Below, piece by piece: positions 1-64,000 of a stretch of DNA of 64,000 nt. The translations under genes were made by a program, and so were the position numbers. This DNA is from Fibrobacter sp. UWEL. Lineage in GTDB: Bacteria; Fibrobacterota; Fibrobacteria; Fibrobacterales; Fibrobacteraceae. Under the pieces are notes generated by a model. The model saw nothing but the letters and a program-made list of their open reading frames with translations. It did not search any database and had not been told where the DNA came from. The stretch spans positions 1 through 64,000 of the forward strand of contig NZ_FRBE01000015.1 in the NCBI RefSeq assembly GCF_900142535.1. The letters run 5' to 3'. Every line of letters starts with the position of its first letter. Position 1 is the stretch's first letter.

Positions 1-318
1 GACCGGTCTAGCTTTCGTTTCTTTCGTTTCGGCTCTCTCGTTCGGAGGTGAGGCCAATTATAGAATTTTCGGGAGGAATGTCAAGGGAAATTCTCGAAAA
101 AAATTCACTTTTTTTCACTTTTTTCGCTAGCAACGAAATCTACCCACACTTCAGCACGACTTATTCACATTCTATTCACAACTTTCTTTCTATGCCTGGC
201 GATAATTTCCGCCGATGGCCCGATTTTTTCCGGAATCTTTTTCAAAAATCCTTGCGGATTTTCTTCTGCGGGGTCAAAAATTCTGAAAAATTGCCTTCAA
301 CAGGAGCCAAAAAGTGTT
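1..318. other. Gene-free spacer with DnaA-box-like sequences
   Basis: I see no convincing gene here. Bases 161-169 read TTATTCACA, which fits the relaxed DnaA-box consensus TTATNCACA, and 172-180 read CTATTCACA, one base off. The rest is AT-rich with long T runs. The same TATTCAC motif recurs in other AT-rich spacers of the window. Confidence 0.45.
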
Positions 319-1056
319 TTAGACTCGGGTTTTCATCCTTTTCGCCAGGTTTTTGATGGCTTTTTGCTCGATCTTTCGGGTTTTCTCACGGGAGAAGCCG
401 CACTTGGCACCAATTTCCTCCAGGGAGGGGCGTTTTTCGGGACCATAGTGGAGGCGAAGAACTTTCTGGGCGTTTACGTCCAAAGTTTGGACGCATTGGT
501 TCAGGAAGGTGATGGTTTCCTGGTGTGTAAAACGTTGTTCGGGATTTTCCGCTTTGTCAGGAATGTCCAGGTCCAATACGAAAGTGGGCGTACAGCTTTT
601 GCTGATGCACAGGCTCAGATACTTCTGGATCCACGGGCGGGCATAGGCTTCGAAGGGCACACCGTATTCCGGCAGAAAGCTATCCATGGCGCGCAGCATT
701 CCCTTGGCTCCTTCCTGGATGAGATCGGATGATTCCTGAGTGGGGTGGCTGTACTTCTTGGCCATGGATTTCACCAGAGGCATGTAGCGGATTGCCAGGG
801 CGTTACGAACAAACTCCCACTCGCCATAAATTTTCTGGAGGTGAGTCCACCAGCCTCGACTGAGACCGTGGCGAACGCAGGCTTCGTAAGTGAGGCTCCG
901 GACGTTCCAGAGGAAATCCAGCATTTGGCGATTGGATTGAAAAGAAGGCTGATGGCAAGACGAGTCGGGCAGAGAGCTGCCACAGAAGACCGCACCTAAA
1001 TCAAGGATTTCGTTCCGGAGGCTAGCCAGCCGATTGAAAGAAATATTTCGCCCCAT
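319..1056 (-). CDS. RNA polymerase sigma factor, sigma-70 family
   Basis: A 245-residue sigma-70-type factor that would direct core RNA polymerase to a promoter class. Region 2 is visible at about residues 84-152 (YMPLVKSMAKKY, SSDLIQEGAKGMLRAMDSF, the aromatic-rich AYARPWIQKY). Region 4 lies at about 182-243, with helix-turn-helix SLEEIGAKCGFSREKTRKIE near the C-terminus. It is shorter than housekeeping RpoD and lacks region 1.1. The N-terminal 80 residues are not recognisable and are rich in Cys and Ser. A CATATT box sits six bases before the ATG, so translation is probably leaderless. No anti-sigma gene is adjacent. The regulon is unknown. Confidence 0.85.
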   Translation of the reverse strand: MGRNISFNRLASLRNEILDLGAVFCGSSLPDSSCHQPSFQSNRQMLDFLWNVRSLTYEACVRHGLSRGWWTHLQKIYGEWEFVRNALAIRYMPLVKSMAKKYSHPTQESSDLIQEGAKGMLRAMDSFLPEYGVPFEAYARPWIQKYLSLCISKSCTPTFVLDLDIPDKAENPEQRFTHQETITFLNQCVQTLDVNAQKVLRLHYGPEKRPSLEEIGAKCGFSREKTRKIEQKAIKNLAKRMKTRV

Positions 1057-1164
1057 GCCCTAAATATGGCAAAATCCCGGGGCGGGTGGCAAGAGGAAAT
1101 TTTTTGATTTTTCGACAGGACTATCGTTCTACCCTCAGGGGGCCACTCGCTTCCCTTAATTCCA

Positions 1165-2544
1165 TTATAAGTCGTTCGTGGAGCTGTCGGCAGCTATTTC
1201 ACTTTTCTGTTCGGGAGTGTTCGAAAACCGAGCGTTACCACCTATGAGGGCTTGCAAACGTTTCCGATCTTCTTCGCGAATCTTTTGCATGGCTTCCTTA
1301 TTCAGCGAATCAACTTCGGCTAAAAATTCTGCGGAGGGCGAGGAATCCAAGATGTATTGCTCAAGCCTCAACCTAACCACTTTCAACTTGAAGTTGAGAA
1401 CCCAGATTTCGGTGTCGCTGCCTGCGCGGACCGGCGGACCCCAGGAATCCACACCGGAACTGACCAGCCAGTGGATGTCATTGAGGAAACCCTCGCCATA
1501 GGCCAAAGGCCAGATCCAATTAATGAGGATATTGCCCGGGAAGAACTGACCGTCATGAGTGTGACCGGAGAGAGCGAGATCCGGGCGGAATTCACCCAGG
1601 TCTTCCTCTACGCCCTTGGGCTGATGGTCCATGATAATCCAGGGGACAAAATGCTTATCCTTAATAAGCTGGGCAGCCATGGGATGGGCTTCGGCCAATT
1701 CCTTTAGACTCTTTCGAGGTTCATCAAAGACGCGAGCCTTCTGGTAATCCCTACGCCCGGTAAAGCAGGCGGTAGGAACACAAGCGGAAGAATCATCCAG
1801 AACAAGCCAGCCATTTTTGCGGAGGAAACCTTCGGGATCGGAACCGGAGCGTTCCATGAAGGCTTCGTGATTACCGTTGATGGCCACGGCAGCGATTCTT
1901 GCAGTGGCTGCCAGACGCTGCAGCAACTTGTCGTAACCTTCTTCAGTCAGGACGGCATCATGGACGTCCGCCAGATCGCCACCAAAGAGAATGAAGCTAG
2001 GCTTGATGGAATCGCACTGGGCAATAAGACGCTCCAGCTTTTCCTTTTGGAAGATGGGATCAATATGAAGGTCACTGAAGAACACGGCCTTGAAATCGCG
2101 AGATTCCGCAGAACTTTCATAAACGGTTACGGGAACATCCAGAGTGCGGGTCTTGTAATCGTCATTGTTGGGAATACCATAGGCCAGTAACCAGAAGGTC
2201 AGCAGGATTGTGATTGCAAGGACCGCGCGGACGCCATTACGAACAAAGTCTGTCTTGTACTGGATGTGACCTTTTTTCCTTTTGGCCCTACGTACAATCC
2301 ATCGGACGACGCAAACCAGATCCCACAGGAGAAACATCCAGAGAGCCTGACAAAGCCAGATAACCATGATGCACTGGATCCAGCTGAAGAATGCAGAATT
2401 CTGACGGGCAAGGAAGAAACTGCCGAAAGTCAAAATGATGGGAAGTCCTGCCATGAGGACACCCCTGCTACCGTCGGCAACCTTACGGAGGTTGAGGTAC
2501 AGAACTAGAACGGCTACAAAGGGAAGAATTAAAAAAGCGATCAT
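1165..2544 (-). CDS. Membrane-anchored calcineurin-like metallophosphoesterase
   Basis: A 459-residue protein with three or four hydrophobic segments in the first 135 residues, then a metallophosphoesterase domain. The metal-binding blocks are present in order: FSDLHIDP, GGDLADVHD, NGNHEAF, and GHTHDGQF after IMDHQP. This layout matches the YkuE-type membrane phosphoesterases, some of which cleave UDP-diacylglucosamine or other phosphodiesters; the substrate here cannot be read from sequence. The C-terminal 70 residues are charged and low in complexity. The start is ATG preceded by AAGGAA, and a TAATTT box lies just upstream. Confidence 0.85.
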   Translation of the reverse strand: MIAFLILPFVAVLVLYLNLRKVADGSRGVLMAGLPIILTFGSFFLARQNSAFFSWIQCIMVIWLCQALWMFLLWDLVCVVRWIVRRAKRKKGHIQYKTDFVRNGVRAVLAITILLTFWLLAYGIPNNDDYKTRTLDVPVTVYESSAESRDFKAVFFSDLHIDPIFQKEKLERLIAQCDSIKPSFILFGGDLADVHDAVLTEEGYDKLLQRLAATARIAAVAINGNHEAFMERSGSDPEGFLRKNGWLVLDDSSACVPTACFTGRRDYQKARVFDEPRKSLKELAEAHPMAAQLIKDKHFVPWIIMDHQPKGVEEDLGEFRPDLALSGHTHDGQFFPGNILINWIWPLAYGEGFLNDIHWLVSSGVDSWGPPVRAGSDTEIWVLNFKLKVVRLRLEQYILDSSPSAEFLAEVDSLNKEAMQKIREEDRKRLQALIGGNARFSNTPEQKSEIAADSSTNDL

Positions 2545-2581
2545 TTCCTTAAATTACTAAAATTTTATACGAAAAGTTTTT

Positions 2582-2608
2582 TAGATCCTTCGCTTCGCTC
2601 AGGATGAC
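2582..2608 (+). repeat. Dispersed short repeat, copy 1
   Basis: TAGATCCTTCGCTTCGCTC followed by AGGATGAC. Close copies occur at 32111-32138 (reverse) and 41718-41744, and variants at 37904-37946 and 44074-44101. The copy lies immediately upstream of the antiporter gene and contains an in-frame ATG that could be mistaken for its start. Confidence 0.8.
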
Positions 2609-2630
2609 GCGGTGGAATGTACTACATAAG

Positions 2631-3857
2631 ATGTTATACGTACTCACAGCCATATTGATTGCCTTGTTTGTTTACGGAATCACCCGCGGATTGAGCCTGC
2701 GGGAGCTTGCGGGCTGGGCATGGTCGGGTGTTCGTACGGCAAAAAACATCGCCATCGTGATGCTTCTGGTGGGGGCGCTCACCGCCCTGTGGAGGTCCTG
2801 CGGGACCATTAGCTACATCGTGGACCTTGCATCCGGCGCGTTGAGCCCCGGGCTGTTCCTGCCGGCGGCCTTCCTGCTGAATTCCGCAATTTCTGTCCTG
2901 ACGGGAACTTCCATCGGGACGGCGGCGACCATGGGCGTAATCTGCATGAACGTGGGAATGTCCCTAGGGATTAATCCTGCAATTTGTGGCGGGGCTATTC
3001 TCTCGGGAGCCTATTATGGGGACCGCTGTTCACCGGTTTCTACCAGCGCCCTCCTGGTGGCACAGGTGACAAAGACCAATCTTTACGATAATATCCGCGG
3101 GATGATTCGCACCGGATGGATTCCCACTGTTTTGGCCCTTGCAATTTATGGCACTCTTGGATTTTTGATGAACGGCGGGAGCGCTGATAGTGGCACTGCG
3201 GAAATCCTCAAGTCAGGAACAGCGGAAGCTTTTTCCGCAAAATGGTATCTTGCATTGCCCGCCATTTCCATTCTGGTTTTGGCAATCTTCCGCGTGGATG
3301 TGAAAATCAATATGCTGATCAGCATTGCGATTTCTGCAAGTTTATTCCTGTGCGGCGGAGACGCCGGCAATATGTCCATGTTGGGACATAGCTTTGTGGA
3401 ACTTGGGAAAATCACGTTCCTTGGAATGCTCGGCATGATGAAATTGATTCTGGTGGTTCTGATCTCGCTGACCTTTGCGGGACTGTTCCGAGGCTTAGGT
3501 ATCCTCACCAGAATTCATCAGCTCATTTCAAAAATCTCAGGCAGAATTTCTCCCTTTGGGTGTACCACCTTAACAGCAATCTTTACCAGCGCAGTCGCCT
3601 GTAACCAGACCTTGGCCATTGTGCTGACCAACGAAATTTGCGAGGGTGTCATGCCCAACGAGAAACAGCGCGCCATCGCCATTGAAAATACCGCCGTAAT
3701 CATTGCGCCGCTGGTCCCCTGGACTGTGGCAAGCCTAGTACCCCTAGGAACCATAGGCGCACCCACCTCCAGCATCCTTTTTGCATTCTTCCTGATTTTA
3801 ACGCCAGTGATTCAAATGGCGGCTGGTTTGAAAAGTCGCCATTTACTTCCTGGATAG
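2631..3857 (+). CDS. NhaC-family Na+/H+ antiporter
   Basis: A polytopic inner-membrane protein of about 408 residues with roughly ten hydrophobic segments. Motifs typical of the NhaC superfamily are visible: GTSIGTAATMGVICMNVG and GAYYGDRCSPVSTSALLVAQ in the first half, and ACNQTLAIVLTNE with AIAIENTAVIIAPLVPWT in the second. It would exchange Na+ for protons. I choose the ATG at 2631 because the upstream in-frame ATG at 2604 lies inside a dispersed repeat. NhaC proteins are commonly somewhat longer at the N-terminus, so the repeat may have trimmed it. The 3' end overlaps the convergent phosphatase gene by 15 bp. Confidence 0.85.
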   Translation: MLYVLTAILIALFVYGITRGLSLRELAGWAWSGVRTAKNIAIVMLLVGALTALWRSCGTISYIVDLASGALSPGLFLPAAFLLNSAISVLTGTSIGTAATMGVICMNVGMSLGINPAICGGAILSGAYYGDRCSPVSTSALLVAQVTKTNLYDNIRGMIRTGWIPTVLALAIYGTLGFLMNGGSADSGTAEILKSGTAEAFSAKWYLALPAISILVLAIFRVDVKINMLISIAISASLFLCGGDAGNMSMLGHSFVELGKITFLGMLGMMKLILVVLISLTFAGLFRGLGILTRIHQLISKISGRISPFGCTTLTAIFTSAVACNQTLAIVLTNEICEGVMPNEKQRAIAIENTAVIIAPLVPWTVASLVPLGTIGAPTSSILFAFFLILTPVIQMAAGLKSRHLLPG

Positions 3858-4382
3858 GATATGCTCTAGAAGGCCGTCGCAGCCTTCATTCACATCGCGC
3901 CAGGTGGCGTCAAAATTTCCCGTGTACCACGGATCCGCCACATCGCCGGGACGGCTCGTCCAATCCATCATGAGGGAAACTTTTTTGCGTTTCTGTGAAT
4001 CGCTGGCCGGTGCGTCGCCAGTCTCAAAGGCATAACTTTCCCTGTTAATATTCCAGCGGAGATTTCGCAGGTTGTTACGATCCATCAGGATGATGTAATC
4101 GTAATAGTCGTAATCCCGCTGGTTCATCTGGCGGGCCGCATGGCCACTGCAGTCAATGCCCTTGGAGTTCAGCAGGCGACGAGCGGGAGGATAAACCGGA
4201 TTGCCAATTTCTTCTGTGGAGGTGGCTGCAGAAGCGATTTCGAAATCCGCGGCGGTCAAACCGCAATCTCTACCGGATGCAACGCCTTCGCGGGTAAGTT
4301 CCGCCACCTTATGCTTCATGACGAATTCCGCCATAGGGCTTCTGCAAATGTTTCCGTGACACACAAAAAGAATCTTGATCAT
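3843..4382 (-). CDS. Low-molecular-weight protein tyrosine phosphatase
   Basis: A 179-residue cytoplasmic phosphatase. The P-loop CHGNICRSP gives nucleophile Cys8 and Arg14, and the general-acid loop DPWYTGNF is near residue 151. Those features define the family, which dephosphorylates phosphotyrosine, often on polysaccharide-export kinases; no such kinase is in the window. It is about 20 residues longer than the usual 155-160, with extra sequence before the acid loop. TAAATT lies seven bases before the ATG with no Shine-Dalgarno sequence, which suggests a leaderless message. Confidence 0.92.
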   Translation of the reverse strand: MIKILFVCHGNICRSPMAEFVMKHKVAELTREGVASGRDCGLTAADFEIASAATSTEEIGNPVYPPARRLLNSKGIDCSGHAARQMNQRDYDYYDYIILMDRNNLRNLRWNINRESYAFETGDAPASDSQKRKKVSLMMDWTSRPGDVADPWYTGNFDATWRDVNEGCDGLLEHILSRK

Positions 4383-4409
4383 AATACCAAATTTAATTTT
4401 TTGCGGGGT

Positions 4410-4874
4410 CTACAATTCGATCGTTTCTTCGTCGCTCTTGATAAAATTCACGAGGCGTTCCAAAGTGAGGTCTGCGCCCATGGAGCCCGCCACCATCTGG
4501 GAGCGTAAGGAACATTCCCATACGACGGCAACGCGAATGCCTTGCAGCGAAAGCTGATGTTGGGTCTTGATGTCACGTACGATGTTGTTGTCGAACTTTT
4601 CATTCCAGAAAGCCGCATTGGATTTTGGTCTGGTGGTGAGCTTGCAGCCATGCTGATGCCAGAAGCAACCGTTGACGAAAATGGCTACACCATATTTCTG
4701 CACGAAAATATCCGGGGTGCCGGGCAGATCTCGCCTGTGGAGGCGGTACCTTAATCCAGCACGAAACAGAGCCTTACGTACAATCACCTCCGGCTTCGTA
4801 TCTTCGGAATGAACCGCCCCCATCATCTGGGAGCGAGTCATAGGCTTGCGCTTTCGTGTTTTACGTTTACTCAT
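4410..4874 (-). CDS. vsr: Very short patch repair endonuclease
   Basis: A 154-residue Vsr-type nuclease, which nicks beside T:G mismatches made when 5-methylcytosine deaminates. Family motifs are present: MTRSQMMGAVHSEDTKPE at the N-terminus, LPGTPDIFVQKYGVAIFV with the catalytic Asp, and NGCFWHQHGC with metal and zinc ligands. Vsr genes normally sit beside a cytosine-5 methyltransferase, and none is present here, so the partner is elsewhere or lost. The lysine/arginine-rich N-terminal ten residues are typical. Confidence 0.9.
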   Translation of the reverse strand: MSKRKTRKRKPMTRSQMMGAVHSEDTKPEVIVRKALFRAGLRYRLHRRDLPGTPDIFVQKYGVAIFVNGCFWHQHGCKLTTRPKSNAAFWNEKFDNNIVRDIKTQHQLSLQGIRVAVVWECSLRSQMVAGSMGADLTLERLVNFIKSDEETIEL

Positions 4875-4903
4875 GGGTATTCAAAATAGTAGAAAATGAA
4901 TAC

Positions 4904-4933
4904 AAAAAGAACGGGCTACACGAGGTAACCCGT
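4904..4933 (-). terminator. Intrinsic terminator upstream of the CE15 stop side
   Basis: On the minus strand ACGGGTTAC, a five-base loop and GTAGCCCGT form a nine-pair stem with one G-U pair, followed by TCTTTTTG. It lies just downstream of the CE15 gene stop at 4962. Confidence 0.8.
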
Positions 4934-4961
4934 CTTTGGTTTCGGGAGGGGTAAAAGTATT

Positions 4962-6434
4962 TTAGGGAGCAAGCGTAGGCGTTTCCCAGTCAATCCAATC
5001 CGCCTTGGTAAAGTTCACCGAGTAATTGCCCTTATCGATTTTACCTGTGGTAGCAGGTTTTTCCAGCAAGTATTTATTCACGAAGTCCTTCACTTCGTCA
5101 TACTGCGAGTTGGGCAAGGTGCAATGCATGTGATCGCCCATCTTGCTAAAGGTAAAGGCATCTTCTGCACCGAGTGCCACAAAGATTTCCTTGGTACTCA
5201 TGGCATTGTGATAGGAGGGATTTTCGCCCAGCCAGTCCCAGCCCTGATTGTCTAAAACCAGAAGGCCACGGGGAGCCACCATGCCTGTCAACATATGATG
5301 ATCGGTAGGAAGGTTATAGGTGTTATTGTCCTTGTAATTGCAGAAACTGCTCTTGAACCAGGCGGCCTCAGTGCAGGCGCTGCTCAAAGGCTGTGCCTTG
5401 CTATCCTTGAGAACGCTACGCCAGTTGGAGGCACCACCGGAACCTGATTCCTGCGGAATGACCAGAGCAAAACGTGCATCAAATGCACCTGCGACCAGAG
5501 CGCCCTTGCCCCAGCGAGAGCAACCTGTTACACCCATGTGGTGTACATCAATACCTGCCTCGGGAGTAACTTCCAGAGCGTCGATGACACGGCTCATGCC
5601 CCAAGCCCAGGCAATCAGCGCACCAGCGGAATGGCTACTGCCATACAAGTCATAGAAGGGACCTGTGCCGCGATTCTTTTCGGGAGCAACTTTATCGGGA
5701 TCGAAGCTAATGGTGGCAACGCCCATGCCATCGTAAGAGGAGCCCAGGCTACCGCCACCAAATCCGATAATGGCGGGAACAGGCTTGTCGGCGGTGCCAT
5801 TCCCCTTGATGGTCACGTCAAAGGAAACAGTCTTTCCTTTATCTGTAACGCTCACGGTGAGTGTTCCGGCGGAATACTTGCCGCTCACTTTTTCCGGATG
5901 GTTCGGCTTGACGCCGAATTCCGTTTCCTGGAACATAGTGCTGATTTCTTCGCGACGGCACTTCCAGTCGGACTGGGAGGAAACCTTGGAACCATCAATC
6001 TTCTTGAAGGGATCCGGAAGCAGCTTGTTGCTTGTACCCGAAGGAACTTTCACTTCGGGACATTCATCGCTGAAGTCTTCCTTGAAAGTATTTGCAACAG
6101 CGGGGGCTTCGCTGGAACTGGAAATTTCCTGAGAGGATGAAGAAACTGGAACAGGCTCCTGAGATTCCACTGAGGAAGAGGAAACTTCTGGAACGGGATC
6201 CCGGGATTCCGCCGATGAGGAAGATGCCACAGGACCAGCGCTAGACACGGGGCTAGGCACGGAGCTGGAAAGCGCTTCACTACTGTAAAGCACGTCGCTA
6301 CTCGACGATTCTAGAACCGGTTCCGATGAAGGATTATTGTTTGATGAGGGATTACCATCATCGCCACAGGCGTTCAACATGAACAACCCAAAAACAGCCG
6401 TGGATGCCACGGTCAACACACTCGCTCTCTTCAT
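4962..6434 (-). CDS. CE15 glucuronoyl esterase lipoprotein
   Basis: A 490-residue exported enzyme predicted to cut the ester between glucuronic acid on xylan and lignin alcohols. A lipoprotein signal ends at Cys23 (GLFMLNACGDD), followed by a serine-rich linker of about 110 residues. The alpha/beta-hydrolase domain has GCSRWGKG with the catalytic Ser near residue 305, the CE15-typical IPQESGSGG, and His in GDHMHC near the end. I start at ATG 6434 because a proper signal peptide begins there; the upstream in-frame ATG gives an implausible charged extension. It fits the cell-wall enzymes at 57.8-62.8 kb. Confidence 0.9.
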   Translation of the reverse strand: MKRASVLTVASTAVFGLFMLNACGDDGNPSSNNNPSSEPVLESSSSDVLYSSEALSSSVPSPVSSAGPVASSSSAESRDPVPEVSSSSVESQEPVPVSSSSQEISSSSEAPAVANTFKEDFSDECPEVKVPSGTSNKLLPDPFKKIDGSKVSSQSDWKCRREEISTMFQETEFGVKPNHPEKVSGKYSAGTLTVSVTDKGKTVSFDVTIKGNGTADKPVPAIIGFGGGSLGSSYDGMGVATISFDPDKVAPEKNRGTGPFYDLYGSSHSAGALIAWAWGMSRVIDALEVTPEAGIDVHHMGVTGCSRWGKGALVAGAFDARFALVIPQESGSGGASNWRSVLKDSKAQPLSSACTEAAWFKSSFCNYKDNNTYNLPTDHHMLTGMVAPRGLLVLDNQGWDWLGENPSYHNAMSTKEIFVALGAEDAFTFSKMGDHMHCTLPNSQYDEVKDFVNKYLLEKPATTGKIDKGNYSVNFTKADWIDWETPTLAP

Positions 6435-6571
6435 AATTACCCAATCGCCCCGATTTAATTCCATCCTTTTCGGGGCTGTTACCAAAATAATCTATTTTGT
6501 GAGAATAATCACCCCCACTTTTGTAAAAAGTGTTGTAATAAATAACGAGCGATAGTTGGCGAGATATTCAA

Positions 6572-7846
6572 ATGAAAGTTCAAGATCGTTTTTTAAAGTA
6601 CGTGAGTTTTACCACCACCAGCGATGAAAATTCCGAAGCCTGCCCTAGTACCAAACAGCAGTTTGATCTAGGCAAGTATTTGGCAGAAGAGCTGGTGGAG
6701 ATTGGCCTTGAGCAGGTCATGATCGACGAACACTGCTATGTGTACGGCCTGCTTCCCGCAACGCCGGGACATGAAAACGACGACGCCATCGCATTCATTA
6801 GCCATATGGATACATCGCCGGACTTTAGCGGTGTAAATGTGAAACCCCAGATTATTGAAAATTATGACGGCGGCGACGTGATGCTGGGAGCAGGTCGCGG
6901 GCCCAACGGCGGGCCTATCGCAGTCTTGAAGGTAGCGGACTTCCCCACACTCAAAAGCCTGAAGGGACGCACTCTGATTACTACCGATGGCACCACTTTG
7001 CTAGGCGCCGACGACAAGGCAGGCATTGCAGAAATCATGACCGCCATGGAAGAATTGGCAGCCACTGATCGCCATGCCGAAAGTCGCGGTTACGAGAACT
7101 TGGCGGGCCACGGGGACATTTGGGTTTGCTTCACTCCCGACGAAGAAATCGGACGTGGAGCTGACTTGGTGAATCTGGATTACATGAAGGCAAAGTATGC
7201 TTACACCGTTGACGGCGGCTATGAAGGTGACATTGCCTACGAGAATTTCAATGCGGCCAGCGCGAAGTTCACGATCCACGGGAAGGGAGTCCATCCCGGC
7301 GAAGCCAAAGACATTATGAAGAACGCAAGCCTGATGGCAGCAGAAATCGCCATGGCATTGCCCGCGGATGAAACGCCTGCAACTACCGAAGGCCACCAGG
7401 GTTTTTATCACCTGACAGACATGAGTGGAGACGTAACCGAAGCCACCCTCTGTTACATCGTGCGAGATCACGACCAGACCCGCTTCGAACAGCGTCAGGA
7501 ATTTTTGCGAGGAATCGCTACCCGCTTTAACGAAAAGTTCGGCGGTACAGAAACTGCACCCGTGGTGGAGCTGCAGCTGAAGCACTCCTACAGCAATATG
7601 CTGCAGGTCATTGAAAAGTGCCCCGAAGTTTTGGAGCGGGCAAAGAACGCTATTGAGGCTGTAGGCGTGAAGCCCGTCAGCGAGCCCGTTCGTGGTGGAA
7701 CCGATGGCGCAAAACTCAGCTTCATGGGACTGCCCTGCCCCAACCTGGGTACTGGCGGATACGGCTACCACGGCCCCTTCGAACATGTGTCCGTCGAAGC
7801 CCTGGAAGCCGTGGTGAAGATTATCAAGAAAATCGCCTGCGAATAA
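6572..7846 (+). CDS. pepT: Peptidase T (tripeptide aminopeptidase)
   Basis: A 424-residue cytoplasmic M20B metallopeptidase that removes the N-terminal residue from tripeptides. Metal ligands are visible: His78 and Asp80 in ISHMDTSP, bridging Asp147 in LGADDKAG, and Glu191-Glu192 in TPDEEIGRG. Full length for PepT and collinear to the end (GTGGYGYHGPFEHV). Single gene, followed by an intrinsic terminator. Confidence 0.96.
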   Translation: MKVQDRFLKYVSFTTTSDENSEACPSTKQQFDLGKYLAEELVEIGLEQVMIDEHCYVYGLLPATPGHENDDAIAFISHMDTSPDFSGVNVKPQIIENYDGGDVMLGAGRGPNGGPIAVLKVADFPTLKSLKGRTLITTDGTTLLGADDKAGIAEIMTAMEELAATDRHAESRGYENLAGHGDIWVCFTPDEEIGRGADLVNLDYMKAKYAYTVDGGYEGDIAYENFNAASAKFTIHGKGVHPGEAKDIMKNASLMAAEIAMALPADETPATTEGHQGFYHLTDMSGDVTEATLCYIVRDHDQTRFEQRQEFLRGIATRFNEKFGGTETAPVVELQLKHSYSNMLQVIEKCPEVLERAKNAIEAVGVKPVSEPVRGGTDGAKLSFMGLPCPNLGTGGYGYHGPFEHVSVEALEAVVKIIKKIACE

Positions 7847-7872
7847 TAATGAATGGTGCCTGACGCATCATG

Positions 7873-7897
7873 AAAAGGGGCTGCGAGGCCCCTTTTT
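7873..7897 (+). terminator. pepT terminator
   Basis: AAAAGGGGC, a six-base loop, GCCCCTTTTT. The perfect stem is followed by a T run, 26 bases after the pepT stop. Confidence 0.85.
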
Positions 7898-7906
7898 GCT
7901 AAATCG

Positions 7907-8139
7907 TAGTGCAAACTCTGCATAAGGAATCAAATTGCACTAGGGTTTACCCCTTGCTACGGAAATCTTTTGGGCTATCGTAGTGTGGATAATGGGTATT
8001 GTCATTTTTTTGCACTACTGTACTAGTGCAAAAATCTTTTATTACGACTATTCGCACTAGCACAAATATTAATTTATCCTAAATTAAAAGAAAATCCTAG
8101 TGCAAATACTTGGATTTACCCAAGTTCGCACTAGGATTT
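7907..8139. repeat. Cluster of TAGTGCAAA palindromes
   Basis: The 322-bp gap between pepT and the acetyltransferase has no gene. It holds repeated TAGTGC/GCACTA motifs at 7907-7915, 7935-7942, 8007-8017, 8024-8034, 8053-8060, 8098-8103 and 8128-8133. Two pairs are inverted repeats: TTTTTGCACTA at 8007-8017 against its complement at 8024-8034, and a larger hairpin at 8092-8139. The latter has 12-bp outer arms (8092-8103, 8128-8139) and 6-bp inner arms (8108-8113, 8120-8125). A perfect DnaA-box sequence TGTGGATAA lies at 7984-7992. Confidence 0.75.
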
Positions 8140-8169
8140 CTCGAATTAGGCTAGTTTTTTGATATATGG

Positions 8170-8889
8170 TTAGCAGAGTTGGCCGGGCAGGACCTTCTTT
8201 TCCTTGGGCGGGAACTGCTTATCGAATTCCTCCGCCTCATTTTCGTCAACGAAATAAGGTGCAGGATCCCGATAGGAACCGCGGATTCCATCAAGGAAAC
8301 CAGGCGTCAATTCCCGAATCAAGAAGTAGGGAGCGTCTCCATCGGGATCATCCGCATAACGGATTCCTCGGGAGGTGGCGACCACAAAGCCGCACTTGCC
8401 GTAGAATTGGACGTTACCGCACATGGCGATACATCCGGCGCCCATCAGGCGGGCCTTTTCCAGCGCATAGTCCAGCAGGAGTTTTCCCAAGCCTTTCCGC
8501 TGCATGTCCGGACGGACGCTAATAGGCCCGAAGGTCATCATGCGAAGGCGACGCGGAACTTCGCCCGACACGCACCGACGCGGTTCTGCCCCCGCGGGCG
8601 ACCCACCCGAAGCAGGGTCCACCAGGATTTCGCTCCAGGCGAACATGACATGAGCGAGAATTTCCCGGCGCGGTTCTTCTTCCGCAGCGGTCCCGCAGTC
8701 AGCGGGCCCTTCCAGCACCAAGCTCAACTCAGGAATGAAATCCGGGTGATTCCTGTAGCAATGCAGAACGTAATGCTCCAGGCATCCCGGGCGGTAAACG
8801 TTCCAGAATGCTTCACGGGTCAAGTTTTCGACAGCGGAAAAATCGGCAGGACATTCCTGTCGGATCGTATATTCAGAATTTTTAGACAT
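8170..8889 (-). CDS. GNAT-family N-acetyltransferase
   Basis: A 239-residue predicted acetyltransferase of the YhbS type. N-terminal IRQECPADFSAVENLTREAF is the usual first strand and helix. The acetyl-CoA loop is ISVRPDMQRKGLGKLLLDYA, followed by GCIAMCGNVQFYGKCGF. An alanine/glycine/proline-rich insert lies between the second and third strands. I start at ATG 8889, which has AGGA eight bases upstream, rather than the in-frame ATG at 8937. The substrate is unknown. Confidence 0.85.
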   Translation of the reverse strand: MSKNSEYTIRQECPADFSAVENLTREAFWNVYRPGCLEHYVLHCYRNHPDFIPELSLVLEGPADCGTAAEEEPRREILAHVMFAWSEILVDPASGGSPAGAEPRRCVSGEVPRRLRMMTFGPISVRPDMQRKGLGKLLLDYALEKARLMGAGCIAMCGNVQFYGKCGFVVATSRGIRYADDPDGDAPYFLIRELTPGFLDGIRGSYRDPAPYFVDENEAEEFDKQFPPKEKKVLPGQLC

Positions 8890-9084
8890 TGTATAATCCT
8901 TTTTTTGTGTGTTTAATACCAGAGGGCTTTTACACAATGTCCAGATTTTGATTTCGGCCGTAGCCGAAGTTATGGATAAAGAACATCCAACTCCGTATAA
9001 AAGGTTCCCCCATAATATATTCCTTTAAAGGCCAAACCGCAACCATCTTTTTTTATAAGGTTATATTTATTTCATAAGAAGGAC

Positions 9085-9104
9085 GCCTGCAGTACTCAGC
9101 AGGC
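9085..9104 (+). promoter_or_regulatory. Hairpin before the histidine kinase start
   Basis: GCCTGC (9085-9090) and GCAGGC (9099-9104) can pair across an eight-base loop. The stem ends just before the AAGGTG ribosome-binding sequence (9105-9110), so it could affect ribosome access. This is inference. Confidence 0.35.
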
Positions 9105-9118
9105 AAGGTGATGTGTAT

Positions 9119-12100
9119 ATGGAAACGGGCATTATATCTGTATGTCAGGCGCTGATTTTCGCAGCCTTGAATCTAGCAGTTTACTTAAAAGTGCGAAATA
9201 CGAGCATCAGCACCCGTGCTCAAAAGGTATTTGGCAAACTTGCAATAACATGCTTCGCGATGCAACTGGCTACAGCTGGCACCTTGGCATTCTGTTATGG
9301 CCTACTCGCACCTCACCCGTTTATCCAGCATGGGGTTTACACCATCCAGTTCTCCCTAATGACGACTGCAGCCTGCTTCTGGTTTGGCTACACCCGCCTT
9401 ACCATTCCGGGAAAGGGAGAACTGACTGGACGCCAAATAACCCTCTCTATTCTACCCATCTCCATTATCCTGGTACTGGGACTCATCTCCTACTGGACTC
9501 ATTGGATTTACTATGTGGATTCTAGCCTTGTCTACCAAAGGGGTCCCCTGTTTGCGCTGTTGATCCTCTGTCCTTATATCTACATACTAAATGCCATCAT
9601 CGTCATTGCCGTGGCCCGTCACAAGAACAAAGGCCAGGATGTTTCCAAGGCATTTAACTACCTGATGTTGATTGTCATCCCCTCCGTCATTGGAGTAATC
9701 ATTCGATTCGTTTTCAACATCGATGCCGGATTAACCCAGATTGGAATTAGCGTCGGTATGATTCTGATTTACTTGAACATGTACTTGAATGAAGTTCACG
9801 AATCGGAAAGACTGGAACACCTGGAAAACATCAACCTGGCCTTGAAGAAATCCAACGAAGAGCAGCAACTCCAGTTCCAGAAACTGCAAGCCCAGTACGA
9901 CGTGGTCCAGGCGCTCAGCAGCTCCTACTTTTCCATCCACGAAGTCAACCTGGAGAACGGAACCTTCAGGGAACTGGAAACCGTCCGCGATATTCGAGAC
10001 ATGGTCAACATCAGGGGCATGGCCCGCGACGCCTTTGACGCCTTCGTTGCCCAGAATGTGGCAAGTCCATTCAAAGTCGCCATGCGTGATTTCACTGACC
10101 TGGATACGCTCTCCGATAAACTGAAGGACAAGACCAGCACCTTCATTGATTACGTTAGCCTAGCGAGAAACGGATGGTGCCGTGCCAGCTGGTTTGTGCT
10201 GAATAGAAAAGCCAACGGTGATATCTCGAAGGCACTTTTTACGGTCGCCAACGTGGATAACGAAATACGCGCCGAAATGGAACAGCGCAACATCGTGAAT
10301 TCCCTAGCCCAGCAGTTCAGCTCCCTATATCTCATCGATATGAGCAATTATCATTTTGACGAGATTTCCTCGTTGACCAAAGGCGTTCATGAAATCATTG
10401 GCGAAACAGGAGATGCTCGTGAGAAGTTCAATCTCATGTTCGAAAAGATATGCACTGCAGAAACTAAAGAACCCATGCAGGAATTCTGCGACCTGACTAC
10501 ACTCAATGACCGCCTGAGGAACAAGACCTGGATGACCCAGCAGTTCAACAGCAGGCTTACCGGATGGTCCGAAGGCACCTTCATCGTGGTAAACCGTGAC
10601 GAAAACGGTGATTGCTCCCATGTGGTCTGGTGTACCCGAAATGTAAACGAGATCAAGCAGAAGGAACTGAAATACGAAAAAAATCTTTCTGACATTATCG
10701 AGGCACAGCAAAGAGACCTGGATATCCTCTCCACCTTGTCCAAGGCATACATTGCGGTTTACTACGTAGACATCAAGTCCGAAACATTCTTCGAAGTCAG
10801 CGCCAGCTCCCTGAAGGAAGTTTCCGCCCATATCGGTACCGGAGGTAACGCCCGCGCCAAGTTCCTGGAAATGAGCAAGTATCTGGTCATCCCGGAAATG
10901 TGCCAGACTACCTTGGAATTTACAGAACTATCCACTCTGGCAGAAAGGCTAAAGGAACAGAACTCTATCCAGTTCTCTTTCCAGGGGGCACACATCGGCT
11001 GGTGCGTCGGCGAGTTCATTGTAGTGAACCGCAACGAAAACGGCGAATGTACCCACGTTCTCTGGAGTATCCGCAGTATCCAGGGTGAAAAGGAAAAGGA
11101 CGAACAGCACAAGAAGGAACTACAGAACGCATTGTCCCTGGCGGAATCCGCAAACAATGCCAAGACCACCTTCCTGAACAACATGAGCCATGACATCCGT
11201 ACTCCCATGAATGCCATTCTCGGATTCACCCAGCTCATGGAAAAGGAGAAGGACAATCCCCAGATAGTTTCCGACTATCTGGCCAAGATGCAGAGCGCCG
11301 GCGAATACCTGCTGACCATCATCAACAACGTGCTGGACATGGCTCGCATCGAAAGCGGCAAGATGACGCTGGACGAAGACTTCATGGACTTGAGGGAGTC
11401 GAATAAGACCGCGATCGCCATTTTTGAACAGGATGCCAAGAAGAAGAACATCAAGTTCAACGTGATTTCCAACTTTACGCATCCCTGCGTCATGCTGGAC
11501 ATTACCAAGACAAAGGAAATCGCCACCAACCTCCTGAGTAACGCCATCAAGTACACACCGGAAGGCGGTTCCATCACCGTGGAAATGCGGGAAGAGCCTA
11601 GCCCACGAGAAGGCTACGGCACCTACATCATGATTGTCAAGGACACTGGCATCGGTATGAGTGATGAATTCAAGGAACACATCTTCGAATCTTTCACCCG
11701 CGAGAGAAACTCCACCGAAAGCAAAGTCGCCGGAACAGGTCTTGGCATGTCCATCGTAAAAAAACTGGTGGACTTCCTGGGCGGAACCATCACGGTGGAA
11801 AGCGAACTGGGCAAGGGTACCACCTTCACGGTAACCATGGAACATAAATTTGTGGACGATCCCGAAAAGTACCTAGTGAAGCGAAAGCCCGAAAACATAA
11901 GCATCGCCAGCCTGAAGGGCAAGCGCATCCTCATGGCCGAAGATAACGAGCTGAATGCCGAAATCGCCATGACCATCCTCAAGAACGTGGGTATCGAGAC
12001 GGAACGAGCCGCAGACGGCATCATCTGTGTTGATATGCTGAACAATGCAAGCGCCGGTTATTATGACATGATCCTAATGGACATTCAGATGCCTAATATG

Positions 12101-12295
12101 AACGGCTACGAAGCCACCCGCTTGATTCGCGAGATGGATGATAAGCAGAAGGCCAACATTCCCATCGTGGCCATGACCGCCAACGCTTTTGACGAGGACA
12201 AGAAGGCCGCCCTGGAAGCAGGCATGAACGGACACTTGTCAAAACCCATCAATGTCTCAGAGCTGGTAAAAGAACTTAACAGGAATATGGAATAA
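9119..12295 (+). CDS. Hybrid sensor histidine kinase with C-terminal receiver
   Basis: About 1058 residues. The N-terminal 220 residues hold about seven hydrophobic segments, followed by a short coiled coil. Next come three homologous sensor repeats of about 120 residues (roughly 260-382, 391-510, 535-655), each ending in GW..x..F(I/V)(V/L)NR..NG. The kinase core has the phospho-acceptor His691 in NMSHDIRTPMN, then N (LLSNAIKYTPEGG), G1 (KDTGIGMS) and G2 (GTGLGMSIV) boxes. The receiver starts near 934, with Asp988 in LMDIQMPNMNG and Lys in LSKPIN. I prefer ATG 9119, preceded by AAGGTG, over GTG 9113. No separate output regulator is nearby. Confidence 0.93.
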   Translation: METGIISVCQALIFAALNLAVYLKVRNTSISTRAQKVFGKLAITCFAMQLATAGTLAFCYGLLAPHPFIQHGVYTIQFSLMTTAACFWFGYTRLTIPGKGELTGRQITLSILPISIILVLGLISYWTHWIYYVDSSLVYQRGPLFALLILCPYIYILNAIIVIAVARHKNKGQDVSKAFNYLMLIVIPSVIGVIIRFVFNIDAGLTQIGISVGMILIYLNMYLNEVHESERLEHLENINLALKKSNEEQQLQFQKLQAQYDVVQALSSSYFSIHEVNLENGTFRELETVRDIRDMVNIRGMARDAFDAFVAQNVASPFKVAMRDFTDLDTLSDKLKDKTSTFIDYVSLARNGWCRASWFVLNRKANGDISKALFTVANVDNEIRAEMEQRNIVNSLAQQFSSLYLIDMSNYHFDEISSLTKGVHEIIGETGDAREKFNLMFEKICTAETKEPMQEFCDLTTLNDRLRNKTWMTQQFNSRLTGWSEGTFIVVNRDENGDCSHVVWCTRNVNEIKQKELKYEKNLSDIIEAQQRDLDILSTLSKAYIAVYYVDIKSETFFEVSASSLKEVSAHIGTGGNARAKFLEMSKYLVIPEMCQTTLEFTELSTLAERLKEQNSIQFSFQGAHIGWCVGEFIVVNRNENGECTHVLWSIRSIQGEKEKDEQHKKELQNALSLAESANNAKTTFLNNMSHDIRTPMNAILGFTQLMEKEKDNPQIVSDYLAKMQSAGEYLLTIINNVLDMARIESGKMTLDEDFMDLRESNKTAIAIFEQDAKKKNIKFNVISNFTHPCVMLDITKTKEIATNLLSNAIKYTPEGGSITVEMREEPSPREGYGTYIMIVKDTGIGMSDEFKEHIFESFTRERNSTESKVAGTGLGMSIVKKLVDFLGGTITVESELGKGTTFTVTMEHKFVDDPEKYLVKRKPENISIASLKGKRILMAEDNELNAEIAMTILKNVGIETERAADGIICVDMLNNASAGYYDMILMDIQMPNMNGYEATRLIREMDDKQKANIPIVAMTANAFDEDKKAALEAGMNGHLSKPINVSELVKELNRNME

Positions 12296-12296
12296 A

Positions 12297-12542
12297 ATGC
12301 AGAAGAAAGAATTTAGAACCAGCGGCGTTTGCGCCCAGTTGATTACCTTCGATTACGAAGACGGTAAGATGTACAACCTGAGCTTCTTGGGTGGCTGTAA
12401 CGGCAACCTGAAGGCCATCGGCAAGCTTTGTGAAGGCAAGGACATGAAAGAAATTGCAGCCATCCTGGAAGGAAACACCTGCAACGGAAAGTCTACCTCC
12501 TGCGCAGACCAGCTGGCCCGCGCCATCAAGGAAGTCCTGTAG
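12297..12542 (+). CDS. TSCPD-domain protein (TIGR03905 type)
   Basis: An 81-residue protein matching the small TSCPD proteins: SGVCAQLITFDYEDGKMYNLSF, GGCNGNLKAIGKL, and the Cys-rich CNGKSTSCADQLARAI. A related domain is found at the C-terminus of some ribonucleotide reductases; the function of the stand-alone form is unknown. It begins one base after the kinase stop, so the two genes are probably co-transcribed. It ends eight bases from the convergent GDSL gene. Confidence 0.85.
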   Translation: MQKKEFRTSGVCAQLITFDYEDGKMYNLSFLGGCNGNLKAIGKLCEGKDMKEIAAILEGNTCNGKSTSCADQLARAIKEVL

Positions 12543-12549
12543 GAAATAT

Positions 12550-13452
12550 CTAGAATCCAAGACCGTCTAGAATGCGGTCCGCAATAAGCTTGAAGCCCTG
12601 ATCGTTGGGATGGGTGGCTGCAAAGGAATCCGTTATGATTCCCATGTTCCCCACGTAGTCCAGCTGTTTCCATTCAGGAATGTCAAAGTGATCTAAGATG
12701 AAGATGACCGTCTGATAAAGTTTCCCATCTTCCTTAAAGGCGACAAACAGAGTGTCTTCTCCGTAAACGTGATATTCTTCGTATTTGATACTCTGCTGGC
12801 GGACATCCGGATACTCGATGATGTCGCCTACCCTTGCCTGATTTTCCTCCACGTTCAAGTCCGAAATATCAATGAACTGGATGCCATAGGCTTCTGTCAT
12901 CTGACGGAGGATTTTCTGTTTGCGCTCGTTGGAGTACCACTCCCCGACCCACACCACCTTTGCATTGGGAGCCTTGCTACAGACCGTATCCATAATGGCG
13001 GCCACCGTAATCTTCATGCGGTCCACTTCCTCGCCAGTATCAATATTATCCCCCAACTGAATTATGACTAAATCATTGGAATCAGAAAGCGAGGGAGAAA
13101 TATTATCTGTAATGGAAGAATAAAGATCTGCATTGTTCAGGGAGTTTTCCGTATGCTTCGCCATCACACGCTTGCCTACACAATCGGGATTTAGACCACG
13201 GAATACAGAATCCACTCTGGAAAAATAATCCTTGGAGGAATCGCTGGCGGCCAGACCAAAGCCCCCATTTCCTAAAAGAAGGGAGTTTCCAAGCACAACC
13301 ACATTGGAGGGAGGATGATTGCGGTCAATAACGCGATCGGCACACGCTTTGGAAGTATGCAAGACCACCTGGCTGTTGGACGTATCATCGGCACAGGCCA
13401 CCAACAGCAACAAAAAAATACCGAACAATGTTCTCTTGTGTTTTACACTCAT
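12550..13452 (-). CDS. SGNH/GDSL-like hydrolase lipoprotein
   Basis: A 300-residue lipoprotein with signal LFGIFLLLLVACADD and a fold resembling SGNH hydrolases. Block I is VVVLGNSLLLGNG (Asn-Ser in place of Gly-Asp-Ser), block III is IIQLGDNID, and the C-terminal block is ATHPNDQGFKLIADRI with the catalytic His. It probably acts as an esterase on a polysaccharide or surface glycan at the envelope. The exact substrate is unknown. Confidence 0.75.
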   Translation of the reverse strand: MSVKHKRTLFGIFLLLLVACADDTSNSQVVLHTSKACADRVIDRNHPPSNVVVLGNSLLLGNGGFGLAASDSSKDYFSRVDSVFRGLNPDCVGKRVMAKHTENSLNNADLYSSITDNISPSLSDSNDLVIIQLGDNIDTGEEVDRMKITVAAIMDTVCSKAPNAKVVWVGEWYSNERKQKILRQMTEAYGIQFIDISDLNVEENQARVGDIIEYPDVRQQSIKYEEYHVYGEDTLFVAFKEDGKLYQTVIFILDHFDIPEWKQLDYVGNMGIITDSFAATHPNDQGFKLIADRILDGLGF

Positions 13453-13528
13453 TTTCCACCCATCTATTAATCTAATCTCGAATTGCCCAAGAACATTGAA
13501 AAATTTTGTATATTTAAACTCTCCAAGA

Positions 13529-13611
<83 letters not shown>

Positions 13612-13612
13612 T

Positions 13613-13648
13613 AAAAGGCTTCCCGGGTTACCCCGAGAAGCCTTTTTT
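13613..13648 (+). terminator. tRNA-Leu terminator
   Basis: AAAAGGCTTC pairs with GAAGCCTTTT across a GC-rich loop and is followed by TT, two bases after the tRNA. Confidence 0.88.
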
Positions 13649-13758
13649 ATTGCTCCCCATTATGTTACGAAGACAATTTATGTTTTTGAAAGTCTCCCGT
13701 GGTCGCTTGAAAAGCGACATGAAAAAAGGCCTGGAAAACCAGACCTTCTAAAAATGTC

Positions 13759-14835
13759 CTAATCGTTTTGTCCCAATATATCTTCGTGATAGATCTGCAG
13801 GACATCGTTAATGACATGAATCGCAAAACGCCCGTGTTTCTTGTAAAAATCACGCTGGCGCAAAAAATACTTGATCACCAAATCCCGCTTGCTGGAATTA
13901 AAGGAACATCCTGCCGCTTCCAGCATTTGTTCCATGTTTTCCAGATCCAGACGAAGTCCAATACCAAGAGCGATGACCGTATACTTTTTGGGAGTGTAAT
14001 TATCCTTGCTATAGACTTTGGAGAAGAGTTTGCGATCAATGTTGGCAGCCTGATAAATCTCTGCATTACGTTTCTTTGAATCCGTGGATCCACATTTGAA
14101 TTGCGTCACCTTTTCTATAAAGAAATCGTGGAAGGTCGCCTCGCAAGCGGAGATGATGCGATTGATTTCCTTCATTTCCTGTTCGTAAGGATTTCCCGAA
14201 ATGGCAGGTTCTTTAACAACGGCATAATCGCTGATTGCTGCGGGAGCAGCAGGACGTGAAGGACAGTTACGATTTAAACTGTTACGCCTCGGCGCACGCC
14301 TGGGCGCAGATTTTGCCACATCCTGCGCCAGCATGTCCACGGGAGAGTACTGCTTGGCTGCATCAAACGCTTCCGCATCATAAACTACCAGGATGATTTC
14401 AATATCGTCCTGATTGTACAACTCGAAAGCGGTTGCTGCTATGTCAAGTGCGAGAGCCTTAGGGAAGCGATAGACCCCACTGGACAATAGCGGGAATGCG
14501 ATGGATTTTGCACCCAGTTCCTTGGCCTTGTCGATGACAGAGATATAGCAGGAAGACAGCATCCGGATGGAATCATCTGGATTGGACTCGTTCCACCAGG
14601 GGCAGGAAATATGGATGACTTTCTTGGCAGGAAGATTAAAGGCGGAAGTAACGCCCAGCTGGCCAATTTCAAGATGACCGATTTTCTGACGGGCCTCAAG
14701 GAGATCATCATAACCGGCGACATCATAGATATGAGCTTCGGTACTGCCACCGCAAATAGGGCGCGGATTGGCCGAGTTCACGATTACATCTGCAGCCACC
14801 TTCGTAATGTCATTTCTGATAATTCTAAATGCCAC
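13759..14835 (-). CDS. Macro-domain protein with C-terminal helical (HTH-like) domain
   Basis: A 358-residue protein. Residues 1-165 form a macro domain (ADP-ribose binding/hydrolysis): IIRNDITKVAADVIVNSANP, PICGGSTEAHIY in place of the usual GGGGVDGAIH, and FPLLSSGVYRFP for the distal loop. After a basic proline/alanine linker, residues 220-355 form an all-helical domain (AANIDRKLFSKVYSKDNY, YTVIALGIGLRLDLENMEQ). I recall this domain at the C-terminus of other macro and signalling proteins, and it resembles a repressor-type HTH. The function is probably ADP-ribose sensing or processing. A strong AGGAGG precedes the ATG. Confidence 0.82.
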   Translation of the reverse strand: MAFRIIRNDITKVAADVIVNSANPRPICGGSTEAHIYDVAGYDDLLEARQKIGHLEIGQLGVTSAFNLPAKKVIHISCPWWNESNPDDSIRMLSSCYISVIDKAKELGAKSIAFPLLSSGVYRFPKALALDIAATAFELYNQDDIEIILVVYDAEAFDAAKQYSPVDMLAQDVAKSAPRRAPRRNSLNRNCPSRPAAPAAISDYAVVKEPAISGNPYEQEMKEINRIISACEATFHDFFIEKVTQFKCGSTDSKKRNAEIYQAANIDRKLFSKVYSKDNYTPKKYTVIALGIGLRLDLENMEQMLEAAGCSFNSSKRDLVIKYFLRQRDFYKKHGRFAIHVINDVLQIYHEDILGQND

Positions 14836-14864
14836 GGAAACCTCCTGATGCCACTATAATATAC

Positions 14865-14899
14865 AATAAAAGAATGTCAAAAGGTGACATTCTTTTATT
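14865..14899 (-). terminator. Terminator between flavodoxin and macro-domain genes
   Basis: A perfect 15-bp inverted repeat (14865-14879 and 14885-14899) around a five-base loop, with T-rich ends on both strands. It lies downstream of the flavodoxin gene. Confidence 0.8.
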
Positions 14900-14922
14900 T
14901 TTTACTCGGGGCCCTTTGCGGC

Positions 14923-15576
14923 TTATGCTTTCTCGGAAATCACAAGCATTTTTTTCGCGAAGGTTCTCATCCTTTCAAGATCGTTCTCGTCGGGATGCTT
15001 TTCCGCGTCAGCCCAGCGCTTCTTGCAGGCTTCAAGGTCTTCCCCTTTATGGCCAGGAACTTTTCCTTCCAGGCGACGCTTGATGAGGGCAGGGTTCACC
15101 GCACATTGGCAGCTGAAGGTTCCAAGGATCGTGTTGTCGGAACCCAGGAGAGAGCCAGCGCGGGCAAATGCCGTTACCGCGTGTTCACTCCCTTCGTAGG
15201 CGCCATGGGTCTGGAACAGTGCCACACGCTTGCCGCTCATTTTAGAGAGAAGAACTGCAGTTCTCTGGTCGGGTCCGCCGCGACGAAGCCAATAGCCCAC
15301 CATGACGCAATCATACTTGGAAAGCTTGGCCGCCACTTCGCTTAAGTTGGCTTCCGCAGAAATCAGGAGGCTCTTGCGATTGGCTTCAATGACCGCGAGA
15401 TTCTCGTAGGAATCCTCCATATCGGAAAGATCGCTATCGGCGTCAGGACTACCCGGCAGGAAACCTAGAATATCGTTGACGTTCATGAGGTCTGCGCCCA
15501 GCGTTTGGGCTGCAGCCTCGGCCAGCCTACGGGTATTACCCGTGGCAGAAGAATATACCACACACCATTTTACCAT
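14923..15576 (-). CDS. Flavodoxin-family protein
   Basis: A 217-residue cytoplasmic protein with an N-terminal FMN-binding P-loop VYSSATGNTRRLAEA and the second loop VGYWLRRGGPD. It is longer than classical flavodoxins, carrying an acidic insert (PDADSDLSDMEDSYENLA) and a C-terminal helical part with KRRLEGKVPGHKGEDLEACKK. It probably binds FMN and carries electrons or acts as a small reductase. I start at ATG 15576 because the P-loop strand begins there; the longer in-frame start at 15729 overlaps the divergent transporter gene. Confidence 0.85.
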   Translation of the reverse strand: MVKWCVVYSSATGNTRRLAEAAAQTLGADLMNVNDILGFLPGSPDADSDLSDMEDSYENLAVIEANRKSLLISAEANLSEVAAKLSKYDCVMVGYWLRRGGPDQRTAVLLSKMSGKRVALFQTHGAYEGSEHAVTAFARAGSLLGSDNTILGTFSCQCAVNPALIKRRLEGKVPGHKGEDLEACKKRWADAEKHPDENDLERMRTFAKKMLVISEKA

Positions 15577-15633
15577 AAAAATAATTGTAGTAATATCCTT
15601 TTCGAAAACAACTGGGATTTTTAAATTTGCGCC

Positions 15634-16569
15634 GTGAATTCCAGCAATATTCCAGCACATTTCTGCATATTCCTTGCAGCAGCCATATGGGGGCTCATGG
15701 CGCCCATCGGTAAAGATGCCATGATGCATGGCATTACGGGGCTGGACATGGTATTCTTCCGGGTGGCAGGAGCCGCCATCAGCTTCTGGACCGCCTCCCT
15801 AATGCGAGCCCTCCTGACTCGCAATAAGCCCCAGGAAAAATTTCAAGAACCCAGGGTGAAGCCACCCAAAAGGGACATCCTGAAGTTTGCGGGAGCGGGC
15901 CTATTCGCTATCGTATGCAATCAGTGCTGCTTCACGGTGGGGCTGTCCATCACCTCCCCCATCAACGCTTCCATCGTGGCGACCAGCCTGCCTATTTTCG
16001 CGCTGATTTCGTCGGCCATCTTCCTGAGGGAAAAAATCACCCTGAAGAAAATTCTGGGCATCGGACTTGGACTTTCCGGCGCCCTCATGCTGGTGCTGGG
16101 GAGCGCCTCTGCAGGCAACGCCAAGGCGGGTAACATTGCGGGGGACTTACTTTGCATGGCATCCCAGTGCAGCTTCGCCATTTATCTGGGACTCTTCAAG
16201 AATTTAATCAGCAAGTATGATGTAGTGACCTGCATGAAGTGGATGTTCACTTTTTCCACCCTGATGGTAATGCCCATTACCCTAGGGGACGTGACGTCCA
16301 TTCCCTTCGCGGAAATTGCGCCCGTCACCTGGGCGGAATCCAGCTTTGTAGTTTTTGGCGGGACCTTCCTTTCCTATCTGCTGATGGCGAAGGCACAGAA
16401 GGTCTTGCGCCCCACGGTAGTTGCCATGTATAACTATGTCCAGCCGGTGACCTCTGCGGTTGTATCCGTGCTGGCAGGGCTCGCCTTGTTCGGATTTACT
16501 CACGCCCTTGCCATCCTGCTGATTGTGGCGGGTGTGTACACGGTGAACAGCGCAAAAACTAAACCTTGA
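15634..16569 (+). CDS. DMT-superfamily (EamA) transporter
   Basis: A 311-residue inner-membrane protein with ten hydrophobic segments arranged as two EamA repeats, as in metabolite exporters of the drug/metabolite superfamily. IWGLMAPIGKDAM opens repeat one, and the end of each repeat is marked by LGLSGALMLVLG and ILLIVAGVYTVN. The start is GTG; a TAAATT box ends six bases before it, implying a leaderless message. The substrate is unknown. Confidence 0.88.
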   Translation: MNSSNIPAHFCIFLAAAIWGLMAPIGKDAMMHGITGLDMVFFRVAGAAISFWTASLMRALLTRNKPQEKFQEPRVKPPKRDILKFAGAGLFAIVCNQCCFTVGLSITSPINASIVATSLPIFALISSAIFLREKITLKKILGIGLGLSGALMLVLGSASAGNAKAGNIAGDLLCMASQCSFAIYLGLFKNLISKYDVVTCMKWMFTFSTLMVMPITLGDVTSIPFAEIAPVTWAESSFVVFGGTFLSYLLMAKAQKVLRPTVVAMYNYVQPVTSAVVSVLAGLALFGFTHALAILLIVAGVYTVNSAKTKP

Positions 16570-16593
16570 TCCCCTGCGGAATTTTTTAATTTT

Positions 16594-17346
16594 ATGGCTA
16601 TGGAAAACGAACAGCTGGAACAGAGAATCGCTCTTTTTATCGACTGCGACAACGCAAGCGTCAAGGCCATTTACGGCATCATGGAAGAACTGGCCAAGTA
16701 TGGTGAAACCGGCATCCGCCGCGCCTACGGCAACTGGACCGAAAAGAACCCCTGGGAAGAGGTTCTCCATGATTACGCCATCCAGCCTTTCCAGCAGTTC
16801 CCCTACACCAAGGGCAAGAACGCCACGGACATGGCTATGGCTATCGACGTGATGGACATTCTCTATTCCGAGGACATCGACATTTTCGCCATCGTCAGTA
16901 GCGATTCCGACTTCACGCCGCTCGCTATGAAGCTTCGCGCAAAGTCCAAGATGGTCATCGGTTTCGGTGAAGAAAAGACACCCAGCCCCTTCATTCACTC
17001 CTGTAATCTTTTTGTCTTTACAGACAAGCTAGATGAAATGGGCGGCATGGAAGACATGCCCGAAATGGTGGAACCGAAGGATGAACGCAAGGATAAGAAA
17101 AAGCTCCGTAGCGATACGAAGCTGATGAACGCCATTCGTCAGGCAATTTCTGAATCCAAGGATGATGATGACTGGGCTTTGGCTTCCAAGGTTTCCCAGC
17201 AGATCAGCCGCCGCACTTCCATGTCTCCCAAGAACTTTGGTTATTCCACCTGGCCCAAGCTCATTCACGCTACCGAATCCTTCGAGGAGCGCAAGAACGC
17301 CAAGGGCCATCAGGAATTCAAGCTGAAAGTCAAGGCCAGCAAGTAG
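16594..17346 (+). CDS. NYN-domain protein with C-terminal OST-HTH/LOTUS domain
   Basis: A 250-residue predicted RNase-like protein. The NYN (PIN-like) domain spans about residues 10-150 and keeps its acidic residues: ALFIDCDNAS, GKNATDMAMAIDVMD and IVSSDSDFTPL. After a charged linker, residues 168-245 form an OST-HTH/LOTUS-type winged helix (LMNAIRQAISES, NFGYSTWPKLIHAT, FELK). This domain pairing is known in bacterial and eukaryotic RNA-binding proteins. The RNA target is unknown. It ends three bases from the convergent FISUMP gene. Confidence 0.88.
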   Translation: MAMENEQLEQRIALFIDCDNASVKAIYGIMEELAKYGETGIRRAYGNWTEKNPWEEVLHDYAIQPFQQFPYTKGKNATDMAMAIDVMDILYSEDIDIFAIVSSDSDFTPLAMKLRAKSKMVIGFGEEKTPSPFIHSCNLFVFTDKLDEMGGMEDMPEMVEPKDERKDKKKLRSDTKLMNAIRQAISESKDDDDWALASKVSQQISRRTSMSPKNFGYSTWPKLIHATESFEERKNAKGHQEFKLKVKASK

Positions 17347-17349
17347 AAG

Positions 17350-18666
17350 CTATTTGTCCTTTACGCAACGGACAGAGGCCGACGTATACTTATAATCATG
17401 ATATTGCCTATATTCGTCGGTATTGTTGCCAAAAAATATTGCGAAAGCGGATCTCATATCGTATTCGGATGATGTCCAGTAAAAGGCTCCTTCCGACAAA
17501 AGGGTGTATTTGCCGTCTATGTCCCTGCGGTAGCCCACAGGCAAAATACTGAATCCGTATTCATCAGTTCCATTCGTATTTGTCCAGCCAGTAGTGGTCT
17601 TCATCTTGGAACCGAATGCGACACTATCTTCGATAGCAACGTATAACTGTTGCCATTCCGTTGTACGGGGTAGATGCCAACCTTTAGGACATACACCTCT
17701 GAAAGTAACCGCGGTGTCACCTTCGTAGGTTGCGTAGTATCCGCATTCCATACAGGTCTTTGAAAAGATGGCGGAGCTATCCATAGCGGCACTCCACAGG
17801 TACAGACGTCCATACTTTTCGCAATTGGACGGATCGTTGTCATAGCAGAAACTGGAAGAATCTTCCTTTGCAGTGGGATAGTTATAGGCGAAGTTCAAAT
17901 TTTCCGCCATCCAAGTTTGATCCCCAAATTCCAAGGTCCTATAAACCTGACCGTCGCGATCATCCACAAGCTTTCCATAAACAATGGGCATACTGCTGCT
18001 ACTACTTTCCTCGATGACTTCTTCGCTGCTGCTGGAATAGAAGATGGTATCCTGGACGCAATCCTTAATAATCACATCGTCGCCACCGCCATTTCTACAG
18101 GTGGATCGGGCAGCCATGAAAGCCATTTCCTGGCTGGATTCCTTAGTCATGTTATAGAAGGAATAGGAAGTCCTGTCCTCTTTCTTGGTACCATCTGCCT
18201 CGATGGTAGTTAGCACCAGCGTTTCACCTTCCACAGAATAGATGTACTTCACATCCTTTCCAAAGGAATCCTTGATCGTGAAGTTCCAGGTACTTACATC
18301 CTTCCTGTCCATCGCATCACAGGCCCCTGTCTCCGTGCAGGTTTCCTTGATTTCGAAACCGGGATTTTGACTGCTACTGGACTTCTGTTCCTTTGCACTG
18401 CTGGAAGAATTTTTATCGCTGTCGGATTGATGATTCACGGAACTACTGGAATTCTCGGAACTGCTGGATTTTGCACTCTCTTCTCGAGAGGAGGATGAGC
18501 TCCTTGTCGAAGAACTGGACTTCTGCCCTTGAGAAGAACTGAGAACAGCATCAGAGGAAGAACTGCTTTCAGTCTCATCGGGACTTGCGCTCGTGCCATC
18601 GCCACCACTACAAGCGGCAAACATCATAGCTACAACAGCAACCCAAAAACAATCACGTAATTTCAC
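17350..18666 (-). CDS. FISUMP-domain lipoprotein
   Basis: A 438-residue lipoprotein. Signal VAVVAMMFAACSGGDG, then about 80 residues made largely of serine runs, a middle domain of about 130 residues with paired cysteines, a second serine patch, and a C-terminal FISUMP domain (about 228-437). Hallmarks are YRTLEFGDQTWMAENLNF, CEKYGRLYLWSAAM, CPKGWHLPRTTEWQQL, FYWTSSEYD and ASVRCVKDK. The domain is abundant in Fibrobacter and of unknown role, probably surface binding. The start is GTG with AGGAGG upstream. Confidence 0.9.
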   Translation of the reverse strand: MKLRDCFWVAVVAMMFAACSGGDGTSASPDETESSSSSDAVLSSSQGQKSSSSTRSSSSSREESAKSSSSENSSSSVNHQSDSDKNSSSSAKEQKSSSSQNPGFEIKETCTETGACDAMDRKDVSTWNFTIKDSFGKDVKYIYSVEGETLVLTTIEADGTKKEDRTSYSFYNMTKESSQEMAFMAARSTCRNGGGDDVIIKDCVQDTIFYSSSSEEVIEESSSSSMPIVYGKLVDDRDGQVYRTLEFGDQTWMAENLNFAYNYPTAKEDSSSFCYDNDPSNCEKYGRLYLWSAAMDSSAIFSKTCMECGYYATYEGDTAVTFRGVCPKGWHLPRTTEWQQLYVAIEDSVAFGSKMKTTTGWTNTNGTDEYGFSILPVGYRRDIDGKYTLLSEGAFYWTSSEYDMRSAFAIFFGNNTDEYRQYHDYKYTSASVRCVKDK

Positions 18667-18730
18667 AAGAACCTCCTAACGTTCTCTCTGAAAGTCATGT
18701 ACACAACGATAGAAAATATCTCATAAATGA

Positions 18731-18758
18731 TAAAAGCCCGCTAGAGGTACTAGCAGGC
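18731..18758 (-). terminator. tmk terminator
   Basis: On the minus strand GCCTGCTAG and CTAGCGGGC pair with one mismatch and are followed by TTTTA, 23 bases past the tmk stop. Confidence 0.75.
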
Positions 18759-18780
18759 AATAAAAAGAACCTAGGAGCTT

Positions 18781-19413
18781 TTAGACCAACTTCGCCTTGA
18801 CCAGCTTGACGAGGTCGGCAAAGACATCCTCGGGAGCGCGATCGCCATCGATAGCTTGTACGCAATCGCTGTAATCGCGGGCGGCAGCCAAGTAGCCCTG
18901 GCGCACCTTCTCGAAGAATTCAGCCTTCTCGCTTTCCAGGCGGTCGGGTGCCTCGCCACGTTTGGCGGTGCGTGCACGACTACGTTCTACCGTAATGTCC
19001 AGGACCACCGTCAATTCCGGGAAGCAATCACCGCAGGTCAATTCCGTCAGGCGCTGAACCTTGTCGGCACCAAGACCGCGGGCGTATCCCTGGTAGGCAA
19101 AGGTACTCCAGGCAAAGCGATCGGCGATGACCACCTTTCCGGCAGCAAGAGCAGGGCGGATGATTTCCGCAATGACCTGAGCGCGGGCTGCGTTATACAG
19201 CAACAGCTCGGTATCATCTCCCATAATGCCCTTGAAGGCAGGATCCAGAAGGATGCCGCGAATCTGCTCAGAGATCTTGGCACCACCCGGTTCACGAAGC
19301 TTCACCACTTCGTATCCTTCAGATTCAAGTTCCTTGATCAGCATGTCAATTTGAGTTGACTTGCCGGAACCATCAATGCCTTCCAGGCTAAAGAAACGCT
19401 TTGCAGTCTTCAT
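18781..19413 (-). CDS. tmk: Thymidylate kinase
   Basis: A 210-residue dTMP kinase making dTDP. The P-loop EGIDGSGKST is at residues 11-20, followed by the dTMP-binding LREPGGAKISEQIR and the DR(F/Y) motif ADRFAWSTFAYQGYARGL. Full length. It starts three bases after the secA stop, so the two are one transcriptional unit, closed by the hairpin at 18731-18758. Confidence 0.96.
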   Translation of the reverse strand: MKTAKRFFSLEGIDGSGKSTQIDMLIKELESEGYEVVKLREPGGAKISEQIRGILLDPAFKGIMGDDTELLLYNAARAQVIAEIIRPALAAGKVVIADRFAWSTFAYQGYARGLGADKVQRLTELTCGDCFPELTVVLDITVERSRARTAKRGEAPDRLESEKAEFFEKVRQGYLAAARDYSDCVQAIDGDRAPEDVFADLVKLVKAKLV

Positions 19414-19416
19414 GGA

Positions 19417-22371
19417 TTAATCTTCTGCGTCGCCTTCGCCCTTACCGTGGCACTTCTTGTACTTGAGGCCGGAACCGCACCAGCACATGTCATTGCGACC
19501 AATCTTAGGAGCGGACTGCTGGATAGCGCGGCGTGCTGCAAGAACCTTAGGATCCGTAAAAGTACGGCGTACGCGAGGTGCGCCTTCTTCGCTTGCACCT
19601 TCAGAAGCTTCTGCGGAACTTTCTGCCTGTGCCTGCTGAGCCTGCTGTTCTTCGCTAATAGCGTTAGATTCAGAGGAAGCAGCCTGGCCTGCGAGACCGG
19701 CGGCCTTAGCGCCTTCTTCTGCAGGAGCCTGTTCGCCAGCTGCTTCACGAGCTGCCTGGGCAGCCTTTGCGGCTTCGATTTCTTCCGGAGTGGGAAGCTT
19801 GATCTGGTCCGGAGAAACAGTCATGCCGTTGGGCAGAGTAATGCGGATGTTCAGGATGCGCAGAGCGGTGAGGGTTGCAATCTTTTCCATGCAGCCTTCG
19901 AACATCTTGAAGCCTTCGCTCTTGTACACCATCAGAGGATCCTTCTGGGCGTAACCGTGGAAGCGGATAGCGTCCTTCAGCTGGTCCATGGCGTACAGAT
20001 GTTCCTTCCATACCTGGTCGATGGTCATGAGGAGGAAGCGACGTTCGATCTGACGGAAGTCAGCATCCGGAATGATCTTGGTCAGCTTGTCGTAACGAGC
20101 CTTGCACATGTCGATGATTTCCTGAAGGATCACTTCCGGAGTCTTGGTCACGGCGTCTTCGTTAGACAGAGTGTATTCCATGTTCATGGAGCGCTGCAAA
20201 TCCGTGTGCAGGTCTTCCAGCTTCCATTCTTCCGGGAAGCTCTTGGCAGCGATGTACTGGGAAACCTTGATATCGCAAGCGTCTTCGATGCGGTTCATGA
20301 TTTCTTCGCGAATGTCTTCGCCATTCAGGATACGACGGCGCAGACCGTAAATCACCTTACGCTGTTCGTTCATCACGTTATCGTAGTCCAGCAAGTGCTT
20401 ACGGATATCGAAGCTCTGGCCTTCCACGCGGCGCTGTGCGCTACGGATAGAGCGGGACACGATAGGATGGGTAATCACTTCGTCATCCTTCACGCCGAAA
20501 CGGGTCATGAGGGACTTCACGTTGTTGCCACCGAAGATACGCATCAGGTTGTCATCCAGAGACAAGAAGTACTGGCTGGAACCGTTATCACCCTGACGGC
20601 CAGAACGACCGCGGAGCTGGTTATCGATACGGCGAGATTCGTGACGTTCGGTACCCAGCACATGCAAGCCGCCCAGTTCGGTAACGCCTTCACCCAAAGC
20701 AATGTCAGTACCACGACCAGCCATGTTGGTAGCAATGGTAACCTTGCCCTTGTGACCAGCGAACTGGATGATTTCAGCTTCACGACCATGGTTCTTTGCA
20801 TTCAGCACTTCGTGAGGAATGCCTTCCTTTTCCAGGAGGCCGTGGAGGTGTTCAGACTTTTCAATGGAAGCGGTACCCACCAGCAGGGGCTGACCCTTGG
20901 CGTGGCGTTCCTTAATTTCGTTAACGATAGCCTTCCACTTTTCATCTTCGGTCTTGTACACCAGATCCTGCAGGTCCTGACGAACGCAAGGCTTGTTGGT
21001 GGGAATCACCCAGGTGTTCATGTTGTAGATCTTGATGAATTCAGTAGCTTCCGTTTCGGCAGTACCGGTCATACCGGACAGCTTATTGTACATGCGGAAG
21101 TAGTTCTGGAAGGTAATGGTAGCAAGGGTCTGGTTTTCACGACGGATCTGCACATTTTCCTTAGCTTCGATAGCCTGGTGCATACCGTTAGAGTAACGAC
21201 GACCTTCCATGAGACGGCCAGTGTTTTCGTCCACGATGATGATTTCGCCATCACGTACGATGTAGTCCACGTCGCGAGTATAGATGTGCCATGCCTTCAG
21301 GGCCTGGTCAATGAAGTGAACCCAGTCAGCATGTTCGCCGTACAGGTTGGTCACCTGGAGCAATTCTTCAATGTGGGTCACACCCTTGGAGGTGAGCTGG
21401 ATAACCTTGTCCTTTTCGTCCACGCCGAAGTCCTTGTTCTTCACAAGCTTCTTGGCGATTTCGTTTGCCTTGGCGTACTTGTCGGTAGCGTCTTCGGCAG
21501 GACCGGAAATGATGAGCGGAGTACGAGCTTCATCGATCAAGATGGAGTCCACTTCGTCCACGATACAGAAATTCAATTCGCGCTGCACCAGCTGGCTCGG
21601 GTCCACTGCCATGTTGTCACGGAGGTAGTCAAAGCCGAATTCGTTGTTGGTACCGTAAGTCACGTCAGAGTTATAACTGATACGACGCTGTTCGGAATCC
21701 AGGCCGTTCACGATAAGACCCACAGTGAGGCCCAGGAACTTATAGACCATACCCATCTGCTTGGCGTCACGGCCAGCCAGGTAGTCGTTCACGGTCACCA
21801 CATGGACGCCCTTACCGGAAAGAGCGTTCAGGTAGACAGGCAGTGCTGCAGCCAGGGTCTTACCTTCACCAGTAGCCATTTCAGAAATTGCACCTTCGTG
21901 AAGAACCAGGCCGCCGATCATCTGAACGTCGAAAGGCATCATGCGGAAAGGCTTGACGGAGTTGGGATAAAGTTCACGAACCTTGGCATAGACTGCGGCA
22001 GGCATGTAGACTTCCCATTCGTTCTTGCCAGATTCCAGTTCAGCCTTGGCAGCGTCCGTATACTTCTGCAGGTCGCCCAGCTTGCTGAAATCGAAATTGT
22101 TTTCCGGCTTGAAGATATTGAAGATACCCAGACGGCGGTCGCAAGCTTCCTTACAGACAGCGAATGCTTCCACCTTGATATCGTCCAGAGAGGAACCATT
22201 CTTCAGCTTTTCGCGAAGTTCGGCACTCTTTGCAGCCAGATCGGCGTCATCCAGGGATTCCAGGGATTCGCGAACTTTGTTAATCTGTGCAATCACCGGA
22301 CGGAGCTGCTTCACCTTACGTTCATGAGGTGTACCGAACACCTTATGCAAGACGGTATCAATAATACTCAT
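19417..22371 (-). CDS. secA: Protein translocase ATPase SecA
   Basis: A 984-residue preprotein translocase motor. The Walker A region EMATGEGKTLAAALPVYL is near residue 165, DEVDSILIDEARTPLIISG follows, and the second nucleotide domain has TNMAGRGTDIALG and QLRGRSGRQGD. The C-terminus has an alanine/glutamate-rich linker and the zinc motif NDMCWCGSGLKYKKCHGKG that contacts SecB and membrane. AAAGGAAAC precedes the ATG. It is the promoter-proximal gene of the secA-tmk unit. Confidence 0.98.
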   Translation of the reverse strand: MSIIDTVLHKVFGTPHERKVKQLRPVIAQINKVRESLESLDDADLAAKSAELREKLKNGSSLDDIKVEAFAVCKEACDRRLGIFNIFKPENNFDFSKLGDLQKYTDAAKAELESGKNEWEVYMPAAVYAKVRELYPNSVKPFRMMPFDVQMIGGLVLHEGAISEMATGEGKTLAAALPVYLNALSGKGVHVVTVNDYLAGRDAKQMGMVYKFLGLTVGLIVNGLDSEQRRISYNSDVTYGTNNEFGFDYLRDNMAVDPSQLVQRELNFCIVDEVDSILIDEARTPLIISGPAEDATDKYAKANEIAKKLVKNKDFGVDEKDKVIQLTSKGVTHIEELLQVTNLYGEHADWVHFIDQALKAWHIYTRDVDYIVRDGEIIIVDENTGRLMEGRRYSNGMHQAIEAKENVQIRRENQTLATITFQNYFRMYNKLSGMTGTAETEATEFIKIYNMNTWVIPTNKPCVRQDLQDLVYKTEDEKWKAIVNEIKERHAKGQPLLVGTASIEKSEHLHGLLEKEGIPHEVLNAKNHGREAEIIQFAGHKGKVTIATNMAGRGTDIALGEGVTELGGLHVLGTERHESRRIDNQLRGRSGRQGDNGSSQYFLSLDDNLMRIFGGNNVKSLMTRFGVKDDEVITHPIVSRSIRSAQRRVEGQSFDIRKHLLDYDNVMNEQRKVIYGLRRRILNGEDIREEIMNRIEDACDIKVSQYIAAKSFPEEWKLEDLHTDLQRSMNMEYTLSNEDAVTKTPEVILQEIIDMCKARYDKLTKIIPDADFRQIERRFLLMTIDQVWKEHLYAMDQLKDAIRFHGYAQKDPLMVYKSEGFKMFEGCMEKIATLTALRILNIRITLPNGMTVSPDQIKLPTPEEIEAAKAAQAAREAAGEQAPAEEGAKAAGLAGQAASSESNAISEEQQAQQAQAESSAEASEGASEEGAPRVRRTFTDPKVLAARRAIQQSAPKIGRNDMCWCGSGLKYKKCHGKGEGDAED

Positions 22372-22536
22372 TTTGTTTCCTTTTTACGGCCGAAGGCAAT
22401 ACCCGCGGTCTCTGTTAAATTTTTACGCGGGGTAAGATAGCAATTTGTATGCCAAGGCCAAAAGGTTGCAAAGTGAAACAGGGGCTATAATGACTTAGTT
22501 TTTTCAACAGAATACCGATATTCAACCCAAGTCAAT

Positions 22537-22573
22537 ATTATTTAGTAGAAAAATAATTTTTCTACTAAATAAT
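22537..22573. promoter_or_regulatory. 37-bp palindrome upstream of AAA ATPase
   Basis: Two perfect 17-bp arms (22537-22553 and 22557-22573) around TAA, core TTTAGTAGAAAAA. It ends just before the TATATT box at 22576-22581 and 16 bases before the ATPase start. It is placed like an operator, or as a hairpin at the -35 region. Confidence 0.6.
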
Positions 22574-22588
22574 TCTATATTAATATCA

Positions 22589-23965
22589 ATGAAGTACACC
22601 AACAGACATGCAGAAATGGACCGTATTGGAATTCGCCTACAGGAAAGTGAATCCAGTTTTATCGCCATATACGGGAGACGCCGACTTGGAAAGTCGACTC
22701 TCATCAAGCGTGTTCTAAGAGAGAACGACATCTATTTCATGGCGGACAGATCCGAACAGGCAAATCAGCGTAGACTTCTCAGTATTTCAATCGCACAAGT
22801 CTATCCCGATTTCGATGGGGTTTCCTACCCTACCTGGGAAGCTCTTTTTAAGGCATTTAACCTGCGTTGCGAAAAAGGCTCGGCCCTCTGCCTGGACGAA
22901 TTTCCCTATCTGGTAAAAGCAGACGAAACTCTCCCCTCCGTTCTGCAAAAAATCCTGGACGAAAAGACCCTCAATTTTCATCTTATTCTCTGCGGATCCT
23001 CTCAGCAGATGATGTTCGACAGCATCCTGAACGAGAACGCACCACTCTATGGTCGAGCCCACGAAATCCTGAGACTGCCACCCATTTCTCCCGCCTATAT
23101 GGCCGACGCACTACACCTTAATCCGGAAGAAACCGTTGCCGAATATGCAATCTGGGGCGGCGTGCCTCGCTATTGGGAATTGAGGGAAAGGGAACGCAAC
23201 CTGGAGAGCGCCATTAAAAATCTTGCATTGTCTCCTTACGGGGTTCTTTACGATGAACCTACCCATATCCTCCGTGATGACATGCGAGATATTGTCCAGG
23301 CGTCTACCCTACTCCACATTATCGGTAACGGCGCCAACAAGATTTCCGAGATTGCAGCCCGTGCCGAAAAGGAAGCATCCACTCTAAGCGCACCCTTGCA
23401 AAAGCTTGTCAAGATGCACCTGATTGAAAGGGAAATTCCCTTTGGGGAATCTGAGAAAATCAGCAAGCACGGCGTGTACCACATTGCAGATCCCTTCATG
23501 GATTTCCATTACAAGTTCGTGAACACTTATAGGTCCCTGCTGGAACTGGGCCGTTCTGAATTTGTTTATAACATCGTAAAGGAAAGGCTTCCCAACATCA
23601 TCAGCTACCATTGGGAAAAGATGTGCCGCCAAGCCATTAGTGGCCAGATCATCGAGGGTGTTCCTTTCGGCTTGGCTTCCCGCTGGTGGGGAAAAGTCTC
23701 AAAGAATGAAAGTATGGAATTAGATGTAGTTGCAGAAAGCCTTGACAAGAAAGTCCTTCTCGTAGGCGAATGCAAATGGACCAAGAGTGAAAATGCCGAA
23801 AAGCTTTTTGCAGGTCTCATGGAGAAAGCAGGCAAGCTCCCCTTCGCTTCCAGATATGAAAGAATCATTCCCGTACTATTCCTGAAGCGGCGTGTAGACA
23901 AGAGTGAAAAGGATTTGGTATACCAGCCAGCCGACGTACTGAAAATGATGAAAGTAGATGTCTAG
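22589..23965 (+). CDS. AAA-type ATPase with C-terminal DUF234/nuclease-like domain
   Basis: A 458-residue protein of the archaeal-type ATPase family that is sporadic in bacteria. Walker A is IYGRRRLGKSTLIKR (about residues 25-39), Walker B is ALCLDEFPYLV, and sensor ILCGSSQQMM follows. A winged-helix segment sits near 245-280. The C-terminal DUF234 part has a PD-(D/E)XK-like pattern (SMELDVVAES, LLVGECKW). Its role is unknown; nuclease or mobile-element links have been proposed for the family. TATATT lies seven bases before the ATG. It overlaps the convergent gene by four bases. Confidence 0.87.
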   Translation: MKYTNRHAEMDRIGIRLQESESSFIAIYGRRRLGKSTLIKRVLRENDIYFMADRSEQANQRRLLSISIAQVYPDFDGVSYPTWEALFKAFNLRCEKGSALCLDEFPYLVKADETLPSVLQKILDEKTLNFHLILCGSSQQMMFDSILNENAPLYGRAHEILRLPPISPAYMADALHLNPEETVAEYAIWGGVPRYWELRERERNLESAIKNLALSPYGVLYDEPTHILRDDMRDIVQASTLLHIIGNGANKISEIAARAEKEASTLSAPLQKLVKMHLIEREIPFGESEKISKHGVYHIADPFMDFHYKFVNTYRSLLELGRSEFVYNIVKERLPNIISYHWEKMCRQAISGQIIEGVPFGLASRWWGKVSKNESMELDVVAESLDKKVLLVGECKWTKSENAEKLFAGLMEKAGKLPFASRYERIIPVLFLKRRVDKSEKDLVYQPADVLKMMKVDV

Positions 23966-24867
23966 AATCTACGGACCACAAGGATTTTGAATGCGGAAAT
24001 CCACTTCTGTTCGCTATGGTCGTCAAATACCATAGGAAGGTATTCCGCTTCCATCACGCAGTTCCAGGACCAGGTTTCCCCAATGTAGCCCCAGGCCATC
24101 TTGCCCACTACATCGGGCATAAAGGAAACATCCTCTGCGTCGTCCCACCTGAAAACAGCAAGACCCGCTACGCCCCACAAGTTCAGGAACATGTCATTGT
24201 CGTAAATCCAGGTATAGGAATAGCCGCCATCCAGCCAGATGCTTCGAATATTCCTGACATCCTCGTAATAATCCAAGGTCTCGCTATGGTCCACCGCGCG
24301 AGTATTCTGGATACGCCCTCCTACGATAGCGCTGCCTGCAGACTCGTTCTGCTTACGGTCCAAGAAGTAAGCTACCCTAGGGCTAAACCTCCCTTCCGCT
24401 GTAGCCATCCACAAGGCGGAAACATAGGCATCCGACTCCCTGAAATCCACATAGGTAGTGAGAGTGTCGTTCATATTGAATCCGCTATAACGGCGATACT
24501 CCCCCTCGATCCACCAGTTTCCAGGGAAAAAATCAAAACCTATCTCGAAAGCCACCGACTTTGACGCAGTACCGGTAGTAAAAGGCAGGGCGTATAGAAA
24601 ATCCCAGTAAAAATCCTTGTAGCCAAAACCCAGACCCACATCCACAGGGCGGTTGGAAAGCAGGGTGCGCTGATGATTTTCGCTGCTCCAAAAACTCACG
24701 AAATTATAGTTACAGAGGAATCGGATTAAGAATTTATTCTTAAATTCCGTAATGCCGTCGATCTCGTCATCCACAAATTCTTCCTCGCTTTCATCGTTGC
24801 CATCATAGGCAAAAGCTGCGCTACAGGGCAGCAGGAAAACAAGGGCTAGTAAGAGACGATAAAACAC
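23962..24867 (-). CDS. DUF4421-like outer membrane protein
   Basis: About 301 residues with a signal peptide (FYRLLLALVFLLPCSAAFA) and then alternating aromatic strands typical of a beta-barrel: VDVGLGFGYKDFYWDFLYAL, WWIEGEYRRYSGF, SIWLDGGYSYTW and the C-terminal aromatic residue. It resembles the DUF4421 family of Bacteroidetes/Fibrobacter. I place the start at GTG 24867, just before the signal peptide, because the upstream ATG at 24960 would overlap the divergent phosphatase gene. Function unknown. Confidence 0.7.
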   Translation of the reverse strand: MFYRLLLALVFLLPCSAAFAYDGNDESEEEFVDDEIDGITEFKNKFLIRFLCNYNFVSFWSSENHQRTLLSNRPVDVGLGFGYKDFYWDFLYALPFTTGTASKSVAFEIGFDFFPGNWWIEGEYRRYSGFNMNDTLTTYVDFRESDAYVSALWMATAEGRFSPRVAYFLDRKQNESAGSAIVGGRIQNTRAVDHSETLDYYEDVRNIRSIWLDGGYSYTWIYDNDMFLNLWGVAGLAVFRWDDAEDVSFMPDVVGKMAWGYIGETWSWNCVMEAEYLPMVFDDHSEQKWISAFKILVVRRF

Positions 24868-24924
24868 GGGGCCAAAGATAAAAAATTCAAAAAAACTATC
24901 TTTATAAAAAAAGAGATTTTTCTG

Positions 24925-26472
24925 ATGTTTAAAACTTTTAATTCTATAACACCGAAGCACGTATTTTTTGTTACCGCCCTAGGTTTATTCCTTGCCACAG
25001 GCGCCCAGGCACAGACCACCCTGGAGGAACTGAAGGCACATCCAGCATACACTTCCAGTAATTACCTTGCTTATCCGGAGCCGGACAGAAACGTCAAGTA
25101 TACCAAGGCACCCAAGGGTTACAAGCCTTTCTATATCAGTCACTACGGACGCCACGGTAGCCGCTACCATCACAGCGCCGACGAATACAACTACTTGTTT
25201 GAAACTCTCCAGAAGGCAGACGCCGCCAAGGCTCTGACACTAGACGGCAAGAGACTTCTCATCGCCAGCCAGATTCTTGCAAAGAAGGCAGCGCCCCGAG
25301 CCGGTGACTTGACTCAGGTAGGCGCAAAGCAGCACGAAGGAATCGCCAAGCGTATGGCAAAAAACTTCCCCGAACTTTTCAAGGTTAAGAAGGTGAAGGG
25401 TAAAAAGATCCAGCCCCATGTGGATGCCTACGCAAGCACTTCCGGCCGTTGCATCGTCAGCATGTCAGCGTTCACCGCAGGTCTTTCCAGTGTGGCTCCC
25501 GACGTAGATATCCGCATGGAATCGGGTAAGGACCTGATGAGTTTCATCTGCACCTTTGACTGGGGCAATATGGACTACACACGTCCGGAAGCCTACATTA
25601 CTGAAAGTGACAAGCTATGGAACGCCATTGATTCCAAGCCCCTCATGAATAAACTGTTCAGCGACAGCGCCTACGTGGCCGCCAATCTGGACGCCAACAA
25701 TTTCTATAATAAGTTGTTCGAAATCGTCGCCAGCATGCAGGGGATGGACGCTCCCCTGAAGGATGTCATCCACGCCAATCTCTGTGACGTAAAGACCGGC
25801 AAATGCAACGACATTCTGGACAGCCTCTTTACCGTAGAGGAATCCATCACACGCTGGAAGGCTCAAAATTCTTGGTGGTACAGCCTGCTGGGTACAAGCC
25901 CCCTCCAGAATACCACCAAGGGAATCGACTACGCCAAGGGTACCCTGGAAAATATCATCAGCGAAGCCAACCACGCCATCGCCCTGGATGCTGCAAAATC
26001 CCTCACGGAACATACGGTAGCCACCCTACGCTTCGGTCATGACGCAGGCCTGCTGCCTCTCGCCGGCTTGATGCAGCTCTCTGTTTCCAACGCAAAGGTA
26101 AGCGACCTCTCCACTCTTCACGAACAGTGGACTGACTTTAAGGTCATTCCCATGGCTGCAAACCTGCAGATGGTCTTCTACAAGAATCCGAAAAAGTCCG
26201 ACGATATCCTGGTGAAGTTCCTGTACAACGAACGTGAAGTCACCGCACCTATTCCCTGCAGCGCTGACATCGAAACGGTAGCCGGCGAGAACGTCGCAAC
26301 AACCGAGAACGTCGCGGCAGCTAACTCGAAAGAAACCGCCAATCCGAAGCAAGCAAAAAAGCCTGCTAAAAAGCAGGCTTCCAAGTGTCCCGCCGCTCCA
26401 TACTACCGCTGGGACGACGTGAAGGACTTCTACAAGAAAATCCTTACTTCCCCGTCATCAAGTGGAAATTAA
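24925..26472 (+). CDS. Secreted histidine-type phosphatase
   Basis: A 515-residue exported enzyme of the histidine acid phosphatase (branch 2) type. The signal peptide ends AQAQTT near residue 30. The catalytic motif is SHYGRHGSR (Arg76-His77...Arg80), where the usual proline after RHGxRx is replaced. The proton-donor motif FGHDAGLLPLAGLM (His-Asp) is near 372. Substrates are phosphomonoesters, possibly phytate. The C-terminus has a lysine/alanine-rich stretch. The 3' end overlaps the convergent DUF3943 gene by 29 bp. Confidence 0.85.
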   Translation: MFKTFNSITPKHVFFVTALGLFLATGAQAQTTLEELKAHPAYTSSNYLAYPEPDRNVKYTKAPKGYKPFYISHYGRHGSRYHHSADEYNYLFETLQKADAAKALTLDGKRLLIASQILAKKAAPRAGDLTQVGAKQHEGIAKRMAKNFPELFKVKKVKGKKIQPHVDAYASTSGRCIVSMSAFTAGLSSVAPDVDIRMESGKDLMSFICTFDWGNMDYTRPEAYITESDKLWNAIDSKPLMNKLFSDSAYVAANLDANNFYNKLFEIVASMQGMDAPLKDVIHANLCDVKTGKCNDILDSLFTVEESITRWKAQNSWWYSLLGTSPLQNTTKGIDYAKGTLENIISEANHAIALDAAKSLTEHTVATLRFGHDAGLLPLAGLMQLSVSNAKVSDLSTLHEQWTDFKVIPMAANLQMVFYKNPKKSDDILVKFLYNEREVTAPIPCSADIETVAGENVATTENVAAANSKETANPKQAKKPAKKQASKCPAAPYYRWDDVKDFYKKILTSPSSSGN

Positions 26473-28033
26473 AGTACAGTGAGAAGGTGAAAATCCTTCG
26501 GCTCATGGGCTCGAAAATTTCCGATGAATAGGCGGCCATCTTGAGATAGGTATCCAGGCGGTTACCCACATCGATGCGGTCCGTCAGTTTGTATTCCAGC
26601 GCCGTATGGTTCAGCAGGAGGAAGTCCCAACCTACTGCGCCATAATGCGGCAGTGAACTGGGGATGGTGCGCATGGCATCCAGCGTAGCCATGTTATAAA
26701 GGCGCCACTTGTCCTTGTAGAGGAATTCCACCATCAGGCTGTACTTCAGACCGAGATTGTACTGATAGTTATTCATGTCGGAAGAGTACTCCGGATGAAC
26801 TTCCTTGATCAAGTCATCATAGCCCATGTCCGCTGTTCCAAGCAAAATCCAGTACAATTCATTCTCGACTCGGAAACGCAACTTGGGCGTTACCCATAGG
26901 GCAAGATCCAAGGCGCCACCTAGAGCAATGGTACTGACGGTTGCCAGTTCCCCATAGAAACTATCGTAGTCCAGGTTGATGGAAAAATCAATCCAGTGAC
27001 CGCGACCATGAACACCGATGTTCTTCAGCTTGCCCATAATGTCCAGCTGAAGTACGTTCCCTTCGAGGCCACCTTCGCCAAATACATCCACAGTGAAATA
27101 ATCAAAGGGCTGCTTCACTTTTGTATAGGGCTTGCCGTATTCCAGATGCAGCGCCATCATGCCGTGACGATCACGCCATTCCTCATCCAGTTCGTCTGCG
27201 TTCTGGCCACCAATGCGATAGTCACTTCCAAATCGGGAGCCTGCACCCGCAGCAATCACAAGTTCCACCGGGACCCAGCCCGTATAGAAATCCCGGTTAC
27301 CAAAAGCCTTTCGCTGTAGATATCCAGCAGGTTCCAGCACGAAGGCAGCCAGCTGGCGGTACCAGGGAACATCGCTCTTGTTATAAGCCAAACGTGAAAG
27401 CCTGTACAGCACTTCACCGTACATGGAGCCGCCAATAGTGGTAGTGAGCAAATCGTTGGGTGCGGGATATTCCGTCTCCGCGAACATCTCCCAGGTGAAG
27501 CTTCCCAGAGCTGTCCACACCATACTGCGGTAGAAACCGTTACCACCTGCGCGGGCGGAAGCATAATACATGGATCCCTGATAGGGATGTCCGTAGAAGT
27601 TGATAGCCCAATGGTTATGGTCCCACTTCCAGCCTTCCCTGATGTTACGTTTCCAATAGTCAGGACCCGTATGGGCGTAATGCTTGTCCAGCACGTAATA
27701 GTCCCAAGACCACACGAATACATTAAGACCTAAAACTTCGGAAGCCGTCACGAAGGGAGATACCACCTTCTGCGCAATACTATCTTCCGGAAGCATGTGC
27801 TGATGATCCACTTCGTCCATGATGACGCCAGCCTGACGGAGAGAGTCCGCCACACGGATGGAGTCAGCCGCAATGATATCCCTTCGCCTCTGCATTGCTT
27901 CCTGGATGCTGATAACCGAATCACGCTCCATGGAAACATTACGAATCTTGGCAATCTCCTGATGAGTCAACTGAGACCAGGACATTACGCAAAATGCAAG
28001 AACCACAAAAATGAAAATATTTTCTCTCTTCAT
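26444..28033 (-). CDS. DUF3943-family envelope protein
   Basis: A 529-residue exported protein. The signal peptide FIFVVLAFCVMSWSQ is followed by a helical charged region to about 90. The DUF3943 core (about 100-220) has WKRNIREGWKWDHNHWAINFYGHPYQGSMYYASAR split into conserved Trp/His/Asn-rich strands. The C-terminal half is beta-rich (VDVFGEGGLEGNVLQLDI, LRFRVENELYWILLG) and ends YFNFHLMTGK, like an outer-membrane barrel. No enzymatic motif is seen. Confidence 0.78.
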   Translation of the reverse strand: MKRENIFIFVVLAFCVMSWSQLTHQEIAKIRNVSMERDSVISIQEAMQRRRDIIAADSIRVADSLRQAGVIMDEVDHQHMLPEDSIAQKVVSPFVTASEVLGLNVFVWSWDYYVLDKHYAHTGPDYWKRNIREGWKWDHNHWAINFYGHPYQGSMYYASARAGGNGFYRSMVWTALGSFTWEMFAETEYPAPNDLLTTTIGGSMYGEVLYRLSRLAYNKSDVPWYRQLAAFVLEPAGYLQRKAFGNRDFYTGWVPVELVIAAGAGSRFGSDYRIGGQNADELDEEWRDRHGMMALHLEYGKPYTKVKQPFDYFTVDVFGEGGLEGNVLQLDIMGKLKNIGVHGRGHWIDFSINLDYDSFYGELATVSTIALGGALDLALWVTPKLRFRVENELYWILLGTADMGYDDLIKEVHPEYSSDMNNYQYNLGLKYSLMVEFLYKDKWRLYNMATLDAMRTIPSSLPHYGAVGWDFLLLNHTALEYKLTDRIDVGNRLDTYLKMAAYSSEIFEPMSRRIFTFSLYFNFHLMTGK

Positions 28034-28125
28034 GTACTAAAAGCTAGTTATAAAAAAGAAACTTTGGATTGAGCATTCCAAAGTTCTAGACGAATGTTAT
28101 AAATTCAGGATGAATATAAAGAGCG

Positions 28126-28584
28126 CTAATTTGCAGTCTTTACGCCGACGGATTCAAAGACGGCCTTGTTCTTCGGGTCAGGAATCGCTACGGAAGTAAT
28201 CCAGTTGTATTCTGCAATACCATTGAGACCCACACGGGCGCATGCCTGGTCGCGAGCCACATTGTATGCATTGAGAATCTGGACCTTTTCGTCGTTGGGT
28301 GCCTTGTCGATACGTTCGGACCAGCGGAAGCCCAGTTCCACCAGGGTAGCGCTTGCCTTTGCATAAAGCTTAGCCTTTTCCGCAGTGATGACGCTACTTG
28401 CAGGAGCGTTGAAAACGCCAACATCTACAATGGGAACGCTGCGAGGTGCCTGAGACTGAGACTGCATCTCGGGAACAGCTTCGTTTTCTTCACCGCAAGC
28501 TACGAGATTTGCAGACACAAAAAAAGAGGCGACCGCCAAGAACGTGATTCCAAGGATTTTCTTTCCAAGAACTCGTTTCGACAT
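28126..28584 (-). CDS. Small lipoprotein of unknown function
   Basis: A 152-residue lipoprotein with signal ILGITFLAVASFFVSANLVACGEE. The mature part is helical with two cysteines and no family I recognise. AGAGG precedes the ATG. The gene begins 20 bases after the 3' end of tRNA-Met with no terminator between them, so tRNA and mRNA may share a transcript. Confidence 0.65.
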   Translation of the reverse strand: MSKRVLGKKILGITFLAVASFFVSANLVACGEENEAVPEMQSQSQAPRSVPIVDVGVFNAPASSVITAEKAKLYAKASATLVELGFRWSERIDKAPNDEKVQILNAYNVARDQACARVGLNGIAEYNWITSVAIPDPKNKAVFESVGVKTAN

Positions 28585-28604
28585 ATCTGCCTCTTTTTAT
28601 TTAC

Positions 28605-28677
28605 TAGCGGCTTGTGGGCTCGAACCACAGACCTGCGGATTATGATTCCGACGCTCTACCAACTGAGCTAAGCCGCC
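28605..28677 (-). tRNA. tRNA-Met (anticodon CAU)
   Basis: Seventy-three bases on the minus strand. Acceptor GGCGGCT pairs with AGCCGCT, giving a G1-U72 pair. D arm GCTC/GAGC, anticodon loop ATCATAA with CAT, T arm TGTGG-TTCGAGC-CCACA, discriminator A, no encoded CCA. The intact T arm and the lack of three G-C pairs in the anticodon stem argue for the elongator. A tRNA-Ile with lysidine cannot be excluded from the anticodon alone. Confidence 0.93.
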
Positions 28678-28689
28678 AAAGGTTGAACA

Positions 28690-28718
28690 AACTTAGTTAA
28701 TTATCTGAATAATTTCAA
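28690..28718 (-). promoter_or_regulatory. Probable tRNA-Met promoter
   Basis: On the minus strand TTGAAA (28718-28713), a 17-base spacer and TAAGTT (28695-28690) end 12 bases before the tRNA. Confidence 0.5.
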
Positions 28719-28722
28719 GGGG

Positions 28723-29466
28723 TTATTTGAAATAAACTTCAGATTCTACAAAATCTTTACCCCATTTAATGACCTGCCATCCGGGATTAGAGCTCTTGAG
28801 GCTGAAATAGGGAGTGCTGGGGTCAATTTGCATCTGGCTTGCAGGTGAAACGTGAACCTTCTGACGGCCGAGGGACACTTCGAAGTGATCGTGATAGTGA
28901 CCAGTGAAGATGTGGGTCAGATTAGGGATGCCTGCCAGGACTTCCTGCACTTCAAGCATGTTACGCATGAAGAAGCGGAGATCCATAAAGCGGTGGTTGC
29001 AGAAGCAAGGGGGATGATGCATGAAGACGATGACTTCGTCCTTGACCTTGGCAGCTTCCGCCTTGAGCCAATCCAGCTGGTCGCGGGAGATATCACCTAC
29101 GGCACTGTCCAGGAAGAAGATAGTCCTACCCGCAATATCATAGCGGTAGTAGCATCTGCCATTGTGGACTTTGCCCTTGAGGTCGAAGTACTTTTCCATA
29201 ACCTCAATACGGTCATGGTTACCCGGAATGACGCAGCAGGGAATAGGCAAGCTCTTGACTACTTCGGCTACGTACTTATAAGCGCCCGGTTCGGCATCTT
29301 CGTTTGCAAGGTCACCAGAGAGAACCAACAAATCCAAATCCTTCATGGACTCCGAATGGAGTGCGTCCATGAAATTGGCACGTACATCAATGCCCTGAAC
29401 CAGACTTTCGTCATCGCCGATGTGGAGATCGGAAATCTGGCCAATTTTTAGAAAAGTTGATTTCAT
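28723..29466 (-). CDS. CpdA-like metallophosphoesterase
   Basis: A 247-residue soluble phosphoesterase. Metal-binding blocks in order are QISDLHIGDD, LSGDLAND-type (LSGDLANED), IPGNHDR, FMHHPPCF and FTGHYHDHF. The set matches class III cyclic-nucleotide phosphodiesterases such as CpdA, though GHYH replaces the common GHIH. It may hydrolyse cAMP or related phosphodiesters. Given the cNMP-binding protein at 54103-54903 a cAMP role is possible, but that is inference. Confidence 0.85.
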   Translation of the reverse strand: MKSTFLKIGQISDLHIGDDESLVQGIDVRANFMDALHSESMKDLDLLVLSGDLANEDAEPGAYKYVAEVVKSLPIPCCVIPGNHDRIEVMEKYFDLKGKVHNGRCYYRYDIAGRTIFFLDSAVGDISRDQLDWLKAEAAKVKDEVIVFMHHPPCFCNHRFMDLRFFMRNMLEVQEVLAGIPNLTHIFTGHYHDHFEVSLGRQKVHVSPASQMQIDPSTPYFSLKSSNPGWQVIKWGKDFVESEVYFK

Positions 29467-29820
29467 AAGGTAGGTTTAATATAGCTTAAAAATATCTCAC
29501 AAAGCGAAAAATATTCCAAATAAAGTACTTTTTGTGACATATGTCATGAACGAAATCCGATTTTCAACACCATCTTCAACATCGTTTTGTGAAACACATG
29601 TGAATTGGTATTGAAAACTAGACTTCAACATCTGTCAACGTTGAAAAAAGTGAATAAATTCTCGATTTTCAACATTCGGAAGCTCCAGTGTTAAGTGTAG
29701 AACTTTTTGATGCTCAATAAGTTACACTTTCACAACCGAAAACTTGTCCACTATTCACTAAACCAATTACCATTACTATTTATATAAATATCTAATAATA
29801 ATTAGTAAGTGTGTGAAAAG
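29467..29820. other. AT-rich spacer between phosphoesterase and bactofilin
   Basis: The 354 bases hold no gene. Short GTGAAA/TTTCAC, GTTGAAAA and TATTCAC motifs recur (GTGAATAAA near 29650, TTGTCCACTATTCAC near 29744), echoing the DnaA-box-like motifs in the 42.3-42.7 kb spacer. It contains the promoter of the phosphoesterase gene (minus strand). Confidence 0.4.
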
Positions 29821-30222
29821 TTAGAGGTCGAGCTTCTTTTCGGGCTGAGGCTGAGACTTAGGAGCCTGCTGCTGAGAGTTCTGCTGGAGGTTTACGCCCA
29901 TCTGGCAGTTACCCTGGAACTGAGCGCCTTCCTGAATGATCAGCTGCTTGGTCTTGATGTTGCCAATGAACTTGGAGGTGCTTTCGAGAATGAGCTTTTC
30001 AGCGCATTCAATGTTACCCTTGATGGTACCTGCAATAACAGCAGTCAGGGACTTGACTTCACCTTCAACGTAGCCCTGGCGTTCCACGATGATTTCACCT
30101 TCGATATTTACGCTACCGATGATGTTGCCAGCAACGCGGACGTCGCTCTTACCACTGACGTCGCCCTTGAGAGTGACGCTGTTGCCGATCTGGGTGATTT
30201 CCTGTTCACCTTTAGTTGCCAT
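29821..30222 (-). CDS. Bactofilin
   Basis: A 133-residue cytoskeletal protein. The central DUF583 domain shows the beta-helix repeat pattern (GNSVTLKGDVSGKSDVRVAG, IIGSVNIEGEIIVE, GYVEGEVKS, GTIKGNIECAEKLIL), with a glutamine/proline-rich tail. Bactofilins polymerise without nucleotide and recruit wall enzymes to set cell shape. The start at ATG 30222 is supported by AGGA five bases upstream. It is the last gene of the rsmG-parA-parB-M23-bactofilin operon, 13 bases after the M23 stop. Confidence 0.93.
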   Translation of the reverse strand: MATKGEQEITQIGNSVTLKGDVSGKSDVRVAGNIIGSVNIEGEIIVERQGYVEGEVKSLTAVIAGTIKGNIECAEKLILESTSKFIGNIKTKQLIIQEGAQFQGNCQMGVNLQQNSQQQAPKSQPQPEKKLDL

Positions 30223-30235
30223 GTTTTCCTCGCTA

Positions 30236-31036
30236 TTAGAAGTTAAAGAATAATTCCGGATCCAGCTCTTCACCATTTCTAGAGATGGTATAGTGGAGAT
30301 GGGGACCGGTAGAGTTTCCTGTGGCACCTACTGTACCGATGACATCGCCCTTGGAGACATTGCGTCCCTTGGAAGTGCGGATGTCCTTCATGTGAGAGTA
30401 GGTAGTAATATAACCATTCTGGTGGTTGATGATGACCATGTTTCCAAGGTCATCCTTCTTGCCTGCAAATTCAACTGTGCCGCTGCCTGCCGCAAAGACC
30501 GGATTTCCGGAGGTTGCTGCCAGGTCTACACCCATATGATTTGTTTCTGGGGAGAACTTTTTGCTGACGACACCCACTACAGGTACTACGTTTGGCATTC
30601 TTTCCTGCTTCAAGTGTTCTGCAGGGGATTTCCAACCATGAATTCCTTCAAAATCAATCTCATTTTTCTCGGAAGGAGAGTGTGCGAACTTGTCCTTTTC
30701 AATCAAACTATTGATTTTATTGGAATCATTCTCTACGAACGTTTCAAAGATGTTCTGAAGACGTTCTTCCAGGACCCAAAGTGAGTCAATTCGAGAGAAA
30801 AGTTCTTCGTAGTTTGCGTTTTTCTTTGAAAGCTGAGCGTTTGCAATTTTCAATCGCTCGTAATTAGTAAGAACGCTGGTACCTTTCTTCACTACGAAGA
30901 TACCTGCAATCACTCCAACGAGGAAAACTACGGCAAAAATCTTTGCCAGAGTGAACCACAGGGCATGCAGACGGTATTTTCTGATTCCCTGGGAGTCTTC
31001 CGGAATGATCTGGATTGTGTAATACTTACCTTTCAA
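30236..31036 (-). CDS. Membrane-anchored M23 (LytM-type) endopeptidase
   Basis: A 266-residue wall enzyme. One transmembrane segment (about 29-50) and a coiled coil (about 55-105) precede the M23 domain, which keeps its zinc and catalytic residues: NHMGVDLAA and GPHLHYTI. It should cut peptide cross-links in the periplasm. The start codon is TTG at 31036, 16 bases past the parB stop. The bactofilin next to it is the expected cytoskeletal partner, as in Helicobacter Csd1/CcmA-type systems. Confidence 0.9.
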   Translation of the reverse strand: MKGKYYTIQIIPEDSQGIRKYRLHALWFTLAKIFAVVFLVGVIAGIFVVKKGTSVLTNYERLKIANAQLSKKNANYEELFSRIDSLWVLEERLQNIFETFVENDSNKINSLIEKDKFAHSPSEKNEIDFEGIHGWKSPAEHLKQERMPNVVPVVGVVSKKFSPETNHMGVDLAATSGNPVFAAGSGTVEFAGKKDDLGNMVIINHQNGYITTYSHMKDIRTSKGRNVSKGDVIGTVGATGNSTGPHLHYTISRNGEELDPELFFNF

Positions 31037-31051
31037 GATTTGTTCCCCGGA

Positions 31052-32062
31052 TTAACGGTTTTCCATCAGTTCCTGAATGCGGGTCAGGTCATCCATGCTG
31101 TAGTAGTTGATGACGATGGTACCCTTGGACTCGGATGCGGCACTGGGGTTCAGCTGGACCTTGGTGCCGAAGAAAGTTTCAAGACGATTTTCGAACTGCT
31201 TCAGGTCGGCGCTCAGTTCCTTCTTGGGAGCGGGCTGGGCTGCCGGCTGGGATTCGCTCGGATTTTCAATATTCTGTTCACCTTGTTCACTGCCAGTGTG
31301 AACTTCGATCTCTGCAGAAGTCGGAGTGTTGATATCTTCGCCGCGGGAAATTGCTTCCAGCTGGCGGACGTTCAGACCTTCTTCGATAGCGCGACGGGCA
31401 ATCTCTTCCGGATTGTCAATCTTGTCGGAGCAGAGCACGCGGGCTGCACCGGAAGAAATCTTGCCTTCCTGAATCCAGGAAAGAACCTGGGCAGGCAGCT
31501 TCAACAGGCGAAGTGCGTTGGTAATGGCGGAGCGGGACTTACCAACAGTCTTGGCCAAATCATCGTGAGTATAGTCGTGAAGATCAATCAACTGTTGATA
31601 GGATTGTGCAACTTCCACAGGATTCAAGTCCACACGCTGGATATTTTCGATGAGGGCCCATTCGCCCATGATCTTGTCATCCAGGTTTTCGTAGACCTGT
31701 GCCTTGATGGTGGAAAGTCCGGCCAGCTTGGTAGCGCGGGTACGACGTTCACCGCTGATAATCTGGTAGCGGTCGCCCACCTTGCGAACGGCGATGGGCT
31801 GGATCAGGCCATGCTTCTCGATAGTTTCGGCAAGTTCAACCAGTTCGTCGTCGTTGAAAGTCTTGCGGGGCTGGAAAGGGTTGGGGTCCACCAGGTTCAC
31901 GTCGATTTCAACAATCTTCTGCTGATTGTCGCTTTCGGCGGCTGCATTGTTGATAGATCCGTTTTCTGCTGCGGGCTGTTCCTGGTTTACAGGAGTTTCT
32001 GCGGAGTGGTCCTTCAAGATGTCAGCGAGACTACGTCCCAGAGAAAAAGATTTCTTACCCAT
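31052..32062 (-). CDS. parB: Chromosome partitioning protein ParB
   Basis: A 336-residue CTPase clamp that loads at parS. After a low-complexity N-terminal part, the ParB core spans about 60-150: NPFQPRKTF, GLIQPIAVRK, ISGERRTRATKLAGL (CTP-binding GERRxRA box), ENIQRVDLNPVE. The HTH is YTHDDLAKTVGKSRSAITNALRLL. A long acidic linker leads to the dimerisation domain at the C-terminus. I start at ATG 32062, which has AAGGA upstream. Its DNA sites are the parS copies at 33.6-42.5 kb. Confidence 0.96.
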   Translation of the reverse strand: MGKKSFSLGRSLADILKDHSAETPVNQEQPAAENGSINNAAAESDNQQKIVEIDVNLVDPNPFQPRKTFNDDELVELAETIEKHGLIQPIAVRKVGDRYQIISGERRTRATKLAGLSTIKAQVYENLDDKIMGEWALIENIQRVDLNPVEVAQSYQQLIDLHDYTHDDLAKTVGKSRSAITNALRLLKLPAQVLSWIQEGKISSGAARVLCSDKIDNPEEIARRAIEEGLNVRQLEAISRGEDINTPTSAEIEVHTGSEQGEQNIENPSESQPAAQPAPKKELSADLKQFENRLETFFGTKVQLNPSAASESKGTIVINYYSMDDLTRIQELMENR

Positions 32063-32110
32063 AAAATTTTTCCTTATTCTTCCTGCGCTCACTTAAGTTT
32101 CATATGTAAC

Positions 32111-32138
32111 GTCATTCCGAGCGAAGCGAAGAAACTAG
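32111..32138 (-). repeat. Dispersed short repeat, copy 2
   Basis: Reverse-orientation copy of the repeat at 2582-2608, containing CCGAGCGAAGCGAAGAA. It lies in the 168-base gap between parA and parB, splitting two genes that are usually close together. Confidence 0.75.
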
Positions 32139-32230
32139 CGATTTATTATTCTCTACTTCTTTTTAATACGTGCGGAAAGATCCTGCGGACTTACTTGTCC
32201 TTGTGTTGGATTGAAGATCCAGAACAAGTA

Positions 32231-33016
32231 CTACTTGTCCTTGTTCAGGATTTCCTCGGCCAGCTTCATGTATGCCTGGGCACCGCTGCTCTGTACATCG
32301 TAAAGGATGGCGGGCTTGCCGTGGGAGGGTGCTTCGCTCAGTTTCACGTTGCGCGGAATCATTGCCTGGAACACGGTGTCGCTCAGGTTTTCGCGGACTT
32401 CTTCCGCAACCTGCTTGGAGAGGCTGAGGCGGGAGTCGTACATGGTCAGGAGGGCGCCTTCGATCTTCAGGCCGGCGTTCAAATTTTTCTGGACTTCGCG
32501 GATGGTCTTGAAGAGTTCGGTCATACCCTGCAGTGCATAATATTCACACTGCACCGGAATCAGCACGCTAGTTGCTGCGGTCAGGACGTTCAATGTTAAT
32601 AAGTTCAGGCTGGGAGGTGCATCGATGATGATGTACTCGAAGGACTGCTTCAGGATGTTGATCACTCGTTCCAGACGGTGTTCGCGGCTCATGGCGTTCA
32701 CCAGTTCAATTTCCATGACAGCCAGGTCCGGTCCGGAAGTGATGACCTTCAGGAAATCCAGGGTGGTGTCCAGGATGGCAGGCTTCAAGTTTTCGTAAGT
32801 AATGTTGTCCGGGTTGACGGCCAAGTCCAGGATTTCGTGGGCGTCCACTTCCTGGCTTTCGTTGAAGCCCAGACCCTGGGATGCGTTACCCTGGGGGTCC
32901 ATGTCGATCAGAAGAGTCTTCTTTTCGAGGGCGGCAAAACTGGCAGCCAGGTTCACGGCGGTAGTGGTCTTACCCACGCCACCCTTCTGGTTGCATATAG
33001 CGATCACTTTACTCAT
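32231..33016 (-). CDS. parA: Chromosome partitioning ATPase ParA
   Basis: A 261-residue Soj/ParA ATPase. The deviant Walker A is KGGVGKTTTAVNLA (residues 11-24, signature Lys11 and Lys16), then LLIDMDPQGNASQGL and IIIDAPPSLNLLTLNVL. It forms a DNA-bound gradient that moves ParB-parS complexes. Its ATG overlaps the rsmG stop codon (ATGA), so translation is coupled. Confidence 0.97.
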   Translation of the reverse strand: MSKVIAICNQKGGVGKTTTAVNLAASFAALEKKTLLIDMDPQGNASQGLGFNESQEVDAHEILDLAVNPDNITYENLKPAILDTTLDFLKVITSGPDLAVMEIELVNAMSREHRLERVINILKQSFEYIIIDAPPSLNLLTLNVLTAATSVLIPVQCEYYALQGMTELFKTIREVQKNLNAGLKIEGALLTMYDSRLSLSKQVAEEVRENLSDTVFQAMIPRNVKLSEAPSHGKPAILYDVQSSGAQAYMKLAEEILNKDK

Positions 33017-33660
33017 TCGTTACCTCTTGTAACAAGGGCATATTCCTGTTCTTCCTGGGGCAGTGCATATTTATATATGTGTACTGCCGGATCGTTTTCC
33101 AGGTGAACGATATTATTGAAACTCTTCAGGGTCACAAATTGGCCACCGCGGGCCAGACCCGGCTGGGCGCGTTCCCAGTCATTTTCAAAAGTGGAGAGGG
33201 CGCGGCAGCTGACAAAATCCAGATAGGCAAGACCGGAAGTTTCGAAACGCTTGCCAACGACAGTCATGTTATCCAGGTGCAGCTGGTCTTTGACGAAGTT
33301 CATGAACTGCACTCGCTTGTTGCGAGGTTCCACTGCATAGAACTGGACTTCCGGCATGGCGATGGCCAGCGGGAAACTGGGACAACCTGCGCCCGCACCC
33401 ATATCGGCCCAACGCTTACCCTTCAAATCTTTACCTATATATATATAAGGCACCAGAGAGTCCGCGATATGTCTAGACAAGAATTTTTGAGAATCCTTTT
33501 CGGATATCAGGTTGCCATACTCCTTGGTATCCACAACCAGGTCGGCAAACTTATAAAGCTTGTCTAAGGTCTCTGCAGACAGTTCCACCCCATTGGAGGC
33601 CAGGAAGTGGTTCAAAAGATTCTTCTGTTCTTCGTTTTCAGAATAATGCATAAGTGTCAT
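33013..33660 (-). CDS. rsmG: 16S rRNA (guanine-N7) methyltransferase RsmG
   Basis: A 215-residue SAM-dependent enzyme that methylates G527 of 16S rRNA. Motifs: SRHIADSLVPY, the SAM loop ADMGAGAGCPSFPLAI, YAVEPRNKRVQFMNFV and SCRALSTFENDW. I start at ATG 33660. A longer frame to 33690 would translate the parS site at 33665-33688, which more likely lies in the leader; ATG 33651 is another option. First gene of the par operon, as in many genomes, but without the usual mnmG upstream. Confidence 0.93.
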   Translation of the reverse strand: MTLMHYSENEEQKNLLNHFLASNGVELSAETLDKLYKFADLVVDTKEYGNLISEKDSQKFLSRHIADSLVPYIYIGKDLKGKRWADMGAGAGCPSFPLAIAMPEVQFYAVEPRNKRVQFMNFVKDQLHLDNMTVVGKRFETSGLAYLDFVSCRALSTFENDWERAQPGLARGGQFVTLKSFNNIVHLENDPAVHIYKYALPQEEQEYALVTRGNE

Positions 33661-33668
33661 TTTTGAAA

Positions 33669-33684
33669 TGTTCCACGTGGAACA
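33669..33684. promoter_or_regulatory. parS site 1
   Basis: TGTTCCACGTGGAACA, a perfect 16-bp palindrome (extended palindrome 33665-33688), matching the widely conserved parS consensus TGTTNCACGTGAAACA apart from one symmetric change. It lies in the leader of the rsmG-parA-parB operon. Confidence 0.93.
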
Positions 33685-33766
33685 TTTCAAGCAAGGAAAA
33701 ATTTAGATATACTCAAAAAGGAAATCAACAAAAGGTTTGTTTACGAGCGCATTTATTTAAAATAGT

Positions 33767-33775
33767 TGTGGATAA
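33767..33775 (-). promoter_or_regulatory. DnaA-box sequence
   Basis: TGTGGATAA, the exact complement of the consensus TTATCCACA, in the AT-rich divergent spacer 33661-33816 beside parS site 1. Two other exact matches occur in the window (7984, 37663), so one copy alone proves little. Confidence 0.5.
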
Positions 33776-33816
33776 ATTTTTAATTTGTGTTAGGTTTTTG
33801 TTTATATATTTGAGTC

Positions 33817-34401
33817 GTGGAAAAATTAGTTCGAGTCAATAGCGGAACAATCTGGAAGGTAGCAGCTTTTATTGCTGCTATATGGGCCATCTATTTGAGT
33901 TGTAATTACCTGCTGGAAGACCCGTTGCTTTTTGTCCTTTTTGGAACTCTGGCGATTTGTTGTTTGCCGGAACTCTATGGGGTGATGGTTCTTTCCCCGA
34001 GAAGAATTGAGAAAGATGAGGAAGGCTATTACAAGATAAAGTTCCTTTTCATTGACCACTATATTAGCCAGGATGACTTGACATTTGAGGAAGATGGCAG
34101 CGGTGTCTACATGTATTTTGGTAGAAAAATGGACAAGTTCGGATTCTTTTTCGATGAGGAAAAAATCCAGGAACACAAGATTTCTTACATTAGAATAATA
34201 CTTCAGATGTTTGGATTGTCCTATGGTTCTACCTATACTTATTTAGTGGGGCGTGACTATATATATGTAGGCGATGGTGATCCTCAGGACTTTTTTGCGG
34301 ATAGACGTAAGCCTAAAGAAAAGAAACCTCCTGAACCAGAAATAGAGGAAATCCCTCCTGAGAGGGATAACCCTTACGGAATTGAATTGCCGGAAGAATA
34401 G
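33817..34401 (+). CDS. Membrane protein of unknown function, paralogue A
   Basis: A 194-residue protein with two N-terminal hydrophobic segments (about 13-30 and 35-57) and a soluble C-terminal part ending in a proline/glutamate-rich tail, EEIPPERDNPYGIELPEE. The same tail and general layout occur in the gene at 34933-35577, also with GRDY.Y.GDGDP..FF before it. The family is unknown to me. Start GTG; TATATT lies six bases before it, suggesting leaderless translation. Confidence 0.72.
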   Translation: MEKLVRVNSGTIWKVAAFIAAIWAIYLSCNYLLEDPLLFVLFGTLAICCLPELYGVMVLSPRRIEKDEEGYYKIKFLFIDHYISQDDLTFEEDGSGVYMYFGRKMDKFGFFFDEEKIQEHKISYIRIILQMFGLSYGSTYTYLVGRDYIYVGDGDPQDFFADRRKPKEKKPPEPEIEEIPPERDNPYGIELPEE

Positions 34402-34411
34402 GAACTTGAAT

Positions 34412-34915
34412 ATGCTGGAAATTGAAATTGTCTCTGGTGATATTACCAAGCTAAAAGTGGATGCCATTGTAAACGCTGCCAACTGTTCCTTGCTGGGAGG
34501 TGGCGGTGTGGATGGCGCTATCCATCGTGCTGCCGGTCGTGAATTGTTGATGGCTTGCATGAAGTTTGGCAGTTGCCAGACAGGCGAAGCCCGAATCACT
34601 CCCGGGTTCAAGTTGCCCGCAAAGTTCGTCATCCATACTCCCGGTCCCATCTATAGGGATGGTCAACATGGGGAGCCGGAATTGTTGAAATCCTGCTACG
34701 AGAACTCCATGAAGTTGGCTGAGGAAAATGGTTGCGAGACCGTGGCCTTCCCCGCTATCTCCACCGGAGTGTACGGATATCCCTGGGAAGCCGCTACCCA
34801 GATCGCTATTCAGACTGTGAATAATTTTCCCTGCAAGTCTGTTAAGAAAGTAATCTTCTGTTGCTTTGGGGATGAAATGTTGAAGATCTACCAGGATGTT
34901 CTGAAAGAATTATAG
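34412..34915 (+). CDS. Macro-domain ADP-ribose hydrolase
   Basis: A 167-residue single macro domain of the O-acetyl-ADP-ribose deacetylase (YmdB/MacroD) type. The catalytic loop is complete: VNAANCSLLGGGGVDGAIHRAAG, with PAISTGVYGYPWEAA as the second loop. It removes ADP-ribose from proteins or from O-acetyl-ADP-ribose. Start ATG 34412 with AGGAA upstream. It sits ten bases after paralogue A and 17 before paralogue B, probably in one operon. Confidence 0.93.
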   Translation: MLEIEIVSGDITKLKVDAIVNAANCSLLGGGGVDGAIHRAAGRELLMACMKFGSCQTGEARITPGFKLPAKFVIHTPGPIYRDGQHGEPELLKSCYENSMKLAEENGCETVAFPAISTGVYGYPWEAATQIAIQTVNNFPCKSVKKVIFCCFGDEMLKIYQDVLKEL

Positions 34916-34932
34916 GGAGCAATAGGTTAGGA

Positions 34933-35577
34933 ATGGAAAGACTTGTTCTGGTAAAGACTACGAACTACAAGACGGGCTTGTTTGTCTTTGGTGGTTTTAT
35001 TCTTTTTGTTTTGGGAAACGTAGCGTGGGATTATATCAAGTCAGACAAGTCAGTACCAATAGACCCTAGCATGTATGTTTTGGGTGCGGCATTTATGACT
35101 GCCTGGGTGGCTTTTGCATTGCGCATGTTCTTTTATGCTTATCCCCGCAGTATTACAAAATTGCCGGATGGCTTCTATGAAGTCAGAACAGGATTAATCA
35201 AACATCTTGTTGCACAGGAAGAATTGGAGTTTAGCAGGTCATCCTTGCGCAAGGGGTTTAAAGATTATGACCTTTACTTTGATTATGTGGTGGTTCCCTA
35301 TACTTTGCTCAACGGGAGAGTGCGTCTAGTTTTTGAAAAAGATATCCCATTACCCGTAGATGATGATGGACTTGTCATACGTAATTCAAATTTGTGGGAC
35401 AATTCAAAGCTTGCTCTTGTTATCGGAAGGGATTATAAATATGAAGGTGATGGGGATCCTTATAACTTTTTCAGGGATACCAGACCTCCTGAAAGGAAGA
35501 AGCCGCCTAAACCGAAAGTAGAGGAAATTCCTCCTGAAAGGGATAATCCATACGGAATTGAACTACCTGACGAATAG
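34933..35577 (+). CDS. Membrane protein of unknown function, paralogue B
   Basis: A 214-residue protein with two hydrophobic segments (about 14-33 and 46-72) and a soluble part with a C-terminal tail EEIPPERDNPYGIELPDE, nearly identical to paralogue A at 33817-34401. Both share an SITKLPDGFYEVR/RRIEKDEEGYYKIK-type segment after the second hydrophobic stretch. No known domain. It is separated from paralogue A by the macro-domain gene. Confidence 0.72.
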   Translation: MERLVLVKTTNYKTGLFVFGGFILFVLGNVAWDYIKSDKSVPIDPSMYVLGAAFMTAWVAFALRMFFYAYPRSITKLPDGFYEVRTGLIKHLVAQEELEFSRSSLRKGFKDYDLYFDYVVVPYTLLNGRVRLVFEKDIPLPVDDDGLVIRNSNLWDNSKLALVIGRDYKYEGDGDPYNFFRDTRPPERKKPPKPKVEEIPPERDNPYGIELPDE

Positions 35578-35583
35578 TCTAAT

Positions 35584-35599
35584 TGTTTCACGTGAAACA
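35584..35599. promoter_or_regulatory. parS site 2
   Basis: TGTTTCACGTGAAACA, a perfect palindrome and exact match to the parS consensus, seven bases after paralogue B. Confidence 0.95.
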
Positions 35600-35624
35600 C
35601 GATCGAGCCGAATGTCGCGGCAGG

Positions 35625-35798
35625 GAGCTTGCTCACTGACATGACTGAGGCGAAGAGTGTAGTATTAAAACGAAGTTTTAATACCAACATGCAGACCGAG
35701 AGCAGCGGCCAAGCTTGCTTGGACATGACCGAGCATGAGCATGTAGCGTACGAAGTACGCCAACATTTGCAAACCGCAGGGTGTAGCATGCCAACACA
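35625..35798. repeat. Array of hairpins with differing stems
   Basis: Between parS site 2 and the YkgJ gene. Module X is GAGC-tt-GCTC (35625-35634), then CCAAGC-tt-GCTTGG (35709-35722), each followed by GACATGACYGAG. Module Y is TGT-A-stem-gaa-stem-CA-ACA with stems GTATTAAAAC/GTTTTAATAC (35662-35684), GCGTAC/GTACGC (35746-35760), and a loopless GCATGC (35786-35791). The flanks are conserved while the stem bases change in a paired way. Confidence 0.7.
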
Positions 35799-35821
35799 GT
35801 TGAGCTTGTCGAAGGGTCTAG
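35799..35821. repeat. Dispersed short repeat, variant
   Basis: GTTGAGCTTGTCGAAGGG followed by TCTAG. It resembles the CTTCGACAAGCTCAA-type intergenic repeats found in many bacteria, and the TCTAG end is shared with other repeat copies in the window. Confidence 0.5.
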
Positions 35822-35869
35822 CCATTCCCAAGGTCCTTTGCTAGATTTGCCTTCAACAAGAAGGCATTT

Positions 35870-36559
35870 ATGATTTCTGAAATTGCCCCTGTACTTGAAA
35901 AGTTGAGGGGTACTGAAGAATACGACATCCTCGTCGAGATGGATGCTGTTTACTCCCGGATTGAAACGAAACAACGGGAATGGTTTGAAAAGTCCAAGTT
36001 CACCTGCCCTAAAGGATGCGGCACCTGCTGTGAACATTTCGAGCCGGATCTACTAGAAAGCGAAGCACTGTACATGGCCGCCTGGCTGATAAGTAATCAA
36101 CCAGAAACGATAACCAAAATGTTCCACGTGGAACATTTTGGGGCGAACGAAGAATCCCAACATTGCCCCTTTTATCGTTCTGATCTTGAGGGTGGAAAGT
36201 ATCCAGGCCACTGTTCTATTTATGGTGGGCGGGCATCTATCTGCCGTCTATTTGGTGCTGCCGGATCTCGGGACAAGCATGGTCAGGAGGTATGGAAACC
36301 TTGCAAGTTTTACCCTGCGGAAGAACTTGCTGCCGTCAAAACTCTGTCCGGAGAACCCATCCTCCATCGACAATATACTGCCGACGAAGTCCAGAATCTG
36401 TTCGGTTGTCTCCCTCCGGTCATGAGTGACATGATGGAGCAGGAAGAATGTTTTACTCCTGACGATGACTCCTCCACCCTAATTCACGACATCCTGCCCA
36501 AGTACATCCAGCGCCTCCTTTGGATTATGGATTTGAACTCCGGGAAGGACCCTATATAA
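35870..36559 (+). CDS. YkgJ-family cysteine-cluster protein
   Basis: A 229-residue protein with the zinc/iron-chelating YkgJ pattern: FTCPKGCGTCCEHF near residue 44, then HCPFY, GHCSIYGGRASICRLFG and WKPCKFYP. The role is unknown; metal binding is inferred from family. Its middle contains MFHVEHF, which is the translation of a perfect parS site at 36120-36135, located between the first and second cysteine clusters. Confidence 0.85.
   Translation: MISEIAPVLEKLRGTEEYDILVEMDAVYSRIETKQREWFEKSKFTCPKGCGTCCEHFEPDLLESEALYMAAWLISNQPETITKMFHVEHFGANEESQHCPFYRSDLEGGKYPGHCSIYGGRASICRLFGAAGSRDKHGQEVWKPCKFYPAEELAAVKTLSGEPILHRQYTADEVQNLFGCLPPVMSDMMEQEECFTPDDDSSTLIHDILPKYIQRLLWIMDLNSGKDPI
36120..36135. promoter_or_regulatory. 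parS site 3, inside the YkgJ gene
   Basis: TGTTCCACGTGGAACA, identical to site 1, within the coding sequence. Confidence 0.92.
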
Positions 36560-36575
36560 AAAAGTGGAATTTCTT

Positions 36576-36606
36576 TTGACAATTTTAAGATGAGAACCGA
36601 TATAAT
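36576..36606 (+). promoter_or_regulatory. Promoter of candidate small RNA
   Basis: TTGACA (36576-36581) and a perfect TATAAT (36601-36606) with a 19-base spacer, pointing into a gene-free 177-base gap. The first transcribed base would be about 36611-36613. Confidence 0.6.
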
Positions 36607-36610
36607 ATAC

Positions 36611-36704
36611 GAGGGCTGGTTACCCTCCCGTACTAGTCATACGGTTCTCCTTTGTTAGATGGTTGAAAAGATCCCCGGGGCGAAAGCCTCGGGGATTCTT
36701 TGTT
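36611..36704 (+). ncRNA. Candidate small RNA, about 90 nt
   Basis: Downstream of the TTGACA/TATAAT promoter there is no open frame, but three hairpins in a row: GAGGG-7 nt-CCCTC (36611-36627), CCGTA-7 nt-TACGG (36628-36644), and an 11-bp terminator stem with a GAAA tetraloop (36671-36696) followed by TCTTTG. The next gene is on the opposite strand, so this is a free-standing transcript if it is expressed. It does not match an RNA family I know. Confidence 0.5.
36670..36704 (+). terminator. Intrinsic terminator with GAAA tetraloop
   Basis: ATCCCCGGGGC-GAAA-GCCTCGGGGAT, then TCTTTG. It would end the candidate small RNA, and in reverse it could also end the VOC gene (minus). Confidence 0.8.
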
Positions 36705-36716
36705 GGTACTTGCGAA

Positions 36717-36732
36717 GGTTACACGTGAAACA
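36717..36732. promoter_or_regulatory. parS-like site 4 (one mismatch)
   Basis: GGTTACACGTGAAACA, one base different from the TGTTNCACGTGAAACA consensus, just beyond the VOC gene stop. Confidence 0.75.
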
Positions 36733-36736
36733 TCCT

Positions 36737-37120
36737 TTAAACTGTTAGTTCCACCAGATTGCCTTCGGGGTCCTGGACCACGCTTTCGTAGTATCCGTCT
36801 CCCGTTGTTCGAGGCTGCCCTACGATAGTGATGCCGTCATCTTCCATTTGGGCGGTCAACTTGTCCACCATTTCCTTGGACCCTAGGGACATTGCCACAT
36901 GGCACCACCCGAAATGTGGATTGGATATTGAAGATTCAATGTTGGTCCGGTGCATCACTTCGATGCGAGTTCCCCCATCAAATGTCAGGAACCTGCTGGT
37001 AAAACCCTTGGCCGGGTTATGATATTCTGGATGAACCGTGGCGCCTAGATACTTTTCATAGAAGGCACAAACCTTCTCGATATCTCTGACCCAAATTGCG
37101 ATATGTTCCACGTGAAACAT
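36737..37120 (-). CDS. VOC-superfamily (glyoxalase-like) protein
   Basis: A 127-residue protein of the vicinal-oxygen-chelate fold: HIAIWVRDIEKVCAFYEKYLG, TFDGGTRIEVMH, HVAMSLGS and the C-terminal DPEGNLVELTV with the metal Glu. It could be a lactoylglutathione lyase or a related lyase/dioxygenase; the substrate is unknown. The first six residues, MFHVEH, including the start codon, are encoded by parS site 5. Confidence 0.87.
   Translation of the reverse strand: MFHVEHIAIWVRDIEKVCAFYEKYLGATVHPEYHNPAKGFTSRFLTFDGGTRIEVMHRTNIESSISNPHFGWCHVAMSLGSKEMVDKLTAQMEDDGITIVGQPRTTGDGYYESVVQDPEGNLVELTV
37104..37119. promoter_or_regulatory. parS site 5, overlapping a start codon
   Basis: TGTTCCACGTGAAACA. 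It covers codons 1-6 of the VOC gene, so ParB binding here could block transcription or couple it to segregation. Confidence 0.93.
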
Positions 37121-37222
37121 AGGGACTAATCTCCATTATACTTTTTCCATAAACCAATATACAAAAAAGAATGCTGGTGGTATTTCCCAGCATTCCTTTC
37201 TTCGTCATATACGGCTTAGGTT

Positions 37223-37894
37223 TTAAACTCCCCTAGCCTCCGGGTCCCAGATGACTTTATGGAGCTGCACCTGGAATCGGACATTGTTCCTTTTCATGGT
37301 GGCGTTATGGAGAATCCAGTCCACCATGTCCTCGTACTTCATTGTCCCGAAGATGGGAGAAACATAGAATGTAGGGAGCTTCATTCCCCTTCTGGCATAT
37401 TCAGCTTCCATGGCCCCGATGACTCGGGCGGCATCCTGAAGGTCCTCTTCCGTACCCACAACGAACTTTAGGACGTCCCTTCCGGAGAGGGTCATCATGT
37501 TTTCCAATTTCATCTTGGGTTGCATCCCGCTGGAGATACTCTTCCAGTCCATGGTGCAGAACATATGTCTATAGCCGGAGGGTTTGGGCTGAGTTCCGTT
37601 TGTCTCGATATTCACCTCGAGGCCATAATCGTCCAACATTTTCAATAGAACTTCCACATCCTTGTGGATAAGAGGTTCCCCTCCCGTCAAGGTGACGAAC
37701 TGGGTGTTGAAAGACTTGACCTTCTCGAAGACCTCCACAGGGGACAGCTCCTGAAAGTCAGACCCTTCCACCGCATACATGGAGTCGCAATAAGAGCAGC
37801 GGAGGTTGCATCCGAACAGACGGACGAATACTGCGGGGGCGCCTGTGCGGATACCCTCGCCCTCGATACTGAGGAAAATTTCTGAAACTTTCAT
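37223..37894 (-). CDS. queE: 7-carboxy-7-deazaguanine synthase QueE
   Basis: A 223-residue radical SAM enzyme that converts carboxytetrahydropterin to CDG for queuosine/7-deazaguanine. FeS ligands are Cys29, Cys33 and Cys36 in FGCNLRCSYCDSMY, then LTGGEPL and IETNGTQ. It lies directly downstream of queD. I start at ATG 37894; the upstream in-frame start at 37975 would translate a dispersed repeat. queC and queF are not in the window. Confidence 0.95.
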   Translation of the reverse strand: MKVSEIFLSIEGEGIRTGAPAVFVRLFGCNLRCSYCDSMYAVEGSDFQELSPVEVFEKVKSFNTQFVTLTGGEPLIHKDVEVLLKMLDDYGLEVNIETNGTQPKPSGYRHMFCTMDWKSISSGMQPKMKLENMMTLSGRDVLKFVVGTEEDLQDAARVIGAMEAEYARRGMKLPTFYVSPIFGTMKYEDMVDWILHNATMKRNNVRFQVQLHKVIWDPEARGV

Positions 37895-37903
37895 ATGTGT
37901 ATC

Positions 37904-37946
37904 TAGATTCTTCGACTCTATGCCTGCGGCATTTCGCTCAGAATGA
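37904..37946 (+). repeat. Dispersed short repeat, variant copy 3
   Basis: TAGATTCTTCGACTC, an inserted GC-rich block, then TTTCGCTCAGAATGA. It lies between queD and queE and looks like the 41718-41744 copy with an internal expansion. Confidence 0.6.
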
Positions 37947-37961
37947 TTGTTGGTGGGCTCG

Positions 37962-38294
37962 TTAATCTTTTTCAAATTCGGCGATGTTGTTTTCGCTTTC
38001 CTGGACGGTCACCTTATAGCAGTGAGGAATCTTGTCACAGATCCACTTGGCCAGATTCTCGGCGGTTGGGTTGAAGTCCACCACCTCATTGATGTACTTG
38101 TGGTCCAGCTGCTGGGAAATAACTTCCTTTGCCGTCTTGAAATCGATAACCATGCCATTGGCGTCCAGGGTCTTGGATTGGCAATAGACGGTAATGATCC
38201 AGTTATGTCCGTGAAGATTTTGGCACTTGCTTTCGTAGTTCAGTGCCAGCTTGTGTGCGCCCGAGATTTCGAAGCGCTTCATGATTCTGTACAT
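37962..38294 (-). CDS. queD: 6-carboxytetrahydropterin synthase QueD
   Basis: A 110-residue enzyme using dihydroneopterin triphosphate to make the QueE substrate. Zinc ligands are His14 (SGAHKL) and His28/His30 (LHGHNW), with the catalytic Cys24 before them, and ending PTAENLAKWI. I take ATG 38294 (MYRIMKRF, with AGGT upstream); ATG 38282 is also possible. First gene of the queD-queE pair. Confidence 0.93.
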   Translation of the reverse strand: MYRIMKRFEISGAHKLALNYESKCQNLHGHNWIITVYCQSKTLDANGMVIDFKTAKEVISQQLDHKYINEVVDFNPTAENLAKWICDKIPHCYKVTVQESENNIAEFEKD

Positions 38295-38415
38295 GAGGTA
38301 CCTAGTTTTGTTTAAGGACAGGATGGTTTTTCGAACTGTCCCGCGGTCGATTATGAACACCGCTGTGAATAGATGTTGAAAGTTCGCCTTGCGAACAGGG
38401 AAAATATAGAAAAAC

Positions 38416-39450
38416 TTAATTATAGTTTAAACGGTATCGAACAATACGGGCGTGATCCATTTTCCCGTTATGGAGCTGAAGACTGTATAGAAACTGATGG
38501 TCGCCTTCTTTGGTGATGGTTATATCTTCTAGTTCCCAGAGTCTATCATTTTTCTGACTTCCTATATACTTGATGTTAATGAAGTCAGTATCTTCGCCTT
38601 TGTTGTTTACGCCTGTCAAAATGATTTCATGGTATCCGTCCTGCTTTTGCACAAAACCATGGATTCCGGTATAGTTTTCATTGTTTGCGTCCTTTTTGTC
38701 TAGAACATAATAGAAGGTGCCAGAAGAGTCAAAGGTCCCTCCCTGACTAGCCATCTTTTTCCACTCGTTCTCAGGTAAGTTGACATTAGCATAGTGTAAT
38801 TTATGTTGCTGAATTAGTTGTATTGTTTCCCCATTTTCAAATGTGGGGTTATACTCTAGAAGCTCTCTTGCTCCGTTTGACGAGTAGATATTTTGAGTAA
38901 CAGGATTAAAGCCAACCCATGCAGCATTTTTTTGAGCATCCGAAGGAAGAAAGCCGTACTTCACAAATTCTAGGTTTGCATTTAAGACTATGATGATCGG
39001 TGTAGCCTTTTCTGTAGTAAGAGCATGGACCCTCCCTGTGGTTGCGATGTAGATGAATCCATTATGGTAGACAATTCCACCGAAATGACGATACCATCCT
39101 TTCCTCAGCTCCTTTTGCAGGGAAACCAGATGGACACGGGCCTTGATTACGTTAAGGGAGTCCTTGGGTATCTTGAAGATTTCCCATTGGTTTGTGATAT
39201 ACCAGTGGGTCTCGCTCTGCGCTATCCCCTGTATTTCCGTAACGTCAATTTTGCCCCATTCGCTTTCGGAAATCAGCTCCCCCGCTTGCACGAACCCTGT
39301 CGGTACAACACTTTCGTGAGGTAGAATAATCTCCGGTTCATTTTTCGGGAGGATAACTTGATCGTCGAAAAAATAGTCGTCCAGCTTATGGAAGAGGATA
39401 TTTAAAAAAAGCGTTACGACAATCAGCACTGCATAGACTTTTTTCTTCAT
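38416..39450 (-). CDS. Membrane-anchored protein, possible beta-propeller
   Basis: A 344-residue protein with an uncleaved-looking N-terminal anchor (YAVLIVVTLFLNILF) and a soluble part. Repeated short blades are seen (EIQGIAQSETHWYITNQWEIFKI, GGIVYHNGFIYIATTGRVH, WVGFNPVTQNIYSSNG, GGTFDSSGTFYYVLDK), which suggests a propeller. I do not recognise a family. A T-to-A-rich upstream region separates it from the MerR gene. Confidence 0.65.
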   Translation of the reverse strand: MKKKVYAVLIVVTLFLNILFHKLDDYFFDDQVILPKNEPEIILPHESVVPTGFVQAGELISESEWGKIDVTEIQGIAQSETHWYITNQWEIFKIPKDSLNVIKARVHLVSLQKELRKGWYRHFGGIVYHNGFIYIATTGRVHALTTEKATPIIIVLNANLEFVKYGFLPSDAQKNAAWVGFNPVTQNIYSSNGARELLEYNPTFENGETIQLIQQHKLHYANVNLPENEWKKMASQGGTFDSSGTFYYVLDKKDANNENYTGIHGFVQKQDGYHEIILTGVNNKGEDTDFINIKYIGSQKNDRLWELEDITITKEGDHQFLYSLQLHNGKMDHARIVRYRLNYN

Positions 39451-39533
39451 AGAGAAAAAACTAGCTAAGAGTGGTTGCGTAACGCAGTTGAAGGCCGTCT
39501 TTTTAAGATAGACCTACGAAAAAGGTAGATGAA

Positions 39534-40358
39534 CTACTTTTCCACCGGAACCTGGATGATGGACAGCCACTTTTCGGGGTCGTCCTGATTCCAGATGCCG
39601 TCCACATAGACGCAGCGGAGGTCACCCACAATCTTGTAACCCTGCTCCTCGATGTACTTGAACATCTCGGTGTAGGACTGGTAGAAGCGATCATAGGGTC
39701 CGATGTGCTTCAGGCAGAGGGCGGTTTTCACTGCGGGCATCTTCTTGAACTGGATGATTTCGGAATCCTTAAGCATTTCTTCCACCTGTTCGCAATACTC
39801 GATATCCACATCTTCGGGCTTGTATTCCTTGTTGTGTTCGATGGTAAAGCAGTAACCGGTGGCAGAACACTTGCAACCCAGGCGCTGCATTTCGGGTCCA
39901 ATCACGTTGCAGCACATGTCGCCGATGGCCTGGTAATTCTTGATGACTTCGCGGTGGCTGGCCACCATGATTTCGGGGAGGGACTGGATGGAGAACTTTT
40001 CCATACTCTTAAACTTCCTTTGGGAGTCTATCATCTGGTGCAGATTTTCACGACGCTTCAGGAGAACCTTCAGCTCCTCTTCGCAGGCCTTGATCTTTTC
40101 TTCAAGCTGTGCCTCGTTGGGTTCGTGGGAACCTTCCTCGAAGAGTTCGCGGATTTCGTCCAGGGAGAAACCGATATCCTTCAGCCGGCGGATGGCGCCC
40201 AGGCGCTGCATCTGCTCCAGCTTATAGTAGCGGTAACCTGTCCACTGGTCCACCTCGCAGGGTTTCAGGATCCCCATCTGCTCGTAGTGACGTAAGGTCT
40301 TTACGGTCACCTGCATCATCTGAGAGAACTCACCTATCTTTAATTTGACTTTGTTCAT
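39534..40358 (-). CDS. MerR-family regulator with GyrI-like ligand domain
   Basis: A 274-residue regulator. HTH KIGEFSQMMQVTVKTLRHYE and wing GYRYYKLEQMQRLGAI (residues 6-60), a dimer coiled coil (about 75-115), and a C-terminal GyrI-like effector domain (about 120-272, ending PEKWLSIIQVPVEK) that binds drug-like ligands in BmrR/Rob. Four cysteines around residues 156-170 (CCNVIG, CKCSATGYC) might bind metal. The start at 40358 lacks a clear Shine-Dalgarno sequence. Its own promoter (40427-40457) has the MerR-type 19-base spacer. Confidence 0.9.
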   Translation of the reverse strand: MNKVKLKIGEFSQMMQVTVKTLRHYEQMGILKPCEVDQWTGYRYYKLEQMQRLGAIRRLKDIGFSLDEIRELFEEGSHEPNEAQLEEKIKACEEELKVLLKRRENLHQMIDSQRKFKSMEKFSIQSLPEIMVASHREVIKNYQAIGDMCCNVIGPEMQRLGCKCSATGYCFTIEHNKEYKPEDVDIEYCEQVEEMLKDSEIIQFKKMPAVKTALCLKHIGPYDRFYQSYTEMFKYIEEQGYKIVGDLRCVYVDGIWNQDDPEKWLSIIQVPVEK

Positions 40359-40426
40359 ATAGAAATTGCGGTTCGCGACCCGCCCCTTGTGATCACTTTT
40401 CTGCCACCTCGTCAGGCGACAATATA

Positions 40427-40457
40427 AATATAGACCCGTCCCCAAGGGACGAGTCAA
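40427..40457 (-). promoter_or_regulatory. MerR-type promoter with operator dyad
   Basis: On the minus strand TTGACT (40457-40452), exactly 19 bases, then TATATT (40432-40427). An imperfect dyad (GACCCGTCCC at 40433-40442 against GGGACGAGTC at 40446-40455) fills the spacer, the arrangement MerR proteins untwist to activate. Confidence 0.75.
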
Positions 40458-40488
40458 TAGGAAAAATGAACTTTTTTGAAAAAAATGA

Positions 40489-41079
40489 TCAGAGCGGGAA
40501 TTTCAAGCCGGCATAGATGAGGCCACGCTGACCCCATCCCAGAAGTTGAATGTAGAAATATCCAATTTCAAGACCGAACAATGTGTAGTGAAGCATGGGC
40601 ATTGCGCCCCCAGTGGTTGCTACAATTATGCCAGCGTCAAGTTCCATGTAAGGATTGATAAAACCATATTTGTTAAAATTCAGTTTCGCCCTGGGCATCA
40701 AGGTGAAAAAAGCGATATCATTATCGGGCATTGCGAAATTAAAGATTACGCCGGTCTCGAAAAAATCGCTCACTTCATAGCCGTAGTTGATGGAAATATC
40801 CCCAATAAAGAATGCATCTTCTGGTTCTTCGTGAGAGAATGCGCTGCCGATTCCTGTGCTGAGTGCCCAGATAAAATCGGTAAAGTTGAGAAAACCGTAC
40901 TCTACGCTGATATTGTGATCGCTCCTGGGTGTACGAGATTCTTGGTGCAGGTCATTTGACTCTACGGCAACAGAATTTGAAGAACCCTCGCTGATGGGAG
41001 ACGCTTCCCAGTTGGTCTCCTGAGCGAGTACAGGCGCAAAAAGTGCCAAACTTATTAACAAAAGGACGAATTTTCTCAT
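40489..41079 (-). CDS. Exported beta-barrel-like protein
   Basis: A 196-residue protein with signal VLLLISLALFAPVLAQ, a serine-rich segment, then about eight amphipathic strands (ISVEYGFLNF, DISINYGYEV, FETGVIFNF, LMPRAKLNF, PYMELDAGI) ending IYAGLKFPL. This fits a small outer-membrane barrel. Function unknown. The mature N-terminus (QETNWEASP) resembles that of the protein at 60828-61379 (QTDWNRSP). Confidence 0.65.
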   Translation of the reverse strand: MRKFVLLLISLALFAPVLAQETNWEASPISEGSSNSVAVESNDLHQESRTPRSDHNISVEYGFLNFTDFIWALSTGIGSAFSHEEPEDAFFIGDISINYGYEVSDFFETGVIFNFAMPDNDIAFFTLMPRAKLNFNKYGFINPYMELDAGIIVATTGGAMPMLHYTLFGLEIGYFYIQLLGWGQRGLIYAGLKFPL

Positions 41080-41125
41080 ATAACCCCCGTTATATTGTTT
41101 ATAGATGAATGTCGAGTATTGAAAG

Positions 41126-41617
41126 TTAAAGTTCCATAAAGAAGATTACCGCATCCACATAACCCAGCTTTTTGTGGTTGAAAGCGCCCGGAAGGCGGCA
41201 AAGTTCCTTGAAGCCTAGACTTTTCCACAGGTGCATGGCGGGCTCGTTGGTGCTGATGACGAAGTTGAACTGGATCGCCTTGAAGCCCATTTCCCTAGCC
41301 TGGCGGATACAGTCTTCGCCCATCTTGCGGCCGATGCCCTTCCCCCGGGCGGCGCTCCCGACCATGAAGGAGGCGTTTGCCACATGGCTACCTCGCCCAC
41401 GATGGTTCTGGATGATCTTATAATATCCTAGAATCTTGGAACCTGCGGCGTCATCTTCCATGACGAAACTGGTGACGCCCTTTCCGAACCAATAGTCGTA
41501 GGCGTCCTGGTCGCTGGCGGTTTCTTCGAAATCGTAGGTATCGCCCCCTTGGATCACTTCGCGGAAAATGGGAAGCATCTGGGGAAAATCATCTGGAGTT
41601 GCTTTGCGGATTTGCAT
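41126..41617 (-). CDS. GNAT-family N-acetyltransferase
   Basis: A 163-residue acetyltransferase: IRKATPDDFPQMLPIFREVI, the acetyl-CoA loop VGSAARGKGIGRKMGEDCI, then FNFVISTNEPAMHLWKSLGF and the C-terminal KLGYVDAVIFFMEL typical of the YncA/Pat-like subgroup. The start at 41617 has TATATT six bases upstream and no Shine-Dalgarno sequence. Confidence 0.88.
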   Translation of the reverse strand: MQIRKATPDDFPQMLPIFREVIQGGDTYDFEETASDQDAYDYWFGKGVTSFVMEDDAAGSKILGYYKIIQNHRGRGSHVANASFMVGSAARGKGIGRKMGEDCIRQAREMGFKAIQFNFVISTNEPAMHLWKSLGFKELCRLPGAFNHKKLGYVDAVIFFMEL

Positions 41618-41717
41618 ATATATAATATAGTAAGAGGTGGGTCCGCGGGAATGTTCGTTCTGTGATAAACGAAAAATATTGGTCAAAATCCGCATACATA
41701 TATATATTAGTGCAGTC

Positions 41718-41744
41718 TAGATTCTTCGCTTCGCTCAGAATGAC
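41718..41744 (+). repeat. Dispersed short repeat, copy 4
   Basis: TAGATTCTTCGCTTCGCTC followed by AGAATGAC, nearly identical to 2582-2608. It lies in the 290-base gap upstream of the PPOX-like gene, which also contains the CCCTA-rich stretch below and no other gene. Confidence 0.8.
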
Positions 41745-41868
41745 ACGAAAGTCGAGGAACCTTAAAAACCTCAAACCACTAAACAAGAGACTAGAGATTA
41801 AGGTATAGGGTGCAGGGTATGCGTCAGAATGAAATATTCTTAAAACAGCATGCTCTTACATCCATCTG

Positions 41869-41903
41869 CCCTAGCCCCTAGAACCTAGCCCCTAACCCCT
41901 AAA
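41869..41903 (+). repeat. Degenerate CCCCTA-type tandem repeat
   Basis: Five imperfect units (CCCTAG, CCCCTAG, AACCTAG, CCCCTAA, CCCCTAA) end five bases before the PPOX-like start codon, so the repeat forms most of that gene's leader. Confidence 0.7.
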
Positions 41904-41907
41904 TATT

Positions 41908-42306
41908 ATGGAAGAAGTCGTAAAATTTCTCAAGGAAGCTGGCGCCTATTTCTTGGCAACCGTAGATGGTGACCAGCCCAAGGTTCGTCCCTTCGGCACT
42001 GCCGAAATCTTCGAAGGCAAGCTCTACATCCAGACCGCCAAGGCCAAGAATGTGTCCAAGCAGATTGCAGCAAACCCCAAGGTCCAGATTTGCGCCATGA
42101 ACAAGGCTGGCAATGAATGGCTTCGCCTGAGCGGCACCCTGGTCAATGATGACCGCCTGGAACCCAAGGTTCACATGCTGGAAAACTATCCGGAACTGAA
42201 GGCTATGTACAAGGCTGAAGATCCCAATACTCAGGTTCTTTACTTCAAGGATGCCGAGGCTGTTTTCTGCAGTTTCGCCGGTGCACCGAAAATTGTCAAG
42301 TTCTAG
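41908..42306 (+). CDS. Pyridoxamine 5'-phosphate oxidase-like flavoprotein
   Basis: A 132-residue split-barrel protein: AGAYFLATVDGDQPKVRPFGTAEIFEGKLYIQT, KQIAANPKVQICAM, then WLRLSGTLVNDD. It probably binds FMN, F420 or haem; the true reaction is unknown, and it is too short to be PdxH. The ATG directly follows the CCCCTA repeat, with no Shine-Dalgarno sequence. Confidence 0.85.
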   Translation: MEEVVKFLKEAGAYFLATVDGDQPKVRPFGTAEIFEGKLYIQTAKAKNVSKQIAANPKVQICAMNKAGNEWLRLSGTLVNDDRLEPKVHMLENYPELKAMYKAEDPNTQVLYFKDAEAVFCSFAGAPKIVKF

Positions 42307-42710
42307 GTGTTGATAGAATATCAACCGCTAATTAACAATTTTGTTGTTTTTATCCACGTTCAGAGATGAATGTGGATATTTTTATTCACAAAAAGTGAAT
42401 TCACAACAGAATTTGTAATTTCCATAGAACAAGCTAGATTGTGAATAGTTTTTTGAAAAATGTGGAGTTACCTACTGACCCTATGGGAAAACTCGTTGAA
42501 AATCAAAAAGTTAGCACAGTGTTTCACGTGGAACATTTCTTCTGGGTTGTTGTTGATTTGTTGATAGTCAAGAAGGACAGTGAAATTTGCTCAAAAACTA
42601 ATGTGTTGATAGATTGTTTAACTTGTTGTTAAAAGACGGTGATAGATAAATCTTGTAAACACTCTATTCACATCTCCCTAAATCCGCCTGTTTATTAGTA
42701 TATTTGAGAT
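42307..42710. other. AT-rich spacer with DnaA-box-like motifs and parS; candidate origin
   Basis: The 404-base gene-free region holds TTATCCACG (42350-42358), ATATCCACA (complement, 42371-42379), TTATTCACA (42382-42390), CTATTCACA (complement 42440-42448; direct 42664-42672), repeated TTGTTGATAG-type motifs and a parS site. Clustered DnaA-box-like sequences in AT-rich DNA next to parS are expected at or near oriC. dnaA and dnaN are not in the window. Confidence 0.45.
42520..42535. promoter_or_regulatory. parS site 6
   Basis: TGTTTCACGTGGAACA, two half-sites of the parS consensus, in the centre of the DnaA-box-rich spacer. Confidence 0.93.
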
Positions 42711-43391
42711 ATGGAAAAATTATTGGATAATTCGGTTCGCGGGAATCGTGCTGTTTTCTGGATGAAGGTCATGCTGGTGATGGCCGTGGTGTTGTTTGGA
42801 GTGCTTATGGCCATGGGCTCTGTCATGGGCGGCCTTCCCAAAAATTTGAACGAGGCCACAGCGTCTCAGGCTTCCACCGTCCTTTACCTCCTGTTGGGAT
42901 TTTTCGTCGCCTGCGGACTTTTCCTGCTGTCCCTCGCCATCCAGGGTTGTTACTGGGTTGCCTGGATGTACCGCTCCGTGACCAACCTTCGAATTCTGGG
43001 TTCCACAAAAATTTCTCCCTTGCTGGCGGTAATCCTCAGCATCATTCCCTACTTGGGTATGATTGCGCACTTTTTCGTATTCCGCGAGATGGTGACCAAG
43101 ATGGAGGCCAAGCTCAAGGAATTGAATGTGGAACATCCCCAGGTTTCCATGAGCCAGCTTAGCGCCTTCTGCCTCCTGATCATCATGAGTGTGGTGGGAC
43201 CGTTGGTGAACGATGGCCAGATTACCATGGCTATTTCTGGTGTTGCAGGTGCGGTGGCCATGATTTGCTACATCATCGCGTTGTCCGTTTATGTGAAGCA
43301 GGAAAAGTTGTTGCTCACTGCCGGCCAGGAAGAAATCTTCCGCCGGAAGGTGGATGAGGAAATCAAAAAGCGGGAAGCAGGTATTTCTTAA
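42711..43391 (+). CDS. Multi-pass membrane protein (DUF4328-like)
   Basis: A 226-residue protein with six hydrophobic segments. The stretch CYWVAWMYRSVTNLRILG...SPLLAVILSIIPYLGMIAHFFVFREM resembles DUF4328 membrane proteins. A charged helical tail (EEIFRRKVDEEIKKRE) faces the cytoplasm. TATATT six bases before the ATG implies a leaderless message. It overlaps the convergent gene at 43363-43956 by 29 bp. Function unknown. Confidence 0.7.
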   Translation: MEKLLDNSVRGNRAVFWMKVMLVMAVVLFGVLMAMGSVMGGLPKNLNEATASQASTVLYLLLGFFVACGLFLLSLAIQGCYWVAWMYRSVTNLRILGSTKISPLLAVILSIIPYLGMIAHFFVFREMVTKMEAKLKELNVEHPQVSMSQLSAFCLLIIMSVVGPLVNDGQITMAISGVAGAVAMICYIIALSVYVKQEKLLLTAGQEEIFRRKVDEEIKKREAGIS

Positions 43392-43956
43392 CCACGGTGG
43401 AGGTGTCCATCAGGGTGTCCAGATTTCGGCAGTTTCCCTCGAACTCTTTCGGGACGAAGGAGTTGCCCTTCTTCACGATTCTTTCCTTCACGTTGGCGCC
43501 TGGATTTTGCGGACTAGGCGCCTGGTCCCGATAGGTGGTGTAGACGGCGTTTGTGTCGGAATACTCCACCTGCATTTTCAGGTTTCCCGAGGGATAAAAA
43601 GTTTTCTGTCGGAAACAGCTGTGCTCCTCCTGGACTCCCCCGGTCTCGAAGTACGTCCGCTTGAATTGCGGCCCCTTCAGATTTCCAAGCACGGCATCGT
43701 AATCGTGAAAGCTGTCTTCCCGAAAATGACGGATGATTCGGAACTTGTCGCTGATGGCGAACTCCTCCACCTTTGGGTTCCCGTTTTCATAAAAACTGTG
43801 ATAGGAAATTTTATTGACGAAGCGGTATTGCAAGGTTCCGGAATTGAAATAGCCTTCGACGGTGTCACCTTTAACAATCTGCTGTTGGGCGGTTGCCATC
43901 ATGACGGCGAGGGCTATGATCGCCCCAACTTTTTGAAGGAGGGAGAAATCAGCCAT
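43363..43956 (-). CDS. Exported protein with MORN-like (YwqK) repeats
   Basis: A 197-residue protein with a signal-like N-terminus (VGAIIALAVMMATAQ) and four MORN-type repeats: GYFNSGTLQYRF, YENGNPKVEEF, YFETGGVQEEH and FYPSGNLKMQVEY. Such repeats appear in YwqK-like proteins of unclear role. Its ATG overlaps the last eight bases of the acyltransferase gene, so the two are translationally coupled. Confidence 0.75.
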   Translation of the reverse strand: MADFSLLQKVGAIIALAVMMATAQQQIVKGDTVEGYFNSGTLQYRFVNKISYHSFYENGNPKVEEFAISDKFRIIRHFREDSFHDYDAVLGNLKGPQFKRTYFETGGVQEEHSCFRQKTFYPSGNLKMQVEYSDTNAVYTTYRDQAPSPQNPGANVKERIVKKGNSFVPKEFEGNCRNLDTLMDTSTVVKKYLLPAF

Positions 43957-44872
43957 AGATTTCTGGATTCTTGCTCTTGAAGCGACGATGGGTCCAGCCG
44001 TACCACAAGGCGGGATTTTCCTGGATGCGTTCTTCCAGCCAGTTGCGGTATGCGCCATCCACAATTGAATGACTGTCATTCTCGCGGAGGCGAGAATCTA
44101 GCTTTTGATATGCTACAGCTTCTACCGCGTGCAAAGTTTTGCGACTCCCCCGCTCCTCGATCCAGCAGAAAAAAACGGGAGTGTTGGGACGGTGCTTCAG
44201 GAGGAAATCCGGTAGCGGGTTTATTTTTGCGGGGCATCCCAAAAAGGTTCCGTCCATAGCGCTATTGATTCTGCTGTCCTGATCTGCCAGCAGACAGAAC
44301 AGCTGTTTTTGCCCGTTGCAGTCTGGAGCCGTTCCGTCCAGCAGGGCAAAAAATTCTCGCGGCGTCCGGGCGTTTATGGAATAAGGCCTCCCACGGACGC
44401 ATCGGACTTTTTCGTACACGAACCGGTTTAATGCATCCGGCTTCAGTGGGATGAAACTGGCCTTCAGCGGGACGCCGAGGGCGCACAGCCAGGCGCCACT
44501 AGCTTCGTAGTTTCCGTAATGTGCCGTCAGGAAGATTCCGCCCCTGCGCATCTTTTCAATTACAGGCTTAGACTTTTCGGCGGTGTCAAAAATAAAGCCG
44601 TCCCTTTCGCAGGGATAGGCGGCGCAGTTCTCCGGCAGGTTCTTGTAGGTGTCGAAACAGAATAGCAACTCCCCCACATGGCGGGTCAAGTTTTTCAGCA
44701 TCTTTTTGTAGAGTTCGCGCGGTTCCAATCCTGCGACGCCCCTTCCCCACGTTCCCTGTGAAACATGCATCAAGTTGGCTTCCACCGTCTTCTTTTTCCA
44801 GCCCGCAAAATCAAGCACCGCGTAGGCGGCACCTGCAAATATTTTGGCGAGAATTTGACGGAACTGTATCAC
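43949..44872 (-). CDS. Lipid A biosynthesis (LpxL/HtrB-type) acyltransferase
   Basis: A 307-residue inner-membrane acyltransferase. The catalytic HX4(D/E) motif is HYGNYE near residue 117. The N-terminal segment is hydrophobic, with later motifs ADQDSRINSAMDGTFLG and TPVFFCW. It adds secondary acyl chains to lipid A. Near residues 257-266 the peptide LDSRLRENDS is the translation of a dispersed repeat (44074-44101), an in-frame insertion the protein seems to tolerate. The start codon is GTG. Confidence 0.88.
   Translation of the reverse strand: MIQFRQILAKIFAGAAYAVLDFAGWKKKTVEANLMHVSQGTWGRGVAGLEPRELYKKMLKNLTRHVGELLFCFDTYKNLPENCAAYPCERDGFIFDTAEKSKPVIEKMRRGGIFLTAHYGNYEASGAWLCALGVPLKASFIPLKPDALNRFVYEKVRCVRGRPYSINARTPREFFALLDGTAPDCNGQKQLFCLLADQDSRINSAMDGTFLGCPAKINPLPDFLLKHRPNTPVFFCWIEERGSRKTLHAVEAVAYQKLDSRLRENDSHSIVDGAYRNWLEERIQENPALWYGWTHRRFKSKNPEIYG
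44074..44101 (-). repeat. Dispersed repeat inside the acyltransferase gene
   Basis: On the minus strand CTAGATTCTCGCCTC then CGCGAGAATGACA. The CTAGATTC and GAATGACA ends match the intergenic copies at 41718-41744 and 2582-2608. Confidence 0.8.
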
Positions 44873-44890
44873 GGAAAATAAAGATACAAT

Positions 44891-45430
44891 TTAGCGGTTG
44901 CCCGGATTCAACAGCTTAAATGTTTCGTAATGATCCGCGGTATAATATATAATGCAGCCGGTCTGGTAGACCAGTCGCTTGGTGCCGCGGCTCTGGACAT
45001 TGCCGTAGTCAACGTCGGCTTCGTGGTATTTGCCTTCGGGTAAGCTGCTGTGATAGTAATCGGGATCGGAGGCGTAGTTGTCGAAATTGTCCCCGCCAAT
45101 CATGACTCCGATGGTTTTCCACGGATTAAAATTCCACTTGCTGAAAGTGTTCCCTGTGGAACTTTCGTAAAGTTTCTGTCCTTCGCTTTTGTCTACGTAA
45201 TTTTGCGGAAGCTTGTCGAACTTGCAGAGGTATGCCGCCACGGAATCCTTGCTGGTGTAGATACCGGATTCTTCAACCACGATAGATTTTGCTTCTGTGA
45301 CGGGTTTGCTAGTAGTATCCTGTTCCTGGCTGGATTCTGCACTATTGCCTGTGGTAGGGGTGCTACATCCGCACAAAAATGCGTTGACAACGAGTGTCAA
45401 AAGTACGATAGAGTGGAAGGCGGATTTCAT
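44891..45430 (-). CDS. Barnase-family ribonuclease lipoprotein
   Basis: A 179-residue protein with a lipobox (FLCGC, Cys22), a threonine/serine-rich linker, and a C-terminal domain (about 62-175) like barnase: AAYLCKFDKLPQNYVDKSEG, SIGGD-type IGVMIGGDNFDN, YHEADVDYGN with the catalytic Glu137, KRLVY with Arg152, and TADHYETF with His167. All three catalytic residues are kept, so it should cut RNA after guanine, on the outer side of a membrane. No barstar inhibitor gene is adjacent. Confidence 0.85.
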   Translation of the reverse strand: MKSAFHSIVLLTLVVNAFLCGCSTPTTGNSAESSQEQDTTSKPVTEAKSIVVEESGIYTSKDSVAAYLCKFDKLPQNYVDKSEGQKLYESSTGNTFSKWNFNPWKTIGVMIGGDNFDNYASDPDYYHSSLPEGKYHEADVDYGNVQSRGTKRLVYQTGCIIYYTADHYETFKLLNPGNR

Positions 45431-45495
45431 ACGTATGAATATAGCATTTGAAATCCTCGCTGGCCCTTTCTATATTTCACATCAAGGAGATCATT

Positions 45496-45783
45496 ATGGC
45501 AAAGAAAGAAAAGCTGGCGATTTCCGCCGGCACTGCCAAGGGATCCGCGAACAGTTCCGCGCTGGAATCGACGGCGATGCGATCCCTTCGAATCGATGGC
45601 TCCTGCAACGGGGCGACCCTCCGTACCAGAGTCATCAAGAACAAGAAACTCTACAACCGAAACTTTAAGCACAAGAAGTCCTTCGCTGATGCGGGGGACT
45701 TTCTCTTTTTTATATCCTCTTTTTTATATCCTCTTTTTTTAGGGTGTTTTCGCTTTTTGTGTAAGTTTGTTACTATTATTTAG
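45496..45783 (+). CDS. Small basic protein, uncertain
   Basis: A 95-residue frame with a strong AAGGAGA six bases upstream. The first 65 residues are basic and serine-rich (MAKKEKLAISAGTAKGSA...RNFKHKKSFADAG). The last 25 are hydrophobic and encoded by a T-rich direct repeat (TTTTTTATATCCTC twice), which follows a hairpin-like AAGTCC/GGACTT at 45677-45703. The true product may be shorter, or the end may have been frameshifted. No family recognised. Confidence 0.4.
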   Translation: MAKKEKLAISAGTAKGSANSSALESTAMRSLRIDGSCNGATLRTRVIKNKKLYNRNFKHKKSFADAGDFLFFISSFLYPLFLGCFRFLCKFVTII

Positions 45784-45861
45784 CACAAATTTTAACATCA
45801 GTTTAAAATGATTAATTTATCTTCAAACAGTACTTTTGATAGCTAGGAAAGGAGAAAAAGA

Positions 45862-46764
45862 ATGGCTACATCTACAAAACCTAAGGCAAAACTTGTGATC
45901 GCTGTTTCTGGTGGCGGCGCCCTGGGCATCGGCCCTCTGCAGTTCATGAAGCGCCTGGAAGCAGACCTGGGCAAGAAGCTGGGTGACATCTCCGTTGCAT
46001 TTGCTGGTACTTCTACTGGTTCCATTATCGCTGGCGCTCTCTGCCGCGGTCTGGATGCCGAAAAGGTTTATGAACTCTACCGCGAAAAGCTTCCCAAGAT
46101 TTTCAAGAAGAAGAAGAACTTGGGCGTGCTCTCCAGCGACTACGTGAAGTACGAAAATGCTGGCCTGAAGGAATCCCTGTACGAAATCTTCGGTAAGCAG
46201 AAGATGAACGAATTCCCCAAGCCCATCTTCATTCCCACTACCTTCATGAACGGCGAAAGCGTGGAAAAGGTCTGGGATCGTAACGACTCCTGGATGGACC
46301 AGGCATTCGCTATCATGTCCAGCTGCTCCGCTCCCACTTACTTCGACACTCTGGAAATCAAGCAGGGCTCCAAGACTTGCTATTACTGCGATGGCGGCAT
46401 GTGGGCAAACGACCCCATCATGGCTCTGGAAGCAGGTATGAAGAAGTCCGGCGAAGTGGAAAACTTCAAGATTCTCTCCTTCAATACCGGTATGCTTGTT
46501 CCCAACACCAAGCCCAAGAACTTCACCGCCGTAGGTTGGCTCTCCTACATCATGGACAACTGGGTTGCCCGTACCGGCAATGCCAACTTGTTCGAAGCCC
46601 GCGCCAACCTGGGCAAGGAAAACATCTTCCGCTGCGAACCGAAGGTGGACAAGTCCTACCCCATGGACGACCTGAAGAAGCTGGACACCGTTTCCGATAT
46701 TTGGGATGCCTATTACGAAACCGTGAAGGCAGACGTGATCAAGTTCGTCAAATCTACCCTCTAA
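45862..46764 (+). CDS. Patatin-like phospholipase
   Basis: A 300-residue lipid acyl hydrolase. Oxyanion-hole loop SGGGALGIGPLQFM (about 16-29), nucleophile elbow GTSTGS with Ser51, and the catalytic Asp177 in CDGGMWANDP. No signal peptide, so it is cytoplasmic. AAAGGAG upstream. It is close in layout to short patatins, some of which are defence effectors (CapV), but no cyclase or sensor partner is present. Confidence 0.92.
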   Translation: MATSTKPKAKLVIAVSGGGALGIGPLQFMKRLEADLGKKLGDISVAFAGTSTGSIIAGALCRGLDAEKVYELYREKLPKIFKKKKNLGVLSSDYVKYENAGLKESLYEIFGKQKMNEFPKPIFIPTTFMNGESVEKVWDRNDSWMDQAFAIMSSCSAPTYFDTLEIKQGSKTCYYCDGGMWANDPIMALEAGMKKSGEVENFKILSFNTGMLVPNTKPKNFTAVGWLSYIMDNWVARTGNANLFEARANLGKENIFRCEPKVDKSYPMDDLKKLDTVSDIWDAYYETVKADVIKFVKSTL

Positions 46765-46851
46765 TCGGCTTTTTCCCCTGGAATCTTCGTGAATCCCTCG
46801 CTTTGGCGGGGGATTTTCTTGCTTTGTCTAGAATTAACTATATTTGCGCCC

Positions 46852-47166
46852 ATGGCTTTATGCATAGAAGATAATCATCTAGAAGCGGTCCAGCGTATTC
46901 TGAACCTTCATTTTGAAGGTATGGAAGTCTGGGCTCACGGTTCCCGTGTCACAGGCGTGGATCTTACGCCTGAAACGGAACTGGAACTGGTGGCGATTTC
47001 CGAACGTCCCCTCTCCTTCGAGGTCATGACCGCGGTGGAAAAGGCATTCGTGGATAGCGGACTTCCCTTCCGCGTCGACATTATGGACTGGGCTAAGCTG
47101 CCCGAATCCCTCCAGAAGCAAATCAAGAAAGAACACGTCGTGGTCCAGGCTGCGGCGGAACAGTAG
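46852..47166 (+). CDS. Minimal nucleotidyltransferase-like protein, altered acidic pair
   Basis: A 104-residue protein with the fold of MNT/NTP-transferase domains: MEVWAHGSRVTGVDLTPETELELVAI, where the usual D-x-D metal pair is E-x-E. A HEPN partner is missing. TATATT lies seven bases before the ATG. It ends four bases before the binding-protein gene, so they probably form an operon. The catalytic activity is doubtful. Confidence 0.75.
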   Translation: MALCIEDNHLEAVQRILNLHFEGMEVWAHGSRVTGVDLTPETELELVAISERPLSFEVMTAVEKAFVDSGLPFRVDIMDWAKLPESLQKQIKKEHVVVQAAAEQ

Positions 47167-47170
47167 TCAT

Positions 47171-48958
47171 ATGAAAATTCTCTTTCCCCTGATTCTCGTT
47201 GCCTCCCTGGCAACTTCAATTTTTGCCCAGGACGAAGTATCCAAGGCAAAGGAATTCATCAAGAATGGTGACTGCAGCGAAGCGGTGAACGTCCTGCAGA
47301 AGGTCTACAAGTCCAGCTTCAGCAAGTCCGCTGGCGAAAAGGCCGCCGTGATGCTTACCGAATGCTATCTCCGCGACCACAAGCGCGACGAAGCCAAGCA
47401 GATTACCTCCAAGTTCCTGGAATACTACGTCGCTTCCGACTATCGCGAACGTATGGAACTGGCTAACGCCATCGTTACTGTAGAGCAGGGTGCTCCCTAT
47501 GATGGCGTGGAAGCCATGCTGCGCATCCTGGCTTACTCCAAGAATCCTGCCGCCCGTTCCCGCACCAAGGATGTGGTGATCAAGGTCCTGGCTGCATCTC
47601 TTCTGAATGCAGACCAGCTCCAGTCCCTCATCGAGAAGTATCCGGTGGACAAGGAAGTCATTGGCTGGATTCAGCTGCAGATTGGCCGCGAATGCCAGAA
47701 CGCCAAGCGTTTCCGTGGCGCTCGCTACTGGTACAAGAAGGTGGCTAGCAACGAATCTTCCGAACTGGCAGAAACCGCAAAGCGCGGTCTTGAATCTCTG
47801 GAAGGCATGAGTGCTGGCACTCCTACCATCCTGGTTCTCGCTCCCCTTTCTGGCGACTTCGCCGAATTCGGTGCCGAAGCTATTCAGGGCGTTCTCCTGG
47901 CATACGAACAGTCCGGTCTCAAGGGCAAGGTCAACATCCGTACTGCTGACTCCCGCGCCGACGCTTCCCAGGCACTGCTTCGTACCCAGCAGGCGATCCA
48001 CCAGGATAGCGTGATTGCAATCGTGGGTCCCATCATGAGTGGTCCTGCTGCCGCTGTCGCTGCCTGGCTTGGCACCAACCATCAGTATATCCCCATGCTC
48101 ACTCCCACCGCTACCGATGACGGTATCGCCAAGATGGGTCCCAATATCTTCCAGGTCAACGTGACCATGGACTACCTGGCCCAGAGCATCGCGGACTTTG
48201 CAACCAAGTGCCTGAACATTCGTGAGTTCGGCATCATGAGCCCTTTGGGTGACTACGGTGCTTCCGTGTCCCGCAGCTTTACTCAGGCTGTGAACCGCCG
48301 TGGCGGCGACGTGGTTGCTTTCCGCAACTACGAAGAAGGCCATCCGGATTACAAGACCGAATTTGAAATGCTTCGCGACGTTCGCTTTAAGCAGCTGAAC
48401 CGCCGCCTGAACATGAAGCGTGGCGCTTCCGACTTGAACGCTCCCAACTCCAAGTTCAACAAGAAGGAAAGCGACGTGGAATTCCCGGGCCTCCTGATTG
48501 CCTCCACGAATCCCAGCGAAGCTGGCCTCATGGCTAGCCAGTCCGCATTCTACCAGATCTCCGGTACCCTTCTGGGAACCTCCGGCTGGTACGGTCGCGA
48601 CCTGCTGGTAACTGGTAAGAACCTGGTGGAAGGCGCCTACTTCAGTGTGCCTGCTCTGGACATGGGTGACAAGGATACATTCAAGGCATTCTCCAAGAGC
48701 TTCAAGGAACGCTGGGGCGCAGAACCTGCTGATGACAAGGTTAGCGGCCTGAGCTACGATGCGGCAAACATCATCTTCAAGTCCATGAACTCTGACATGA
48801 GCCTGACCAAGACCTTGAACAACTCCGACCAGTTCAAGGGTGTGTACGGCGACATCAAGTTCAAGCGTGGCGCCAACGTGAACACCAAGATCGTGACTGT
48901 CACCAAGGGCAAGTTCGAAGTTCTGGACGGCTGCCCGGAAAAGACCGACAAGAAGTAA
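47171..48958 (+). CDS. Periplasmic binding protein with N-terminal TPR-like region
   Basis: A 595-residue exported protein. Signal LFPLILVASLATSIFAQ, a helical repeat region (about 20-210), then a type I periplasmic-binding fold (LivJ/LpoA-like): TILVLAPLSGDFAEFGAEAIQGVLLAYEQ, IAIVGPIMSGPAAAVAAWL, FGIMSPLGDYGASVSRSFTQA. The combination recalls LpoA, which activates penicillin-binding proteins, rather than a transport binding protein; no permease genes are adjacent. Terminator follows. Confidence 0.85.
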   Translation: MKILFPLILVASLATSIFAQDEVSKAKEFIKNGDCSEAVNVLQKVYKSSFSKSAGEKAAVMLTECYLRDHKRDEAKQITSKFLEYYVASDYRERMELANAIVTVEQGAPYDGVEAMLRILAYSKNPAARSRTKDVVIKVLAASLLNADQLQSLIEKYPVDKEVIGWIQLQIGRECQNAKRFRGARYWYKKVASNESSELAETAKRGLESLEGMSAGTPTILVLAPLSGDFAEFGAEAIQGVLLAYEQSGLKGKVNIRTADSRADASQALLRTQQAIHQDSVIAIVGPIMSGPAAAVAAWLGTNHQYIPMLTPTATDDGIAKMGPNIFQVNVTMDYLAQSIADFATKCLNIREFGIMSPLGDYGASVSRSFTQAVNRRGGDVVAFRNYEEGHPDYKTEFEMLRDVRFKQLNRRLNMKRGASDLNAPNSKFNKKESDVEFPGLLIASTNPSEAGLMASQSAFYQISGTLLGTSGWYGRDLLVTGKNLVEGAYFSVPALDMGDKDTFKAFSKSFKERWGAEPADDKVSGLSYDAANIIFKSMNSDMSLTKTLNNSDQFKGVYGDIKFKRGANVNTKIVTVTKGKFEVLDGCPEKTDKK

Positions 48959-48985
48959 TCTGCATTTTGCAGGCTTGAGTATAGA

Positions 48986-49022
48986 AGAGACCCCGCGGCT
49001 AGTACGTCGCGGGGCTCTTTGT
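48986..49022 (+). terminator. Intrinsic terminator
   Basis: CCCCGCG and CGCGGGG pair across a ten-base loop, extended by AGAG/CTCT with one bulge, then TTTGTTT. Confidence 0.8.
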
Positions 49023-49041
49023 TTCTAGGAATCTCTATGGG

Positions 49042-49254
49042 CTAGTCTTCGTAGCCGCAGCCGATGGAGGCGGCGACAAATTCCGGGGACTCGCCGTTTC
49101 TGTACAGTACGTGGAGCGTATCGTCGTCCACAATGTCGTCCAGGTTTACGCCGCTGGTGGCGCTCAGTTCTTCTGCGATCCTGGTCTTGAAATTCTGGAA
49201 ACCGGTGTGGATCATGTAGAACGATAGTGCGGATGTTCTATGGAGCAGTTTCAT
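49042..49254 (-). CDS. Small protein of unknown function
   Basis: A 70-residue frame with a strong GGAGGT four bases before the ATG, which is the main reason to call it. The protein has an acidic C-terminal half (SGVNLDDIVDDDTLHVLYRNG) ending SIGCGYED, and a short basic N-terminus. No family recognised. Confidence 0.55.
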   Translation of the reverse strand: MKLLHRTSALSFYMIHTGFQNFKTRIAEELSATSGVNLDDIVDDDTLHVLYRNGESPEFVAASIGCGYED

Positions 49255-50027
49255 AAGACCTCCGTTTAGAATTCTGTTGCCCGAATGTCAACAAAACTAA
49301 ACACAATGGTGTGTGAATTGTTGATACGTTGTTAAATCCTTGATGATAGTATAGATTTTTTAAGCCTAATTTCCCGAAAATAATGGAAAAGTGATTATTC
49401 CGGAATACTTTGAGCCATCAGTCCGGTGTCAGAGAGCCAGTGTTCCGGAGAAAGAGAGCCATAGCTATTAGCAAGGAAAGCTTATGGCAGGATAAAACTA
49501 GATGTTGGTCATTCAAAGCATTGCGTGTGCCTTTAAACTGATTGTAGGCAGGCGGCTCGCGCGAATAGGCTTATAAAATCCCGCGCGGTCCCAACATACT
49601 GTATTTGACCAAACAAATGAGCTATAAACAGGTGGCTCCACAGGTCCGGAATGATGGCTCCCATTTTTCCGGACTGGCGGCTCCGCCGCTCCGGAATAAT
49701 CAGAAAAGTAAGAAAAGTGTATATGTCCTGCAGATTGAAAAATTTCGTGATTTTTTAGTACAAACGAAATAAAATGTCCTTTTAACCCTTTGAAATACAA
49801 TAAGTTATCCTTTTCGAAAGACTGCGCCCTTCCCTACCGCGCATGTATGCAGGATCTATTCTATTTTGGAATAAAAAACAGGCATTTGGGAGGGTGCTGT
49901 TATTCACTGAAAAAAGCCGTCGTTTGTGAATAAACTGTTTAAAAGTAATTTTAAACACAACTTATCAACAATCGGCCTGGACAATTCACGTCTACTGAAA
50001 GGGTGGAAATTTTCTAAATTGCGTGCC
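49255..50027. other. 773-base gap with a non-autonomous mobile element
   Basis: No convincing gene. It contains an IS21-like element (49392-49702), a TTATTCACT/TTGTGAATAAA pair near 49903-49935, and otherwise AT-rich DNA leading to the TPR gene. Confidence 0.6.
49392..49702. mobile_element. IS21-like non-autonomous element (MITE)
   Basis: 311 bp bounded by perfect 13-bp inverted ends TGATTATTCCGGA (49392-49404) and its complement (49690-49702), starting TG and ending CA. Each end continues with alternating GAGCC and TCCGG motifs at about 20-base spacing, as in IS21-family terminal repeats. A direct duplication GAAAAG flanks it (49386-49391, 49703-49708). The interior codes for nothing recognisable, so it must be moved by a transposase elsewhere. 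Confidence 0.82.
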
Positions 50028-50966
50028 ATGAAAAGAGCTCTTGCCCTCCTCCTCATGACCTTGACTTTTGCTTTTGCTGATGACGTGAAGGCGACTCTGG
50101 CCTTGTCCGACAGCCAGATGGCTCTGTGGAACAAGGTCACCTCCCTGACTATGTCCCTGAAGTATGGCGAGGCTATGGAGGCCGCCAAGGAGTTCCGCAA
50201 GGCAAATGACGGTGCAGGCTGTGTGCTGGAAAACGTGGTTCGCATCAGCATGTACGACGACAAGGGTGATACTACCGCTCTCATCAAGGCCGGGAAGCAG
50301 CTGGAATCCTGCAAGGCGGAAGGCCTGTGGGAAGCCCTCCGCAAGTTTGAATTCGGCTACGTCCAGACGGAAACGGGCCACTCTGTCAAAGGCGCCATGA
50401 CGACACGCTCTGCCGCCAAGATGTTCGAGGAATCCGACGAGCTGGACGCCAAGGCCTTCTACGCCATTTACGCCTATTACATCGACCAGAGTTTCAGCTG
50501 GGTTCCTTTCAAGTCCGACAATCGTGCCGCATACCTCAAGACTCTGGACGAAGCCTCCCAGAAATCCACCCGCTTCTGGCCGCTGTTCCTGACACCGCTT
50601 GTATGGATGTATTACGACAAGGAAGATTATGCCATGGGCGTCAAGCTTTGCGACCGCGGGCTGTCCAAGGCCCCCAGCCATCCGGTCCTTCTCCAGATGA
50701 AGGCCGACATGCTCTACCGCATGAAGCGTTACAATGATGCCGCATCCCTCTATGAATCCAGCGCTGCAAGCTACGAGAAACGCACTGGCAAGTCTATTCG
50801 CTACTGGTGTGCGGTGCTGAACTTGATCCGCATTTATCACGACGCAGGCAACCAGGAAAAATCCAGCGCCTGGAAAAACAAACTGGACGATCCTTCCTAC
50901 AGGGCCCTTGAAAAGTGGATGCCCGGTTCCCTCATGGATGACTTGAACAAGCGCGACCTTATTTAA
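50028..50966 (+). CDS. Exported TPR-like repeat protein
   Basis: A 312-residue protein with signal RALALLLMTLTFAFAD and helical repeats throughout: YGEAMEAAKEFRKAN, AMGVKLCDRGLSKAPSHPVLLQMKADMLYRMKRYNDAASLYESSA are TPR-type. It probably scaffolds a periplasmic complex. The start at 50028 is chosen for the signal peptide; TAAATT lies seven bases before it. Confidence 0.8.
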   Translation: MKRALALLLMTLTFAFADDVKATLALSDSQMALWNKVTSLTMSLKYGEAMEAAKEFRKANDGAGCVLENVVRISMYDDKGDTTALIKAGKQLESCKAEGLWEALRKFEFGYVQTETGHSVKGAMTTRSAAKMFEESDELDAKAFYAIYAYYIDQSFSWVPFKSDNRAAYLKTLDEASQKSTRFWPLFLTPLVWMYYDKEDYAMGVKLCDRGLSKAPSHPVLLQMKADMLYRMKRYNDAASLYESSAASYEKRTGKSIRYWCAVLNLIRIYHDAGNQEKSSAWKNKLDDPSYRALEKWMPGSLMDDLNKRDLI

Positions 50967-51065
50967 AGGCGTCCAGGTCCTCTGTTAAAATAATTTATCA
51001 AAAAAAGTTCGTACAAACGGGTACATCACAACGTGTTATAGGTATACACTCAACACGGAGGATGT

Positions 51066-51779
51066 ATGCTTCAAAAAGCATTACGGATTGGATTCTTTCT
51101 GGACGGCTACACGCTAAAGAAAGTCAACGAATATTACAAGGTTCATCACAGATACCACTCTAACGTGGATTTCAGGGGACTCAAGAACTGGCTGGAGATG
51201 CACCTGTGCAAGGTCTTTTCCGATGGTAACAGGCGCGTGGAGATGGAGTGTCATTATTACCATCCCCATCGCAATCCCCACATTTATGGCAGCGCCGTAA
51301 GCGGGGTGCTTAAGCTGGAACACGAGCTTTGCACTGCCGGCTTCCAGGTCCACTACAGCAACATGACCGAGGACAACGGCATGATGGGCCCCAACCTGGG
51401 CCTGATGGAAGATGCCCTCCTGATCGCCTCCTATCACAAGATGGACATTGTGGTGCTTCTCAGTACCCAGGGCCAGTACGCTCCCCTTCCCGATAGGCTT
51501 CGCATGATGGGTGTGCCTACGGTTCTTCTGGGCTGGGACTTCGTCTACACCAAGGGGAAGAATGCTGTCCGCTGGAAGACGGATTCTGGCCTGCGGGATA
51601 CCTGCGCCCACTATGTGGCCATGGAGAAGGTGATGGATATGGACCCCAAGTCGGACTTGCCTCCCCGTGGATTCTTCTTCCAGAAGGGCCGTGCCTTCGA
51701 TCGTAGGCGGGACCCTATGTGGCGGGAGACCGTTTCCAAGATCCGCAGTCAGTTTGTGCCCAGGGCCCAGCAGGCGTAA
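51066..51779 (+). CDS. NYN/PIN-like protein with degenerate active site
   Basis: A 237-residue protein resembling LabA/DUF88 NYN proteins: LRIGFFLDGYTLKKVNEYY, then NLGLMEDALLIASYHKMDIVVLLSTQGQYAPLPDRLRMMGVPTVLLG. The site normally reading SGDxDF is STQGQY here, so one key Asp is missing and catalysis is doubtful. GGAGG precedes the ATG. Contrast the intact NYN at 16594-17346. Confidence 0.75.
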   Translation: MLQKALRIGFFLDGYTLKKVNEYYKVHHRYHSNVDFRGLKNWLEMHLCKVFSDGNRRVEMECHYYHPHRNPHIYGSAVSGVLKLEHELCTAGFQVHYSNMTEDNGMMGPNLGLMEDALLIASYHKMDIVVLLSTQGQYAPLPDRLRMMGVPTVLLGWDFVYTKGKNAVRWKTDSGLRDTCAHYVAMEKVMDMDPKSDLPPRGFFFQKGRAFDRRRDPMWRETVSKIRSQFVPRAQQA

Positions 51780-51802
51780 TCGTCTTGTATAAAACCAGGC
51801 GT

Positions 51803-51831
51803 AAAAAAAATCCCGCCTCATAAGGCGGGAT
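51803..51831 (-). terminator. Terminator of the 51856-52767 gene
   Basis: ATCCCGCCT and AGGCGGGAT form a perfect nine-pair stem; on the minus strand it is followed by a T run. It may also slow plus-strand transcripts from the NYN gene. Confidence 0.8.
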
Positions 51832-51855
51832 CTTCAAACGTACTTTAAACTTCGA

Positions 51856-52767
51856 TTAAAGCTTATCGTGCTGCTTCTTCTGCCAGTCGCTCTGGAAAAT
51901 CCAGGTAACGCGGAGACCGATGCAGAAGGTGTCGCCGTCGTTATCGGTATCGTAGGTGCGGCTGCCATTGAGGTCATCAGCAAGCAGAACGCCTTCCACA
52001 TCCAGTTCGTTGTAACGGATGTAGCGGTAACCTGCATAAAGGCCGATTGCAATGGGATCCAGTTCCAGGCGGACTTCGACTTCTGCTGCAAAGGTGCTGG
52101 CGAAGGTGCTGTAGTAGCGGTCGCGAGTATCTGCAGAGTTGGAGCCGTCGCTGACAGTGTAGTCAGCTGCCAGGTGGAAGTTGATCAGGTTGAAACCGAT
52201 ACCAGCAGCGGGAATGACGTTAATGAAGGTATGTTCGCCAAAGAGCTTCCAGCCGAACATCCAGTCTGCGCCGTAGGAGAACCACTTCACGTCGTAGAGG
52301 GGGAACTTCATGACGGTACTGCTGGCGGCGTCTTCGTCCGCATCAGCTGCTGCCACGGGGCTTGAGTTATAGGTCTTGCCGGGACGTTCGGAAACCTGTG
52401 TGGGCATGAAGTTGATGTCCATCCAGGTGAGGAACTGCTTGTACTGGGCACCGATGTTTACGTGGAGACCCAGGTAGTAGTCATCAAACTTGCTGTAACC
52501 CTTTGAGATGGATTTGTCAGCCTGGTAAGTCTGGGCTTCTTCGCTGCCTGCTTCGGCGAACTGACGGGTACCTTCGTAGAAGGCGGTCTTGTTCACGTAG
52601 GAAGCGAACTCGTCTGTCATCAGGCGGTAGTCAGCGCCAAAGGAAAGGAAACCACGGACGTGGTCCTTTTCATAAAAACCGTTGTCTTCCTCGGCGAGGG
52701 AAACAGTGGAAAGTGCCAGTACACTGAGGACGGCAGCTTTCAAAAAAGAGGTTATCTTTGTTTTCAT
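51856..52767 (-). CDS. Outer membrane beta-barrel protein
   Basis: A 303-residue exported protein with signal AAVLSVLALSTVSLA, and alternating aromatic strands: VRGFLSFGADYRLM, YYLGLHVNIGAQYKQFLTWMDINF, WFSYGADWMFGWKLF, IAIGLYAGYRYIRYNEL and FCIGLRVTWIFQS. An alanine/aspartate-rich loop (VAAADADEDAASS) would be exposed. Specific role unknown. Confidence 0.72.
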   Translation of the reverse strand: MKTKITSFLKAAVLSVLALSTVSLAEEDNGFYEKDHVRGFLSFGADYRLMTDEFASYVNKTAFYEGTRQFAEAGSEEAQTYQADKSISKGYSKFDDYYLGLHVNIGAQYKQFLTWMDINFMPTQVSERPGKTYNSSPVAAADADEDAASSTVMKFPLYDVKWFSYGADWMFGWKLFGEHTFINVIPAAGIGFNLINFHLAADYTVSDGSNSADTRDRYYSTFASTFAAEVEVRLELDPIAIGLYAGYRYIRYNELDVEGVLLADDLNGSRTYDTDNDGDTFCIGLRVTWIFQSDWQKKQHDKL

Positions 52768-52844
52768 AGTGAAAAAAATACATTAAGTTTTGGACTTGTG
52801 TAGGGAATTTTTTTCATAACACGTTAAAAATCAACGATTTACGA

Positions 52845-54092
52845 GTGTTTCGAGGCATCCAGGTGTTGAGTATTTGTGGAAAAATTGGGGCTCTTTTGGC
52901 TCTTGCCCTCCTTTTTACGGCCTGCAGGGAAGAAAAGCCTGTAATAAAGGAGAACGTATGGGATACCCATAGCCAGCTGTTCTGGGTGGATTCCGCCGGC
53001 GGGGAACGTGTGGCGGGAATTCGTTCCATTGTCGGGGCGGACACCCTGAAGAAACTTTTCGTGCTGCGGGATTCCGCTGCATTTAACGCAGGGAAAAATT
53101 TGCCGGCCGAACTTTCCGGTGCCATGGTTTTACGCACTCCGCTTAAGAGGGTGGCGGTACTGTCGTCGGCACAGATCGGCTACATGCTGCGCCTTGGTGT
53201 AGAGGACCGCATCGTGGCTGTAGGCGCCGGCAAGTACATTGCGGACTCCTCACTTTACGCGAAGGCCACCGCAGGCCAGCTGGTGGAGGTGAGCCCCGAC
53301 GGAATGAACGTAGATTACGAGAAGCTAATCGCTTTAAAGCCGGACCTAGTCATGACTTTTGCTACAGGCGGCTCTCAGGACGATTACGACCGCATGGAAA
53401 AGCTGGGCATCCCCGTGATGCTTACCTCCGAATGGCAGGAAACTTCCGTGGCTGATAAGGCCAGCTGGTTGAGTCTTTATGGCGATCTGTTCGGCAAGGA
53501 AGCGCTGTCGGATTCCATTGAGAGAGAGTTTAAGTATGACTCGCTCGCAGCTTCACCTTGCGAAGGTCGTAAAGTTCTTGCGGGGATGAGCTACGGTGGC
53601 GTGTGGTATGCTCCCGGTGGCCGCAGCTATACCGCGGACCTTATCAAGAAAGCCGGTGGCTGCTACCTGTGGGCTTCAGACACTACCCGCGAGCTCCGCC
53701 TGACCATCGAGGATGTAATCGCTCTCGCAGACTCCGCGGACATGTGGGTTAATCCTGGAATGTTCGGCACTCCCGAGGAAATTCTGGCGGCAGAACCTCG
53801 TGCCGCCCATATCAAGGCTTTCAAGAACAAGAAGGTGTTCCAGAACGATGGACGTAAGGGACCCGGCGGTGGAAACGATTTCTTTGAAAGCGCCGTGGCG
53901 AGACCTATGGAATTGATCTGGAATTTGAGGGATTTATTCCTTGCGGATTTTCAATTACTGGCGGATAGCTCCGGCGGGGATGTAAAAAGTTTGCCTGGAC
54001 TAACACCTCCAGTCCAGTCCCCTTCCGAGAAGGGGCCGAATAAGGCTCAAAGCGAATATTTGCCCTACACATGGTACCACAACATTTTCTAA
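52845..54092 (+). CDS. BtuF/FhuD-type metal-chelate binding lipoprotein
   Basis: A 415-residue lipoprotein (LLALALLFTACREEK) of the helical-backbone periplasmic binding class: RVAVLSSAQIGYMLRLGVEDRIVAVG, YEKLIALKPDLVMTFATGG, KVLAGMSYGGVWYAPGG, FKNKKVFQNDGR. It would bind a cobalamin- or siderophore-like ligand, but no BtuC/BtuD-like permease or ATPase is adjacent. Start GTG 52845, with GTG 52863 possible. Near the C-terminus, 53995-54035 holds two perfect hairpins that encode a proline/serine-rich insert. Confidence 0.85.
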   Translation: MFRGIQVLSICGKIGALLALALLFTACREEKPVIKENVWDTHSQLFWVDSAGGERVAGIRSIVGADTLKKLFVLRDSAAFNAGKNLPAELSGAMVLRTPLKRVAVLSSAQIGYMLRLGVEDRIVAVGAGKYIADSSLYAKATAGQLVEVSPDGMNVDYEKLIALKPDLVMTFATGGSQDDYDRMEKLGIPVMLTSEWQETSVADKASWLSLYGDLFGKEALSDSIEREFKYDSLAASPCEGRKVLAGMSYGGVWYAPGGRSYTADLIKKAGGCYLWASDTTRELRLTIEDVIALADSADMWVNPGMFGTPEEILAAEPRAAHIKAFKNKKVFQNDGRKGPGGGNDFFESAVARPMELIWNLRDLFLADFQLLADSSGGDVKSLPGLTPPVQSPSEKGPNKAQSEYLPYTWYHNIF

Positions 54093-54102
54093 TATTTACG
54101 AT

Positions 54103-54903
54103 ATGAAACCACATACAGGTATTGGTGACTGGATTGCAGCGAATTACGAGCTGGGTACCCCGTTCTTACAGCAGGTGCCCCGTGATTGTGCTGACTATTT
54201 GCTTTTGAACGCCCAGATTCGTGAATACGATGCTGGGGACGTAATCATCAATGGCGGAAGCATTGGTGATTCCTTCTGCGTGCTTCAGAGTGGCCGCGCC
54301 TTCATTTGCGGTCAGATTCTGCCTGATGGGCATTACAACACGCTGGCTGCAGTTGAAGCCGGCGCCTGCTTTGGTGAAATGTCCATCATCTGTAACGAGG
54401 AGACCAGCAATACGGTGATTGCTGCCGAAGATGGCTGTACCGTGCTTGTCATCCCTCGCGATGAATTCGTGAAGTTCCTGGACAAGAACCCCAACATCAT
54501 GGTTTACCTGTACAAGGTGGTGGCTGACCGTCTCCGCGCCAAGAACAAGGCCTTCGATGAATTCGAACGTCTGTCCCTGCTGGCTTCCGGAAAGGTGCTT
54601 CCCTTTATCGATTTTGCTCAGACCATGGAAAAGAGCCGCGTCACTGGCACCGTCATTTTCGAATGCAACGGCGAGAAGGGCTTCATTGCCTTCCAGGATG
54701 GTCGTATCTGCTGCGCCAAGTGTGGCAAACTGGCAGGTCCGGACGCTTTCGAGAAGATGCTCTCCTGGGGTGACGAAACACTTTACAAGCTTGATACTCA
54801 CTTGATGCCTGAAATCGTGAATATCAACCAGATGACTGATACTACCAGCCTCATTCTGGATGCGCTCAGAAATATTGATGAAAAACAAAGCGCTCAGCAC
54901 TAA
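54103..54903 (+). CDS. Cyclic-nucleotide-binding domain protein with DUF4388-like domain
   Basis: A 266-residue cytoplasmic protein. The cNMP-binding fold spans about 20-145 (GDVIINGGSIGDSFCVLQSGRAFICG, AGACFGEMSIICNEETSNTVIAAEDG), with the GE pair kept but no typical Arg-Thr/Ser-Ala phosphate cassette. Residues 155-260 resemble DUF4388/PATAN (GTVIFECNGEKGFIAFQDGRICCAK). No DNA-binding HTH, so it is a signalling adaptor rather than a CRP. AATATT six bases before the ATG. Confidence 0.82.
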   Translation: MKPHTGIGDWIAANYELGTPFLQQVPRDCADYLLLNAQIREYDAGDVIINGGSIGDSFCVLQSGRAFICGQILPDGHYNTLAAVEAGACFGEMSIICNEETSNTVIAAEDGCTVLVIPRDEFVKFLDKNPNIMVYLYKVVADRLRAKNKAFDEFERLSLLASGKVLPFIDFAQTMEKSRVTGTVIFECNGEKGFIAFQDGRICCAKCGKLAGPDAFEKMLSWGDETLYKLDTHLMPEIVNINQMTDTTSLILDALRNIDEKQSAQH

Positions 54904-54947
54904 GCTGGGCAATAACCCTGCCCGAACCTAGGGCAAAGGATAAAACG

Positions 54948-55973
54948 ATGAACTACGCAGACGCAGGTGTATCCCTGGCTCGCGCCGACGAAGCAATGGT
55001 CGGTGTCAAGAAGTCCGTACGTACCACTTTCAACGAAGGCGTTCTCGGTGACGTTGGCAACTTCGGTGGCCTGTTCACTCTGAACCACCTGGGCATGAAG
55101 GACCCCGTGCTGGTCAGCTCCGTTGACGGCGTTGGCACCAAGCTGAAGGTCGATATCGAAATGGGTACCCACACCCTGCCTGGTCAGGACATCGTGAACC
55201 ACTGCTGCGACGATATTCTCGTACAGGGTGCTCGTCCGCTGTTCTTCCTGGACTACGTGGCTACCGGCCGTCTGGAACCGGGTGTCATGGACCAGCTGGT
55301 CGCAGGTATGGCTAAGGCTTGCCGCGAAAACGGTCTCGTCCTCATCGGCGGTGAAACTGCAGAAATGCCGGGCTTCTACGGTCCGGGCGACTACGATATT
55401 TCCGGCACCATCGTGGGTGTTGTGGAACGCGAAAACATCATCGACGGCAAGAAGATCAAGCCGGGTACCATCATCCTGGGCCTGCCTTCTACCGGTCTGC
55501 ACACCAACGGCTACTCTCTCGCTCGTAAGGTTCTCTTCGACGTTGCCGGCTACAAGGTCGACACTCCGCTGGAAGGCACCAACATGACCATCGGCGAAGC
55601 TCTCACCATGCCGCATCGTAGCTACTACCCCAGCCTCATCGATCTCTGCAACAAGAAGATCATTCAGGGCCTGGCTCACATTACCGGTTCTGGCTACCAG
55701 GGCAACATTCCTCGTATCCTCCCGGACAATGTTGACGTTGTCATCGACCGTACCTCCTGGGATCCGTCCCCGATCTTCAAGCTCATCCAGAAGGAAGGCC
55801 AGGTCGAGAAGGACGAAATGTACTCTACCTTCAACATGGGCATGGGTATGTTGATCTTCATCGATCCGGCTGACAAGGCTGAAGTCGTTGCTCACCTGGA
55901 AGCCAAGGGCGAAAAGTGGGTGCAGGTTGGCGAAGTCGTCGCCGGCTCCAAGACCGTCAAGTTCAAGGACTAA
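54948..55973 (+). CDS. purM: Phosphoribosylformylglycinamidine cyclo-ligase
   Basis: A 341-residue AIR synthase, fifth step of purine synthesis. Family motifs: VSSVDGVGTKLKV, the ATP-binding GQDIVNHCCDDILVQGARPLFFLDY, GGETAEMPGFYGPGDYDISG and GLPSTGLHTNGYSLAR. Full length. No other pur gene is adjacent. Two hairpins, the second a terminator, follow. Confidence 0.97.
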   Translation: MNYADAGVSLARADEAMVGVKKSVRTTFNEGVLGDVGNFGGLFTLNHLGMKDPVLVSSVDGVGTKLKVDIEMGTHTLPGQDIVNHCCDDILVQGARPLFFLDYVATGRLEPGVMDQLVAGMAKACRENGLVLIGGETAEMPGFYGPGDYDISGTIVGVVERENIIDGKKIKPGTIILGLPSTGLHTNGYSLARKVLFDVAGYKVDTPLEGTNMTIGEALTMPHRSYYPSLIDLCNKKIIQGLAHITGSGYQGNIPRILPDNVDVVIDRTSWDPSPIFKLIQKEGQVEKDEMYSTFNMGMGMLIFIDPADKAEVVAHLEAKGEKWVQVGEVVAGSKTVKFKD

Positions 55974-55985
55974 TGAGTTGCAAAG

Positions 55986-56060
55986 GGCGGGGCTGTTCCC
56001 CGCCACTCGGCGGATAATAAAATTAAGGACTACCTTTGTTAAGGCAGTCCTTATTTTGTT
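55986..56060 (+). terminator. Two hairpins after purM
   Basis: GGCGGGG-ctgtt-CCCCGCC (55986-56004) without a T tract, then AAGGACT/AGTCCTT (56025-56052) followed by ATTTTGTTTG. Confidence 0.7.
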
Positions 56061-56095
56061 TGTAAGAGAGAGTTCTTGTTGATGTGAACGCTGGT

Positions 56096-57469
56096 TTAGC
56101 GGGTCAGAACGTAGGTTTGATTTTGGAACTTGACGTAGTGTGCCTGGGCGAGATTGTCTGCTCCGAGGGAACTGATGTCAAACCAGTGATCCTTGACGCA
56201 AACGCAGTTGGCCGTGGCCAGGATTTCTCCGTATTCAATGAGAATGGTGTTTTTGTTCATTGAAACATTGATGGTGGCTACGACATCGCAGGCATCCATT
56301 ACATTGGGAATCATGACCTGGGTGGTGGCGCCTTCTGTAATCAAGGTTGCGGTGGGATCTTTCAGCTCCTCGGCGTAGTTCAACGTGTCTGCGGAGTCGG
56401 TGATGGCCATATCGGCGATGGAGTTTCTCTTTGCAAGGCCGCCGATGTCAACATCCTTGCATTCGCCCAGAGCCATGCCGTACTTGTTCGTTGCGGCGAG
56501 CTTGGATGTTTCCGGGGCAACGGACTGTACAGTGTCCGGGGTTGTGGGCTGAGCTGCGGAGGAATATTCCTTGACGATTTTAAGGAAGCCGCTTCCGTAT
56601 TGATAGCCTATGGCACGAATGGTGGTTGCTGCGGCCTGTTCCGGTGTAACGTCGAAGGTCAGGGTGCAGCTGGAGTAGCAGGCGGTGGGGTAGCCGTTTA
56701 TATGCAGGGTGGCCTTAAGGCTGTCTCCATGCGGGGTCATGGTGACGGTGGAGTTGGCCCCATTGAAACCGCAGTTAATTGTCTGATTCTTCATCTCCAC
56801 CTTATAGGAACCGTTTTCTTCGATAAGACGAGCCTCCGATACGTCGTACAAGCGCGTGTTTGTCGGAATGACCTCGCACTGGGAAATTTCAAATTTTTCA
56901 CCAGGAACGGTGCAGTAAGGTTCCGTATTTTGCTCGGGAGCATTTCCGCAGGGGTCCGCCACAAAGCCGGTGTCACCCGTGTCGCTGGGTGCATCATCCT
57001 GGGGAGTCGTGTATTCCTTCACTAGTACGTATGTGGTGCCATTGATGGATACAAAAAGCGCATTGGCATCGTCTTTATCAATATTGACGCGAAGGTCATA
57101 GTAGCAGGATCCGCAGTCAGCCGGCATATGGTTTTCGATTTCGATATTCAGGGTGTTGCCGTTTCGTTCGGTCTTGGTGGTGGTGTGTTTACTTTCAAGG
57201 CCGCAGGATTCTATAACATCCGGGATTTCAACCTGGTAGGAATTCCCATTTTGGATGAGGCGTGCTTCGAGCATGGGTGTCGCGGTTTCCTTGGCCAGGG
57301 CGCCCTCCGGAATTTCGTTTAGGGTGTTTCTCTTGCAGCCGTCGTGAGTGAAGCTCGCGGTTTTGGATCCGCCAGTTGCCTGGGTGGTGGAACTGTCATT
57401 GGAGCAGGCCATTAGGGCCATGGATCCCGCCATTGCGCCTGCCATCATTAAACCATAGAACTTCTTCAT
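56096..57469 (-). CDS. Lipoprotein with three similar domains
   Basis: A 457-residue lipoprotein (signal GLMMAGAMAGSMALMACSNDSS) made of three related units of about 110 residues. They share patterns such as EARLIQNGNSYQVEIPDVIESCG, EARLIEENGSYKVEMKNQTINCG and ATLITEGATTQVMIPNVMDAC, each ending near a TYVL(V/T)-type strand (TYVLVKEY, FLKIVKEY, TYVLTR). Conserved cysteines probably form disulphides. I do not recognise the domain. ATG 57469 has GGAGGA upstream. Confidence 0.72.
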   Translation of the reverse strand: MKKFYGLMMAGAMAGSMALMACSNDSSTTQATGGSKTASFTHDGCKRNTLNEIPEGALAKETATPMLEARLIQNGNSYQVEIPDVIESCGLESKHTTTKTERNGNTLNIEIENHMPADCGSCYYDLRVNIDKDDANALFVSINGTTYVLVKEYTTPQDDAPSDTGDTGFVADPCGNAPEQNTEPYCTVPGEKFEISQCEVIPTNTRLYDVSEARLIEENGSYKVEMKNQTINCGFNGANSTVTMTPHGDSLKATLHINGYPTACYSSCTLTFDVTPEQAAATTIRAIGYQYGSGFLKIVKEYSSAAQPTTPDTVQSVAPETSKLAATNKYGMALGECKDVDIGGLAKRNSIADMAITDSADTLNYAEELKDPTATLITEGATTQVMIPNVMDACDVVATINVSMNKNTILIEYGEILATANCVCVKDHWFDISSLGADNLAQAHYVKFQNQTYVLTR

Positions 57470-57802
57470 AATATCCTCCAGAGGCGTTTGAGCCCGATTT
57501 TTGTTCTCCATGACTTAATTCTAAATTCTTAATGAAACAAAAAACTGGGAAAAGTACTCTTTTTAAAGGATTTTTATTCACTTTTTGAAAAAGAGTAATG
57601 TAAATGATACAATCTGTTTTATATGCCGCAAATGTTGCCGCTAGTATGAACCAAACGTCCGAAAAATCCGTTTTGGGTACGAAATGGGAACATTTTAAAC
57701 TTTCAAAAACATTCCAAGTGTTTGAAAATGAAGGACTTGAGTATACATTTAGGCTTGTATGATTTGAGCGCCTTGTTTGGTGAATTGGCGCAAGAGGTTT
57801 TT
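57470..57802. other. Divergent spacer upstream of the GH45 pair
   Basis: 333 bases without a gene. An imperfect inverted repeat TTTCAAAAACA/TGTTTGAAA lies near 57700-57728, and CTCTTTTT...AAAAAGAG near 57560-57596. It must contain the promoters of both the divergent lipoprotein and the GH45 operon. I cannot assign a clear -35/-10 pair. Confidence 0.4.
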
Positions 57803-59350
57803 ATGAGACATCCTTTTTACAAGAAGTTAGTGACTCTGGGTGCCGTGGCTATGGCTGGCGCCTTTGTGGCCTGCGGTGACGATTCGGGCTCCGGCAATCC
57901 GTCCCAGCCGGCCAGCAACATTTGTGCGGGAATCGTTGCCACGGAACAGGTTTCCGTCATTGATCTTGGTACGGCAAAGCTTCTTGTTTATCCCATCGGT
58001 ATCGAGGGCTATGGCAAGGTTACCCTGGCTGACGGCACGGAATATGGCCGTTACGATGGCAGCTACATTTACGATTTGAACAACACTCCGGTCATGGAAG
58101 CTGGCTATGCCGACATGGTCAACAAGTGCGCCGCTACCGCAACGGTAGATCCGGGTACTGGCGAAGTGGTTCCCAACTCCTCTGCAAGTGTGCCTAACAC
58201 CGACCCGGTGGCTGGCTCCAGCGCAACAGTTCCCGCATCCAGCGGCTCCGTGATTCCGGGTTCCAGTGCAACAGTTCCCGCATCCAGCGGTTCTGTAACT
58301 CCGGGTTCTAGCGCTACTGTCCCTGGTGGCGATCCCGTTCCGGCAAGCTCTGCCGCTCAGGATGTCCCCAAGGACGAAAACGGATTCCCCACTCTGGAAT
58401 CCTACGGTGCACCTCCGGCAGATTACACCAAGGAAATTCAGAGCAATGGTAAGACCGGCTGGAGCTCCCGTTACTGGGACGCCTGTAAGCCGCACTGTTC
58501 CTGGCTCAGCAGCGTTGATACCACCAGCGAAGCAACTTATCAGGCTGGTATGACCGTTGCACGTAACTGTAATATTCACGACGTGGAAGTTCCCGCCTTT
58601 ACCTTGGGCCATGCTGTTCAGCAGTACTGGATGGGTTACGAAGGTACTCCCAGTGCCTGCGTGAATGAAAATGCTGGCGGTACCTATACCTGTACCGACA
58701 TGGCTCCCATTGCTGTGAACGAAAACCTTTCTTACGGCTATGTGGCTGGCTCCGGCGAATTGTACAAGTATGGTTGCGGCAAGTGCTATCACTTGCAGTT
58801 TAACGGTGGTAACCATGCTAACGACGTAAAGGCTACCCATAAGGCTCTTCAGGGTAAGCACATGGTGGTCATGGTTTCCAACATCGGTTACGACGTGGAA
58901 GCGGGTCAGTTCGACATGATGGTGCCGGGCGGCGGTGTGGGCGCCTTCAATGCTCTCTCCACCCAGATTGGTGTTCCGCCTAGCGGCCTTGGCGCTGGCA
59001 ATGGTGGTTTCCTTACTGAATGTCAGAGCAAGCTGGGCTGGGATAACACCCTGGAAAAATACCAGCAGTGCGTGATTGAAAAGTGCGAGGAAGTATTCAG
59101 TCAGTGGCCCAACCTGTTGCGCGGCTGTAAGTGGTATGCCGAATGGTACATGGCCGCGGACAATCCTACCTTCAACTGGGAAGAAGTGGAATGCCCCCAG
59201 TACCTGGTGGACCATTACGTAACCAATATCAACACCACCAAGGAAAATCGTTACCGTTGGCGTGACGACTGGTCCGATTACAAGGCTGGTGATGAACTTG
59301 AAACTCAGGATTGCCTGACCGAAGAATATCCTAAGGGCTGTGCACCGTAA
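57803..59350 (+). CDS. GH45 endoglucanase lipoprotein, copy 1
   Basis: A 515-residue exported cellulase. Signal GAVAMAGAFVACGDDSG, a small domain of about 80 residues, a serine/proline-rich linker with repeated SSATVPASSGSV units, then the GH45 domain. The family signature SSRYWDACKPHCSW gives a catalytic Asp near 226, and GQFDMMVPGGGVGAFNALSTQ gives the second near 371; many cysteines support disulphides. It cleaves cellulose internally. Start ATG 57803 with AGAGG upstream. Its stop overlaps the second copy's start (TAATG). Confidence 0.92.
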   Translation: MRHPFYKKLVTLGAVAMAGAFVACGDDSGSGNPSQPASNICAGIVATEQVSVIDLGTAKLLVYPIGIEGYGKVTLADGTEYGRYDGSYIYDLNNTPVMEAGYADMVNKCAATATVDPGTGEVVPNSSASVPNTDPVAGSSATVPASSGSVIPGSSATVPASSGSVTPGSSATVPGGDPVPASSAAQDVPKDENGFPTLESYGAPPADYTKEIQSNGKTGWSSRYWDACKPHCSWLSSVDTTSEATYQAGMTVARNCNIHDVEVPAFTLGHAVQQYWMGYEGTPSACVNENAGGTYTCTDMAPIAVNENLSYGYVAGSGELYKYGCGKCYHLQFNGGNHANDVKATHKALQGKHMVVMVSNIGYDVEAGQFDMMVPGGGVGAFNALSTQIGVPPSGLGAGNGGFLTECQSKLGWDNTLEKYQQCVIEKCEEVFSQWPNLLRGCKWYAEWYMAADNPTFNWEEVECPQYLVDHYVTNINTTKENRYRWRDDWSDYKAGDELETQDCLTEEYPKGCAP

Positions 59351-60744
59351 TGAAGTATCCTTTTGCAAAAAGCTTTGCTGCCATCAGTGCATTGGCTGTT
59401 GCAGGTCTTGTGGCCTGCGGCGACGACAATCCCTCTAATCCGGGGCAGGGAAGTACCTTCAATCCGGAAAGTAGCTCCGCTGTTGTTCACCTGGATCCCA
59501 ACTCTTCTAGTTCTGTTCCCGGTCAGGTTGTTCCTGGCGTAAGCAGTTCCTCGGGAAGTGTAGTCCCGGGTTCCAGTGCCGCCGTTCCCGCTTCTAGCGG
59601 TTCTTTGACGACTGCCTCCAGCGATTCCCAGCCAGGTGAAACTCCTGCAAGTTCCGCTGCCCAGGAAGTTCCTAAGGACGAAAACGGTTTCCCCACCCTG
59701 GAATCTTATGGCGCTCCGGCTGCTGCGTACACTATGGACATTTCCGCTACTGCAAAGCGTGGCTGGAATACCCGCTATTGGGACGCCTGCAAGCCTCATT
59801 GTTCTTGGCTCAGGGAAAGTGAAAACGATGTTACTCGTGCGGATAATTCTTCCAATGAGACTTACGCTGCGGAACTCATGACTGCCCGTAACTGCAATAT
59901 CCATGACGTGGAAGTTCCCACCTTCACGTTGGGTAACGTAAGTAAGGCCTGGATGGGTTACGAAGGTACCAGAAGTGCTTGCGGCGATGAAAAGGAAGCT
60001 GGCGTATTTACCTGTACCGACATGGCACCCATTGCGGTGAACGATACTCTCGCTTACGCCTACGTTGCGGGTACTGCTGACAGCAAGTGCGGTAAGTGTT
60101 ACCACCTTCAGTATGATGGTCACTTCAAGGATGAGTTTGAAAATAACCCGCCCAAGGCAACCCATAAGGCTCTTAAGGGCAAGCACCTGGTGGTGATGGC
60201 CTCCAACATCGGTATGGACGTGGCAGGCGGTAATCCCAACCTTCCTGCAGGTCAGTTTGACTTGATGGTGCCGGGTGGTGGCGTGGGCGCCTTTGATGCT
60301 CTTTCCACTCAGGTGAATGGCCAGAACGTGAACTGGGGTGCAGGCTTTGGCGGCTTCCTCACGGAATGCCAGAAGAACACCAATTGCGGTACCGAAGGTA
60401 CTCTAGATTGTTACCAGACCTGCGTCAAGAACATGTGTGATGCTGCATTCGGTAACGCTGGCTTACCCAACCTGCTTCGTGGTTGCCACTGGTTTGCCGA
60501 CTGGTACATGGCTGCAGACAATCCCACCTACTACATCGAAGAAGTGGAATGCCCCCAGTACCTGATTGACCACTACATGACCCGAATCAATACCACTATC
60601 GAAACTAACATCAAGAAGCAAACTGACTGGTCTACTTTCAAGGAAGGCGATGTGCTGGATACCTTGCACTGCTGGAAGGCAGGTGAAGCTCCTGTAGAAC
60701 CTGGTGGATGGCAAAATCCCAGCGCCGGTTGCGATGTTGAGTAG
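59350..60744 (+). CDS. GH45 endoglucanase lipoprotein, copy 2
   Basis: A 464-residue paralogue of the preceding gene. Signal ISALAVAGLVACGDDNP, a serine-rich linker, then GH45 with NTRYWDACKPHCSW (Asp about 145) and GQFDLMVPGGGVGAFDALSTQ (Asp about 304). It lacks the small N-terminal domain of copy 1. The domains are similar along their length, including QEVPKDENGFPTLESYGAP before the catalytic part. Overlapping start and stop imply coupled translation. Terminator follows. Confidence 0.93.
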   Translation: MKYPFAKSFAAISALAVAGLVACGDDNPSNPGQGSTFNPESSSAVVHLDPNSSSSVPGQVVPGVSSSSGSVVPGSSAAVPASSGSLTTASSDSQPGETPASSAAQEVPKDENGFPTLESYGAPAAAYTMDISATAKRGWNTRYWDACKPHCSWLRESENDVTRADNSSNETYAAELMTARNCNIHDVEVPTFTLGNVSKAWMGYEGTRSACGDEKEAGVFTCTDMAPIAVNDTLAYAYVAGTADSKCGKCYHLQYDGHFKDEFENNPPKATHKALKGKHLVVMASNIGMDVAGGNPNLPAGQFDLMVPGGGVGAFDALSTQVNGQNVNWGAGFGGFLTECQKNTNCGTEGTLDCYQTCVKNMCDAAFGNAGLPNLLRGCHWFADWYMAADNPTYYIEEVECPQYLIDHYMTRINTTIETNIKKQTDWSTFKEGDVLDTLHCWKAGEAPVEPGGWQNPSAGCDVE

Positions 60745-60772
60745 TAATCGCTGAAGTAATCCTGATTTTAAG

Positions 60773-60803
60773 AAGTCCCGTGGTGAATCCGCGGGACTTT
60801 TTA
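60773..60803 (+). terminator. GH45 operon terminator
   Basis: AAGTCCCG and CGGGACTT pair, followed by TTTTATAT. Confidence 0.82.
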
Positions 60804-60827
60804 TATCTTATCACTTGAGGTTAGGTT

Positions 60828-61379
60828 ATGCGTAACATTCTATTCATTTTACTTTTATTGCCTTTTGCCCTGTTCGCCCAGACAGACTGGAACAGGTCTC
60901 CCTATGATCAGCCTGCAGAACAGGAGGATGTTTCCACTGTTGATGTGGGAGCCTACGATCAGGCGGGTCAATATTCCGCTAATGGCGTCCCCTTGATAGA
61001 AGGCTTTTCCAAGGGATGGTTTAGTACCGGGCTGCTTGGAAGCAAGGTCTATATGCTGGAGGGGGATACCATTCGCTTCGATAGGGTAGAGACTATGCTT
61101 GCGGATATTCCCAAGGCGAAGGACGAACTGGCGTCCTCTAAACGCTGGGGTTATGCGGGTTTGGTCTTTGCGCTTACTGCAATTATTGGCGTAAACGTTT
61201 GGGCCTATGGATCTAGTGATGTTTCTGCAGGTGGCGGTATCGCTACTTTGGGAGGCCTCCTGCTGGAAGGCTACTGTGTGCGTCAATCCAACAACCACTA
61301 CAACGCAGCCATAGATATTTACAACGCCCGATTGAGAGGGGACGACAAACCCACACCCTCTGACGTCTGGGATGACTAG
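60828..61379 (+). CDS. Exported small membrane protein of unknown function
   Basis: A 183-residue protein with signal ILFILLLLPFALFAQ, a soluble middle part, and two hydrophobic segments near 107-145 (YAGLVFALTAIIGVNVWAYG, GGIATLGGLLLEGYC). Possibly an envelope assembly protein; no family seen. TTGAGGTTAGG precedes the ATG. Confidence 0.65.
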   Translation: MRNILFILLLLPFALFAQTDWNRSPYDQPAEQEDVSTVDVGAYDQAGQYSANGVPLIEGFSKGWFSTGLLGSKVYMLEGDTIRFDRVETMLADIPKAKDELASSKRWGYAGLVFALTAIIGVNVWAYGSSDVSAGGGIATLGGLLLEGYCVRQSNNHYNAAIDIYNARLRGDDKPTPSDVWDD

Positions 61380-61411
61380 GCTGTTGCGAAAATCTCCATA
61401 TTATTGTAAGG

Positions 61412-61444
61412 AATCCGTGTAAATGTTTTGCACGGATTTTTTTT
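61412..61444 (+). terminator. Intrinsic terminator
   Basis: AATCCGTG, an 11-base loop, CACGGATT, then a run of T. It closes the gene at 60828 and sits just before the GDSL esterase gene. Confidence 0.88.
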
Positions 61445-61478
61445 GAAAGTATTTTTTAGGCGTATTTGGAGATGGTGT

Positions 61479-62822
61479 ATGAAAAATTTTAAAGTATGTG
61501 GTTTCGTTGCAGGTTTGGGCTGTGTTGCGGTTCTCGCCGCCAATGCCTTTGCTATTACTGCAAATCCTAACTTGAGCATCGGCAAGAATCTCTACGTAGA
61601 TGGCGCCGTTAATACGAACTGGCAGCCGGGTGTCTATACTGATGGACATCTGGACTTTAACCAGATTGCCTCTGCTTCCGAGCTGGCCTTGAATGTGGGG
61701 GAGGGACCCTCCAAGATTTTCATTACCTGGCAGACCCGCGGTGACGAGGCCTGGACCAGCAACCAGTACGTGCAAGTACAAGCCTCCTGCGCCCACAATC
61801 CTCAAGAAGGTTCCAACCTCCAGAACTTTAAAATTCTGACCTCCGGCAACTCCACCAACGGCGTGGACGGTGATTGGGAAACCGCTGCGGAAGTGGGGGA
61901 GAGCGGCGCCATGAGCCGCGGCCTGGCCATTGATTTTGCAGGCAAGTCCTGGTTCAAGATTGTGGCGGAAAGCCCTGTCAAGAACCTGGAAGAAATCGGT
62001 GTGTTCGACATGAGTAATGGCGGCAACGATACCTGGTTTTTCATGGGTACAAGCATTAGCCAGATGGGCATGAAACAGACCACGGTGGACTCCAATTATG
62101 CCCAGCTGATCCACGCCCGCTATCCGAATTACTTTCCCGCCATGCTCCGTGGCGGCATTGGTTGCGTTACCAGCAGTGGCGTGGTGGAAGGCCTGAAGTA
62201 TTATGCGGAATACGTCGGTAACGTAGGGTACTGGGCAATCGAGATGGGTACCAACGATGCCTGGGGCGGAAACAATTACAATGTGCAAATCTTCAAGAAT
62301 AATATGCAGGAGATTATTGATACTGCGAAGGCCCGCGGTATTACGCCCATTATCGCCCGGATGATGGCCACCAATCCCGAGGTTGCGGGATGGCAAATCC
62401 ACGAGGAATTTCTGACTGCAATCGAGGAACTGAGGGTCGCAAACGACCTGCCGAAAGGTCCCGACTTTTACGAATACTTCTCCAAGCATCCCGAGGAACT
62501 GATTGGCGGAAGCGATGGTGTGCATCCTAACGAAGTAGGTGCGGCCAGTATGAATCGCCTTTGGGCGGAAGCCATGGCCCCGCTATACGAAGCCAGCGGC
62601 AAGGATGGAATTGCTCCTGCGAGGAACCTACATTATGCCCTGCCACAAATCTGCGTGGAAGGAAACTCCATTGCGGTTTCCGGAGTTCAGGAATCCGCAC
62701 AGGTAACGGTCCTGGACCTGATGGGTCACACCGTTGAAAACCATAACCTTCCTGCAGGTCGTTACGTCGTTCTCGTCCGCGGTAAGGGACTTTCCTATTC
62801 CGCGAAAGTGACCGTGAAGTAA
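61479..62822 (+). CDS. Secreted SGNH/GDSL esterase with C-terminal sorting domain
   Basis: A 447-residue exported enzyme. Signal peptide, N-terminal beta-sandwich (about 20-170), SGNH hydrolase domain with FFMGTSISQMG (Ser block), EMGTNDAWGG (block III) and DGVHPNEVGA (Asp-His). The C-terminal 65 residues (VTVLDLMGHTVENHNLPAGRYVVLVRG) look like the Ig-like sorting domains of secreted Fibrobacter enzymes. Probably a carbohydrate esterase on hemicellulose. Start ATG 61479 with GGAGA upstream. Confidence 0.87.
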   Translation: MKNFKVCGFVAGLGCVAVLAANAFAITANPNLSIGKNLYVDGAVNTNWQPGVYTDGHLDFNQIASASELALNVGEGPSKIFITWQTRGDEAWTSNQYVQVQASCAHNPQEGSNLQNFKILTSGNSTNGVDGDWETAAEVGESGAMSRGLAIDFAGKSWFKIVAESPVKNLEEIGVFDMSNGGNDTWFFMGTSISQMGMKQTTVDSNYAQLIHARYPNYFPAMLRGGIGCVTSSGVVEGLKYYAEYVGNVGYWAIEMGTNDAWGGNNYNVQIFKNNMQEIIDTAKARGITPIIARMMATNPEVAGWQIHEEFLTAIEELRVANDLPKGPDFYEYFSKHPEELIGGSDGVHPNEVGAASMNRLWAEAMAPLYEASGKDGIAPARNLHYALPQICVEGNSIAVSGVQESAQVTVLDLMGHTVENHNLPAGRYVVLVRGKGLSYSAKVTVK

Positions 62823-62917
62823 CAAAAGGTTTACCAAAAAAGTTTGTCACTTTCTTCAACTATGGTATATCTTTCCAACTCGAGTCCCACACGGACTCTG
62901 GTTGGAATCAGGAGATC

Positions 62918-63529
62918 ATGGTGAAGTTTGTGCTGTTTTTGGCATGCGCCCTGGCGCTTGCATCTGTTGCTACCGCTACTATAGAAGTATCTAGCCCCCT
63001 CAAGGATGCCCGTAATGGCATGACCTACAAGGTCGTGAAAATTGGTGACCTGCAGTGGATGGCTGAAAACCTCAATTACGAAACCAGAAGAGACAGCTGG
63101 TGCCTGGAAGACAAGCAGGAAAATTGCGACAAGCTGGGCCGCCTCTATTCCTGGGAATCCGCCATGAAGGCATGCCCCGCAGGCTGGCGCCTTCCTTCCA
63201 AGATCGAATTTGAATACCTGGTAAAACTTGCCGGCGGCGTCCAGGACGAAGACATGAACTTCCTGTGGATCCGCGGCGCCAACGCCCTGAAATCCGCTTC
63301 CGGCTGGGAACGTAACGGCACCGACGAATTCGGCTTTAACGCTATTCCCACTGGATATTTCCACGGCGGCTTCGCTGACTTCGAAGATACCAACAAGGCC
63401 GGCTTCTGGTCCTCCTCGGAACACAACTACACCACCGCCTTCTACATGTCCTTTGACGCTTCTAATAAGAACGCTAAGATTGACAATCTGGACAAGATCA
63501 ACGGTTACTCCATCCGCTGCGTCCGCTAA
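62918..63529 (+). CDS. Short FISUMP-domain protein
   Basis: A 203-residue exported protein made of a signal peptide (FVLFLACALALASVATA) and one FISUMP domain: YKVVKIGDLQWMAENLNY, CDKLGRLYSWESAM, ACPAGWRLPSKIEFEYLV, NGTDEFGFNAIPTGY, FWSSSEHN and GYSIRCVR. Shorter than the lipoprotein at 17350-18666 and lacking a lipobox or linker. AGGAGA upstream. Followed by a long terminator. Confidence 0.92.
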   Translation: MVKFVLFLACALALASVATATIEVSSPLKDARNGMTYKVVKIGDLQWMAENLNYETRRDSWCLEDKQENCDKLGRLYSWESAMKACPAGWRLPSKIEFEYLVKLAGGVQDEDMNFLWIRGANALKSASGWERNGTDEFGFNAIPTGYFHGGFADFEDTNKAGFWSSSEHNYTTAFYMSFDASNKNAKIDNLDKINGYSIRCVR

Positions 63530-63552
63530 TAGTTTCCGCTAGAATTTTTCTC

Positions 63553-63590
63553 TCTAAAAAAGGCATCCTTTGAAGGATGTCTTTTTTAGA
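63553..63590 (+). terminator. Intrinsic terminator after FISUMP gene
   Basis: An 18-bp stem (63553-63570 and 63573-63590) with one G-U pair and a two-base loop; it includes A and T runs at the base and can act on both strands. Confidence 0.85.
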
Positions 63591-63647
63591 GTAAATGGGA
63601 ATAATTTATCTACATTTGGCGCTGGTTAGATAAAATAGGAGGACTCA

Positions 63648-63965
63648 ATGAAAGCTATTGCTATGCTATTTGTAGCAACTATAGTTCTTACAGCTTGCAA
63701 GAACGACGACCATAAATCACCTCACGATCAGAAGGGCAGGGCCGAACAGGAAGTTGATAATCCCGCAGAAGTTCAAGAACAGGCCTTGAAAGCAACCTCT
63801 CCTGAATCAGCAACTCAAGAAAATGTTCAAAGAATTGCGCCTCCTAAGCCTAAAACAGCAGGTTCATTTGACTTCAGCGAATGTGAAAGTATGTTCGGCT
63901 CTGGTACAGACGACTTTCGTTCCTGTGTTCAGGCGAAGTATCCGAATATGAAGTTTGTTAAATAA
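63648..63965 (+). CDS. Small lipoprotein
   Basis: A 105-residue lipoprotein with signal AIAMLFVATIVLTACKN and a hydrophilic, charged middle. The C-terminal 35 residues hold two cysteines (ECESMFGSGTDDFRSCVQ). No known family. AGGAGG lies before the ATG. Confidence 0.75.
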   Translation: MKAIAMLFVATIVLTACKNDDHKSPHDQKGRAEQEVDNPAEVQEQALKATSPESATQENVQRIAPPKPKTAGSFDFSECESMFGSGTDDFRSCVQAKYPNMKFVK

Positions 63966-63977
63966 AGGGGGGGGGCA

Positions 63978-64000
63978 ATGAATAAAGTTGTCTTTTTATT
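63978..64000 (+). CDS. Start of a gene cut by the window end
   Basis: ATG at 63978, preceded by a run of nine G (63967-63975) that serves as ribosome-binding sequence. Only the first residues (MNKVVFL) are visible; they look like a signal peptide. It follows the small lipoprotein by 12 bases, so the two may be co-transcribed. Confidence 0.5.

Follow-up and report, generated by a model that had tools for sequence, protein, structure and literature searches.

The 64,000-nucleotide stretch of Fibrobacter sp. UWEL DNA analysed here (the window) carries, at 49392-49702 on the plus strand, a 311-bp element that is very probably a miniature IS21-family transposon without genes, moved in trans by the IstA and IstB proteins of a resident IS21, or by those of a near relative. 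As expected of a MITE, it lacks a transposase, has inverted ends bordered by target duplications and stands in several copies at unrelated sites; as expected of IS21 ends, its termini are TG...CA and each end holds at least two phased, two-box direct repeats at a spacing of about 23 bp. Neither istA nor istB, which an autonomous IS21 would carry, lies within it, and judged by its sequence it is a non-autonomous, MITE-type derivative of IS21 rather than an IS.

Architecture of the element

An earlier note on this DNA had described a 311-bp element with perfect 13-bp TG...CA ends, alternating GAGCC/TCCGG subrepeats, a 6-bp GAAAAG duplication at both edges and no internal transposase, and it was right in each of these respects; the interval that it gave, 49386-49708, takes in both target duplications. 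The left terminal inverted repeat, TGATTATTCCGGA, occupies 49392-49404 on the plus strand, and the right one, which reads TCCGGAATAATCA as an element end, occupies 49690-49702 on the minus strand; the two are complementary at 13/13 bp. Inside them lie the subrepeats, strictly phased, three per end, with a period of about 22-23 bp. At the left end (49399-49460, plus strand), TCCGG begins at 49399, 49422 and 49444 and GAGCC at 49412, 49434 and 49456, or at offsets 8/31/53 and 21/43/65 from the left end. The right end (49634-49695, minus strand) repeats this arrangement in inverted orientation, with GGCTC at 49634, 49656 and 49679 and CCGGA at 49646, 49669 and 49691, which from the right end places TCCGG at offsets 8/30/53 and GAGCC at 20/43/65. 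We presume the left-end repeats to be IstA binding sites, given that they share the register of the resident IS21 left end and the published geometry (PMC10122671). In that description, IS21 ends hold at least two direct repeats with a 23-bp spacing, each made of two conserved boxes about a helical turn apart, and for IstA to integrate, two of these repeats must be complete at each end (PMC10122671).

The target duplication GAAAAG abuts the element at 49386-49391 and at 49703-49708; a second GAAAAG occurs in the right flank, at 49712-49717, and the duplication is the only copy that touches the element. The insertion is intergenic: on one side lies a periplasmic-binding-protein-like gene (47171-48958), on the other an unassigned ORF that begins at 49926, both on the plus strand. 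Among the listed ORFs we found neither a transposase nor any other plausible gene inside the 311 bp: the sole ORF that touches the element (49513-49800, minus strand, TTG start, 95 aa) runs over its boundary. The element thus resembles IS21 and IS5376 in its TG...CA ends, phased two-box repeats, spacing of about 23 bp and short target duplications, and departs from them in lacking istA and istB and in measuring 311 bp rather than 2.5 kb.

Copies, interrupted genes and empty sites

The earlier note had proposed looking for a full IS21 with the same ends, for further copies and for empty sites in related strains, and each of these was found. The draft genome (3.53 Mb, 62 contigs) holds four more copies, so that five in all, 100% identical over 311 bp, lie at unrelated sites, with duplications of 5-7 bp that read, in element orientation, GAAAAG, GTCATTA, TTTCC, CCTTC and CTATGC; IS5376, in contrast, gave uniform 5 bp duplications in vitro (PMC10122671). 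A scan for the phased double-repeat pattern matched 12 of the 80 genomes of the genus, while the reversed control pattern had zero matches in all 80. Thirteen matches fall in the element's own genome and all are accounted for, ten by the five elements and three by one IS21, which leaves no unexplained phased ends in this assembly. With five identical copies and no control-pattern match, the element pattern is far beyond chance. Short matches to the end sequence on contigs C1, C5 and C7 of the same genome lack phased repeats and were set aside as chance.

In-silico excision restores long open frames at 4/5 sites. Joining the flanks gives a DnaJ-domain gene of 271 codons on contig C41, a frame of 205 codons on C31, a Fib_succ_major-domain gene of 469 codons on C21 and a type III methyltransferase gene of 675 codons on C11. 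At the last of these (G000:C11:109038-112348, L005), the element, at 1501-1811 of the locus, splits the methyltransferase gene of a type III restriction-modification system, the two halves of which match Pfam N6_N4_Mtase and T3RM_EcoP15I_C. These four genic copies look like recent insertions into formerly open genes. All four are in gene orientation, a number too small to mean much. At the C21 and C41 copies the 3' half of the gene is in frame with an ATG that lies in the element's right end (L004 617-1552 and L021 761-1369, minus strand, start MMAPIFPDWRLRRSGII, MMAPIFPDW). Truncated genes could perhaps be re-expressed from this codon; we make no claim for an outward start codon, since 1 in 3 would be in frame by chance.

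Sister species retain the corresponding empty sites, one for the window copy and two others for the methyltransferase copy. Once the element is taken out, the flanks of the window copy form one continuous alignment with G065:C18:51622-52319 (78% over the locus), which has a single GGAAAATG where the window has the duplicated site; for the methyltransferase copy, alignments of the joined flanks run through the junction in both G010:C8 and G101:C10. Recent movement, which the earlier note had drawn from intact duplications, is better supported by the identity of the copies, their intact duplications and the restored frames together than by the window duplication alone. The element would accordingly count as a recently active mutagen in Fibrobacter, with a type III methyltransferase gene among those interrupted.

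Bacterial MITEs are well known. MITEPsy1 and MITEPsy2 of Pseudomonas syringae are likewise short and gene-less, with inverted ends like those of larger transposons, multiple copies and target duplications; their proposed parents, however, are ISPsy2 and the Tn3-family ISPsy30, not IS21 (PMC3189936). A P. syringae MITE has also been located in restriction-modification genes (PMC6053426). IS21 goes unmentioned in a 2024 review of prokaryotic MITEs (PMC10969869), and our search, confined to open-access papers, found no IS21-derived MITE. The present element looks like a clear example of one: it has a partner, target duplications, empty sites in sister species and genes that it has disrupted.

The resident IS21 and probable mobilisation in trans

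The partner, a complete IS21, spans 2565 bp at C24:613-3177 (L019 613-3177) and has an IstA of 529 aa, an IstB of 258 aa and a 7-bp duplication. Its IstA and IstB exceed the curated NCBIfam IS21 cut-offs (244 bits vs 160, and 201 vs 200), and its IstA matches the IS5376 IstA structures 8q4d/8b4h. It has the same TG...CA ends and TCCGG/GAGCC repeats as the miniature element, which confirms the IS21-type ends that the earlier note had recognised, and its boxes stand in the same register, in four repeats on the left and three on the right against three at each end of the element. Over the outer 70 bp the ends of the two are 76% (left) and 84% (right) identical, and every TCCGG/GAGCC box is kept in register. 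An IstA search of the assembly found none besides this one. The IS21 itself lies at the 3' end of an ORF of 193 aa (L019 34-615). This ORF has an integrase-core (rve) domain and looks like an IS30-type transposase, which would make the locus a mobile element inside a mobile element.

From the matching ends, we infer that the resident IstA and IstB, or those of a near relative, act on the element in trans. The three units of TCCGG plus GAGCC at each end, spaced by 22-23 bp, would serve as sites for IstA binding and synapsis, with IstA supplied by the complete IS21 elsewhere in the genome; IstA and the helper ATPase IstB would then integrate the element into a target cut with a stagger, giving rise to the 5-7 bp duplications. 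We further infer that the ends are sufficient, and that the interior has no role in mobilisation. As a compact natural donor, of 311 bp and with three IstA units per end, the element could serve to study the minimal terminal repeats and the action of IstA/IstB in trans.

Could the mobiliser instead be another member of the IS21 subgroup, now absent or lost in an assembly gap, with the C24 element only its relative? The ends of the miniature element differ from those of C24 by 16-24%, and a slightly better match, of 88%, comes from IS21 right ends in the genomes G030 and G014. Six contigs of G030 (C1, C3, C6, C11, C13 and C18) bear GAGCC-type IS21 ends, several of them at contig edges, and an IstA search of that assembly gave no match; we read this as an assembly broken at copies of an IS21, the interior of which did not assemble. 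IS21 ends lie at contig edges in G020 too, and IS21 copies can therefore be said to break assemblies, of which ours has 62 contigs. Moreover, G009 holds a 99% copy (L026, G009:C40) and no IstA match was found in its genome, but this copy is without a target duplication, which suggests a later rearrangement or a stranded copy. Against all this, the C24 IS21 is intact, with its own duplication and all boxes in register, its IstA is the only one that the search of this assembly found, and the pattern counts leave no ends unaccounted for. We consider such an absent mobiliser unlikely and favour mobilisation by the resident proteins or their near relatives, the actual mobiliser being C24 or, as it may be, a close relative no longer present.

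The interior core

The element is not simply a shortened copy of the resident IS21. Its ends match those of C24 on both sides, as an internal deletion would predict, but the similarity stops at element positions 70 and 235 and the 165-bp interior between them has none to C24; this interior is instead common to other gene-less elements of the genus. As the interior is not a C24 remnant, a simple origin by internal deletion is unsupported and, to our minds, highly improbable. The core, at 49477-49626 on the plus strand, holds no gene and no known RNA family.

Scarcely more credible, and if anything a little less so, is that the interior has a function of its own, as a non-coding RNA or regulatory cassette, with the IS21 ends as no more than its vehicle. 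Across nine diverged elements, an 80-bp stretch of the core does reach 78% in mean column identity, and within it TCGCRCGAA and AATCCCGCRYG are nearly fixed; the whole element also folds as RNA with z = -6.6, though largely through pairing of the terminal inverted repeats. On the other hand, no Rfam family was found in the element (SNORD2, at E 0.11, is a chance match), neither of two candidate helices in the core exceeds shuffles in covariation, RNAalifold gave 0 pairs changed on both sides, and no terminator or promoter rises above shuffled expectation. One relative, at G025:C1, has lost part of the conserved stretch, and the core is not clearly better conserved than the ends (Fisher p 0.02-0.16). 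In view of the missing covariation and Rfam match, we reject a structured RNA core. Lastly, that the copies are an artefact of assembly or repeat collapse in a draft genome of 62 contigs is next to inconceivable, considering that every copy lies within its contig with distinct flanks and its own duplication, and that similar copies occur in independent genomes.

The core seems confined to the genus. In a pattern scan of GTDB contigs it matched Fibrobacter only, plus one Spirosoma match, and the core-bearing matches in a named genome collection are Fibrobacter MAGs. The Spirosoma match lies within unrelated sequence, as does a viral one, and both were discarded.

Two types of end in Fibrobacter

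Elsewhere in the genus, G092 holds a copy that is 84% identical and has a 7-bp duplication, and G025 holds a truncated copy. A second group of sister elements (in G024, G065, G075 and G001) has the same interior, a length of 307-331 bp and the same repeat geometry, with 5-bp duplications in G065 and G001. These differ in their ends: the termini are TGAATAT or TGAGTAT, and the second box is GGAAACC instead of GAGCC, as in another IS21 subfamily. A GGAAACC-type left end is also borne by a degraded IS21, at G063:C12, where it is followed by an IstA that shares 54% identity (85/156 aa) with the C24 IstA; over 70 bp, the left ends of the GGAAACC-group MITEs are 83-89% identical to the left end of this IS21. 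The paired GAGCC and GGAAACC subfamilies thus offer natural substitutions with which to map end recognition by IstA.

Perhaps these elements form a single gene-less lineage across Fibrobacter, with one core whose terminal modules have followed, or been exchanged between, two IS21 subfamilies (GAGCC and GGAAACC) built on the same 22-23 bp scaffold. We regard this reading as possible but less likely than not. Between the groups, the core is 68-74% identical over the conserved 80 bp and the ends 57-59%, against about 48% for shuffled sequences in a fair gapped comparison; at Fisher p 0.02-0.16 the contrast is weak, and we abandoned the idea that the core is much better conserved than the ends. 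For this reason end swapping is retained only as a possibility, and co-divergence under common descent would be enough to explain both core and ends. Were exchange true, the core would have a selected role, for example as a spacer, a bending site or a protein-binding site in the transpososome, and this would be a non-autonomous element that switches transposase host. The element in G078, GGAAACC-like at its left end but of the GAGCC type at its right, may be an intermediate between the two types.

Both types also meet at G065:C19 (L070). Read along the reverse strand, from position 2016 down to 324, this locus has the left end of a GGAAACC-type IS21, a truncated istA, a 305-aa ORF and the right end of a GAGCC-type IS21, with no duplication found around the composite. 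The 305-aa ORF may encode a PD-(D/E)XK-type protein. Two remnants may have fused here, or the ends of two IS21 subfamilies may enclose a cassette.
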